Source: an uncultured Anaeromyxobacter sp. (GTDB lineage: Bacteria; Myxococcota; Myxococcia; Myxococcales; Anaeromyxobacteraceae). Taken from it: a stretch of 37,795 bases of DNA. Of the stretch, positions 1 through 37,795 are shown piece by piece. The DNA lies in assembly GCA_903855945.1 (NCBI GenBank), contig CAIOAK010000126.1, forward strand, positions 1-37,795, written 5' to 3'. The notes under the pieces were generated by a model. That model did not search any database and was not told the DNA's origin. It saw only the letters and a list, made by a program, of their open reading frames with translations. Every line of letters begins with the position of its first letter. Position 1 is the first letter of the stretch. The translations under genes and the position numbers were made by a program.

Positions 1-4
1 AGAG

Positions 5-59
5 CGGGTTCGGGCATCGGTGTTCCCCGGCGCAGGACGGCCGAGCACACCCGAACCCG
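5..59. repeat. Inverted repeat, 10-bp perfect arms
   Basis: CGGGTTCGGG at 5-14 is exactly complementary to CCCGAACCCG at 50-59, with 35 bases between. It lies downstream of the actP stop on the minus strand and could be part of a transcription terminator, but it has no T-run and may belong to whatever lies left of the window. No gene can be supported between here and the actP stop at 196. Confidence 0.5.
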
Positions 60-114
60 AGGACTGCTGCTCGGACCGGCGCGCCCATCCCGCCGGCGGC
101 CCCACGGAAGCGCC

Positions 115-197
115 GCCGAAGGCGATCCGCCCGAGCGACGCCGCGGAGCCGAAGGCGATCCGCCCGAGCGACGCCGCGCCGCCGAAGGCGATCCGCT
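115..197. repeat. 33-bp tandem repeat, about 2.5 copies
   Basis: The unit beginning GCCGAAGGCGATCCGC starts at 115, 148 and 181, an exact 33-bp period. The third, partial copy runs into the actP stop codon (196-198). The period is a multiple of three, so the repeats stay open in a plus-strand frame (an 11-residue unit), but nothing else suggests that this frame is coding. The likely origin is slippage duplication at the 3' end of actP. Confidence 0.8.
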
Positions 198-1734
198 ACT
201 CCGCGCCCACCCCGAGATACGTCCGCACCTTCTCCTCCTCGAACTTCTCCTGCGCCTCCTTCTCGGGCGTCGCCAGCGAGACGAGGATGCCCACCGCGAA
301 GGCGAGCGACATCGAGAAGATGGCCGGGTTCTTCATCGGGAAGATGGCGGCCTTGAACTTGAAGATGCCGACCCAGACGGTGGGGGAGAGCACGATCATC
401 GCGAGGGAGCTGAAGGCGCCGACCAGGATCGACCAGACGGCCCCGTGGGTGGTGAACTTCTTCCAGACGATGGACATGAGCAGCGCCGGGAAGTTGGCGC
501 TCGCGGCGATGGCGAAGGCGAGACCCACCATGAAGGCCACGTTCTGCCCCTTGAAGATGATGCCCAGCGCGATGGCGAAGACGCCGAACACGATGGTCGC
601 GGCGCGGGCCACCTTGAGCTGGTCCTCCTCGCTCGCGCGGCCGCGCTTGATGACGCTCACGTAGATGTCGTGGGAGAAGGCGGACGCGCCGGCGAGGGTC
701 AGGCCGGCCACCACCGCGAGGATGGTGGCGAACGCCACCGCCGAGATGAAGCCCAGGAAGGCCTGCCCGCCGAGCAGCTCGCCGAGAAGCGGGGCGGCCA
801 TGTTGCCGCCGGGGGAGATCTGGTTCACCACGTCGCGGCCGACGAGGACGGCGGCGCCGAAGCCCACGATGGGAATGATGATGTAGAAGTAGCCGATGAG
901 GCCGGTGGCGTAGAGGACCGACTTCCGGGCCGCCTTGGCGTCGGGGACCGTGTAGAAGCGCATGAGGATGTGGGGCAGCCCGAGGAGCCCGAACATGAGG
1001 GCCAGCCCAAGGGACACCGCCTCGAGGGGGCTGGAGACGAACCCACCCGGCTGCAGCGCGCCCTGCCCGTACTTCGCCGTGACCGCCGAGTAGAGGTTGG
1101 CCGGACTCCAGCCGAACTTGGCCATCACGAGGATGGTGAGCACCGTGACTCCGATGAGGAGCAGCACCGCCTTGATGATCTGCACCCAGGTGGTGGCGAG
1201 CATGCCGCCGAAGAGCACGTAGGCGAGCATGACGCTGCCCACGATGATCTCCGCCCACTCGTAGGGGATGCCGAACATGAGGTTGATGAGCTGCCCGGAG
1301 CCCACCATCTGGGCGATGGTGTAGAAGAGCACGGTCAGGATGCCGCCCACCGCCGCGGCGATGCGCACCGGGCGCTGGCGCAGCCGGAAGGCCACGACGT
1401 CGGCGAAGGTGAACTTGCCCAGGTTCCGGAGCGGCTCGGCCACCAGGAACATGAGCGCCGGCCAGCCGACCAGCCAGCCGGTGGCGTAGATCATGCCGTC
1501 GTAGCCCTGGAGGGCGACCATGCCGGAGATGCCCAGGAACGAGGCGGCCGACATGTAGTCACCGGCCAGCGCGAACCCGTTCTGGAGGGCCGAGACCGAG
1601 CGCCCCGCAGCGTAGAACTCGGAGGAGGTCTTGGTGCGGCGGGCGGCCCAGTAGGTGACGACGAGCGTCAGGCCCACGATGAGGAAGAAGAAGACGATGG
1701 AGGGGGCGGTGGGGGAGCCGAGGGAGCTCTGCAT
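196..1734 (-). CDS. actP: Cation/acetate symporter ActP (SSS family)
   Basis: A 512-residue polytopic inner-membrane protein of the sodium:solute symporter family, predicted to import acetate and similar short carboxylates with a cation. About 13 hydrophobic segments are visible. The N-terminal part carries the family-typical GDYMSAASFLGISG stretch near residues 58-71, in the ion/substrate site region, and the C-terminal half has the NFPALLMSIVWKKFTT segment usual in ActP. E. coli ActP is about 549 residues, so this is slightly short, mostly at the N-terminus. The ATG at 1732-1734 follows a modest GGAG ribosome site. It lies 29 bases downstream of the DUF485 gene, the usual yjcH-actP order, so the two should be co-transcribed from the promoter near 2150-2190. 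Confidence 0.93.
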   Translation of the reverse strand: MQSSLGSPTAPSIVFFFLIVGLTLVVTYWAARRTKTSSEFYAAGRSVSALQNGFALAGDYMSAASFLGISGMVALQGYDGMIYATGWLVGWPALMFLVAEPLRNLGKFTFADVVAFRLRQRPVRIAAAVGGILTVLFYTIAQMVGSGQLINLMFGIPYEWAEIIVGSVMLAYVLFGGMLATTWVQIIKAVLLLIGVTVLTILVMAKFGWSPANLYSAVTAKYGQGALQPGGFVSSPLEAVSLGLALMFGLLGLPHILMRFYTVPDAKAARKSVLYATGLIGYFYIIIPIVGFGAAVLVGRDVVNQISPGGNMAAPLLGELLGGQAFLGFISAVAFATILAVVAGLTLAGASAFSHDIYVSVIKRGRASEEDQLKVARAATIVFGVFAIALGIIFKGQNVAFMVGLAFAIAASANFPALLMSIVWKKFTTHGAVWSILVGAFSSLAMIVLSPTVWVGIFKFKAAIFPMKNPAIFSMSLAFAVGILVSLATPEKEAQEKFEEEKVRTYLGVGAE

Positions 1735-1763
1735 GGCGGTGTTCTCCGTTCCTTCGGTGCCGT

Positions 1764-2129
1764 CTAGCGGCGGATCTCGTTCTTGAGCCGCTCGACCTCT
1801 GGGTCGTACGACTTGTTCGCCCAGGCCACGTAGATGGCGGTGAGCAGCCAGGCGAAGACGATCACCGCCACCCCGAGCGGGATGGCCAGCGTGGTGGACT
1901 CGCCGATCTTCTGCGAGACGAAGTCCTTGTTCCCGGCCACGAGGAGGATGAACCCGTAGTAGCAGACGAACAGCAGGACGAGCATCACCATGCTCACCCG
2001 CCAGCGCCGCTTCACGAGCGCCTTGAACTCCGGGGAGGCGACGACGTCGGCGGCGCTCCGGCCCGGCTTGGTGGAGCGGGCGGGGTTACGATTCACTGTC
2101 TGTGACTGCGGCGAGGCCGGGTTTTCCAT
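1764..2129 (-). CDS. DUF485 (YjcH-type) small membrane protein
   Basis: A 121-residue protein with a hydrophilic N-terminus, two membrane segments (about residues 45-66 and 80-103) and the conserved tail YVAWANKSYDPE seen in DUF485 proteins. These are nearly always encoded just upstream of ActP and probably assist or regulate the symporter; the exact role is not established. The start at 2129 was chosen over a longer upstream frame because AGGAGG sits 5 bases before this ATG (2135-2140). Codons 8-13 contain a degenerate copy of the TTTCAC-N5-GTGAAA palindrome (2091-2107). Confidence 0.88.
   Translation of the reverse strand: MENPASPQSQTVNRNPARSTKPGRSAADVVASPEFKALVKRRWRVSMVMLVLLFVCYYGFILLVAGNKDFVSQKIGESTTLAIPLGVAVIVFAWLLTAIYVAWANKSYDPEVERLKNEIRR
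2091..2107. repeat. Degenerate copy of the TTCAC-N5-GTGAA palindrome
   Basis: ATTCAC-TGTCT-GTGACT. The inner TCAC/GTGA arms pair perfectly across a 5-base spacer, the next pair (2092/2106) is mismatched and the outer pair matches. It lies within the DUF485 coding sequence in the same codon frame (TCA CAG ACA GTG AAT on the minus strand) as the three full copies at 14.3, 23.1 and 32.6 kb. Confidence 0.45.
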
Positions 2130-2153
2130 GGATCCCTCCTGGCGGGACGGACC

Positions 2154-2182
2154 CCTATAACAAGCCAACACGGAGAGCGAAA
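2154..2182 (-). promoter_or_regulatory. Sigma-70-like promoter for DUF485-actP
   Basis: Read on the minus strand, TTTCGC (2182-2177) is followed by a 17-base spacer and TATAGG (2159-2154). The implied start near 2147 leaves a leader of about 18 bases that contains the AGGAGG ribosome site. The -35 match is weak, so an activator may be needed; a dyad lies immediately upstream. Confidence 0.45.
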
Positions 2183-2190
2183 GTGCTGGA

Positions 2191-2211
2191 TTTGCGTGCC
2201 AGTCATGCAAA
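2191..2211. promoter_or_regulatory. Dyad upstream of the actP operon promoter
   Basis: TTTGCGTG-CCAGT-CATGCAAA forms 8-bp arms with one mismatch around a 5-base spacer. Its centre lies about 54 bases upstream of the predicted actP-operon start, a position typical of activator sites. It is AT-rich against a very GC-rich background. The cognate regulator is unknown. Confidence 0.45.
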
Positions 2212-2224
2212 AGAAGCATGCCGG

Positions 2225-2277
2225 CCTCCCCTGACCCGGAGAGGGGAGGGTGGGCGAGATCGCACGCAAGGCGTGCG
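2225..2277. repeat. Two adjacent intergenic hairpins
   Basis: CCTCCCCT (2225-2232) pairs with AGGGGAGG (2242-2249), and CGCACGC (2261-2267) pairs with GCGTGCG (2271-2277) around a three-base loop. Both lie between the divergent DUF485 and metallophosphoesterase genes. They may be leader structure of the phosphoesterase mRNA or a dispersed intergenic element; the window holds only this copy. Confidence 0.5.
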
Positions 2278-2343
2278 TCGGTGTTTGCGCTGGATCAGCT
2301 ACCCGATGTGGTAGCTTGCTTCCAGCCCTGCGGTGTACGGACC

Positions 2344-3093
2344 ATGAAGATCGCCCTCCTCGCAGACGTCCACTCCAACCTGGAAGGGCTCACGGCGTGC
2401 CTGGAGCACGCCGCCCGCCAGGGAGCCGATACCCACGCGTTCCTGGGGGACCTGGTGGGGTACGGGGCGGACCCGCGGGCCGTCCTCGACCGGGTGATGG
2501 AGCTCGCCGCGCGCGGCGCCCGGGTGGTGCGCGGAAACCACGACGACGCCGCCCTCGACCCGGCCGGGGACGACGGCATGAACCTCTCGGCCCGCCGGGC
2601 CGCCGCCTGGACGAGGGAGCAACTGCTCCCCGAGCACCGCGCCTTCCTGGAGGCGCTCCCCTTCCACGACCGGGTGGAGGGGCTCTACGTGGTCCACGGG
2701 AGCGCGTCGGCTCCGGACAAGCACGTCTACGTCACCGACGCCCGTTCCGCCGCCTACTCGCTCCAGGGCACGGACGGCGCGACGTGGGTGGCCTGCGGTC
2801 ACGTCCACGAGCAGGCCCTCTACTACACCACGGGTGGCTCCCGTCCGCTGAACTTCAAGCCGGTTGCGGGCGTCGCCATCCCGGTTCCATCCCGACGCCA
2901 GTGGCTCGCCATCGCAGGCTCGGTCGGCCAGCCCCGGGATGGGAACACGGCCGCCTGCTATGCGATGCTCGACCTCGAGCGAGCCGTGATGACCTTCCAC
3001 CGGGTGCCCTACGACTGGGATGCCGCCGCGCGGAAGATCCTCGCCGCCGGGCTGCCGGAGCGGCTCGCCATCCGCCTGCGGACCGGGGAGTGA
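2344..3093 (+). CDS. Metallophosphoesterase (calcineurin-like, YfcE/Ap4A-hydrolase-like fold)
   Basis: A 249-residue cytoplasmic protein with the complete set of metallophosphatase motifs: DVHSN at residues 8-12, GDLVGYG near 36, GNHDDA near 72, VHGS near 119 and GHVHEQ near 160. These supply the Asp, His and Asn ligands for a two-metal centre. The family includes phosphodiesterases and diadenosine-polyphosphate or phosphoprotein phosphatases; the substrate here cannot be read from sequence. The ATG at 2344 was chosen because the first catalytic motif then sits at the expected distance from the N-terminus; the longer upstream frame looks non-coding. The next gene, a Ser/Thr kinase, starts 5 bases after the stop, so a kinase/phosphatase pairing is plausible but unproven. 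Confidence 0.85.
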   Translation: MKIALLADVHSNLEGLTACLEHAARQGADTHAFLGDLVGYGADPRAVLDRVMELAARGARVVRGNHDDAALDPAGDDGMNLSARRAAAWTREQLLPEHRAFLEALPFHDRVEGLYVVHGSASAPDKHVYVTDARSAAYSLQGTDGATWVACGHVHEQALYYTTGGSRPLNFKPVAGVAIPVPSRRQWLAIAGSVGQPRDGNTAACYAMLDLERAVMTFHRVPYDWDAAARKILAAGLPERLAIRLRTGE

Positions 3094-3098
3094 CGGCG

Positions 3099-4508
3099 AT
3101 GGGCACGCTTCCCGAGATCGGAGAGGGGCTCGACGGCTACCGGATCACCGGGAAGCTCCACTCCGGGGGGATGGGCGTTCTCCTCACGGTGGAACCGGCC
3201 GAGGACATGGGCTTTCCGCTCGTCATGAAGATCCCGCGCCTCGGCTACGGCGAGCCGGCCGAGGCGGTGGTGAGCTACGAGGTCGAGCAGAACGTGATGT
3301 CGGTGCTCCAGGGGCCGCACGTGCCCCGGTACGTCGGCGCCGGCGATCTGGCGGTCCAGCCCTACATCGTCATGGAGCTGGTGGAGGGGACCTGCCTGAA
3401 GGACTGGGTGGAGCGCATCCCGCTCCCCGTGGAGGAGGTCACGCGGGTGGGGGGCGCGGTGGCCACGGCGCTTCGCTCGCTGCACCAGCAGGAGGTGGTC
3501 CACCTCGACGTGAAGCCGTCCAACATCATCCTGCGCCCCTCCGGCGAGGCCGTTTTCATCGACTTCGGCCTGGCCCACCACGCCCACTACCCGGACCTCC
3601 TCGCCGAGGAGAGCCGGGCCCCCATGGGCTCGGCGCCCTACATCTCGCCGGAGCAGGTGCTGGGCGTCCGCAGCGATCCCCGCAGCGACCTCTTCGCGCT
3701 CGGGGTCATGCTCTACGAGTTCGCCACCGGCAAGCTCCCCTTCGGAGCGCCCACCGGGCCCTCCGGGCTGCGGCGCAGGCTGCACGTGGACCCGATCCCG
3801 CCGCGTGCCATCCGACCGGAGATCCCCGAGTGGCTCCAGGAGGTGATCTTCCGCCTCCTCGAGCCCGACGCGAACCGGCGTTACGCCACGGCTGCACAGG
3901 TGGCGTTCGACCTCACCCACCCCGACCAGGTAACGGTGACCGAGCGGGGTCGTCGGATGAAGCGGGCGGGACTCGTCACCCGCTTCCAGCGCTGGTTCCA
4001 CGCCAAGGGGATGGAGCCGGCCGCCGTGGTCCGGCCCTCGGCTCAGCTCGCCAACGCGCGCATCGTGCTCGCCGCGATCGCGACCACCCACACGAACGAG
4101 GCGCTCTTCCAGGCCCAGCGGGACGCGGTGCGGCGGCTGCTCGCCTCCGATCCGGAGAGCCGGCTGGCCTGCGTGACCGTGGTGCGCCCCTCCTCTGTGG
4201 TCGGGGTCGAGACCGAGGACGACGTCGCCACCACCCAGGCCATCAAGAACCTGGTCATCCTGCGCAACTGGGCGGAGCCGCTCCAGCAGCCGACGTCGAG
4301 CATCTCCTTCCACGTGCTGGAGGGCAACGACCCGGCGGCCACCGTCCTCGGCTACGCTCGCGCGAACGCCGTGGACCAGATCGTCATCGGCGCGCCGCCG
4401 CCCGACCTGCCGCTCCGCATGCTGATGGGAACCTTCGCGACCAAGATCGCCGCCGAGGCCCCCTGCACCGTGACGCTGGTGCGCCCTCCCGCGCCCGGTC
4501 CCGATTAG
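3099..4508 (+). CDS. Ser/Thr protein kinase fused to a universal stress protein domain
   Basis: A 469-residue protein in two parts. Residues about 14-280 form a Hanks-type kinase: glycine loop HSGGMG near 20-25, VMK lysine near 43, catalytic loop HLDVKPSN near 136, DFGLA near 156 and SPEQ in place of APE. The catalytic loop has HLD instead of HRD, so it lacks the activation-loop-binding Arg and may not need activation-loop phosphorylation. Residues about 310-469 form a universal stress protein (UspA) domain, with IVLAAIATT at its start and DQIVIGAPP before the last strands. No membrane segment is visible, so it should be soluble. The ATG at 3099 follows GGGGAG at 3085-3090; a GTG at 3090 overlapping the previous stop is the alternative. 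It probably forms an operon with the upstream phosphoesterase. Confidence 0.88.
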   Translation: MGTLPEIGEGLDGYRITGKLHSGGMGVLLTVEPAEDMGFPLVMKIPRLGYGEPAEAVVSYEVEQNVMSVLQGPHVPRYVGAGDLAVQPYIVMELVEGTCLKDWVERIPLPVEEVTRVGGAVATALRSLHQQEVVHLDVKPSNIILRPSGEAVFIDFGLAHHAHYPDLLAEESRAPMGSAPYISPEQVLGVRSDPRSDLFALGVMLYEFATGKLPFGAPTGPSGLRRRLHVDPIPPRAIRPEIPEWLQEVIFRLLEPDANRRYATAAQVAFDLTHPDQVTVTERGRRMKRAGLVTRFQRWFHAKGMEPAAVVRPSAQLANARIVLAAIATTHTNEALFQAQRDAVRRLLASDPESRLACVTVVRPSSVVGVETEDDVATTQAIKNLVILRNWAEPLQQPTSSISFHVLEGNDPAATVLGYARANAVDQIVIGAPPPDLPLRMLMGTFATKIAAEAPCTVTLVRPPAPGPD

Positions 4509-4530
4509 CCGCGCCCACCCCGGAAAGCGG

Positions 4531-4566
4531 GACGCCGCCCGCGGGACGGATCCCGGGGACGGCGTC
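4531..4566. terminator. Long GC-rich hairpin between convergent genes
   Basis: GACGCCG (4531-4537) pairs with CGGCGTC (4560-4566), and inside it CGCGGGA pairs imperfectly with TCCCGGG. It lies between the kinase stop (4508) and the stop of the minus-strand gene (4588), so it could terminate from both sides, though it lacks a strong T-run. Confidence 0.5.
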
Positions 4567-4587
4567 GGATTCTTCGGAACGGTGCGG

Positions 4588-4791
4588 CTACTTGCTGTTC
4601 TTGTTCATGATCTTGATGCCGATCCAGATCACGACTCCCATGGCCGCGACGCCGCCCAGGAGCAGTCCGACGGTACCCAGCCCGGCGTTCATCTCGGTCA
4701 CGCCGGAGTCGGGGGCCTCGGAGGCCCGGGCGATCGAGGCGACCACGAGGGCTGTGGAAGCGGCCGTTGCCTTCGTCAGGAGCTTCTTCAT
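4588..4791 (-). CDS. Small single-pass membrane protein, unknown function
   Basis: A 67-residue protein. It starts with a basic MKKLLTK and a hydrophobic stretch ending in an ARA-S signal-peptidase-like site near residue 24, then a short polar segment and a glycine-rich membrane helix (about residues 36-59) before a KNK tail. The ATG at 4791 follows GGAG about 9 bases upstream; a longer frame would run through the terminator at 4832-4857 and is rejected. No family recognised. It lies downstream of the transporter gene but beyond that gene's terminator, so it may have its own promoter or depend on read-through. Confidence 0.65.
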   Translation of the reverse strand: MKKLLTKATAASTALVVASIARASEAPDSGVTEMNAGLGTVGLLLGGVAAMGVVIWIGIKIMNKNSK

Positions 4792-4822
4792 CTTTCTGAT
4801 CTCCGTTCGGCGGTGTGTACCT

Positions 4823-4857
4823 GGAAAGAAACCCCCCTCGCCTTTCGGCGAGGGGGG
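4823..4857 (-). terminator. Rho-independent terminator of the MHS transporter gene
   Basis: CCCCCCTCGCC (4832-4842) and GGCGAGGGGGG (4847-4857) form a perfect 11-bp stem with a TTTC loop. Read on the minus strand the stem is followed by TTTCTTTCC, the T-run expected for intrinsic termination. It begins about 26 bases after the transporter stop at 4884. This is the clearest terminator in the window. Confidence 0.85.
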
Positions 4858-4883
4858 CGGGAACTGCGAATGCGGGATACCCG

Positions 4884-6560
4884 CTAGGCGTCGTGCGTGA
4901 TCGACGCCTGAGGGTCGGTATCCTTCAGGAGGAGCGTACCGACGACGAGCGACATGACCGCGATGATGATCGGGTACCACAGGCCGGCGTAGATGTCACC
5001 GGTCGCGGTCACGATGGCGAAGGCGATCGAGGGCAGGAAGCCGCCGAACCATCCGTTGCCGATGTGGTACGGCAGCGACATCGAGGTGTAGCGGATGCGG
5101 GCCGGGAACATCTCGACCAGGTAGGCGCCGATGGGGGCGTACACCATGGTCACGTAGATGACGAGGATGACGAGGAGGAGCACGAGCATCGGCGTGTTCA
5201 CCCGGGAGAGGTCGGCCTTGGCCGGGTAGGCCTTGGTCGCCGCGGAGAGCTTGGCGCCGAAGGCCGCCGACTGGGCCTTGAAGTCGGCCGCCGCCATCGC
5301 GGTGCCGTCGAACGCCTCGATCTTCTCGGAGCCGACCGTCAGGTAGGCGGTCGCGCCGGCCGGGAGGACCTCGTTCGTGTACGGGATGCCCTTCTTCGAG
5401 AGGAAGCTCTTCGCCACGTCGCAGGACTTCTTGAACGTGGCCTTGCCGACCGGGTCGAACTGGAAGGTGCAGTTGTTCGGATCGGCGAAGACCTTCACCG
5501 GGACCGAGTTCTGCGCCTCCTGGAGGGCCGGGTTGGCAGCCTTGGTGATGGCCTTGAAGATCGGGAAGTAGGTCACGGCCGCGAGGAGCAGACCGGCCAT
5601 GATGATCCACTTGCGGCCGATCTTGTCGGAGAGGGCGCCGAAGACGATGAAGAACGGCGTGCCGATGATGAGGGCTGCCGCGATCACCAGGTTGCCGTAC
5701 TGGGGGTCAACCTTGAGGATGTTGATGACGAAGAAGAGCTCGTAGAACATGCCCGTGTACCAGACCACGCCCTGGCCGGCGACGGCGCCGAAGAGGGCGA
5801 TGAGCACGATCTTGAGGTTGCGCCACTTGAGGAACGACTCGGTGAGCGGAGCCTTGGAGCCCTTGCCCTCTTCCTTCATGCGCTTGAAGACCGGCGACTC
5901 CTGCAGCTGGAGACGGATCCAGACCGAGATGCCGAGGAGCGCGATGGAGAGGATGAACGGGATGCGCCAGCCCCACTCCTCGAACTTGGCGGTGCCGAGG
6001 CCGATGCGGCAGAGGAGGATGACGATGAGGGAGAGGAAGAGGCCGAGGGTGGCCGTCGTCTGGATGAACGAGGTGAAGTAGCCGCGGCGGCCGTTGGGCG
6101 AGTGCTCGGCCACGTAGGTGGCCGCGCCGCCGTACTCGCCGCCGAGGGCGAGACCCTGGAAGAGGCGCAGGGTGATGAGGATGATCGGGGCGGTGATGCC
6201 GAGCGTCGCGTAGCCGGGGAGCAGGCCCACGATGAAGGTCGCGCCGCCCATCAGGAGGATGGTGATGAGGAAGGTGTACTTGCGGCCGATGAGGTCGCCG
6301 AGGCGGCCGAAGAAGATCGCGCCGAAGGGGCGGACGAAGAAGCCGGCGGCGAAGGCGAGCAGGGCGAAGATGAACGAGGTGGCCTCGTTCACCGCGACGA
6401 AGAAGTGCTTGGCGATGATCGCGGCAAGCGATCCGTAGAGGTAGAAGTCGTACCACTCGAAGACCGTGCCCAGCGACGAGGCGAAGACGACCATTCTCTC
6501 TTCTTTGGTCATCCCGGCGCCGGAACTCGTTGCAGGGGGCGTCTGGGGGGAAACGGCCAT
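4884..6560 (-). CDS. MHS-family MFS transporter with a large central insertion
   Basis: A 558-residue major facilitator of the metabolite:H+ symporter group (relatives of ProP, KgtP, ShiA). Visible hallmarks are the FEWYDFYLYG motif in TM1, GRLGDLIGRKYTF in the first cytoplasmic loop and RLFQGLALGGEYGG in TM4. Between about residues 335 and 450 there is an insertion with few hydrophobic residues and two cysteines (NNCTF, KSCDV), much larger than the loops of the roughly 430-500 residue relatives. The substrate is probably an organic acid or osmolyte but cannot be fixed. The ATG at 6560 follows GGAGG with 7 bases spacing; an upstream ATG at 6605 lacks one. A strong terminator follows the stop. 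Confidence 0.88.
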   Translation of the reverse strand: MAVSPQTPPATSSGAGMTKEERMVVFASSLGTVFEWYDFYLYGSLAAIIAKHFFVAVNEATSFIFALLAFAAGFFVRPFGAIFFGRLGDLIGRKYTFLITILLMGGATFIVGLLPGYATLGITAPIILITLRLFQGLALGGEYGGAATYVAEHSPNGRRGYFTSFIQTTATLGLFLSLIVILLCRIGLGTAKFEEWGWRIPFILSIALLGISVWIRLQLQESPVFKRMKEEGKGSKAPLTESFLKWRNLKIVLIALFGAVAGQGVVWYTGMFYELFFVINILKVDPQYGNLVIAAALIIGTPFFIVFGALSDKIGRKWIIMAGLLLAAVTYFPIFKAITKAANPALQEAQNSVPVKVFADPNNCTFQFDPVGKATFKKSCDVAKSFLSKKGIPYTNEVLPAGATAYLTVGSEKIEAFDGTAMAAADFKAQSAAFGAKLSAATKAYPAKADLSRVNTPMLVLLLVILVIYVTMVYAPIGAYLVEMFPARIRYTSMSLPYHIGNGWFGGFLPSIAFAIVTATGDIYAGLWYPIIIAVMSLVVGTLLLKDTDPQASITHDA

Positions 6561-6726
6561 TGTTGATCCTCCGCGGGGGGTGGGTGAATCCGTTCGGGTT
6601 GCCACGTACGGCTGAATCGATCGGGGGGCCCTGTACTCAGGGAGACGGCAGGTTAGTACATTTCAACGCATTTTTGGAAGTCCTGCGCACCACTTGCGCG
6701 AAAAAGGTACGCCGCACTGCGCAAAA

Positions 6727-6740
6727 TTGACGTCCGTCAA
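6727..6740. promoter_or_regulatory. CRP/FNR-family-type operator TTGAC-N4-GTCAA
   Basis: TTGAC-GTCC-GTCAA is a perfect 5-4-5 dyad, the spacing recognised by CRP/FNR-superfamily regulators; NnrR/DNR- and HcpR-type sites share the TTGAC/GTCAA arms. It lies 167 bases upstream of the transporter start and 150 bases upstream of the DUF294 gene start, so either could be the target. Confidence 0.5.
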
Positions 6741-6875
6741 TGTCCAGGATCATCCGCTCTGGATCACGGAAACGCCTGTCGGCCTGTGTCCAGGGTGCGT
6801 CCCCGAAGGGTTATGACTCCGAGTGAGGGGCGAACCCGGAGCGCGTCCCGTCCGGGTTCCGGGGCGGGTGCGTGC

Positions 6876-6881
6876 TATCTT
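6876..6881 (+). promoter_or_regulatory. -10 element implying a leaderless mRNA
   Basis: TATCTT ends 8 bases before the ATG at 6890. A start 6-8 bases after the hexamer would place +1 at or next to the A of the start codon. No Shine-Dalgarno sequence is present. No good -35 is visible, so this rests on the hexamer and its position. Confidence 0.4.
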
Positions 6882-6889
6882 CCCGGCAG

Positions 6890-8689
6890 ATGGCCGCCCT
6901 CGATCCCCTCGCCTTCGTCCGCTCCACGCCCCCCTTCGACGCGCTCCCGCCGGAACTCTTCGACGGGGCCGCGAGGACCCTGGAAGTCATCTACCATCCG
7001 GCCGGCACGAAGCTCGTGACCGTCGGGGAGGAGCCGCTCCGGCACCTCTACGTCATCCGCAAGGGCGTGGTGCGCCTGGAACGGGGAGGCCAGACCATCC
7101 AGGTGCTCGAGGAGGGGGAGGTGTTCGGCTACACCTCGCTGCTCACCGGGAAGGCCACCCTCGACGGCGTCGTCGACGAGGACCTGCTCGCCTACCGGAT
7201 CCCGGCCGACGAGTTCCAGCGGCTGATGACCGACGCCCCCTTCGCCGCCCACTTCACCACCGGTCTCGCCAACCGGCTGGAGGCGAGCCTGGAGAACTCG
7301 CCGGTCGTCACCTTCCGGGTCGATCTGGCCGCGGCGGTCGCCTCGCTCGTGCGCCGCCCCGCGGTCTGGGTGGACGCCGAGTCCACCGTCGGGGACGCCG
7401 CGCGGGTCATGACCGAGGAGCGGGTCTCGTCGGTGCTCGTCCGCGGGGAGACACCGGGGATCGTCACCGACCGGGACTTCCGCTCGAAGGTGCTTGCCCA
7501 GGGGCTGGGAGCCAAGGAGCCGCTCGCGCGCATCGTCACGCGCCCGTTCCGGGGGGTCGAGAGCTCGATGCCCGTCCACGAGGCCTGGACGGTCCTGCTC
7601 GACGCGAACGTCCACCACCTCCCGGTGATTCGCGACGGCGAGATCATCGGCGTGATCACCGACACCGACCTGCTCAAGCACACCTCGCAGGGGCCGGTGG
7701 CCGTGCTCCGGCTGGTGGAGAAGCTGCCGGGGAGGCAGAGCCTGCCCGGGTACGCCCGCAAGGTCACGGAGATGGTGGCCTCGCTGCTCGCCGGCGGCCT
7801 CAACCCGGTGGTCATCGCCGGCTTCGTGGCGCAGCTGAACGACGCGCTCATGAAGCGCATCCTCCACTGGGCACACGAGGAGCTGGGCGAGCCGCCCGCG
7901 CCCTACGCCTGGATCGCGCTCGGCTCGGAGGGTCGCCAGGAGCAGACGCTCCTCACCGACCAGGACAACGCCATCGTCTTCGCGGACGAGGGGGCGTCGT
8001 CGGGGGAGTACTACACGGCGCTCGCCGACCGGGCCAACACCGACCTGGCGGCGGCTGGCTTCCCCCGCTGCCCGGGCGGCTACATGGCCCGGAACCACTG
8101 CGCCACCCTCACGGAGTGGCGGGAACGGTTCACCGGCTGGGTGGACGATCCCTCGGCGCAGGGCGTCCTCGAGGCGGCCATCTTCTTCGACTTCCGGCGG
8201 GTGGCCGGCACCCTCGACCTCTCCCCCCTCCAGGAGGTGATGGACGGCATCCCCCGGCGGGAGGCGTTCCTCCGCGGCATGGTCAAGCAGGCGCTCGAAT
8301 TCCGCCCGCCCCCGCTTCTGGGCCTCCGCATCCGGGGCGGGGCGGAACTGGACCTGAAGCGGCAGGGGATCGCACCGGTGGTCTTCCTGGCGCGCTGCTA
8401 CGGCCTCGCCGTGGGGAGCCACGCGCGCAACACGCTGGAGCGGCTCCGGGCCGCGACCCGGGCCGGGCTCATGGGAACCGACGCCAGCGCGAACGTCATC
8501 GACAGCTACCGCTACCTCCTCGGCCTCCGACTTCGCATGCAGCTGAAGGCGGTCTCGGTGGGCAAGCCGCCGACCAACGTGGTCTCGCTCTCGGACGTCT
8601 CGGCGATCGAGCGGAGCCGTCTCAAGGACACCCTGCGGGCGATCTCCTCGTGGCAGGACAAGGCGGCGTACCGGTACCAGGTCGTCTAG
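6890..8689 (+). CDS. cNMP-binding / CBS-pair / DUF294 nucleotidyltransferase-like protein
   Basis: A 599-residue cytoplasmic protein (COG2905 type). Domain order: a cyclic-nucleotide-binding fold at about residues 10-125 (LYVIRKGVVRLERGG, then EVFGYTSLLTG), a pair of CBS domains at about 150-275 (each ending in ITDxDL or TDRDF), a GlnD-like nucleotidyltransferase domain with GSEGRQEQTLLTDQDNA near 345, and a helical DUF294 C-terminal domain. The architecture suggests nucleotide-sensing control of an NTase activity whose target is unknown. These proteins often sit beside a DnaQ-type exonuclease and acetate permease genes, as here. The ATG at 6890 is preferred; a GTG at 6872 adds six residues but has no better ribosome site. 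The stop TAG overlaps the GTG start of the next gene by one base. Confidence 0.9.
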   Translation: MAALDPLAFVRSTPPFDALPPELFDGAARTLEVIYHPAGTKLVTVGEEPLRHLYVIRKGVVRLERGGQTIQVLEEGEVFGYTSLLTGKATLDGVVDEDLLAYRIPADEFQRLMTDAPFAAHFTTGLANRLEASLENSPVVTFRVDLAAAVASLVRRPAVWVDAESTVGDAARVMTEERVSSVLVRGETPGIVTDRDFRSKVLAQGLGAKEPLARIVTRPFRGVESSMPVHEAWTVLLDANVHHLPVIRDGEIIGVITDTDLLKHTSQGPVAVLRLVEKLPGRQSLPGYARKVTEMVASLLAGGLNPVVIAGFVAQLNDALMKRILHWAHEELGEPPAPYAWIALGSEGRQEQTLLTDQDNAIVFADEGASSGEYYTALADRANTDLAAAGFPRCPGGYMARNHCATLTEWRERFTGWVDDPSAQGVLEAAIFFDFRRVAGTLDLSPLQEVMDGIPRREAFLRGMVKQALEFRPPPLLGLRIRGGAELDLKRQGIAPVVFLARCYGLAVGSHARNTLERLRAATRAGLMGTDASANVIDSYRYLLGLRLRMQLKAVSVGKPPTNVVSLSDVSAIERSRLKDTLRAISSWQDKAAYRYQVV

Positions 8690-9294
8690 TGCTCCGGCTC
8701 TTCTCGTCGCCACGGTGGGACCTGCCGGTCTACTGGGCGCTCGACCTGGAGACGGGCGGGCTCGACGTCCGCCACGACCCGATCATCGCCGTGGGGATGG
8801 TGCCGGTCCGCAACGGCGTCATCCAGCTCGGCGAGTCCTTCGACACCCTCGTCCGACCGGATCCCGGTCGCGCCATCCGACCGGAGTCGGTGCGGGCCCA
8901 CCAGCTGCTCGCCGGGGACCTGCGCAAGTCGCCGCCGCTCGCGGCCGTCCTCCAGGAGGTGGACCGGCGGCTGGAGGGCGGCGTCCTGCTCGTCCACAAC
9001 CGGGGCATCGACATCCCGTTCCTGAAGGGCGGCCACGCCCGGAGCGGCCTGCCCTGGAAGAAGCCGCGCGTGGTGGACACGGTGGATCTGATCGTGAAGG
9101 CGGCCTCGCGTCGCAGGTTCCTGCGCCCGGAGGGGGAGACGATGCCCTCCCTCAACCTCTCCGAGGCCCGTCGGGTGAACGGGCTCCCGGACTACCAGGC
9201 CCACGACGCCCTGGTCGATGCGATCGCAACGGCCGAGCTCTTCCTCGTCCTCCGTCACGTCATCGGAGCGAAGACGCTGCGCGACCTCCGCTGA
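8689..9294 (+). CDS. DnaQ-like 3'-5' exonuclease (DEDD superfamily)
   Basis: A 201-residue protein with exonuclease motifs: ALDLETGG (ExoI, residues about 15-22), HNRGIDIPFL (ExoII, near 103) and HDALVDA (ExoIII, near 176, His followed by Asp five residues later), as in DEDDh enzymes. It resembles the stand-alone PolC/epsilon-type nuclease that accompanies DUF294 proteins, and may act on DNA or RNA ends. The GTG start overlaps the previous stop (TAGTG), indicating translational coupling. The last 35 bases overlap the 3' end of the convergent MFS gene. Confidence 0.85.
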   Translation: MLRLFSSPRWDLPVYWALDLETGGLDVRHDPIIAVGMVPVRNGVIQLGESFDTLVRPDPGRAIRPESVRAHQLLAGDLRKSPPLAAVLQEVDRRLEGGVLLVHNRGIDIPFLKGGHARSGLPWKKPRVVDTVDLIVKAASRRRFLRPEGETMPSLNLSEARRVNGLPDYQAHDALVDAIATAELFLVLRHVIGAKTLRDLR

Positions 9295-10441
9295 GGGCCG
9301 GGAGGGGAAGGGCGAAGAGCAGGAGGAGCGCCAGGAGCTCCACGCCGCCCGCCCCGACGAACAGGGGACCCACCCCGTGCCAGCGGTCGTAGCCCACTCC
9401 CGAGAGCTGGTAGCCGACCGCGTTGCCGATCCCGAAGACCACCGCGGCGAAGAGGGCCTGCCCGGTGGCGCGCATCCGCGACGGAACCGCGCGCGACATG
9501 GCGTCCATGGCCGCCGCCCAGAAGAGCCCGAAAGTGAAGAAGTGGAGGGCCTGGAGGGACACCACCCAGGTGGCCGACCGGGCCTGGGAGAGGAGCAGCC
9601 ACCGGACTGCGCTCACGGCGAAGGAGGCGCCCAGGATGGCGCGCAGCGAGAAGAGGGCGGCCACGCGCGGGAAGAGGAGCATCGCAGCCACCTCGAAGAC
9701 CACCCCCACCGTCATGCCGACGCCGGTGATGCTGGAGGGGAGACCGAGGTCGCGCACGAAGAGGCCGAAGAGAAGGTGGAAGGGGGCGGTCGCGCCCCAG
9801 TGCAGGGCCAGGACGGCGAGGAGCAGGAGGAGCGGCCCGTTCCGGAGCAGGCCGGCCATCTCCCGGAAGCGGGGAGGGTGGGCCGGCGCCGGCGGGATCG
9901 GAAGCCTCCGTGCGGCGAGCGCGTATCCCCCCACGCAGGCGGCGACCGAGATCGGCACGAGCGGGTCGCCGGGAAGGTCGCCGCGCCAGGTGAGGAGCAG
10001 GCCCACCGCGGAGGTGACCAGCGCGAAGCCCACCGAGCCCCAGAGCCGGATGCGGGCGTAGGAGGACTCCGGGTGGTGGACGGTCCACTCCACGGTGAGC
10101 GAGTCCACGAGCGGGACGACCGCGCGGTCGGCGAGACCGTAGGCCAGCAGCACCATGCCCACGAGGACCGGCGTGCGCGCCGCCGGCAGGAGCAGCACGG
10201 TGAGGAAGGCCCAGGCGCTCGCGAGCCCGAGCGCCCGTGCCGGCGCCCGGGAGCGGTCGGCGTAGGTGGCCCAGGCCACGGCGACCGGGACCGCCAGGAG
10301 CGGACCGATCATCTGGACCGTCCCGATCTGCTCGCCCGAGAAGCCCAGCCCGTGCAGATACGGGGCGAAGTAGGGCAGGAAGGTTCCGACGCCCCCGTAG
10401 TAGGCGAAGTAGAAGAGGCGCAGTCGCGTGGCGGGGGTCAT
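9260..10441 (-). CDS. MFS transporter, HcaT / nucleoside-permease-like
   Basis: A 393-residue, 12-helix major facilitator. The N-terminal RLRLFYFAYYGGVGTFLPYFAPYLHGLGFSGEQIG is characteristic of the MFS_1_like group that includes the 3-phenylpropionate transporter HcaT and nucleoside permeases, and the second half has the matching FTFGLFWAAAMDAM segment. Substrate unknown. The start at 10441 (ATG) leaves only 26 bases to the divergent nucleotidyltransferase ATG; a GTG at 10447 is the alternative. Its stop lies inside the end of the exonuclease gene, a 35-bp tail-to-tail overlap. Confidence 0.82.
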   Translation of the reverse strand: MTPATRLRLFYFAYYGGVGTFLPYFAPYLHGLGFSGEQIGTVQMIGPLLAVPVAVAWATYADRSRAPARALGLASAWAFLTVLLLPAARTPVLVGMVLLAYGLADRAVVPLVDSLTVEWTVHHPESSYARIRLWGSVGFALVTSAVGLLLTWRGDLPGDPLVPISVAACVGGYALAARRLPIPPAPAHPPRFREMAGLLRNGPLLLLLAVLALHWGATAPFHLLFGLFVRDLGLPSSITGVGMTVGVVFEVAAMLLFPRVAALFSLRAILGASFAVSAVRWLLLSQARSATWVVSLQALHFFTFGLFWAAAMDAMSRAVPSRMRATGQALFAAVVFGIGNAVGYQLSGVGYDRWHGVGPLFVGAGGVELLALLLLFALPLPALSGGRAASSLR

Positions 10442-10452
10442 CGGCACTGGAC

Positions 10453-10458
10453 TAGACT
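10453..10458 (+). promoter_or_regulatory. -10 element in a 26-bp divergent gap
   Basis: TAGACT ends 9 bases before the nucleotidyltransferase ATG at 10468, which has no Shine-Dalgarno sequence, so the transcript should be leaderless or nearly so. On the other strand TAGTCC overlaps the same site and is 7 bases from the MFS ATG, so divergent starts from one symmetric -10 region are possible. Confidence 0.4.
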
Positions 10459-10467
10459 GGCTCTACC

Positions 10468-11463
10468 ATGGACGGCGCCGTCGGGATGATCCTCGCCGCA
10501 GGGCTGGGCACGAGGCTCCGGCCCCTCACCGATCTGCTGCCCAAGCCCGCCGTTCCGGTGGCCGGCGTGCCGCTCGTCCAGCACGCCTTCGGACGCATGC
10601 GGGACGCCGGGATCCGGCGTGTGGTCGTGAACACGCACCACCTCGCCGGGGAGATGGCGCGGGTGGCCGCGGCCGCGGCGCAGGCGACCGGTCTCGAGCT
10701 CTCCCTCTCCCACGAGCCGGTCATCGCCGGGACGGGCGGTGCGCTCCGCGAGGCCCGCCGGTTCCTCTCCGGCGCGGAGGCCATCGTCCTCTGGAACGGG
10801 GACGTCCTCTTCGACATCGACCTCGGGGGCGTGGTGGAGGCGCACCGCAGGAGCGGCGCGCTGGCGACGATGGTGCTCGCCCCCATGCCGCCCGGGGCCG
10901 CGTTCGCCACCGTCGACGTGGACGGGGCCATGGTGGTCCGCCGCATCGCCGGACTCGGCCCCGGCGGCGACGGGCTCCTCCCGCTCCACTTCACCGGCGT
11001 GCACGTGCTCTCCCCGGCGATCCTGGAGCACGTCCCGGAGCGGCCGCACGCCTGCGACGTGAACCGTCAGGTCCACGTACCGCTCCTCCCGTCGGGACGG
11101 GTGCGGGGCGTGGTGACGGGCGGGTACTGGAACGACCTGGGCACGCCGGAGCGCTACCTCCGCGCCAACCTGGACCTCCTCGCGCGCCTCGGGGACCAGA
11201 TCCTCCGCGATGGCTCCGCGTCGGTGGATCCGGAGGCGCGGCTCGCGGGCCCGGCCATCATCGGCCGGGATGCGGTCGTCCTGGCGGGGGCGGCGATCGG
11301 TCCGGGGACCGTGCTGGGGGAGGGGAGCCGGGTGGGTCGAGGGGCGCAGGTCGAGAGCGCGGTGGTCTGGCCGGGTACCGTCGTCGCGCCGGGCGAGCGG
11401 GTCGTGCAGGCGGTGGCGGCCGGATCGTTGCGGGTCCCCGCGGGTCCCGCCGCGGGCGGGTGA
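10468..11463 (+). CDS. NDP-sugar nucleotidyltransferase (mannose-1-phosphate guanylyltransferase-like)
   Basis: A 331-residue enzyme. The N-terminal Rossmann-type domain (residues about 1-235) has the nucleotide-binding signature AAGLGTRLRPLT at 10-21 followed by PKPAVPVAG, a GTGGAL substrate loop near 88, and the metal-site Asp in WNGDVLFDID near 109. The C-terminal part (about 245-320) has hexapeptide-like repeats (AIIGRDAVVLAGAAIGPG...) forming a short left-handed beta helix. It probably couples a sugar-1-phosphate to GTP or another NTP for polysaccharide precursors; the exact sugar cannot be told. It is the first of a tight plus-strand run, with trmL 9 bases downstream. Confidence 0.83.
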   Translation: MDGAVGMILAAGLGTRLRPLTDLLPKPAVPVAGVPLVQHAFGRMRDAGIRRVVVNTHHLAGEMARVAAAAAQATGLELSLSHEPVIAGTGGALREARRFLSGAEAIVLWNGDVLFDIDLGGVVEAHRRSGALATMVLAPMPPGAAFATVDVDGAMVVRRIAGLGPGGDGLLPLHFTGVHVLSPAILEHVPERPHACDVNRQVHVPLLPSGRVRGVVTGGYWNDLGTPERYLRANLDLLARLGDQILRDGSASVDPEARLAGPAIIGRDAVVLAGAAIGPGTVLGEGSRVGRGAQVESAVVWPGTVVAPGERVVQAVAAGSLRVPAGPAAGG

Positions 11464-11472
11464 TCTCCCGGA

Positions 11473-11952
11473 ATGGCCGACCTCGTCCCCGTCACGCCGC
11501 CGCTCGAGGTGGTGCTCGTGTCGCCGCAGATCCCGCCCAACACGGGAAACGTGGCCCGGACCTGCGCGGTGACCGGCTGCCGGCTGCACCTCGTCGGTCC
11601 GCTGGGCTTCTCGCTCGGCGAGAAGGAGCTCCGCCGGGCGGGTCTCGACTACTGGGACGACGTCGAGGTGGAGGTGCACCCGGACTGGCCGGCCTTCGAG
11701 GCCCGCCACGTCCGCGGAAGGGCGGAACGGCTCCACCTCTTCACCGCGCGTGCACAGGGCGGTCTCTTCGAGCGCCGCTTCGCGCCCGGGGACCTGCTCG
11801 TCTTCGGTCAGGAGCAGCTGGGATTGCCGCCGGCGCTGCTCTCGGCCTGGCCGGACCGGCAGGTCTCGATCCCCATGCGGGCGGGGCTGCGGAGCCTGAA
11901 CCTCGCGGTGGCCGTGGGCGTGGGGGTGTACGCGGCGCTGCGGGCCATCTAG
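11473..11952 (+). CDS. trmL: tRNA (cytidine(34)-2'-O)-methyltransferase TrmL
   Basis: A 159-residue SPOUT methyltransferase, the usual length for TrmL/YibK, which methylates the ribose at the tRNA-Leu wobble position using AdoMet. All three SPOUT motifs are visible: IPPNTGNVARTCA at residues about 18-30, LLVFGQEQLGLP near 115, and IPMRAGLRSLNLAVAVGVGVY near 135, which forms the trefoil-knot cofactor site. The spacing to the previous stop is 9 bases and to the next gene 9 bases, so it is co-transcribed. Confidence 0.9.
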   Translation: MADLVPVTPPLEVVLVSPQIPPNTGNVARTCAVTGCRLHLVGPLGFSLGEKELRRAGLDYWDDVEVEVHPDWPAFEARHVRGRAERLHLFTARAQGGLFERRFAPGDLLVFGQEQLGLPPALLSAWPDRQVSIPMRAGLRSLNLAVAVGVGVYAALRAI

Positions 11953-11961
11953 GATGCCCGG

Positions 11962-13647
11962 ATGTCGTTCCTCCGCGAGCCAGGGGACCTCGCGCGGACT
12001 CCGCTCGCCGCGATCCTCCTCGAGGCCTGGAACCTCCGGGCCACCGGCCAGCTGATCGTCCGGCAGGCCGGGGGCGACTCGCGCCTCTGGTTCCGGGGCG
12101 GGATGGCGGTCGGGGTCCAGTCCTTCTCGGGTTTCCAGCCCCTCGGGCAGCTCCTGCTCGGGCGCGGCCTCATCGACATCGACGCGCTGGGGCGCTCCCT
12201 TGCCGAGGTGGCCGCCTCCGGTCGCAAGCAGGGCGAGGTGCTGGTCTCGATGGGCGCGGTCTCCCAGGAGGTGGTGGACCGGGCGCTCGAGGACCAGCAG
12301 GCGGGATACCTCTCCCTCATCGCCAAGCTGCCGGAGGGGGCATACCGGTTCGACATGGAGGCGCGGGTTCCGGAATGGGCTTCCCACGTGCTGGTGGCTC
12401 CGATGCGGGCGGTGGTGGACGCGCTCGCCACGCCGCAGGGGGAAGCCCTGTGCGCGTCGGCGCTGGCGATGGCGCAGGGACCGATCGCACTCCGTGCCGG
12501 ATACGCCGACCTGGCGGTGGTCTTCTCCTGGAACGCTGCCGAGGAGCAGCTCCTGCGCCGGCTCGAGACGGCTTCCACCGCGGAGGAGGTCCTGGCCACG
12601 CCCGGTCTCACCCGGGAGGACGCCCGGGCGGCGCTCGCCACCCTGCTGCTCCTCGGGCTGGCCGAGCCGGCCGGCGAGGTGGTGGACCTGGCGCACATCG
12701 CGCGAGCACCCGGCGCGCCGCCGGTGGCGCCAATCCAGAGCCCCGTTCCGGCGCCTCCTCCGGTCGAGCCCCCCCGGCGGAGCGACCCCGAGGTCTCCCG
12801 AGCGAGACGGCAGCGCCTGCTCGCCCGCGCCATGCAGAACATGGGGCTCGGACCGCTCCCCGGCGCTCCGGTCCGGGTCCCTCCCGCGCCCGCGCCGTCG
12901 GTGGCGCCCGCTCCGGCGCCGCGACCGCCCCGCCCTGCGGGGCCGCCCCCGGAGATCCTGCGCGCCCTGCAGGAGGCGCTGCCCCTCGCCCGGGATTCGG
13001 ACCTCTTCGCCCGGCTCGGGCTGGCGCGCGGGTCGAGCCAGGACGACGTGAAGGGGGCCTACCTTCTCCGCGTGAAGCAGTTCCACCCGGACCGGTTCGC
13101 CTCCCCGGAACTGGCCGACCTCCAGGCCGACCTCCGGGAGATCCTCTCCGGGCTCAACGAGGCCTACGGCGTCCTCTCCGATCGGGCGCGACGAACCGAC
13201 TACCTGGCCCGGACCGCGGCGGGAGGGCGCGCTCCGACCGAGGCCGCCGCAGCGTCAGCCCGGGCCGACTTCCAGAGGGCCGAGGCGGCGCGCAAGGCGG
13301 GCGACCACGCCCGGGCCCGCGTCTTCCTCGAGGCGGCGGTGCGCGCCGACCGGCGCCCCGACCTGCTCGTCGCGCTGGCGGCGGAGACGCTGGAGTCGGG
13401 GAAGCCGGAGGACCGGGAGCGGGCCAGGGCGCACCTGGACGAGGCGATGAAGGATCCGGCCTGCTCCGCGGCCTTCCTCGTCGCGGGGAAGATGGCCCGC
13501 GACGACGGCGAGCCGGACCGCGCCGAGAAGCTCTTCCGGGCGGCGCTCCGGGCCGATCCGCGCAACCCCGACGCCGCGGTGGCGATCCGTCAGCTCGAGG
13601 GGCAGCGCCGGATCCGCGCCGAGGCCCGGTCGGACGCGAAGAAGTGA
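11962..13647 (+). CDS. DUF4388 / J-domain / TPR-like multidomain protein
   Basis: A 561-residue cytoplasmic protein. Residues about 7-130 match the DUF4388 (PATAN-type) pattern common in Myxococcota (TPLAAILLEAW...ATGQLIVRQ...LWFRGG). A mostly helical middle follows to about 240. A Pro/Ala-rich linker (about 245-330) contains a basic patch. A J domain lies at about 350-415 with LGLARGSSQDDVKGAYLLRVKQFHPDRF; the HPD tripeptide that stimulates DnaK is intact. The C-terminus (about 430-555) has TPR-like repeats (ARAHLDEAM..., AEKLFRAALRADPRNPDA). It may recruit DnaK to a specific client or signalling complex; function is inferred from architecture only. Confidence 0.82.
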   Translation: MSFLREPGDLARTPLAAILLEAWNLRATGQLIVRQAGGDSRLWFRGGMAVGVQSFSGFQPLGQLLLGRGLIDIDALGRSLAEVAASGRKQGEVLVSMGAVSQEVVDRALEDQQAGYLSLIAKLPEGAYRFDMEARVPEWASHVLVAPMRAVVDALATPQGEALCASALAMAQGPIALRAGYADLAVVFSWNAAEEQLLRRLETASTAEEVLATPGLTREDARAALATLLLLGLAEPAGEVVDLAHIARAPGAPPVAPIQSPVPAPPPVEPPRRSDPEVSRARRQRLLARAMQNMGLGPLPGAPVRVPPAPAPSVAPAPAPRPPRPAGPPPEILRALQEALPLARDSDLFARLGLARGSSQDDVKGAYLLRVKQFHPDRFASPELADLQADLREILSGLNEAYGVLSDRARRTDYLARTAAGGRAPTEAAAASARADFQRAEAARKAGDHARARVFLEAAVRADRRPDLLVALAAETLESGKPEDRERARAHLDEAMKDPACSAAFLVAGKMARDDGEPDRAEKLFRAALRADPRNPDAAVAIRQLEGQRRIRAEARSDAKK

Positions 13648-13665
13648 CCCGGTCGCTCCCCTTGC

Positions 13666-13680
13666 GCCCGCGAGGCGGGC
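13666..13680. terminator. Hairpin between the J-domain gene and tsaD
   Basis: GCCCGC-GAG-GCGGGC is a perfect 6-bp stem 18 bases after the preceding stop. No T-run follows, so it may attenuate rather than terminate. A possible -10 (GGATAAA) lies just after it, before tsaD. Confidence 0.4.
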
Positions 13681-13723
13681 CGGTGGATAAAGCGGCCCCC
13701 GCGCGCCGAAGCGGATCCCTCCC

Positions 13724-14737
13724 GTGAACGTCCTGGGCATCGAGACGAGCTGCGACGAGACCGCCGCCGCGGTGGTGGAGGATGGCCGACGCGTGCGCTC
13801 CGACGTGGTCTCGACCCAGATCGAGATCCACCGTCGATGGGGCGGGGTGGTCCCCGAGCTGGCGAGCCGCAACCACGTCGTCCAGGTGATGCCGGTGATC
13901 GACGAGGCGCTGCGCCGGGCCGGACTCGACGGGCGGGCGCTCGACGGGATCGCCGTCACCTCGGGGCCGGGGCTGGTGGGCGCGCTGCTCGTGGGCGTGC
14001 AGGTGGCGAAGGCGCTCTCGCTCGCCTGGGAGATCCCGCTCGTCCGGGTGAACCACCTGGAGGGGCACCTCCTGGCCACCTTCCTCTCCGAGGAGGCCCC
14101 GGCCTTTCCCTTCCTGGGACTCGTCGTCTCCGGAGGGCACACCTCGCTCTACGTGGCGGAGGGCTTCGGCCGCTACCGGCTGCTCGGCCAGACCCGGGAC
14201 GACGCCGCCGGCGAGGCCTTCGACAAGGGGGCCAAGCTCCTCGGCCTGCCGTATCCCGGCGGGGTCGCCATCGACCGGATCGCCGGGACGGGAAATTCAC
14301 GCGCAGTGAAATTTCCTCGCGCCATCGTGAAGGGAGGTCCGCTCGCCTTCAGCTTCTCCGGGCTCAAGACCGCGCTCCTCCACCACGTGCGGACCCACGG
14401 CGTTCCCGAGGGGCAGGGGCTCGCCGACCTGTGCGCGAGCTACCAGGAGGCCATCGTGGGCGCGCTCGCCGCCAAGCTCTTCCGCGCCGCCCGGGAGCTC
14501 CAGCTCGACCGGGTGGTGCTCTCCGGCGGCGTGGCCGCCAACGGTCGGCTGCGCCAGGTGGTCACGGAGCGGGCCGCCGAGTACGAGGGGATGAGGGTCT
14601 TCCTGCCGCCGCCGCGCCACTGCACCGACAACGCGGCCATGATCGCGGTGGCGGGCACGCAGGCGCTGCTCCGCGGGGAGCGGGCTGGACCCTCGCTCGA
14701 GGCCGACGCGGGCTGGCGGCTCGGAACGGTGGCCTGA
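13724..14737 (+). CDS. tsaD: tRNA N6-adenosine threonylcarbamoyltransferase TsaD
   Basis: A 337-residue member of the Kae1/TsaD family, which transfers the threonylcarbamoyl group to A37 of ANN-decoding tRNAs together with TsaB, TsaC and TsaE. Seen: GIETSCDETAAA at residues 5-16, the metal-binding HLEGH near 110, VSGGHTSLY near 136, FSFSGLKTALL near 213 and the C-terminal CTDNAAMIA near 304. The length is typical. The start is GTG, giving the canonical MNVLGIETSCDET. The coding sequence contains one of the three TTCAC-N5-GTGAA palindromes (14290-14316), encoding NSRAVKF with rare codons. One base separates its stop from rsmA. Confidence 0.95.
   Translation: MNVLGIETSCDETAAAVVEDGRRVRSDVVSTQIEIHRRWGGVVPELASRNHVVQVMPVIDEALRRAGLDGRALDGIAVTSGPGLVGALLVGVQVAKALSLAWEIPLVRVNHLEGHLLATFLSEEAPAFPFLGLVVSGGHTSLYVAEGFGRYRLLGQTRDDAAGEAFDKGAKLLGLPYPGGVAIDRIAGTGNSRAVKFPRAIVKGGPLAFSFSGLKTALLHHVRTHGVPEGQGLADLCASYQEAIVGALAAKLFRAARELQLDRVVLSGGVAANGRLRQVVTERAAEYEGMRVFLPPPRHCTDNAAMIAVAGTQALLRGERAGPSLEADAGWRLGTVA
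14290..14316. repeat. Intragenic palindrome copy 1 (TTCAC-N5-GTGAA)
   Basis: TTCAC (14296-14300), spacer GCGCA, GTGAA (14306-14310). The dyad continues outward with further matching pairs and two mismatches, reaching GG at 14290-14291 and CC at 14315-14316. It is in frame as AAT TCA CGC GCA GTG AAA TTT inside tsaD. These A/T-rich codons contrast with the surrounding G/C-ending ones. Confidence 0.8.
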
Positions 14738-14738
14738 C

Positions 14739-16133
14739 GTGCCCCACCCCTCGCCCCGCGCGCTCCTCGACAAGCACGGTCTCCGGGCCAAGAAGAGCTG
14801 GGGTCAGAACTTCCTCTCCGACGAGTCGATCCTGGACGGGATCGCACGGCTGGCCGTGGAGCGGCCCGGCGAGGTGGTGGTGGAGCTCGGTGCCGGGCTC
14901 GGCCACCTGACCGAACGGCTCGTCGCCCACGGTGCGCGGGTGGTGGCGGTGGAGCGGGACCGGGACATGGCCGCGGTCCTCCGCGTCGAGATGGGGGACG
15001 CGGTCCGGATCGTGGAGGCCGATGCCGCCCGGGCCGCCTTCGCGGAGCTGGCGGCGCAGGCGCCGGGTGGGGGCGTGGCGGGGCGCGTGGCGGTGGCCGG
15101 CAACATCCCCTACCACCTGACGAGCCCCATCCTCTTCTCGCTGCTCGACCAGGCCGGCGACGTGTCACGCGCGGTGCTTCTGGTCCAGCGCGAGGTGGCG
15201 GAGCGGCTCGCCGCCGGGCCGGGCACGAAGGAGTGGGGGCTGCTCTCGGTCCTGCTCCAGCAGCGGGGCACGGTGGAGATCGATCGCATCGTCCCGCGCG
15301 GGGCCTTCCACCCGCCGCCGCGCGTGGACAGCGCGGTGGTGCGCATCGACCTGCACGGGCGGGAACCGCGCGATCGGGATCCGGCGCGCTTTCGACTCCT
15401 GGTGAAGGCGGGGTTCGGGCAGCGGCGCAAGACGCTGCGGAACGCGCTGCAGGCGGCCCGGATCGCGCCGCGCGAGGTCGTCGAGGAGGCGCTGCGCGTG
15501 GCCGGTGTCGACGGGGGGAGGCGAGGGGAGACGCTCACCGTGGAGGAGTGGGAGGCCATCGACCAGGCGCTCGGGCCGGCCGCGGACGCCCCGGATGGGT
15601 TCGGGAGTTTTTCCCCGCCAACCGGGGGATCCGCCCAATATCGCCGCGAGCCGCGATCGACGACACTCCTCCGTGAAGAGAGCATCCAAACCCGGAGTGA
15701 AGGAGCAGGGGCCATGACGACGTTCAACGGAAGCAGCGCGGTGCAGGGCGGCTACTACCTCTCGAAGAGCAACTGGGAGATCTTCCCCGTCGAGAAGGAC
15801 GGTCAGCGCCTCCCCGGCTCCGCTTCCGAGCACTACGTCCGGCTCTCCACCGCGGCGGCGCTGCTCCTCATGCCGGTGCTCGGCGGCCTCATGGTGGTCT
15901 TCCTCCCCTTCATCGGCCTCTTCCTCACGGCCCGGACCGCCGTCCAGCCGATCGTCAACCTCTTCCACCGCTCGGCCCAGGACCTGGCCGCGACCGTGAC
16001 CCCCGGCTGGGCCCCCGGCGCGGCGCACTTCACCGGCAAGCGCTCGGAGGAGAAGGGCGCGGAGCAGGCCCCCTCCCGGGAGACCCGGCTGGAGGAGCTG
16101 GCGCGCGAGATCGACGCGAAGCGCCGCTCGTAG
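14739..16133 (+). CDS. rsmA: 16S rRNA dimethyladenosine transferase RsmA, frame continuing into a membrane protein
   Basis: A single 464-codon frame. Residues 1 to about 285 are a normal-length RsmA/KsgA: KKSWGQNFL at 18-26, the AdoMet motif VVELGAGLGHLT near 47, the catalytic NIPYHLTSP near 122 and FGQRRKTLRNAL near 227. It dimethylates two adjacent adenines near the 3' end of 16S rRNA. No stop follows: residues about 286-325 are composed like intergenic DNA and lead straight into a separate membrane protein that has its own ribosome site at 15714. Either RsmA carries a C-terminal membrane extension, its stop codon was lost recently, or the sequence has an error. The GTG start is one base after the tsaD stop. 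Confidence 0.82.
   Translation: MPHPSPRALLDKHGLRAKKSWGQNFLSDESILDGIARLAVERPGEVVVELGAGLGHLTERLVAHGARVVAVERDRDMAAVLRVEMGDAVRIVEADAARAAFAELAAQAPGGGVAGRVAVAGNIPYHLTSPILFSLLDQAGDVSRAVLLVQREVAERLAAGPGTKEWGLLSVLLQQRGTVEIDRIVPRGAFHPPPRVDSAVVRIDLHGREPRDRDPARFRLLVKAGFGQRRKTLRNALQAARIAPREVVEEALRVAGVDGGRRGETLTVEEWEAIDQALGPAADAPDGFGSFSPPTGGSAQYRREPRSTTLLREESIQTRSEGAGAMTTFNGSSAVQGGYYLSKSNWEIFPVEKDGQRLPGSASEHYVRLSTAAALLLMPVLGGLMVVFLPFIGLFLTARTAVQPIVNLFHRSAQDLAATVTPGWAPGAAHFTGKRSEEKGAEQAPSRETRLEELAREIDAKRRS
15714..16133 (+). CDS. Small membrane protein in the rsmA frame, probably translated on its own
   Basis: This 139-residue segment begins at an ATG preceded by AAGGAG at 8 bases spacing, is in frame with the rsmA reading frame and shares its stop. 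It has a polar N-terminus (SKSNWEIFPVEKDGQ), a long hydrophobic hairpin of about residues 44-76 with a proline-containing turn, then a charged, helical C-terminus ending KRRS. No family recognised. The 120 bases before it read like a promoter and leader region (AT-rich stretches, a CCAATATC segment and a good ribosome site), which favours an independent gene over a true fusion domain. Confidence 0.6.
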   Translation: MTTFNGSSAVQGGYYLSKSNWEIFPVEKDGQRLPGSASEHYVRLSTAAALLLMPVLGGLMVVFLPFIGLFLTARTAVQPIVNLFHRSAQDLAATVTPGWAPGAAHFTGKRSEEKGAEQAPSRETRLEELAREIDAKRRS

Positions 16134-16170
16134 AGGACGCGCGCACCGAAGTGTACTGATCGTGAAAAGC

Positions 16171-16232
16171 TGGGCGCCCCGCCAGAGATCCGCCGCCCGC
16201 CGCCGCCACGCCCCCCGCCGGAGGGGCGCCCA
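16171..16232. terminator. Inverted repeat between convergent genes, likely bidirectional terminator
   Basis: TGGGCGCCCC (16171-16180) is exactly complementary to GGGGCGCCCA (16223-16232); each arm is itself nearly palindromic. It lies between the end of the rsmA frame (16133) and the end of the minus-strand small gene (16247). There is no T-run. Confidence 0.5.
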
Positions 16233-16246
16233 TTCCCCGCGCCGCG

Positions 16247-16516
16247 CTAGATGCCCGCGGCCCGCGCCGTGGCCAGGAGGAGGCTCATGTTGCGCGCCCC
16301 GTTCTCGCCCAGGTACTTCCGGAAGGCCTCGCCATCGAGCCTCATCGCCTGGACCGTCCCGTTCACGACGTCGTCGTAACTCTTCGCGCCCGGCTTGCGG
16401 AGCTCGATGGCGATCTTGAGGATCGCCCGCTGGTAGGCCGGATCGACCGCGCCGTCCGCGGTCGATCCCTTCACCGTTCCCACACCCGCCCCCGGCCCAC
16501 GCCGCCCAACCCCCAT
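16247..16516 (-). CDS. Small hypothetical protein
   Basis: An 89-residue soluble protein with a glycine-rich N-terminus (GVGRRGPGAGVG) and two or three predicted helices (PAYQRAILKIAIELRK, GEAFRKYLGENGARNMSLLLATARAAG). No cysteines, signal or membrane segment. The ATG at 16516 is preceded by GGAGG at an ideal distance, which supports real translation. No family recognised; perhaps a lineage-specific gene. It is divergent from the deoxynucleoside kinase, with an unusual repeat-bearing gap between them. Confidence 0.6.
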   Translation of the reverse strand: MGVGRRGPGAGVGTVKGSTADGAVDPAYQRAILKIAIELRKPGAKSYDDVVNGTVQAMRLDGEAFRKYLGENGARNMSLLLATARAAGI

Positions 16517-16533
16517 GCTGCCTCCACCTCAAC

Positions 16534-16584
16534 TGCCATGACGTCGAATCGCGTGACCATACATGCCGTGACGTTACGTGGTCA
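16534..16584. promoter_or_regulatory. Repeat-bearing control region
   Basis: TGCCATGACGT (16534-16544) and TGCCGTGACGT (16564-16574) are direct repeats exactly 30 bases apart, about three helical turns. Overlapping them, TGACCA (16554-16559) and TGGTCA (16579-16584) are inverted repeats. The gap lies between divergent genes, so this resembles an operator cluster. The regulator is unknown. Confidence 0.4.
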
Positions 16585-16650
16585 AGGAACGCCGGGTCAT
16601 CCCGCTGCGTGGACACACCAGAGCCCGTGTGGCAAGCTCGCGCAACGACG

Positions 16651-17292
16651 ATGGAAAAAGCGAGGTACATCGCCATCGAGGGGCCGATCGGCGTCGGCAA
16701 GACCACGCTCGCGGCCGCGCTCGCCGACCGGCTGGGGGGGCGGGTCATCCTGGAGGCGGTGGAGGAAAACCCGTTTCTCCCGGCCTTCTACCAGGACCAG
16801 AAGAAGCACGCGTTCCAGGCCCAGATCTTCTTCCTGCTCTCCCGCTTCCAGCAGCAGCAGGAGCTTTTCCAGCAGGAACTCTTCAGCCAGGTCACGGTCG
16901 CCGACTACCTCTTCGCGAAGGACCGCATCTTCGCGAGCCTGACGCTCCAGCCCAACGAGCTCGCGCTCTACGAGCGCATCTGGCAGGTGCTGGGGGCACG
17001 GGTGGTGAAGCCCGACCTGGTGGTCTACCTCCAGGCGCGCCCGGAGGTGCTGCAGGCCCGGATCCGCAAGCGGGGCCGCGATTTCGAGCGGGGGGTGGCC
17101 GCCGACTACCTGGACACGGTCAGCCGGGCCTACGGCGACTTCTTCTTCCACTACGAGGAGACGCCGCTCCTCGTCGTCAACACGAGCGATATCGACCTCG
17201 CCGACGAGGGGGACATGGACCCGCTGGTGCGCGAGATCCAGCGTCACCGGCGCGGGCGACTCCACTTCAGCCTGGCAGGGCGCGGCGCCTGA
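16651..17292 (+). CDS. Deoxynucleoside kinase (deoxyadenosine/deoxyguanosine kinase family)
   Basis: A 213-residue cytoplasmic nucleoside kinase of the dNK family, which phosphorylates salvaged deoxynucleosides using ATP or another NTP. The P-loop GPIGVGKTT is at residues 10-18, the conserved KDRIFAS segment (the usual D-R-S region) near 91, and the Arg-rich lid RIRKRGRDFE near 137. Length is normal. The ATG at 16651 was chosen because MEKARYIAIEGPIGVGKTT is the usual N-terminus; a GTG at 16609 would add 14 residues. No Shine-Dalgarno sequence is obvious. Confidence 0.87.
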   Translation: MEKARYIAIEGPIGVGKTTLAAALADRLGGRVILEAVEENPFLPAFYQDQKKHAFQAQIFFLLSRFQQQQELFQQELFSQVTVADYLFAKDRIFASLTLQPNELALYERIWQVLGARVVKPDLVVYLQARPEVLQARIRKRGRDFERGVAADYLDTVSRAYGDFFFHYEETPLLVVNTSDIDLADEGDMDPLVREIQRHRRGRLHFSLAGRGA

Positions 17293-17327
17293 TCGGGAAA
17301 ACGTGGCGCAGATCGGCCGCGGCGAGG

Positions 17328-17382
17328 TAGATTTCTCCCTTCCCGAAGGGCGGGACCCCGAAACCGGGGCCTACACCGGAGG
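17328..17382 (+). promoter_or_regulatory. panB leader: -10 element, two hairpins, ribosome site
   Basis: TAGATT (17328-17333) is a possible -10. The leader after it holds two tandem hairpins, CCCTTC-CC-GAAGGG (17337-17350) and CCCCG-AAAC-CGGGG (17356-17369), then GGAGG (17378-17382) 9 bases before the panB ATG. The hairpins may modulate translation or mark the end of the upstream transcript. Confidence 0.4.
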
Positions 17383-17391
17383 CGAAGCGCC

Positions 17392-18306
17392 ATGTCCAGC
17401 CAGACCGCGCCCAAGAAGCGCGTGACCGTCAACGAGCTCCGCCGCATGAAGGGCGCCGGCGAACGCATCGCCGTCGTCACCGCATACGACTCCACCAGCG
17501 CGCGCCTCGTGGACCGCGGCGGGGTCGACGTGGTGCTGGTCGGCGACTCGGTGGGCATGGTGATGCAGGGGCACGAGTCCACCCTGCCCGTCACCCTCGA
17601 GCAGATGATCTACCACTGCGCCTCGGTGCGGCGTGGCCTGGCCCGAAGCGGCAGCCGCGCCCACCTGGTCGGCGACATGCCCTTCGGCAGCTACCAGGCC
17701 AGCACCGACGAGGCGGTCAAGAACGCCATGCGGCTCGCCGCGGAGGGAGGCGTGGAGGCGGTGAAGCTGGAGGGAGGCGCCGAGTACGCCGACGTGATCG
17801 TGCGCATCATCCGCGCCGGCATCCCGGTCATGGGGCACGTCGGCCTCACGCCCCAGTCGGTCCACAAGCTGGGCGGATACGTGGTCCAGGGGCGGGACGG
17901 CGACGCGGCCCAGAAGCTCATCCAGGACGTCCATGCCCTGGAGGCCGCCGGCTGCTACGCGGTGGTGCTCGAGTGCATCCCCGCCGAGCTGGCCCGGCTC
18001 GTCACCGGCCAGGTGGGGATTCCCACCATCGGCATCGGCGCCGGTCCGCACACGGACGGCCAGGTGCTCGTCTACCACGACCTCCTCGGGCTCGAGACCG
18101 AGTTCAAGCCAAAGTTCGTGAAGCGCTTCGCCGAGCTGGGGCCGGCGGTGGCCGCCGGTGTCGAGGCCTACGTGGCCGAGGTGAAGGCCGGAACCTTCCC
18201 CGCCGAGGAGCACAGCTTCCACGCACCGTCGCTTCGGCTCCTGCAGGTGGTCCCGCAGCAGCCGGCCGCCGACGACGACCACGCCGTGGTGGGGGCGCCG
18301 GTTTAG
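17392..18306 (+). CDS. panB: 3-methyl-2-oxobutanoate hydroxymethyltransferase PanB
   Basis: A 304-residue enzyme for the first committed step of pantothenate synthesis: ketoisovalerate plus methylene-tetrahydrofolate gives ketopantoate. Seen: [13 protein letters not shown] near residue 24, [25 protein letters not shown] near 47 (Mg-binding Asp), KLEGG near 124, [11 protein letters not shown] near 144, and [22 protein letters not shown] near 212. E. coli PanB is about 264 residues; the extra length is a C-terminal tail of about 35 residues. A strong GGAGG precedes the ATG. panC follows 12 bases later; no panD is in the window. Confidence 0.96.
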
Positions 18307-18318
18307 TTACAGACGTCC

Positions 18319-19188
18319 ATGTCCCTTCCCGAGCTCATCCGCGACCCGGCCGCGTGGCAGCGTCGCTGCATCGCATCGCGCGACGCCGGAACCCGCATCG
18401 CGCTCGTGCCCACCATGGGCTACCTGCACGAGGGGCACCTCTCCCTCATGCACGAGGCACGGCGCCGCGCCGACGAGGGTGGGCGCCCCGGACTCGCGCT
18501 CGCCACCATCTTCGTGAACCCCGCCCAGTTCGGCCCCGGCGAGGACCTGGCGCGCTATCCCCGCGACCTCGAGGGGGACCTGGCCAAGTGCGGAAGGGCC
18601 GGCATCGACATCGTCCTCGCACCGGACGATCCGTCGGCCATCTACCCGGAAGGCTTCCAGACCTGGGTGGACGTCGAGCAGGTCTCGAAGGGGCTCTGCG
18701 GCGACCGGCGCCCCGGCCACTTCCGCGGCGTGGCCACCGTGGTGGCGAAGCTCTTCGGCCTCTCCCGCCCCCACGTGGCCCTCTTCGGCGACAAGGACTG
18801 GCAGCAATTCCAGGTCCTGCGCCGCATGGCCGCCGACCTCGACATGGGCGTCGAGGTGGTGGGGATGCCCATCATCCGGGAGCCGGACGGCCTCGCCATG
18901 TCGTCCCGCAACGCCTACCTCTCGGCCGAGGAGCGGCAACGCGCCGTGGCCATCTCCCGCGCCCTCGGAGATGCGCAGCGTCGCGCCGGCCAGGGCGAGC
19001 GAGACCCGGGGCGGCTCGCGTCGGCGGTCCGGGAGGCGATCGAGGCGGCCGGCCTCCGGATCGACTACGTGGATCTCGCACACCCGGAGACCCTCCGCGC
19101 GGTGGAGCGGGCCGTTCCCGGGACGCGCCTCCTCGTCGCCGCATTCCTCGGTCGAACCCGGCTCATCGACAACGTGGCCCTGCCGTGA
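18319..19188 (+). CDS. panC: Pantothenate synthetase PanC
   Basis: A 289-residue ATP-dependent ligase joining pantoate and beta-alanine through a pantoyl-adenylate. Seen: PTMGYLHEGHLSLM near residue 31 (the HIGH-type ATP motif appears as HEGH), FVNPAQFGPGEDLARYPRDLEGD near 71, GDKDWQQFQVLRRM near 156 and SSRNAYLS near 194. Length is typical. The stop overlaps the GTG start of smpB (GTGA), so translation of the two is coupled. Confidence 0.96.
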   Translation: MSLPELIRDPAAWQRRCIASRDAGTRIALVPTMGYLHEGHLSLMHEARRRADEGGRPGLALATIFVNPAQFGPGEDLARYPRDLEGDLAKCGRAGIDIVLAPDDPSAIYPEGFQTWVDVEQVSKGLCGDRRPGHFRGVATVVAKLFGLSRPHVALFGDKDWQQFQVLRRMAADLDMGVEVVGMPIIREPDGLAMSSRNAYLSAEERQRAVAISRALGDAQRRAGQGERDPGRLASAVREAIEAAGLRIDYVDLAHPETLRAVERAVPGTRLLVAAFLGRTRLIDNVALP

Positions 19189-19679
19189 AGAAGGGCGGCA
19201 AGGGCGGGAAGGCCGACCCCGACGACGTCCAGGTGGTCGCCCGGAACAAGCGGGCGGTCTTCGACTACGACATCGAGGAGCGGGTCGAGGCGGGGCTCGT
19301 GCTCACCGGGAGCGAGGTGAAGTCGCTCCGCGAGAGCAACGTGGCGCTCTCCGACGCCTACGGGGCGCTGCGCGGCGACGACCTGTGGCTCTTCAACTGC
19401 CGCATCGGCGAGTACAAGGCGGCCGCCGCCTTCGGCCACGTGCCGCTGCGGGAGCGGCGGCTCCTCCTGCGCCGGGCCGAGATCGACAAGCTGCGCGGAA
19501 AGCTCGAGCAGCGGGGGTACACGCTGGTCGCCATGTCCCTCTACTTCCGGGCCGGATGGGCCAAGGTGGAGCTGGGGCTCGGGCGCGGGAAGACCCACGA
19601 GGACCGTCGCGATCACATCGCCGAGCGGGAGAGCCGCCGCGAGATCGACCGCGCCATGTCCCGCAAGCGCCGCGGGTAG
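19185..19679 (+). CDS. smpB: SsrA-binding protein SmpB
   Basis: A 164-residue partner of tmRNA in trans-translation, which rescues ribosomes stalled on broken mRNAs. The N-terminus is Lys/Gly-rich, then the OB-fold core begins with VVARNKRAVFDYDIEERVEAGLVLTGSEVKSLRE, as in the family. The basic C-terminal tail (GKTHEDRRDHIAERESRREI) inserts near the decoding centre. The GTG start overlaps the panC stop. No ssrA gene is visible here. Confidence 0.94.
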   Translation: MKKGGKGGKADPDDVQVVARNKRAVFDYDIEERVEAGLVLTGSEVKSLRESNVALSDAYGALRGDDLWLFNCRIGEYKAAAAFGHVPLRERRLLLRRAEIDKLRGKLEQRGYTLVAMSLYFRAGWAKVELGLGRGKTHEDRRDHIAERESRREIDRAMSRKRRG

Positions 19680-19680
19680 C

Positions 19681-19698
19681 GCGCCCCCGCGGGGGCGC
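19681..19698. terminator. Perfect palindrome between convergent smpB and DUF971 genes
   Basis: GCGCCCCCGCGGGGGCGC begins two bases after the smpB stop and ends five bases before the DUF971 stop, so it could end transcription from both sides. There is no T-run. Confidence 0.5.
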
Positions 19699-19703
19699 AC
19701 GGT

Positions 19704-20036
19704 TCACAGTCCGGAGGCCCGGCCCAGCAAATCCCAGGTGTAGAGCCCGGTCTCGTGGCCGTCCGACCAGCGAAACTGGACGGCGTAGTTGCCCACCGGG
19801 TCGATCCGGTCCGCGCGGATGTCGAGCGGGATGGTGGAGGGGTCGAGGATCTTCTTCCCCGTTCCCTCCTCGATGCACTCCGCGCAGGGGCACAGATCAC
19901 GAAGGGTGAATGCGGGAAGGATGACGACCCGGCCGCCGGGCCAGGAGATCTCGATCTCGCCCCGGGCGTTCCGGTCGATGGCCTCGGGCGGAGGGGTGGG
20001 CGGGGGGCGGAGGGTGATCCGGTCGAGAAGTCCCAT
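19704..20036 (-). CDS. DUF971 / GBBH-like N-terminal-domain protein
   Basis: A 110-residue protein matching the DUF971 fold: EIEISWPGGRVVILPAFTLRDLCPCAEC, then GTGKK, and a C-terminal YAVQFRWSDGHETGLYTWDLL. The CPCAEC cysteines sit where the related gamma-butyrobetaine hydroxylase N-terminal domain binds zinc. Such proteins are sometimes linked to Fe-S cluster or cofactor handling, but the role is unsettled. It is the third gene of a pckG - NRDE - DUF971 transcription unit, 31 bases after the NRDE stop. Confidence 0.82.
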   Translation of the reverse strand: MGLLDRITLRPPPTPPPEAIDRNARGEIEISWPGGRVVILPAFTLRDLCPCAECIEEGTGKKILDPSTIPLDIRADRIDPVGNYAVQFRWSDGHETGLYTWDLLGRASGL

Positions 20037-20067
20037 GGCGGATAGATGTCGGCGCGAGGGGCCGCCG

Positions 20068-20805
20068 TCAAGCCGAGCGGGAGAGGTTCACGAGGAGGTC
20101 GGAGCGATCCTCGAAGGGCGCGGTGCAGGGGGGACCGCCGGCCACGAAGAGCTCCGAGTGCTGGAGCGCCGGAGCGAGCCGGATCACCGCCGAGGAGCGG
20201 GTGCCGTAGACGTCGCCCAGGTGGATGCAGACGCCCGGCCTGGGCGGGGCCGCGTGGCTCCCGAGCAGCTCGCGAAGGCGGGGAGGGGACGGATCGACCG
20301 GCCACCGGGCTCGCATCGCCTCTCCGCGGGGATCGCGGCCGAACGGGGAGCGCTCGGTGGCCACGTGCAGCCCGGGCCCCAGCTCCACGAGGTCCGAGCC
20401 GTCCCCGTCGAACCACCAGAGGAACGCCTCCCGGGGATCGGCGACCATCAGGTGGAAGGGGTTGTAGGCGGAGGGATCGGTGCGGGCGAACGCCTCCCGC
20501 GCGGCGGCCACCGACGGCTGACCGAGCGCGCCGGAGACGAGCGCGCCACGGCTCCGGCGGGACGGATCGGGCGGGTGGCCCGGCGAGGCGTGGAAATTGG
20601 TGATGCCGGCGAAGATCCCGGAGGCGCTCACGCCGATCCAGGTGCCACCGGCGACGGCGTCGCGCGGGGCGGCGAGGCGCGGGGCGCCCGGGACTTCCCG
20701 GAGCGCCCAGCCCTCGGAGGGGCGGTGGAGCCGCTCGTCGCGGTTGGCTGCGACGACGAGCGGCCAGCGCCGGTCGGTGTGGAAGGCGAGTGCGAGCGTG
20801 CACAC
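20068..20805 (-). CDS. NRDE-family (TANGO2-like) protein
   Basis: A 245-residue protein of the NRDE/TANGO2 family. It begins MCTLALAF with the family's conserved N-terminal Cys and has the name-giving AANRDE motif at residues 19-24, followed by GGTWIGVSASGIFAGITNF near 53-71. Homologues are linked to acyl-CoA or haem metabolism in animals; the bacterial role is not settled. The gene starts 9 bases after the pckG stop and is clearly co-transcribed with it. Confidence 0.85.
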   Translation of the reverse strand: MCTLALAFHTDRRWPLVVAANRDERLHRPSEGWALREVPGAPRLAAPRDAVAGGTWIGVSASGIFAGITNFHASPGHPPDPSRRSRGALVSGALGQPSVAAAREAFARTDPSAYNPFHLMVADPREAFLWWFDGDGSDLVELGPGLHVATERSPFGRDPRGEAMRARWPVDPSPPRLRELLGSHAAPPRPGVCIHLGDVYGTRSSAVIRLAPALQHSELFVAGGPPCTAPFEDRSDLLVNLSRSA

Positions 20806-20814
20806 GCCCGGGAT

Positions 20815-22611
20815 CTACTTCTTCCCGGCCGCCACCGCCCGTGCGTTCTTCACCGAGGCGAGGAGCATCTGCCGCTCCAGCTCGAGCTGCACGGGGAGCG
20901 TCTTCCCGAGCTTGTCGAACCACTCCTTGGTGTCGTTGAGCTCGTACTCCCACTCGCCCATGTCGAGGTGGGTGGCCTGCTCGAGCGCCCCGGGCGCGAC
21001 GTCGAGGCCCGCGACGTCGAGGTCGCCCGCGAAGGGCACCCAGCCGAGCACCGTCTCCTGGGCGTTGGTCCGGCCGTGGGAGCGGTCGAGGATCCACTTG
21101 AGGACCCGCATGTTGTCCCCGTAGCCCGGCCAGAGGAACTTGCCGTCCGAGCCCTTCCGGAACCAGTTCACCATGAAGATCTTGGGCGGGTTGGGGATGC
21201 GGTCCTGCATGTCGAGCCAGTGCTGCAGGTAGCTCCCGGCGTCGTAGCCGATGAAGGGCAGCATGGCCATGGGATCGCGGCGGACCACGCCCACCGCGCT
21301 GGTGGCGGCGGCGGTGGTCTCGGAGCCCATGGTGGCGCCCAGGTAGACGCCGTGGGTCCAGTTGAAGGACTGGAGCACGAGCGGGACCGTGGTGGCCCGG
21401 CGACCGCCGAAGATGATGGCGCTGATGGGCACGCCCCGCGGGTCGTTCGCGAACCGGGACAGGGCCGGGTTGTTCGCCATGGGAGCGGTGAAGCGGCTGT
21501 TGGGATGGGCCGCCTTCTCGGTGCTGCCGCGCTTCCAGACGTCGCCCTTCCAGTCGATGCAGGTCTCGGGCGGCGCGCCGTCGTGACCCTCCCACCAGAC
21601 GTCGCCGTCGGCGGTGCGGGCCACGTTCGTGAAGAACGTGTCCTTGGTGATGCTCGCCATGGCGTTCGGGTTGGTCTTGTTGTTCGTGCCCGGGACCACG
21701 CCGAAGTAGCCGGCCTCGGGGTTCACGGCCCAGAGGCGGCCGTCGGGGCCGACGCGCATCCAGGCGATGTCGTCGCCCACGGTGCGGATCTTCCAGCCTT
21801 CGAAGGTCGCGGGCGGGATGAGCATCGCGAAGTTGGTCTTGCCGCACGCCGACGGGAAGGCGGCCGCCACGTAGCTGATCTCGCCCTGGGGGCTCTCGGC
21901 CTCGAGGATGAGCATGTGCTCCGCGAGCCAGCCCTCCTTCTTCGCCAGGTAGGACCCGATGCGGAGCGCCAGGCACTTCTTGCCGAGCAGCGCGTTGCCG
22001 CCGTAGCCCGAGCCCACCGACCAGATGGTGTTGTCCTGGGGGAAGTGGCAGATGAAGCGCTTCTCGGGATCGCACTCGGCGACCGCGTGGAGCCCCTTGT
22101 TGAAGTCGTTCTTGTCGGCGAGCCGGTCGATGGCCACCTTGCCCATGCGGGTCATGGTGCCCATGTTGAGGGCCACGTAGACCGAGTCGGTGAGCTCGAT
22201 GCCCACCTTGGCGAAGGGCGAGTCAGCGGGGCCCATCACGTAGGGCACCACGTACATCGTGCGCCCCTTCATGCATCCGTCGAAGAGGCCGCGCAGCTTC
22301 GCGTACATCTCGGCGGGGGCGACCCACTGGTTCGTCGGGCCGGCCTCCTCCTTCGTCGGCGTGCAGATGATGGTCAGGTGCTCGACGCGGGCGACGTCGT
22401 TCTTGTTGGAGTGGTGGTAGTAGCAGCCCGGCCACTTCTTCTGGTCGAGGGGGATGAGCACCTTGTCGACGACGGCCTGGGCGATGAGCTCCTGGCGCTC
22501 CCGCTCCGATCCGTCCAGCCAGAGGACCTTCTCTGGCCGGGTGAGCTTGGCCATCTCGTCCACCCAGGCGAGGAGGTGGGGATTCTTGGTGGGGGCTACG
22601 ATCGAGGACAT
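20815..22611 (-). CDS. pckG: Phosphoenolpyruvate carboxykinase (GTP)
   Basis: A 598-residue enzyme that interconverts oxaloacetate plus GTP with PEP, CO2 and GDP, the gluconeogenic exit from the TCA cycle. Seen: the Cys-containing nucleotide loop AFPSACGKTNFAM near residue 270 (typical of the GTP class), GDDIAWMR near 298, NPEAGYFGVVPGT near 318 and FGGRRATTVPLV near 415. Length is typical of GTP-PEPCK and clearly longer than ATP-type enzymes. It heads an operon with the NRDE and DUF971 genes. Together with ActP, citrate synthase and aconitase in this window it fits growth on acetate. Confidence 0.96.
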   Translation of the reverse strand: MSSIVAPTKNPHLLAWVDEMAKLTRPEKVLWLDGSERERQELIAQAVVDKVLIPLDQKKWPGCYYHHSNKNDVARVEHLTIICTPTKEEAGPTNQWVAPAEMYAKLRGLFDGCMKGRTMYVVPYVMGPADSPFAKVGIELTDSVYVALNMGTMTRMGKVAIDRLADKNDFNKGLHAVAECDPEKRFICHFPQDNTIWSVGSGYGGNALLGKKCLALRIGSYLAKKEGWLAEHMLILEAESPQGEISYVAAAFPSACGKTNFAMLIPPATFEGWKIRTVGDDIAWMRVGPDGRLWAVNPEAGYFGVVPGTNNKTNPNAMASITKDTFFTNVARTADGDVWWEGHDGAPPETCIDWKGDVWKRGSTEKAAHPNSRFTAPMANNPALSRFANDPRGVPISAIIFGGRRATTVPLVLQSFNWTHGVYLGATMGSETTAAATSAVGVVRRDPMAMLPFIGYDAGSYLQHWLDMQDRIPNPPKIFMVNWFRKGSDGKFLWPGYGDNMRVLKWILDRSHGRTNAQETVLGWVPFAGDLDVAGLDVAPGALEQATHLDMGEWEYELNDTKEWFDKLGKTLPVQLELERQMLLASVKNARAVAAGKK

Positions 22612-22735
22612 GCGCGGGACTCCCGTGGGATGAAAGGAGAAAATGACGCGGCAGAGCCCATATCTGTAGCACGGGATCCGGCCAGGGGCGAAGAGGATGA
22701 TGGGGTCGGCGTCCGGGCAGGCCCGGGGGGCCGGG

Positions 22736-24343
22736 TCAGCCCTTCAGCTTGCTCCGGAGCAGGTCGCCGAGCGTCCCGAAACCCTTGCCGGACGGGCGTG
22801 GGGAGCGGGCCATGTACTCGTTCGCCTCCCGCCGCTCGTCGGCCGCCTCGGCCTGGGTGCGGGAGAGGCGGATGCGCCCCCGCTCGTCGATGTCGGTGAC
22901 GAGCACGGTGACCTCGGCGCCGGCCGGGAAGGCCTTGCGGAGGTCCTGGCCGCGGGGCGTGCCGGACTCGGCGGCGGGGACGAGCCCGCGGCCGCCGGCG
23001 AAGCGGACGAAGACGCCGTAGGGCTCCACCCGGTCCACGCTCCCCTTCAGCACGTCGCCCACCTTGGGGGGCGCCGGGGGCGCGCTGGCGGGACGGGGCG
23101 GGGCGGCCACCGGCTCGGGGCGGGGGACCAGCGATTTCACGCTGAGTGAAATACGCGTGCCCTTCTTCCCGTCCTCCGACACCTGGAGCACCTGCACCTG
23201 GACCTTGTCGCCCGACCGGAGCAGGTCGCCGGGTCGCGAGACCCGGTCCCAGGCCAGCTCGGAGACGTGGACCAGCCCCTCGATCCCGCCGATGTCCACG
23301 AAGGCGCCGTAGTCCTGGACGCTCGTGACGGTGCCCTCGAAGGTCGCGCCCGGCTCGAGCCGCTCGCGGGTCTTGCGGGCCTGCTCGGCACGCTCCTCCT
23401 CGAGGAGCACGCGGCGCGAGAGGACGATGTCCCGTTCGTCGGCCTTCTGGACCCGGAAGCGGAGCCGCTGCCCGACCAGCGTGGCCGGATCGCCCACGAA
23501 GCGGACGTCGATCTGGGACATCGGGCAGAAGGCCCGCTGCCCCATCACGTCGACCTCGATGCCGCCCTTGTTGGCTCCGGTGACGGCGCCCTCGACGGGG
23601 AGGCCGGTCTGGGCGGCCTCCATCACGGCCCGCCGGTCGGCGTGGACGCGGGCCTTGCCGCGGGAGAGCATGACGCCCCGCTCGCCGCCCTTCACCACCA
23701 CGCCGTCGATGATGTCGCCGGGGTGGAACTCGAGCTTTCCCTCGTCGTCCTGGAGCTCGATCGTCTCGATCATCCCGTCGGCGAGCCCGGAGCCGAGCTC
23801 CAGGAAGGCCACGTCCTGCCCGATCTGGAGGATCTTGCCGGCCACCTTCTCCCCGGGCTGGAAGCGGCGTCGGGGGCGCGCCGCAGCCGCGGCGTCGGCG
23901 TACATGTCTGCGAAGGAGCCCTCCTCGGGAGAGGGCGCCTCGGGAGGCGGGGGCGGCGGCTCGCCGGGGGGGAGCGGCGGCGCGGCCGGCTGCCGGGGGC
24001 CTGCGTCCTGGCGCGGTTCACGCCGATCGCGAGACGGGCGCCCGCCGCGGGGAGAGCGATCGCCGGAGGGGCCGCGACCACCGGCCGGACCCGGGGCGCC
24101 GGATCGCGGTGGACGGGCAGGCGCGGGGGGACCGGTGGGGGCGCCAGTCGTGCCCTTCGCCTTCTCCTCGGCCAGGCGCTGCCACAGCGGACGGTTGTCC
24201 GCCGCGGCCGGTGCGGGGGCGGCCTCCGTCGCGCCCAGCTGCTCCACCACCAGCGCCTCGATCTTCACGCCGGGGGGAGGGGGCTTCACGTGCCCCTTGC
24301 GAACGACGACCGGACCGGCCTCGCGCTTCTTCTCATCGGACAT
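22736..24343 (-). CDS. S1-domain RNA-binding protein with a disordered N-terminus
   Basis: A 535-residue cytoplasmic protein. Residues 1 to about 165 are low-complexity, rich in Pro, Ala, Gly and Arg. About 165-510 hold four S1-like OB-fold modules; the clearest are the third (FEGTVTSVQDYGAFVDIGGIEGLVHVSELAW) and fourth (LKGSVDRVEPYGVFVRFAGGRGLVPAAE). It resembles ribosomal protein S1 but is shorter and has a different N-terminus, so it is probably an accessory mRNA-binding or translation factor. The ATG at 24343 is preceded by TATAAC only 9 bases upstream and no ribosome site. It carries palindrome copy 2. A much longer upstream frame is antisense to other genes and was discarded. Confidence 0.85.
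   Translation of the reverse strand: MSDEKKREAGPVVVRKGHVKPPPPGVKIEALVVEQLGATEAAPAPAAADNRPLWQRLAEEKAKGTTGAPTGPPAPARPPRSGAPGPAGGRGPSGDRSPRGGRPSRDRREPRQDAGPRQPAAPPLPPGEPPPPPPEAPSPEEGSFADMYADAAAAARPRRRFQPGEKVAGKILQIGQDVAFLELGSGLADGMIETIELQDDEGKLEFHPGDIIDGVVVKGGERGVMLSRGKARVHADRRAVMEAAQTGLPVEGAVTGANKGGIEVDVMGQRAFCPMSQIDVRFVGDPATLVGQRLRFRVQKADERDIVLSRRVLLEEERAEQARKTRERLEPGATFEGTVTSVQDYGAFVDIGGIEGLVHVSELAWDRVSRPGDLLRSGDKVQVQVLQVSEDGKKGTRISLSVKSLVPRPEPVAAPPRPASAPPAPPKVGDVLKGSVDRVEPYGVFVRFAGGRGLVPAAESGTPRGQDLRKAFPAGAEVTVLVTDIDERGRIRLSRTQAEAADERREANEYMARSPRPSGKGFGTLGDLLRSKLKG
23134..23152. repeat. Intragenic palindrome copy 2 (ATTTCAC-N5-GTGAAAT)
   Basis: ATTTCAC (23134-23140), spacer GCTGA, GTGAAAT (23146-23152): perfect 7-bp arms. 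On the coding (minus) strand it reads ATT TCA CTC AGC GTG AAA TCG, encoding ISLSVKS at the end of the third S1 module. Codons ATT, TCA and AAA are unusual for this gene. Confidence 0.85.
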
Positions 24344-24352
24344 GGCGCGCGG

Positions 24353-24360
24353 GTTATAAC
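24353..24360. promoter_or_regulatory. Palindromic bidirectional -10 element GTTATAAC
   Basis: GTTATAAC is its own reverse complement, so TATAAC is present on both strands. On the minus strand it ends 9 bases before the S1-gene ATG, predicting a leaderless message. On the plus strand it gives a leader of about 15 bases containing GGGGGAA before the GTG of the DsrE-like gene. Confidence 0.5.
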
Positions 24361-24382
24361 ACGGCGCATTCCCGGGGGAATC

Positions 24383-24736
24383 GTGCTGAACGAACGACGC
24401 ACCGTCCTGTTTCTCTCCCACGCCGACGAGGTCTCGGTGAAGCTGGCCGGCTCGTGCGCGCTCGCGGCCTCGGCGCTGGGGGACCGGGTGGACGTATTCC
24501 TGCTCGGGCCCGCGGTCCGCGCGATCGTGGAGGCGGCCGAGGATCCCGACGAGGGCGCAGCGCGGGCCCTCTTCCAGGCGCGGGGGGCGGGCACGTGCCG
24601 GCTGCTCGCCTGCTCGGCCGGGCTCGTGGAATCGGGTCTCGATCCGGCGGCCGCCCAGGAGGCGGTGGACGCCGTGGTCGGATGGCCCACCATCCTCGAG
24701 TGGTCGCGCGGCGTGGCGGAGCGCTTCTTCTTCTGA
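24383..24736 (+). CDS. DsrE-like small protein
   Basis: A 117-residue protein with the alternating strand-helix pattern of the DsrE/DsrF fold: RTVLFLSHADE, then ALGDRVDVFLLGPAV, CRLLACSAGLVESGL near residue 73 with a Cys at the position used in related sulfur-carrier proteins, and AVVGWPTILEW near the end. Possible roles are sulfur relay or small-ligand binding; none is shown. The GTG start has GGGGGAA just upstream (24374-24380). The alpha/beta hydrolase follows 12 bases after the stop, so they form an operon. Confidence 0.7.
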   Translation: MLNERRTVLFLSHADEVSVKLAGSCALAASALGDRVDVFLLGPAVRAIVEAAEDPDEGAARALFQARGAGTCRLLACSAGLVESGLDPAAAQEAVDAVVGWPTILEWSRGVAERFFF

Positions 24737-24748
24737 CAGTATCGCCGC

Positions 24749-25456
24749 GTGGCGAGGACGAAGCCGCTGCCGGTGGTATTGCTCCCCGGGCTCGACGGGA
24801 GCGCCGACCTCTTCGCGCGATTCCTCGCCGTGGCCACGGGCGCCCTCGACCTGCGACGCGTTCCATACCCGCGCCACCGTTTCCTCGGCTACGCCGAGCT
24901 CGAGGAGCTCGTGCGTTCCCAGCTCCCCCGCGGGGAGCCCTTCGCGATCCTGGGCGAGTCCTTCGGCGGGCCGCTCGCGCTGCGCGTCGCGGCGCGGAGG
25001 CCGGAGGGGCTCGCGGCCGTGATCCTCGTCGCCACCTTCCACCGGCGCCCGGCCAACGCGGTCATCGCCCGGGCCGCGCCGCTCGCTCCGGCCTTCTTCC
25101 GGCTGCCGCTCCCGCCCCACGTGGTCCGGCTCCTGCTCGCCGGCGGCGACGCGCCGCGCGACCTCGTGGAGGAGGTGCGCGAGGCCGTGCGACCGGTGCC
25201 GGCCCGGGTGATGGCGGCGCGGGCGCACGAGGCGCTCGCGGTGGACGCCTCCGACGAGCTGCGACGTTGCCCGGTGCCGCTCCTCTTCCTGGGCGGGAAG
25301 CGGGACCGGCTGCTCCGCTCCACCATCCCCGCCGAGATCCGGGCCATCCAGCCGCGGGTCGAGGTCCGGTTGCTCGACACCCCGCACCTCGTGCTGCAGC
25401 GGCGCCCCGAGGAGGCGATGGGGATCGTCGAGGAGTTCCTGGCGCGGGCCACCTGA
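24749..25456 (+). CDS. Alpha/beta hydrolase
   Basis: A 235-residue serine hydrolase. The oxyanion region VVLLPGLDGSADLF is at residues 9-22, the nucleophile elbow GESFGG near 68 with the Ser nucleophile, the acid Asp probably in LFLGGKRDRLL near 189, and the catalytic His in TPHLVLQ near 214. A variable helical cap lies between about 110 and 165. Substrate unknown (esterase, lipase or thioesterase are all possible). The start is GTG. It is second in a two-gene unit with the DsrE-like gene. Confidence 0.82.
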   Translation: MARTKPLPVVLLPGLDGSADLFARFLAVATGALDLRRVPYPRHRFLGYAELEELVRSQLPRGEPFAILGESFGGPLALRVAARRPEGLAAVILVATFHRRPANAVIARAAPLAPAFFRLPLPPHVVRLLLAGGDAPRDLVEEVREAVRPVPARVMAARAHEALAVDASDELRRCPVPLLFLGGKRDRLLRSTIPAEIRAIQPRVEVRLLDTPHLVLQRRPEEAMGIVEEFLARAT

Positions 25457-25465
25457 AATGAACGA

Positions 25466-25489
25466 GGGCCGCCCCTCGCGGAGCGGCCC
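25466..25489. terminator. Hairpin between convergent hydrolase and citrate synthase genes
   Basis: GGGCCGC (25466-25472) pairs with GCGGCCC (25483-25489) around a 10-base loop. It sits 9 bases after the hydrolase stop and 26 bases after the citrate synthase stop read from the other side, so it may serve both genes. AAATGAAC precedes it, giving a weak T-run on the minus strand. Confidence 0.6.
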
Positions 25490-25515
25490 CCGGGTGCGTC
25501 AGGGAGACGGAGAGG

Positions 25516-26850
25516 CTAGTCCTCGGAGCCCTTGCGGCCGCCGTCCTTGGCCCACTGCTCGAGCATGTCGGTGGTGACCGACTTGGGGCGCTCGATGGCG
25601 TAGCCGAGGCCGCGGTCCCAGGTGATGTTGGCGAGCACGCCCAGCGCGCGGCCGACGCCGAAGAGGACCGTGTAGAAGTCCCACTCGCGGACGCCGTAGT
25701 ACCACTGGATGACGCCCGAGTGCGCGTCGACGTTCGGCCAGGGGTTCTTGGTCTTGCCGTGCTTGGTGAGGACGCCCGGAGCCACCTCGTAGATCATGTT
25801 CACGAGCTGGAACATCGGGTCGTTGGGCAGGTACTTCTTCGAGTACTCGTTCTGGGCGACGTAGCGCGGGTCGGTCTTGCGGAGCACCGCGTGGCCGTAG
25901 CCCGGGATCACCTGGCCGCTGTTCAGGGTGTCCCAGAGGAACTTCTCGAGCTCCTCCTTGGTGGGCACCTTGTTGTTCAGCTTCTTCATCACGTTCATGA
26001 TCCAGCCCAGCACCTCCTGGTTCGCCAGGCCGTGCAGCGGGCCCGCGAGGCCGTTCAGGCCGGCCGAGAAGGAGTAGTAGGCGTCGGAGAGCGCCGAGGC
26101 CACGAGGTGCGTGGTGTGCGCCGAGACGTTTCCCGACTCGTGATCCGAGTGGAGGATGAAGTACATGCGGGCGAGCTCGTCGTACGGAGGCGCCACGCCC
26201 ATCATGTGGGCGAAGTTGCCACCCCAGTCGAGCTTCGGATCGGGCGCGATGTGGGTGTCGGACTTGTACTTCATCCGGTAGATGTACGCGGCGATGGGCG
26301 GCAGCTTCGCCAGCAGGTTCATGGAATCCTCGTACATCGGATCCCACATGTCGTTCTTCTTCAGCCCGCCCTCGCCGTACCGCTTGGCGAAGATCGAGTC
26401 GCGCTGCATCGCGAGCACCGCGGTGGAGAGCATCGTCATCGGGTGCGAGTCACGCGGCAGCGCGCGCAGCACGTCGATCACGTAGGCGGGGATCGCCGAG
26501 CGGGCCTTCCAGTCGTCCACGACCTCCTGCGTCTGGGCCATGGTGGGGACGTCGCCGGTGAGCAGGAACCAGAAGAAGCCCTCCACGAAGGGCTGCTCCT
26601 TGCCGGGAACCTTGGGCAGCGCCGCGAAGGTCTCGGGGATGGTCTTGCCGCGGAACCGGATGCCCTCGAACGGATCGAGGTACGAGATGTCGGTCACCAG
26701 GCTGCGGATGTCGCGCGCACCGCCGATGCACTGGCCGATGTTGACCTTGTCGATGACGACGTTTCCGAACTCCTTCGTGAGCTTCGTGGTGCGGGGACGG
26801 TGCGCCTCGATCTTCTCGAGGAGCTTCGCCTTGAGATTGCTCATGGCCAT
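25516..26850 (-). CDS. gltA: Citrate synthase, eukaryote-like type
   Basis: A 444-residue enzyme condensing acetyl-CoA and oxaloacetate to citrate. It follows the mitochondrial-type pattern rather than the E. coli GltA pattern: HSDHESGNVSAHTTHLVASALSD near residue 240, SFSAGLNGLAGPLHGLANQEV near 264 with the catalytic His, and VIPGYGHAVLRKTDPR near 313. Eukaryote-like citrate synthases are established in Geobacter and relatives. The ATG at 26850 was chosen because GGAG lies 7 bases upstream; a second ATG at 26844 is possible. A good sigma-70 promoter lies at 26915-26942, giving a leader of about 58 bases. Confidence 0.94.
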   Translation of the reverse strand: MAMSNLKAKLLEKIEAHRPRTTKLTKEFGNVVIDKVNIGQCIGGARDIRSLVTDISYLDPFEGIRFRGKTIPETFAALPKVPGKEQPFVEGFFWFLLTGDVPTMAQTQEVVDDWKARSAIPAYVIDVLRALPRDSHPMTMLSTAVLAMQRDSIFAKRYGEGGLKKNDMWDPMYEDSMNLLAKLPPIAAYIYRMKYKSDTHIAPDPKLDWGGNFAHMMGVAPPYDELARMYFILHSDHESGNVSAHTTHLVASALSDAYYSFSAGLNGLAGPLHGLANQEVLGWIMNVMKKLNNKVPTKEELEKFLWDTLNSGQVIPGYGHAVLRKTDPRYVAQNEYSKKYLPNDPMFQLVNMIYEVAPGVLTKHGKTKNPWPNVDAHSGVIQWYYGVREWDFYTVLFGVGRALGVLANITWDRGLGYAIERPKSVTTDMLEQWAKDGGRKGSED

Positions 26851-26914
26851 GGAGTGGCTCCGGCTGCGATGGGGTGGACGGGGACTGCACGCTTGAGGAG
26901 AGTAGAGTGGAGGA

Positions 26915-26942
26915 ATCGTACCCGACCCGTTTGAAAGCACAA
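26915..26942 (-). promoter_or_regulatory. Sigma-70 promoter of citrate synthase
   Basis: On the minus strand TTGTGC (26942-26937), a 16-base spacer and TACGAT (26920-26915) match both hexamers well and stand in an AT-rich patch. The predicted start is near 26908. Confidence 0.6.
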
Positions 26943-26984
26943 CGCCGATCGAAAGAAAAACTCAACTGTGTGTCAAAGAACGAT

Positions 26985-27003
26985 ACGCCCTCAAAAGGGG
27001 CGT
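26985..27003. repeat. Dyad upstream of the citrate synthase promoter
   Basis: ACGCCC-TCAAAAG-GGGCGT has 6-bp perfect arms around an A-rich centre, about 45-60 bases upstream of the -35. The 278-bp gap between citrate synthase and the next minus-strand gene holds this dyad, the promoter and a hairpin at 27106, with no coding sequence visible. Confidence 0.4.
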
Positions 27004-27105
27004 GGAAGTGGGCTCGACGGGTCCTCATCCGCGGACGGATCGTGAAAATAGTGAGGCCGCCTCGCGATCCCGCGGGCGGCCCCGGCTCTCTCGAGCTCTT
27101 CGGAT

Positions 27106-27122
27106 CCCCGGGTGACCCGGGG
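27106..27122. terminator. Hairpin after the zinc-ribbon gene
   Basis: CCCCGGGT-G-ACCCGGGG is a near-perfect 17-base palindrome starting six bases after the stop of the minus-strand gene ending at 27129. It should fold as a stem with a GTGAC loop. No T-run follows. Confidence 0.5.
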
Positions 27123-27128
27123 AGTGGG

Positions 27129-27560
27129 TCATTTGCCCCAGCCCCCGGCAAGGGCTGCGGCCACCTGGGCAGCCACGATGCCCGCGTCCACCGGACGCCG
27201 GGGCGCGGGGGAAACGGAGTCCGCCGCGATCACGGGTTCCTGTGGGAGCTCGATCGGTGCGTCGTCCTGGGCGGGACGCCGGGAGCTCTCCGCGCTGGCG
27301 CCCGACCGGCAGCCACGGCACCAGGGCTGGTTGCGGATCGACCCGTCGGCCATGCGGCGCAGGCCGAACTGGGCGAGCGGTCGCATCTGGTGGCACTTGA
27401 GGCACATCAGCGTGATGAGCACCTCGTGCCCGTCGGCGTCGTAGACGGCCGACTTGCGGCGGCGGGGCTTCGGAGGGGCGGACGGATCGCGGAGCCTCTT
27501 CGCCGCCGGAGACTCGAGGGCTGCTGCGATCGCGGGGGCGAGCATCACCTTCACTGCCAT
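27129..27560 (-). CDS. Hypothetical protein with a four-cysteine zinc ribbon
   Basis: A 143-residue protein. A basic N-terminal region (KPRRRKSAVYD) leads to CLKCHQMRPLAQFG...NQPWCRGCRSG, about residues 53-85: two CxxC pairs about 27 residues apart with an aromatic between them, a plausible zinc ribbon. The C-terminal third is Ala/Pro-rich. No family recognised; a nucleic-acid-binding role is only a guess. The ATG at 27560 has AGGAGG 8-9 bases upstream, so translation is well supported. Confidence 0.68.
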   Translation of the reverse strand: MAVKVMLAPAIAAALESPAAKRLRDPSAPPKPRRRKSAVYDADGHEVLITLMCLKCHQMRPLAQFGLRRMADGSIRNQPWCRGCRSGASAESSRRPAQDDAPIELPQEPVIAADSVSPAPRRPVDAGIVAAQVAAALAGGWGK

Positions 27561-27715
27561 GTCGACGGACCTCCTGTGCGGATTGCCCGGCGGTGGCCCA
27601 TGCAGGGCCGATACCGGCTCGTTGCACGATGGATCGGCGGTCTGACAGTCGCTGACCCGGGTCGGGGTCTGTGCGATACTGCCCCCTCACCCGTGGGGGG
27701 GGAGGTAGCGGGCAT

Positions 27716-29206
27716 TTGCAGACGGTCGTCGTCGCATTCTTCATCTCGATCACCGCCGTGCTGGTGCTCACGCCGCTCGTCCGGGGCGCCGCCATGCGCT
27801 TCGGGGCGCTCGATCACGCCCTCACGTCCCGGAAGATCCACGGCAGGCCCGTCCCCCGGCTGGGTGGGGTGGCCATCGTGGTCGCCTTCTTCCTCCCGAT
27901 CGTCGCCCTCTTCTTCTTCGACTCGGGGGTGGGGAGGCTCCTGTGGAGTCAGCCGCAGCGGGCGCTCGCGCTCATCCTCGGCGGCGTCGCCATCGCGATC
28001 CTCGGCATCTACGACGACCTGAAGGGAACCGGGGCCCGCACCAAGCTGGCGGTCCAGGTGCTGGTGGCCACCCTGATGTGGTGGGCCGGCTACCGGGCCG
28101 ACACCATCTCCACCCCGTTCGGGACCTTCGACCTGGGGCTCCTCGGCTTCCCGATCACCCTCCTCTGGATCGTGGGCGTGACGAACGCCGTCAACCTGAT
28201 CGACGGCCTCGACGGCCTCGCCACCGGGATCTCGCTCGCCGCGACGGCGACCATCTTCTGGGTGAGCCTGAACAACCAGCGCCCGCTCATGGCGCTCTTC
28301 ATGGCGTGCCTGGGCGGGGCGCTGCTCGGCTTCCTGCGGTACAACTTCCACCCTGCGTCGATCTTCATGGGGGACAGCGGGAGCCTCTTCGTGGGCTTCG
28401 TGCTGGCGTCCACCGCGCTCGAGACCCACGAGAAGTCCACCACGGCGGTGGCGCTGCTCGTGCCGATCGTGGCGCTCGGGCTGCCCATCGGCGACACGCT
28501 GCTCGCCATGGGGCGCAGGGCGCTGCGGGGGCAGCCGGTCTTCACCTCCGACCGGGGGCACATCCACCACCGGCTCATGGCCCGGGGGCTCTCCCACCGC
28601 GGGACCGTGCTCGCCCTCTACGGGATCGCGGTCGTGCTGGGCGGCGTGGCGGTGGCGCTCTACCACTCGGACGCCGAGCAGACCATCGCCTACGTCGGCG
28701 CACTCCTGGCCATCGCGGGGATGCTCCTCTCCACCGCGGGCTACGTCCGGTTCGACCAGACCCGTCAGCTCTTCACCGATCGGAAGAACAACCTGGCGAT
28801 GCGGTCGGTGGTCCGGGCGGCGGGCGAGGAGCTGCGGCGCGCCCAGAACCCCGAGGAGATCTGGGCCGTGGTGCTGGGGGTCTTCCGGGAGTTCCACGCG
28901 TGCTGCGCGTCCCTCACCGTCGTGGTCCGGAACGGGACGACGCGGACCTTCACGTTCTCCTGGGGGTTCGAGGAGGCGCCTCCGGACATGCTCCGGGTGC
29001 GGTTCAGCCTGCTCGGGGAGCGGCCCGACGAGGGGCGGCTCGAGTTCGGCTTCTCGGACGGCCGGCGCAACATGGACCGGGACACCGAGATCGCGATCGA
29101 GCTGCTCTGCGAGCACGTCCATGCAGCGGTCGAGCGCATCGCCGCCTGGGCCGACGAGGAGACGGCAGAGCCGCGGAAGCTCCGCCATCTCCGGCCGAAG
29201 GGATAG
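27716..29206 (+). CDS. WecA/TagO-type undecaprenyl-phosphate sugar-1-phosphate transferase with an extra C-terminal domain
   Basis: A 496-residue inner-membrane enzyme of glycosyltransferase family 4 (MraY/WecA). Residues about 1-345 contain roughly 11 membrane segments and the active-site motifs: GIYDDLKG near 98, NAVNLIDGLDGLATG near 156, FMGDSGSLFVGF near 220 and RGHIHHRL near 280, the last marking WecA/TagO-like rather than MraY enzymes. It should place a sugar-phosphate on undecaprenyl phosphate to start a surface polysaccharide. Residues about 355-490 are a soluble extra domain (FHACCASLTVVVRNG...) that may be GAF-like. The TTG at 27716 was chosen because GGAGG precedes it and the membrane helix follows at once; a GTG at 27671 is the alternative. 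Confidence 0.85.
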   Translation: MQTVVVAFFISITAVLVLTPLVRGAAMRFGALDHALTSRKIHGRPVPRLGGVAIVVAFFLPIVALFFFDSGVGRLLWSQPQRALALILGGVAIAILGIYDDLKGTGARTKLAVQVLVATLMWWAGYRADTISTPFGTFDLGLLGFPITLLWIVGVTNAVNLIDGLDGLATGISLAATATIFWVSLNNQRPLMALFMACLGGALLGFLRYNFHPASIFMGDSGSLFVGFVLASTALETHEKSTTAVALLVPIVALGLPIGDTLLAMGRRALRGQPVFTSDRGHIHHRLMARGLSHRGTVLALYGIAVVLGGVAVALYHSDAEQTIAYVGALLAIAGMLLSTAGYVRFDQTRQLFTDRKNNLAMRSVVRAAGEELRRAQNPEEIWAVVLGVFREFHACCASLTVVVRNGTTRTFTFSWGFEEAPPDMLRVRFSLLGERPDEGRLEFGFSDGRRNMDRDTEIAIELLCEHVHAAVERIAAWADEETAEPRKLRHLRPKG

Positions 29207-29213
29207 GCCCACC

Positions 29214-29483
29214 TTGCGCCAGGACATCATCCTCACGGAAATGAGGGACGGTACCGGGGTCCTGCTCGACCTGCGGACGAAGTTCTACTTCACCCTGAAC
29301 GCGACGGGAGTGGCGGTGTGGAAGCTGCTCGCGTCGGGGGAGGGAAGGGCGCCGCGCGAGATCGCGGAGCGGATCGCCAGGGACTTCGAGGCGCCCGACG
29401 TGGAGAAGGTGGAGGCGGACGTCACGACCCTCCTGGGGGAACTCGAGGACGAGGGTCTCCTGGCACGCCAGCCCCACGCTTGA
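29214..29483 (+). CDS. PqqD-family small protein (orphan)
   Basis: An 89-residue protein with the PqqD pattern: GVLLDLRTKFYFTLNATGVAVWKLLASGEG, then REIAERIARDFEAPDVEKVEADVTTLLGELEDEGLL. PqqD and related RRE domains bind precursor peptides in RiPP and PQQ pathways; others work as stand-alone adaptors in polysaccharide loci. No precursor, radical SAM or cyclase gene is nearby, and the neighbour is a WecA-type enzyme 7 bases upstream, so a role in surface-glycan export or biosynthesis is possible. The TTG start follows GAAGGGATAGG; an ATG at 29241 would cut off the first strand. Confidence 0.75.
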   Translation: MRQDIILTEMRDGTGVLLDLRTKFYFTLNATGVAVWKLLASGEGRAPREIAERIARDFEAPDVEKVEADVTTLLGELEDEGLLARQPHA

Positions 29484-29515
29484 CGCCACACTCCGGGTAG
29501 CCCAGGCTGTTCCCG

Positions 29516-29746
29516 ATGCCTGCCCGGAAGCGCACCACCGTCCACCTGGACGCCAAGCTGCACCGCTCGCTGCGCCTCCGGGCGCTCGCCACCGACTGCA
29601 CCATCTCCGAGGTGGTGGGCGACGCCCTGCGCCGCTCGCTCGCGGACGAGGCGCAGGAGTACCGGGAGTCCGGGCCCGAGAAGCCCGGGCACGTGATCTC
29701 GCTGGCGGACGTCGGGGCGCGCCTGAAGCGCCGCCCGAAGAGCTAA
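29516..29746 (+). CDS. Ribbon-helix-helix protein (CopG/antitoxin-like), no partner toxin
   Basis: A 76-residue protein. RTTVHLDAKLHRSLRLRALATDCTISEVVGDALRRSLAD at residues 6-44 fits a ribbon-helix-helix DNA-binding domain: a basic beta strand then two helices. The C-terminal tail (PGHVISLADVGARLKRRPK) is basic. Such proteins often autoregulate toxin-antitoxin pairs, but no toxin is encoded next to it; the next gene is the convergent ABC exporter, whose stop codon overlaps this one's (CTAA). It could be a lone repressor or a leftover antitoxin. Confidence 0.72.
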   Translation: MPARKRTTVHLDAKLHRSLRLRALATDCTISEVVGDALRRSLADEAQEYRESGPEKPGHVISLADVGARLKRRPKS

Positions 29747-31494
29747 CCCCGCAGGACCTGCCGATCCACCAGTCGCGCGTAGACGCCTCCCCGCGCGAGC
29801 AGTTCCGCGTGCGTCCCGCTCTCCGCCACCACCCCGCCGTCCACCACCACCACGCGGTCCGCCCCGATCACCGTGGAGAGCCGGTGGGCGATCACCACCG
29901 AGGTGCGCCCGCGCATGAGCCGCGTGAGCGCGTCCTGGACGAGCGCCTCCGATTCCGCGTCCAGCGCGCTCGTGGCCTCGTCGAGCAGCAGGATCCGCGG
30001 GTCCTTGAGGAGCGCCCGCGCGATGGCGATGCGCTGCTTCTGCCCGCCGGAGAGCTGCTGCCCCCGCTCGCCCACCTTGGTCGCGAGCCCGTCCGGGAAC
30101 GATTCCACGAAGGCGAGCGCGTTGGCCGACCGGAGCGCGTCGCGCACCTCGTCGTCGGTCGCCTCCGGACGGCCGTACCGCACGTTCTCCGCGATCGAGG
30201 TGGAGAAGAGCACCGGCTCCTGCGACACCACCCCCACGAGGCGCCGCAGCCAGGAGGGGTCGAGGTCCCGCAGGTCGGTTCCGTCGAGCAGGAGCCGCCC
30301 CGCCGTCGGGTCGTAGAGGCGCGACAGGAGCGCCCCCATCGTCGATTTCCCGCCGCCCGACGGCCCCACGAGCGCCACCACCTGCCCGGGCTCGACCGAG
30401 AGGTCCACCCCCTGCAGCACCTCCACCTCGGGCCGGGTGGGGTAGCGGAAGCGGACCCCCTGGTAGGTCAGGCGCCCGGACACCGTGGAGAGGCGCCGGC
30501 CGCCCGACACCGGCATCTCCGGGACCCGCTCGCTGAGATCGAACACCCGCTCCGCCGCGCCCAGGCCGCGCATCGCCTCGGCCCAGATGTCGGCGAGCGT
30601 GCCGAGACCCATGGCGATGAGCATCGTGTAGACGAGGAAGGCGGTGAGCGCGCCCGCGGTGAGCTCGCCGGCCGCCACGAGCGACCCGCCGTAGCCGAGC
30701 ACCACCGCCAGCGCGGCGTAGACGGCCGCCGAGGCCGCACCCATGAAGAAGGAGCCGGCCCGGACGCGGATCCGGGCGAGCTCGTAGCTCGCGTCGATGG
30801 CCACCCCGTAGCGGGCCATCTCGGCCGGCTCGGCGGCGAAGGCGCGGACGGTGCGGATGGCCGAGATCGACTCCTCGGCGGCGTGCCCGGCGTCGGCCAG
30901 CGCGTCCTGGTACTGCTTCGAGAGGGCCCGGATCTTCCTCCCGTAGAAGACGGCGCCGATCGCGACCGCGGGCACGACGAGCAGCATCACGCCGGTGAGC
31001 TTGGCGGACGTGAAGACGAGGAGCACAAGCCCGCCCACCACCTGCACGCCGTTCCGCAGCGCCATGGAGAGCTGCGAGGAGAGGAGCCCCTGCAGCGAGG
31101 CGGTGTCGGAGGAGAGGCGCGAGGTGAGGTCACCCGTCCTCTGGCCGTCGAAGAAGCCCACCTCCTGCACGAGCAGCGCGTCGAAGAGCCTCTGCCGGAC
31201 CCGGCGCACGCCCCGCTCGCCGGCCAGCGCGAAGAGGTAGGCCCGCCCGGCCACGGCGAGCCCCTGGAACACCGCGAGCCCGCCCATGAGGAGCGCGGCG
31301 AAGCGGATGCGCCCGGTGTCGCGGCTCGAGAGCGCACCGTCCACGATGACCCGCATCCCCTGCGGATAGGCGAGCGCGGCGGCGGAACCGAGGAGCAGGA
31401 GCACCGTCGCCCCGGCCAGCGCCTTCCACTCCAGGCGGATGAGCGGCAGGAGGCGGCGGACGGAGGAGATTCGGTTCGGGGAGGACAAGGGCAC
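29743..31494 (-). CDS. ABC exporter, fused membrane and ATPase domains (MsbA/ABCB type)
   Basis: A 583-residue half-transporter. Residues about 10-295 form a six-helix exporter domain (LPLIRLEWKALAGATVLLLLG at the start; the TGDLTSRLSSDT segment near 115 is the usual coupling region). Residues about 335-580 form the ATPase: Walker A GPSGGGKST, Q-loop VGVVSQEPVLF, signature LSGGQKQR, Walker B ILLLDEATSALD and H-loop IAHRLSTV, all intact. It probably works as a homodimer exporting a lipid or peptide; the cargo is unknown. The GTG at 31494 (or TTG at 31488) is inferred from normal length; no good ribosome site is seen. The longer frame upstream is antisense and non-coding. Confidence 0.88.
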   Translation of the reverse strand: MPLSSPNRISSVRRLLPLIRLEWKALAGATVLLLLGSAAALAYPQGMRVIVDGALSSRDTGRIRFAALLMGGLAVFQGLAVAGRAYLFALAGERGVRRVRQRLFDALLVQEVGFFDGQRTGDLTSRLSSDTASLQGLLSSQLSMALRNGVQVVGGLVLLVFTSAKLTGVMLLVVPAVAIGAVFYGRKIRALSKQYQDALADAGHAAEESISAIRTVRAFAAEPAEMARYGVAIDASYELARIRVRAGSFFMGAASAAVYAALAVVLGYGGSLVAAGELTAGALTAFLVYTMLIAMGLGTLADIWAEAMRGLGAAERVFDLSERVPEMPVSGGRRLSTVSGRLTYQGVRFRYPTRPEVEVLQGVDLSVEPGQVVALVGPSGGGKSTMGALLSRLYDPTAGRLLLDGTDLRDLDPSWLRRLVGVVSQEPVLFSTSIAENVRYGRPEATDDEVRDALRSANALAFVESFPDGLATKVGERGQQLSGGQKQRIAIARALLKDPRILLLDEATSALDAESEALVQDALTRLMRGRTSVVIAHRLSTVIGADRVVVVDGGVVAESGTHAELLARGGVYARLVDRQVLRG

Positions 31495-31541
31495 CGGAAG
31501 GCTAACGCAGCGAGCGTGGGGTGCAAGGGAAGGGTGGGTTT

Positions 31542-31643
31542 GTCCGCATCTCCACCGTGCGGCGGTACGTCGATGCGCTCGGCGGAGAGCTCGAGATCGT
31601 CGCCCGCCTGAAGGGCAAGACCATCCGCCTGCGCGGAGTCGGA
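31542..31643 (+). pseudogene. Remnant of an XRE-family regulator (C-terminal fragment)
   Basis: The plus-strand frame encodes VRISTVRRYVDALGGELE followed by IVARLKGKTIRLRG. This closely follows the C-terminal signature of XRE/HigA-type regulators (xxSTLRRYVEALGGELxxVARF). The helix-turn-helix part that should precede it is absent: upstream is the start of the divergent ABC gene. It is therefore a truncated relic, roughly 34 codons, in the gap between the ABC gene and the next minus-strand gene. Confidence 0.6.
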
Positions 31644-31658
31644 CCCGCGCCGCGCCTG

Positions 31659-31964
31659 CTACACCAGCTTCAGACCCCGCAGGATCTGGATCGCCCCGGC
31701 CAGCACCGCCGCAGTGGCCGCGGTCACGCCGGGCTTCGCCTGCGCGCGCGTCCACGCGAAGCCGGCTGCCGCCAGCACCGCGAAGGAGAGCACGAGCGTG
31801 AGGGGGAAGTTCCCCGCCCGCACCTGGAGGAAATGGAACAGGATCCCGGCCTGCAGCCCCGCCGCGAGGACGGCCGCGAAGGCGGGAAGGCGCGCGCCCG
31901 CGTCGAAGAGGAGGACCACCGACGCGGCGAACGCCGCCACCGAGAGCATGTCGAAGAGGCTCAT
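31659..31964 (-). CDS. Small multi-pass membrane protein, unknown
   Basis: A 101-residue protein, almost entirely hydrophobic, with four predicted membrane segments (SLFDMLSVAAFAASVVLLF, AFAAVLAAGLQAGILFHFL, FPLTLVLSFAVLAAAGFAW, VTAATAAVLAGAIQILRGL) and few charged residues between them. No family recognised. The ATG at 31964 lacks a ribosome site; CAGAAT ends 7 bases upstream, which could be the -10 of a leaderless message. It lies downstream of acnA but beyond a terminator-like hairpin. Confidence 0.65.
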   Translation of the reverse strand: MSLFDMLSVAAFAASVVLLFDAGARLPAFAAVLAAGLQAGILFHFLQVRAGNFPLTLVLSFAVLAAAGFAWTRAQAKPGVTAATAAVLAGAIQILRGLKLV

Positions 31965-32000
31965 GGGGCGAATTCTGCCCGCTCCGCGACGGGACGCCAG

Positions 32001-32024
32001 AAACCGGCCGCCCCGGCCGGGTCT
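32001..32024. terminator. Terminator-like hairpin after acnA
   Basis: CCGGCCG-CCC-CGGCCGG (32004-32020) is a 7-bp perfect stem, 9 bases past the acnA stop on the minus strand. TTTCTGG follows on the minus strand and GTCTTTCC on the plus strand, giving short T-runs both ways. Confidence 0.6.
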
Positions 32025-32029
32025 TTCCT

Positions 32030-34687
<2,658 letters not shown>

Positions 34688-34709
34688 GGCGCGACCTCCG
34701 GTCAGGTCC

Positions 34710-35828
34710 TTAACCAACCCAGAAGAAGCGCGTCCAGAAGAAGAAGAGGATGGCCTGGGCGAAGGAGAAGGAGACGACCACCACCCGGTCCACCCAGGCC
34801 CGTCGCCCGAGGAGCCCGAGCGCCAGGAATACCGGGAAGGCCACCGACGCGAACCGCACCATGGAGAGGTAGGTTCCGGAGAGGAGCGCCGGCACGAGGG
34901 AGGCGAGCGCCCAGACGCCCAGCGCGCGGGTCTCCCTCCGGCGCAGCAGCCACGCCCCCGCGCCGGCCACGAGGAGGAAGGAGACGACCTCGAGCGGTCC
35001 GAGGCGCGGGTGGAACTCGCGCGGGGAGAGCAGGGTCTCCCAGGGCAGCGCCATCCGTCGCCCCCAGGCTTCCTGCGCGCGGAAGAGGGCGAGCCCGTCG
35101 CCCGTGAGCCACCGGAGCATCGCCACGTGGACCGCGAGCCCGGCGCCGGGGAGGGCCGACGCGACGAGGGGGCGCAGCCGCGGGCCTCCCCGCGTGAGCG
35201 CGATCCAGGCGAGCGGCACGGCGATCATCACGCCACCCGGCCGGGTGAGGGCGAGCAGGAGGCCGAGCATCCCGGCGAGCCAGGGTCTGCCGCCGAGCGC
35301 CGCCGAGAGGCTGCCCACCGAGAGGAGGAGGAAGAGCGCCTCGGGATAGGCCGACGAGAGGATGAACCCGAACGGGAAGAGGAGCGTGTAGAGCACCGTC
35401 CGGGACGCCGCCCCCTCGTCCCCCGACACCTCCCGGGCGATCCGCCAGAGGAGCCAGAGGCCGGCGAGCGCGGCCGCGTTCGAGACCAGGAGCGCGGCGA
35501 GGAACGCGCCCCCCTCGCCTCGCCCCGGGAGGAGCGCCGCCACGAGCCTCGTCGTCCACGGGTAGAGGGGGAAGAAGGCCACGTTGGACTGGACCGTGGA
35601 GAGGGGCCCACGCACCGAGTACCCGTGGGTCACGATATCGAGGTACCAGCTCGTGTCCCAGCGGCCGAAGACGTCCAGCCAGCGCCAGGGGACGAACTCC
35701 CAGCCCCGCGCCACGGCCGCGGGGACCGGGTAGCTGCCGCTCGGCGACATCTGGTCCCCGAACCAGGCCACCCCCACGAGGAGGAGGCGGGTCCAGAGGA
35801 AGGGCCAGAGGATGGCGCGGAGGAACAT
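34710..35828 (-). CDS. PIG-V-like integral membrane mannosyltransferase-family protein
   Basis: A 372-residue protein with about nine to ten membrane segments. The N-terminal [15 protein letters not shown] and a first large loop with [16 protein letters not shown] near residue 57 fit the PIG-V / GPI-mannosyltransferase-2-like group, where the Asp-containing loop is the likely polyprenyl-phosphate-sugar site; [18 protein letters not shown] and [22 protein letters not shown] follow the family order. The bacterial members' acceptor is unknown, presumably an envelope lipid or glycan. The ATG at 35828 has AAGGA 5 bases upstream. acnA follows 22 bases after the stop. Confidence 0.78.
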
Positions 35829-35879
35829 CGAGTCCTTCTACATCGCCCCCGCCGGCGTTAGAACCATCCCGGAGAGTTC

Positions 35880-37368
35880 ATGGGCCCCTCGCAGGTCTAC
35901 CGGACGTCGCTCGCGCTCCTCACCGACTTCTACCAGCTCACCATGGCCGCCCAGCTGGGCTCGGACGGGAAGCCGCTCTTCGAGCCCGCCTTCCTCGACT
36001 GGCTCCCGGCCCAGCGGCTCGACGTGGACGTGGACGCCGTCCCCGAGGGGACGGTGGTCTTCCCGCACGAACCCCTGCTCCGGGTCCGGGGGCCCGTCGT
36101 CCCCTGCATGCTGCTCGAGACGCCGCTGCTCGCCATCGTCAACTTCCAGACCCTCATCGCCACCAAGGCGGCCCGCATCGTGCTCGCCGCGCGAGGCGCG
36201 CCGGTGGTGGACTTCGGGCTGCGCCGCGCCCAGGGGCTCGACGGCTCGCTCTCCGCCGCCCGCGCCGCCTACATCGGAGGCGTGGCCGGGACCTCCAACG
36301 TCCTCGCGGCGAAGCTGTACGGCATCCCGGTGAAGGGCACCCACGCCCACAGCTGGGTGATGCTCTTCGACGGAGAGCTGGACGCCTTCCGGGCCTACGC
36401 GAGGGCCATGCCGGCCAACACGGTGCTCCTCGTGGACACCTACGACACGCTGGAAGGGGTGCGCCACGCCATCACGGTGGGGAAGGAGCTGGCCCGCGAC
36501 GGCCACCGGCTGGCGGGGATCCGGCTCGACTCCGGCGACCTCGCCTGGCTCTCCCAGCAGGCGAGGGGGATGCTCGACGAGGCGGGGCTGCGCGACACCG
36601 CCATCCTCGCCTCCAACGAGCTGGACGAGCACGTCATCCAGGCGCTGCACGACCAGAAGGCGGCCATCGCCATCTGGGGGGTGGGGCGAGCCGGCGCTCG
36701 CCAAGACCACCATCCCCGGGGTCCAGCAGGTGCGTCGGTTCCGGCACGCGGACGGATTCCTGGCCGACGTCATCTTCGACGAGGACGCGGGGATCCCGGC
36801 CGAACCGGAGATGGTCGATCCGCTCGACCACACCCGGCGCCGGGTCATCCCCGAGGGGACGCCCTTCGAGGACCTGCTCGTCCCGGTCCTGCGAGGCGGG
36901 GCGCCGGTGTGGCAGGCGCCGCCGCTCGCCGAGGCGCGGGCTCGCTCGGCGGCGCAGCTCGCCCGATTCCACGCCGGGGTGAAGCGGCTCGTACACCCCC
37001 ACGCCTACCCGGTGGGGCTGGAGCGCGACTTCTGCCTCCCCCGCGGCGGACGCAACCCGGCGCTCATCGAGTCGCTCCTGTCCTCCGACGCGCTGGTCGT
37101 CGCCGGCCAGGCGGCGAGCCACTGCGTGAAGGCCACCGTGGAGGACCTGCTCCGGGAGATCCAGGCGCGGGATCCGCGCCTCGCGGGCCGCGTCTACCTG
37201 CTCGAGGACTGCATGTCGTCGGTGGCGGTACCGGACGGGAAGGGCGGATTCCTGTCCGATTTCACCCCCGAGGCGGAGGCGGCGCTGGGGCGGTTCGCCG
37301 AGGCGGGCATGAACGTGGTCCGGAGCACCACCCCCATCGGGGAGTGGCCCGGTATGGGGATGAAATAG
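35880..37368 (+). pseudogene. Decayed nicotinate phosphoribosyltransferase joined to a nicotinamidase tail
   Basis: Three lesions are visible. (1) Near 35946-35960 the N-terminal [11 protein letters not shown] jumps to [13 protein letters not shown], losing about 70 residues normally present, in frame. (2) Near 36684-36687 ...IWGVG is followed, in a different frame, by [19 protein letters not shown], losing about 40-45 residues and shifting frame. (3) Near 37025-37035 [11 protein letters not shown], close to the normal C-terminus, continues as [16 protein letters not shown] and [17 protein letters not shown], the C-terminal third of a nicotinamidase (isochorismatase fold). Retained parts are otherwise well conserved ([29 protein letters not shown]). 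It looks like a former pncB-pncA pair for NAD salvage; neither enzyme can be intact. A sequencing or assembly fault is the main alternative. Confidence 0.8.
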
Positions 37369-37411
37369 GGCGCGCCCTTCCGCGTAGGGAATGGACACGA
37401 GGAGAGTGACG

Positions 37412-37744
37412 ATGACCACCTGCCCCTACTGCCGCACCGAGAACGAGCCCGGCGCCGTCCGATGCCGCCACTGCACGAGCTGGATGTCGCAGCCGCCGGC
37501 GCAGCGGGAGTGGTACCGGGCCCGCGAGGGGAAGATGATCGCCGGGGTCTGCCGCGGCCTCTCCGAGCGCTTCGCCCTGCCGATCGCGCTCGTACGGGTC
37601 GTATTCCTGCTCTCCATCTGCGTCGGCGGCTGGGGCATCATCCTCTACGTGGCGCTCTGGATCGCCATGCCGCTCGCGCCGCTCCCCGTGGCGGTGGCGC
37701 CGGCGGTCATCGCCGGTCCGCTGGTGACCCCGCCGCCGCGGTAG
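37412..37744 (+). CDS. Zinc-ribbon / PspC-domain membrane protein
   Basis: A 110-residue protein. Residues 4-21 hold two cysteine pairs (CPYC and CRHC), a short zinc ribbon. Residues about 35-90 form a PspC domain: REGKMIAGVCRGLSERFALPIALVRVVFLLSICVGGWGIILYVALWIAMPL, with one long hydrophobic segment. PspC proteins sense or relay envelope stress in the phage-shock response; here no pspA or pspF lies nearby. The ATG at 37412 was preferred over 37391 because AGGAGA lies 7 bases before it. Confidence 0.82.
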   Translation: MTTCPYCRTENEPGAVRCRHCTSWMSQPPAQREWYRAREGKMIAGVCRGLSERFALPIALVRVVFLLSICVGGWGIILYVALWIAMPLAPLPVAVAPAVIAGPLVTPPPR

Positions 37745-37795
37745 CTACCCGGCCTCGACGATCCCGGTCCCGGCGAGCTGGAGCCGGTCTCCCTC
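37745..37795 (-). CDS. C-terminal end of a minus-strand gene (partial)
   Basis: Immediately after the PspC stop, a minus-strand frame ends in TAG at 37747-37745 and is open to the window edge. It encodes ...EGDRLQLAGTGIVEAG. With only 16 residues nothing can be recognised; support is the open frame, the G/C-ending codons and the tail-to-tail position. Confidence 0.35.
   Translation of the reverse strand, partial: EGDRLQLAGTGIVEAG

Follow-up and report, generated by a model that had tools for sequence, protein, structure and literature searches.

The rsmA gene of an uncultured Anaeromyxobacter species has no stop codon after its methyltransferase core and remains open into the neighboring gene for a small membrane protein (contig CAIOAK010000126.1; the window, by which we mean the entire stretch of 37,795 nucleotides that was analyzed). 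We consider it fairly probable that loss of spacer DNA removed the rsmA stop, that the locus yields a C-terminally extended RsmA as well as a free membrane protein, and that no selected role attaches to the fusion.

Layout of the fused frame

The two coding parts are each whole and stand in one frame at their junction. The features of the locus are as follows.

14739 to 16133, + strand: fused open reading frame (ORF) of 464 aa with a GTG start and no stop inside
14739 to 15584, + strand: RsmA/KsgA core, residues 1 to 282, with a GTG start (TIGR00755, 233.2 bits against a cutoff of 171; PF00398, E value of 4e-48)
15585 to 15713, + strand: in-frame linker of 43 codons (129 nt) without a stop and without an in-frame ATG, GTG, or TTG; by alignment with congeners, former spacer plus the leader of the membrane protein gene
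15590 to 15612, + strand: terminator-like hairpin (stem-loop at 15590 to 15605) and T run, left over from a block that precedes the membrane protein gene in its other copies
15602 to 15609, + strand: CGGGAGTT at the site of the conserved upstream element CCGGANTC, with two mismatches
15634 to 15643, + strand: CCCAATATCG box, a conserved feature of leaders in this family, promoter-like by position only
15700 to 15705, + strand: AAGGAG ribosome site, eight bases 5' of the ATG at 15714
15714 to 16133, + strand: membrane protein of 139 aa with an ATG of its own (codon 326), spanning codons 326 to 464 of the fused frame; its first Met is invariant in 25 aligned members
15837 to 15947, + strand: hydrophobic stretch by hydropathy, residues 367 to 403 of the fused frame, inside the predicted helix at residues 46 to 94 of the membrane protein

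The initial annotation had described an RsmA frame that stays open into a membrane protein with an AAGGAG site of its own, and both the open frame, with its coordinates, and the ribosome site were recovered in our analysis. Judged by its sequence, the segment comprising residues 1 to 282 is an ordinary RsmA/KsgA 16S rRNA dimethyltransferase, an enzyme defined by methylation of A1518 and A1519. The TIGR00755 match covers residues 16 to 276 at a score above the equivalog cutoff, and that to Pfam RrnaAD (PF00398) ends at residue 271. The core also contains the patterns QNFL, NIPY, and FHPPPRVDS, which we take to be RsmA motifs. We set the end of the core at residue 282 (base 15584) because three congeners stop two codons beyond it. 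Where the gene departs from RsmA/KsgA is in lacking a stop after this core and continuing for another 182 codons, which include a hydrophobic segment; 19-residue windows with a mean hydropathy above 1.6 are found only in residues 367 to 403, within the membrane protein.

The rsmA stop and the spacer in relatives

Sixty relatives were searched, three of them of the same genus (G001, G002, and G003, all metagenome assemblies). In each of these three congeners, a TGA closes rsmA two codons after the core, and the membrane protein gene lies next to it; the contig of G002 ends 31 codons into the latter gene, and in G001 the gene lies in the rsmA frame, separated from it by just two TGA codons. More broadly, the fusion occurs in none of 98 other rsmA loci (80 of them distinct, counted by the last 300 matched bases), which come from a subset of the genomes matched. 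Their frames extend beyond the core by 35 aa at most (median, 3), with gene ends being less exact where core matches end early (e.g., at residue 176 in L120 and residue 237 in L119). These 98 are the loci with an rsmA match among the 102 examined (L008 to L036 and L057 to L129), with no match at 1e-15 in L085, L088, L128, and L129. A conserved two-domain RsmA protein common to relatives was rejected on this count. A stop at this point in relatives, which the initial annotation had named as a refuting result, was found; it counts against an ancient fusion conserved among relatives but not against one of recent origin. As the rsmA stop is present in all outgroups examined, its absence from the window is a derived state.

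The distance between alignment anchors on either side of the junction is 273 nt in the window versus 390 nt in G001, 410 nt in G002, and 401 nt in G003, i.e., the stretch is 117 to 137 nt longer in the congeners. The relatives therefore carry both genes apart, with intervening DNA that is absent from the window, as in a fusion born of deletion. What is missing comprises the RsmA stop and the DNA after it, as well as DNA between the terminator-like block and the CCCAATATCG box, although two alignments place the gaps of the window, including the second one, differently, such that the number and ends of the deletions vary with the alignment. The block and the CCCAATWTCG motif are 47 nt apart in the window, 70 nt in copies of the gene dispersed elsewhere, 115 to 116 nt at the rsmA locus of the congeners, and 138 nt in G005. 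Because the leader of the dispersed copies is shorter than that of the congeners' rsmA locus, part of the length difference may be an insertion in the congeners. Taken together, these comparisons suggest that the rsmA stop seems to have been lost in the lineage of the window through loss of spacer DNA. Among the three explanations offered in the initial annotation, a recent stop loss is accordingly the best supported, as the three congeners have a stop, as do the other rsmA loci examined, and it is absent here together with part of the spacer. A single-base error, another of the three, was rejected as the cause, since the congeners differ by 117 to 137 nt rather than by one base.

The main rival explanation is an assembly artifact, in which a normal rsmA stop and a longer spacer are present in the true chromosome and a G+C-rich, leader-like stretch was dropped or misjoined; we give this a low but appreciable probability. 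The fusion is known from one genome, a draft of 4,068,513 bases in 213 contigs, and the block at the junction is common to dispersed copies of the membrane protein gene. Three other copies lie at contig ends (the end of C15 and the starts of C24 and C206), so this gene family does break the assembly. Against an artifact, both flanks of the junction have the gene order seen in G001 and G003, the colinear stretch being about 10 kb long. Further, the membrane protein gene is of the type found at the rsmA locus, with 80 to 81% amino acid identity to the congeners' copies at that locus versus 66 to 73% to the dispersed copies compared (except for 85% over 40 residues), and the leader beside its ATG is likewise of the rsmA-locus type.

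RsmA is 83.6 to 86.2% identical between the window and the congeners and 88.3 to 90.5% identical among the congeners, which suggests that the species of the window is sister to these three. Within the same 10 kb or so, the window is without three ORFs that are present in both G001 and G003, and this sister position means that the difference fits loss here or gain there alike. The corresponding gaps in the window are at 13648 to 13720 (an extra 79- or 171-aa ORF in G001 and G003), 16137 to 16166 (a second, diverged copy of the membrane protein), and 19668 to 19702 (an extra 301-aa ORF).

The membrane protein and the linker

Matches to the membrane protein were found in 22 of the 24 genomes searched in the bacterial family to which the genus belongs. 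The version in the window has no Pfam or NCBIfam match up to an E value of 1, and the 25 members of the protein family gave only scattered weak matches, the best being at 0.0082 (Pfam) and 0.0084 (PHROGs). A sequence search for a solved structure of the membrane protein found none. The AlphaFold model, of moderate confidence (pLDDT of 72.8 and pTM of 0.41), has a small N-terminal β module (residues 3 to 44), one long helix (residues 46 to 94), and a C-terminal helix; Foldseek returned 249 matches to it in the PDB at an E value of ≤10 and none at ≤0.001. The dN/dS ratios between the window and the congeners are 0.15 to 0.26 for RsmA (three pairs) and 0.35 to 0.37 for the membrane protein (two pairs), and those among the congeners are 0.16 to 0.17 (three pairs) and 0.28 (one pair), respectively, with the slightly higher values on the side of the window constituting no test of relaxation. 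On these ratios, both halves of the fused frame look constrained.

The gene family is dispersed in the genus: four genomes have 5 to 11 matches each, counting fragments, versus 0 to 4 in 20 genomes of the other genera of the bacterial family. The dispersed copies (L002 to L006 and L039 to L050) and the copy in the window (15714 to 16133) have a leader block, element, and box in common, which gives the impression that promoter and gene were copied together as one unit within the genus. In several dispersed copies (L002, L003, L004, and L005), a G+C-rich inverted repeat resembling GGGGCGGCGAGAGCCGCC was seen by eye 3' of the stop of the membrane protein gene; it is possible that this repeat is a common terminator marking the 3' end of the unit. 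One locus (L130; G000:C88:5525-5567 onward) has a leader joined straight to what appears by eye to be the C-terminal end of the gene, with the middle absent, and would be an internally deleted copy. An ORF near the end of L130 and at L156:11643-11882, i.e., near membrane protein gene copies in two genomes, encodes a product that we take to resemble the gas vesicle protein GvpA.

The G+C content of the linker at codon positions 1, 2, and 3 is 0.67, 0.67, and 0.63, as against 0.83, 0.49, and 0.94 in the RsmA core and 0.66, 0.50, and 0.98 in the membrane protein. By this measure, the linker looks like noncoding DNA that has been read only recently, if it is read at all. One frame stays open in 34% of 20,000 shuffles of the linker bases, and of the 18 further copies of the membrane protein gene, 15 have at least 43 open codons before their ATG (in 2 of these 15, the open run reaches the end of the available sequence). 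An open linker alone is unremarkable; it is the missing RsmA stop that is unusual. When that stop is lost and the two genes share a frame, they become fused with no need for selection.

These observations bear on two further readings of the locus. The first is that of a nascent fusion, whereby one frame would give rise to both a membrane-anchored dimethyltransferase and a free membrane protein, with expression of the membrane protein gene now drawn from rsmA because the conserved upstream element of that gene changed in the same stretch; we hold this to be rather unlikely. The second, which we judge to be still more doubtful, is that a membrane-tethered RsmA has been selected, the fusion having been kept because a dimethyltransferase at the membrane is useful. 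The open in-frame join between two conserved halves and the lack of an in-frame start in the linker itself would agree with such a role, and the tethered fusion envisaged in the initial annotation does follow from the frame. However, its selection is unsupported: no examined relative has the fusion, the linker is of noncoding composition and without coding bias, and most leaders of this family (15 of 18) are open in any case, such that two genes can be joined in frame without selection.

The leader module and the predicted products

Other copies of the membrane protein gene are headed by a module that consists of a block, CGCCCC(A/T)TCCGGG...GTTTTCC, the element CCGGANTC, and, 32 nt farther on, CCCAATWTCG. 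The element is free of mismatches in 14 of the 18 other copies and has a single mismatch in the remaining 4, always at a spacing of 32 from the box; the motif was derived from the same copies, and the count of 18 of 18 is thus a description and not an independent test. In the window, CGGGAGTT differs from CCGGANTC at two positions, with the spacing of 32 unchanged. Searching four genomes with the block pattern yielded 17 matches, each beside a match to the membrane protein gene by coordinates (one of them a fragment), and the reversed pattern, used as a control on the same four genomes, yielded none. As all of the block matches adjoin the membrane protein gene, the module belongs to that gene and not to rsmA. 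No promoter was called by a sigma-70 scan of the window, L057, and L059; given this empty scan, the altered element is not callable as a promoter, and we dropped the label "promoter loss."

One terminator-like site was found in the window, versus 0.3 (standard deviation, 0.7) expected in shuffles, and the block as RNA folds no better than its own shuffles (z of 0.21). The retained hairpin would thus be a weak terminator. At 15588 to 15598, the window reads CCGGATGG, in contrast to the CCATCCGG of other copies or a sequence close to it; CCGGATGG and CCATCCGG are exact reverse complements, and the change is possibly a tiny inversion within the block. Terminator loss by way of this change was considered and dropped, since a terminator-like site is still found in the window. 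It is very improbable that the locus is effectively two genes, with transcription stopping mostly at the hairpin, the membrane protein gene being run from the leftover leader, and the fused frame existing on paper only: the terminator-like site at 15590 to 15605 and the kept CCCAATATCG box and ribosome site speak for it, but the hairpin is weak by the above counts, the upstream element has two mismatches versus none or one in all 18 other copies, and translating ribosomes would cover the hairpin.

The internal ribosome site and start are kept in the family, with AAGGAG eight bases before the ATG. Because of this and the invariance of the first Met in the aligned members, two products from one frame, which the initial annotation had raised as an unusual outcome, are plausible. 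What we infer is a spacer loss that the organism itself carries, the existence of both products, and the lack of a selected role for the fusion. In this preferred reading, a loss of spacer DNA in the lineage would have deleted the rsmA stop and altered the upstream element of the membrane protein gene. Ribosomes that pass the RsmA core would then continue through the former leader to produce a C-terminally extended RsmA, which may sit at the membrane; the enzyme could be so placed if its N terminus faces the cytoplasm. Separate synthesis of the membrane protein probably continues, starting from the kept ribosome site and the ATG at 15714, and the extension of RsmA is probably tolerated rather than selected. 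The hairpin could cut transcripts before the membrane protein gene and leave the fusion a minor product.

The locus is a probable fusion born of deletion, a kind already described by Kaul et al. (bioRxiv 2026; PMC12803068), whose abstract concerns deletions fusing distant gene fragments. The likeness lies in a deletion making one new frame from two genes; unlike the cases in that abstract, neighbors are joined here, only the spacer and stop are missing, and both coding parts are whole. Similarly, Cas11b (PMC11899642) is a nested product made from one frame by internal initiation, and the internal ribosome site of the fused frame could likewise yield a second, shorter product in the same frame. 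A difference is that the internal start here belongs to a gene that relatives carry as a separate one, and the shorter product is a predicted one. Literature searches on KsgA with membranes, fusions, or C-terminal extensions and on Anaeromyxobacter gene fusions listed no paper with a title or displayed abstract reporting a fusion of RsmA to a membrane protein.

If the junction proves to be an assembly error, it would serve as a warning about deducing domain fusions from one draft genome. If it is real, the locus would be a clean case of early gene birth by fusion, in which the parents are whole, the former leader is still recognizable, and three congeners keep the unfused layout. It would allow one to ask whether a translated leader-turned-linker is tolerated and whether the old start is still used, and it would place a methyltransferase of ribosome assembly at the membrane.

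Follow-up and report, generated by a model that had tools for sequence, protein, structure and literature searches.

The pncB-pncA pair of Preiss-Handler NAD salvage is probably in early non-functionalisation in the draft genome studied here (G000), by deletion at short direct repeats. The window, that is the whole stretch of 37,795 bp that was analysed, is one complete contig (C126) of this draft. A formerly intact, overlapping pair would be in the course of being lost: five deletions, each joining direct repeats of 3–6 bp, would have removed 1,051 bp in a short evolutionary time, presumably through RecA-independent replication slippage or end-joining at microhomologies. The loss would be tolerated because the genes for de novo synthesis, nadA, nadB and nadC, are kept.

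Remnants and junctions of the pncB-pncA pair

Breakpoints were placed by alignment to intact orthologues from the same genus, G001:C182:3824-6360 and G002:C422. Both relatives carry an intact pncB (nicotinate phosphoribosyltransferase, 494 aa) at the equivalent place, and in G001, where the locus is 72% GC, its 3' end overlaps (GTGA) a pncA-like gene of 352 aa, with which it is thus paired in the genome. The genes that flank the broken locus in the window also flank the intact pair in the relatives. The features of the window locus are as follows.

34710–35828, minus strand: left flanking gene, 372 aa, intact and syntenic (tblastn to G001 and G003); presumably PigV-like, from the look of the sequence alone
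35880–35951, plus strand: 5' remnant of pncB, codons 1–24, near-identical to the intact pncB start in G001 and G002
35944–35951, plus strand: junction D1, 165 bp (55 codons) gone in frame; TGGCCG in both parental flanks
35952–36681, plus strand: central remnant of pncB, reading frame intact, DNA identity 86–87% to G001 and G002
36679–36686, plus strand: junction D2a (from sequence comparison), 23 bp gone, frame-shifting; TGGGG common to the flanks
36687–36698, plus strand: pncB island of 12 bp left between junctions D2a and D2b, CGAGCCGGCGCT, derived from the GEPAL codons
36696–36698, plus strand: junction D2b, 81 bp (27 codons) gone; GCT common to the flanks
36699–37025, plus strand: 3' remnant of pncB, NAPRTase_C domain
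37022–37025, plus strand: junction D3, 248 bp gone (3' end of pncB and 5' part of pncA); AGCG common
37022–37046, plus strand: island of ~25 bp from the pncA N-terminus (RDFCLP), aligned to G002 202-226
37044–37049, plus strand: junction D4, ~534 bp of pncA gone; 4–6 bp common (CGGCGG is the best register)
37044–37368, plus strand: 3' remnant of the pncA-like gene, residues 245–352 of 352, native stop kept, 85% protein identity
37391–37744, plus strand: right flanking gene, intact (the contig ends at 37795); we take it to be zinc-ribbon/PspC-like by look

Relative to G001 the missing blocks measure 165, 23, 81, 248 and ~534 bp, and those that the G002 contig spans have the same length there (165; 104 for D2a and D2b together; 248). 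The initial annotation had counted three deletions, which the alignments to G001 and G002 raise to five. The in-frame block that it described inside pncB is D1, but its single frame-shifting block is in fact two, D2a and D2b, on either side of the 12 bp island; similarly, the 3' end of pncB does lead to the C-terminal third of a nicotinamidase, but through two junctions, D3 and D4, with the ~25 bp island between them.

HMM scans identified NAPRTase_N and NAPRTase domains in the frame at 35880-36695, and NAPRTase_C followed by a weak isochorismatase C-terminus at 36691-37365; the TIGR01513 match for the central remnant covers 35973-36689. With 165 and 104 bp gone and the frame shifted, the pncB product lacks the GVGTRL...GVYKL region as well as 55 N-terminal residues, and from the pncA remnant the middle and the greater part of the N-terminal Asp motif are missing. 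Judged from sequence, both products should be inactive. It is very improbable that the shortened open frames at 35880-37409 (509 codons, no stop) and 36730-37368 (212 codons, a pncB-pncA fusion) are instead selected new proteins. Three of the five deletions have lengths divisible by three, and the fusion can be read through to the native pncA stop, but open frames come cheaply in 72% GC DNA (the window also has many unrelated antisense frames that are open), the frame past D2a is shifted into non-native sequence, and conserved enzyme regions are gone. The same compact arrangement with a conserved open frame, which had been named beforehand as evidence against decay, was sought among the relatives and found in none.

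Aligning the relatives to locate junctions and direct repeats, as the initial annotation had advised, gave shared words at all five, of 4–6 bp at four and 3 bp at the fifth. Their sum is ~22 bp, where breakpoints drawn at random in intact G001 sequence give ~4.6 bp on average (0 of 20,000 simulations reached 22 bp); the parental sequence is here approximated by a relative at 15% divergence and the true microhomologies may be longer. Two local causes were rejected. The stretch had been called GC-rich and repetitive, of which the former stands; the longest exact direct repeat reported in it is 14 nt, and repetitive DNA was set aside. Strong single-strand folding was discarded likewise, the first 477 bp of the intact gene being no more stable than shuffles (z 0.98).

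Constraint on the remnants and the age of the probable loss

Compared over 373 codons of the remnants, the window shares ~85% identity with G001 and G002 in both DNA and protein, and the comparison of G001 with G002 is alike. Branch-specific synonymous/nonsynonymous changes number 41/30 for the window, 33/28 for G001 and 39/23 for G002. Among 180 residues that are invariant in eight intact proteins, one is changed in the window, and leaving out G001, G002 or G005 likewise gives one changed invariant residue for each. The neutral share of the window branch is estimated at ~0.02 (one-sided 95% limit 0.24); the ratio of nonsynonymous to synonymous change on the remnant is thus not raised, although as much as about a quarter of the branch may have been neutral. 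Together with the single altered invariant residue, this suggests that constraint on the gene was normal until very recent times, in line with the earlier description of the remnants as freshly conserved.

A remnant in this unrelaxed state means either that the loss is very recent or that the draft assembly is at fault. Deletions have clearly outrun substitutions, which is not usual when decay is slow; the pattern speaks for deletions in rapid succession, one complex event or an artefact. That one complex event made all five deletions at once, for example by repeated forward template switching, is an improbable variant of the preferred explanation that does not exclude it: five microhomology junctions within 1.1 kb and no substitution load are in its favour, but the data would also allow a series of deletions confined to the final quarter of the branch. 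Slightly less probable again is the specific form in which a single repair or replication event produced all five in one burst of microhomology-guided forward template switching; if true, this would be a natural bacterial multi-jump rearrangement that inactivated an operon in one step.

The evidence that weighs most against recent decay is the surprisingly high ratio of five deletions to essentially no excess of point substitutions, and the nature of the draft (4.07 Mb in 213 contigs, 99.1% complete), in which the locus lies 427 bp from the end of its contig. These same facts favour an artefact: the contig end is GC-rich and may be thinly covered, the deletions would have arisen when the library was amplified or the reads assembled, and the living cell would carry intact genes. 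Polymerases jumping in vitro also use short homologies. We regard such an artefact as unlikely, though deserving of serious weight. Set against it are the ordinary folding of the first 477 bp and the non-repetitive character of the locus, and three further lines of evidence from the assembly and from related genomes.

Losses elsewhere in the genome and the family

All pncB and pncA matches in G000 are to the remnants, so the missing blocks do not lie on other contigs. This search for further copies, also proposed by the initial annotation, found no second pncB or pncA of this type in the genome. The genes of de novo synthesis, nadA, nadB and nadC, are intact and all score above their curated cut-offs in G000 (C50, C144 and C117). 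The suggestion of recent serial deletion fits well with these results and with the existence of intact orthologues.

As a control, syntenic G001 contigs were aligned with the window and with two contigs taken as a sample, C15 and C28, and the window was aligned to G003 as well, covering ~100 kb of syntenic DNA as a sample of the genome. Of the 65 G001 genes tested, the pncB-pncA pair stood out clearly as well conserved yet split between frames, with large internal gaps; gene prediction in this control was crude, and most of its 21 flags look like over-extended or antisense frames. That no other well-conserved gene clearly shows clustered large internal deletions argues against a genome-wide assembly fault; a local one near this contig end would fit these results too.

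The third line of evidence is the fate of the locus in relatives. In G003, a species of the same genus whose assembly is 98% complete, a separate single deletion has removed the entire pair; it joins the region upstream of pncB to the last pncA codons at a common CCCGG. In four family members (G004, G008, G013 and G018; three of the four at least 95% complete) pncB was not found and nadA, nadB and nadC are kept. The locus is therefore dispensable and has been lost repeatedly, and the state of the window locus suggests that this lineage depends on NAD made from aspartate. Since the locus has been lost independently more than once in this genus and family, and its neighbours here are intact, an artefact is the less likely reading.

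G000 is shorter than its relatives at many places, chiefly through whole genes absent between intact neighbours. Genes carried by both G001 and G003 are absent from the window at 11452-11465 (a PP2C-like phosphatase, named by look), 13647-13721 (~290 aa), 16136-16167 (147 aa, similar to its neighbour) and 19667-19703 (an HD-domain-like gene, again named by look). The last has a homologue at the syntenic place in the outgroup G005 (44% identity), so its absence is probably a loss. On gene content, these whole-gene absences may be signs of lineage-wide compaction, and a genome that sheds genes elsewhere favours real loss at pncB-pncA. At 27650-29513 the three genomes G000, G001 and G003 share no gene order, and G001 and G003 differ in the genes they carry there, marking a variable spot. 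On another contig (G000:C15:145783-146100, L136), ~216 bp remain of a gene of 313 aa in G001, the rest of it and the gene upstream being gone; this appears to be an older-looking second remnant, possibly of an HNH-type gene.

Protein identity and comparison with known systems

The window remnants of pncB match the TIGR01513 type of PncB and the Pfam NAPRTase domains, and the intact G001 protein aligns over nearly its full length to a solved relative of this type (2f7f/4mzy; E 9e-100 to 2f7f). The window copy differs from the type in lacking 55 and ~35 residues and in its shifted frame. The partner protein resembles PncA (nicotinamidase/pyrazinamidase, isochorismatase superfamily) weakly, through a C-terminal part with an SHCVKATV motif. 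Even the intact 352-aa relative falls below the curated PncA family cut-offs (Pfam 20 against 27 bits, NCBIfam 31.5 against 174) and is hence named nicotinamidase-like only; a search of PDB sequences returned no solved-structure relative for it. It would represent a long divergent branch of putative nicotinamidases.

Across the order, relatives of the pncA-like protein occur near NAPRTase-type genes. In G026:C30, G033:C6, G038:C26 and G024:C24, a second, more distant relative (40–43% identity) lies at most ~250 bp from a NAPRTase-like match. This proximity in large-genome relatives supports a nicotinamidase-type role for the long branch. In another family of the same order, the pncB match at G025:C53:3675-5505 is in several separate pieces and frames and may be another broken copy.

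We found no published work specific to this locus. On the favoured reading of recent decay, the locus would capture a dispensable operon for vitamin salvage just as its decay sets in, beside sister species that have it intact or are cleanly without it; if confirmed, its five junctions would allow deletion to be measured against point mutation in a high-GC free-living lineage. Young bacterial pseudogenes can form by deletion between short direct repeats, and bacterial genomes have a deletional bias. The pncB-pncA locus is like them in the short direct repeats at its junctions, in the loss of a dispensable function and in its intact neighbouring genes, but differs in having five deletions with almost no point-mutation decay. 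The kind of event is well known, and only its freshness and the number of deletions set it apart.
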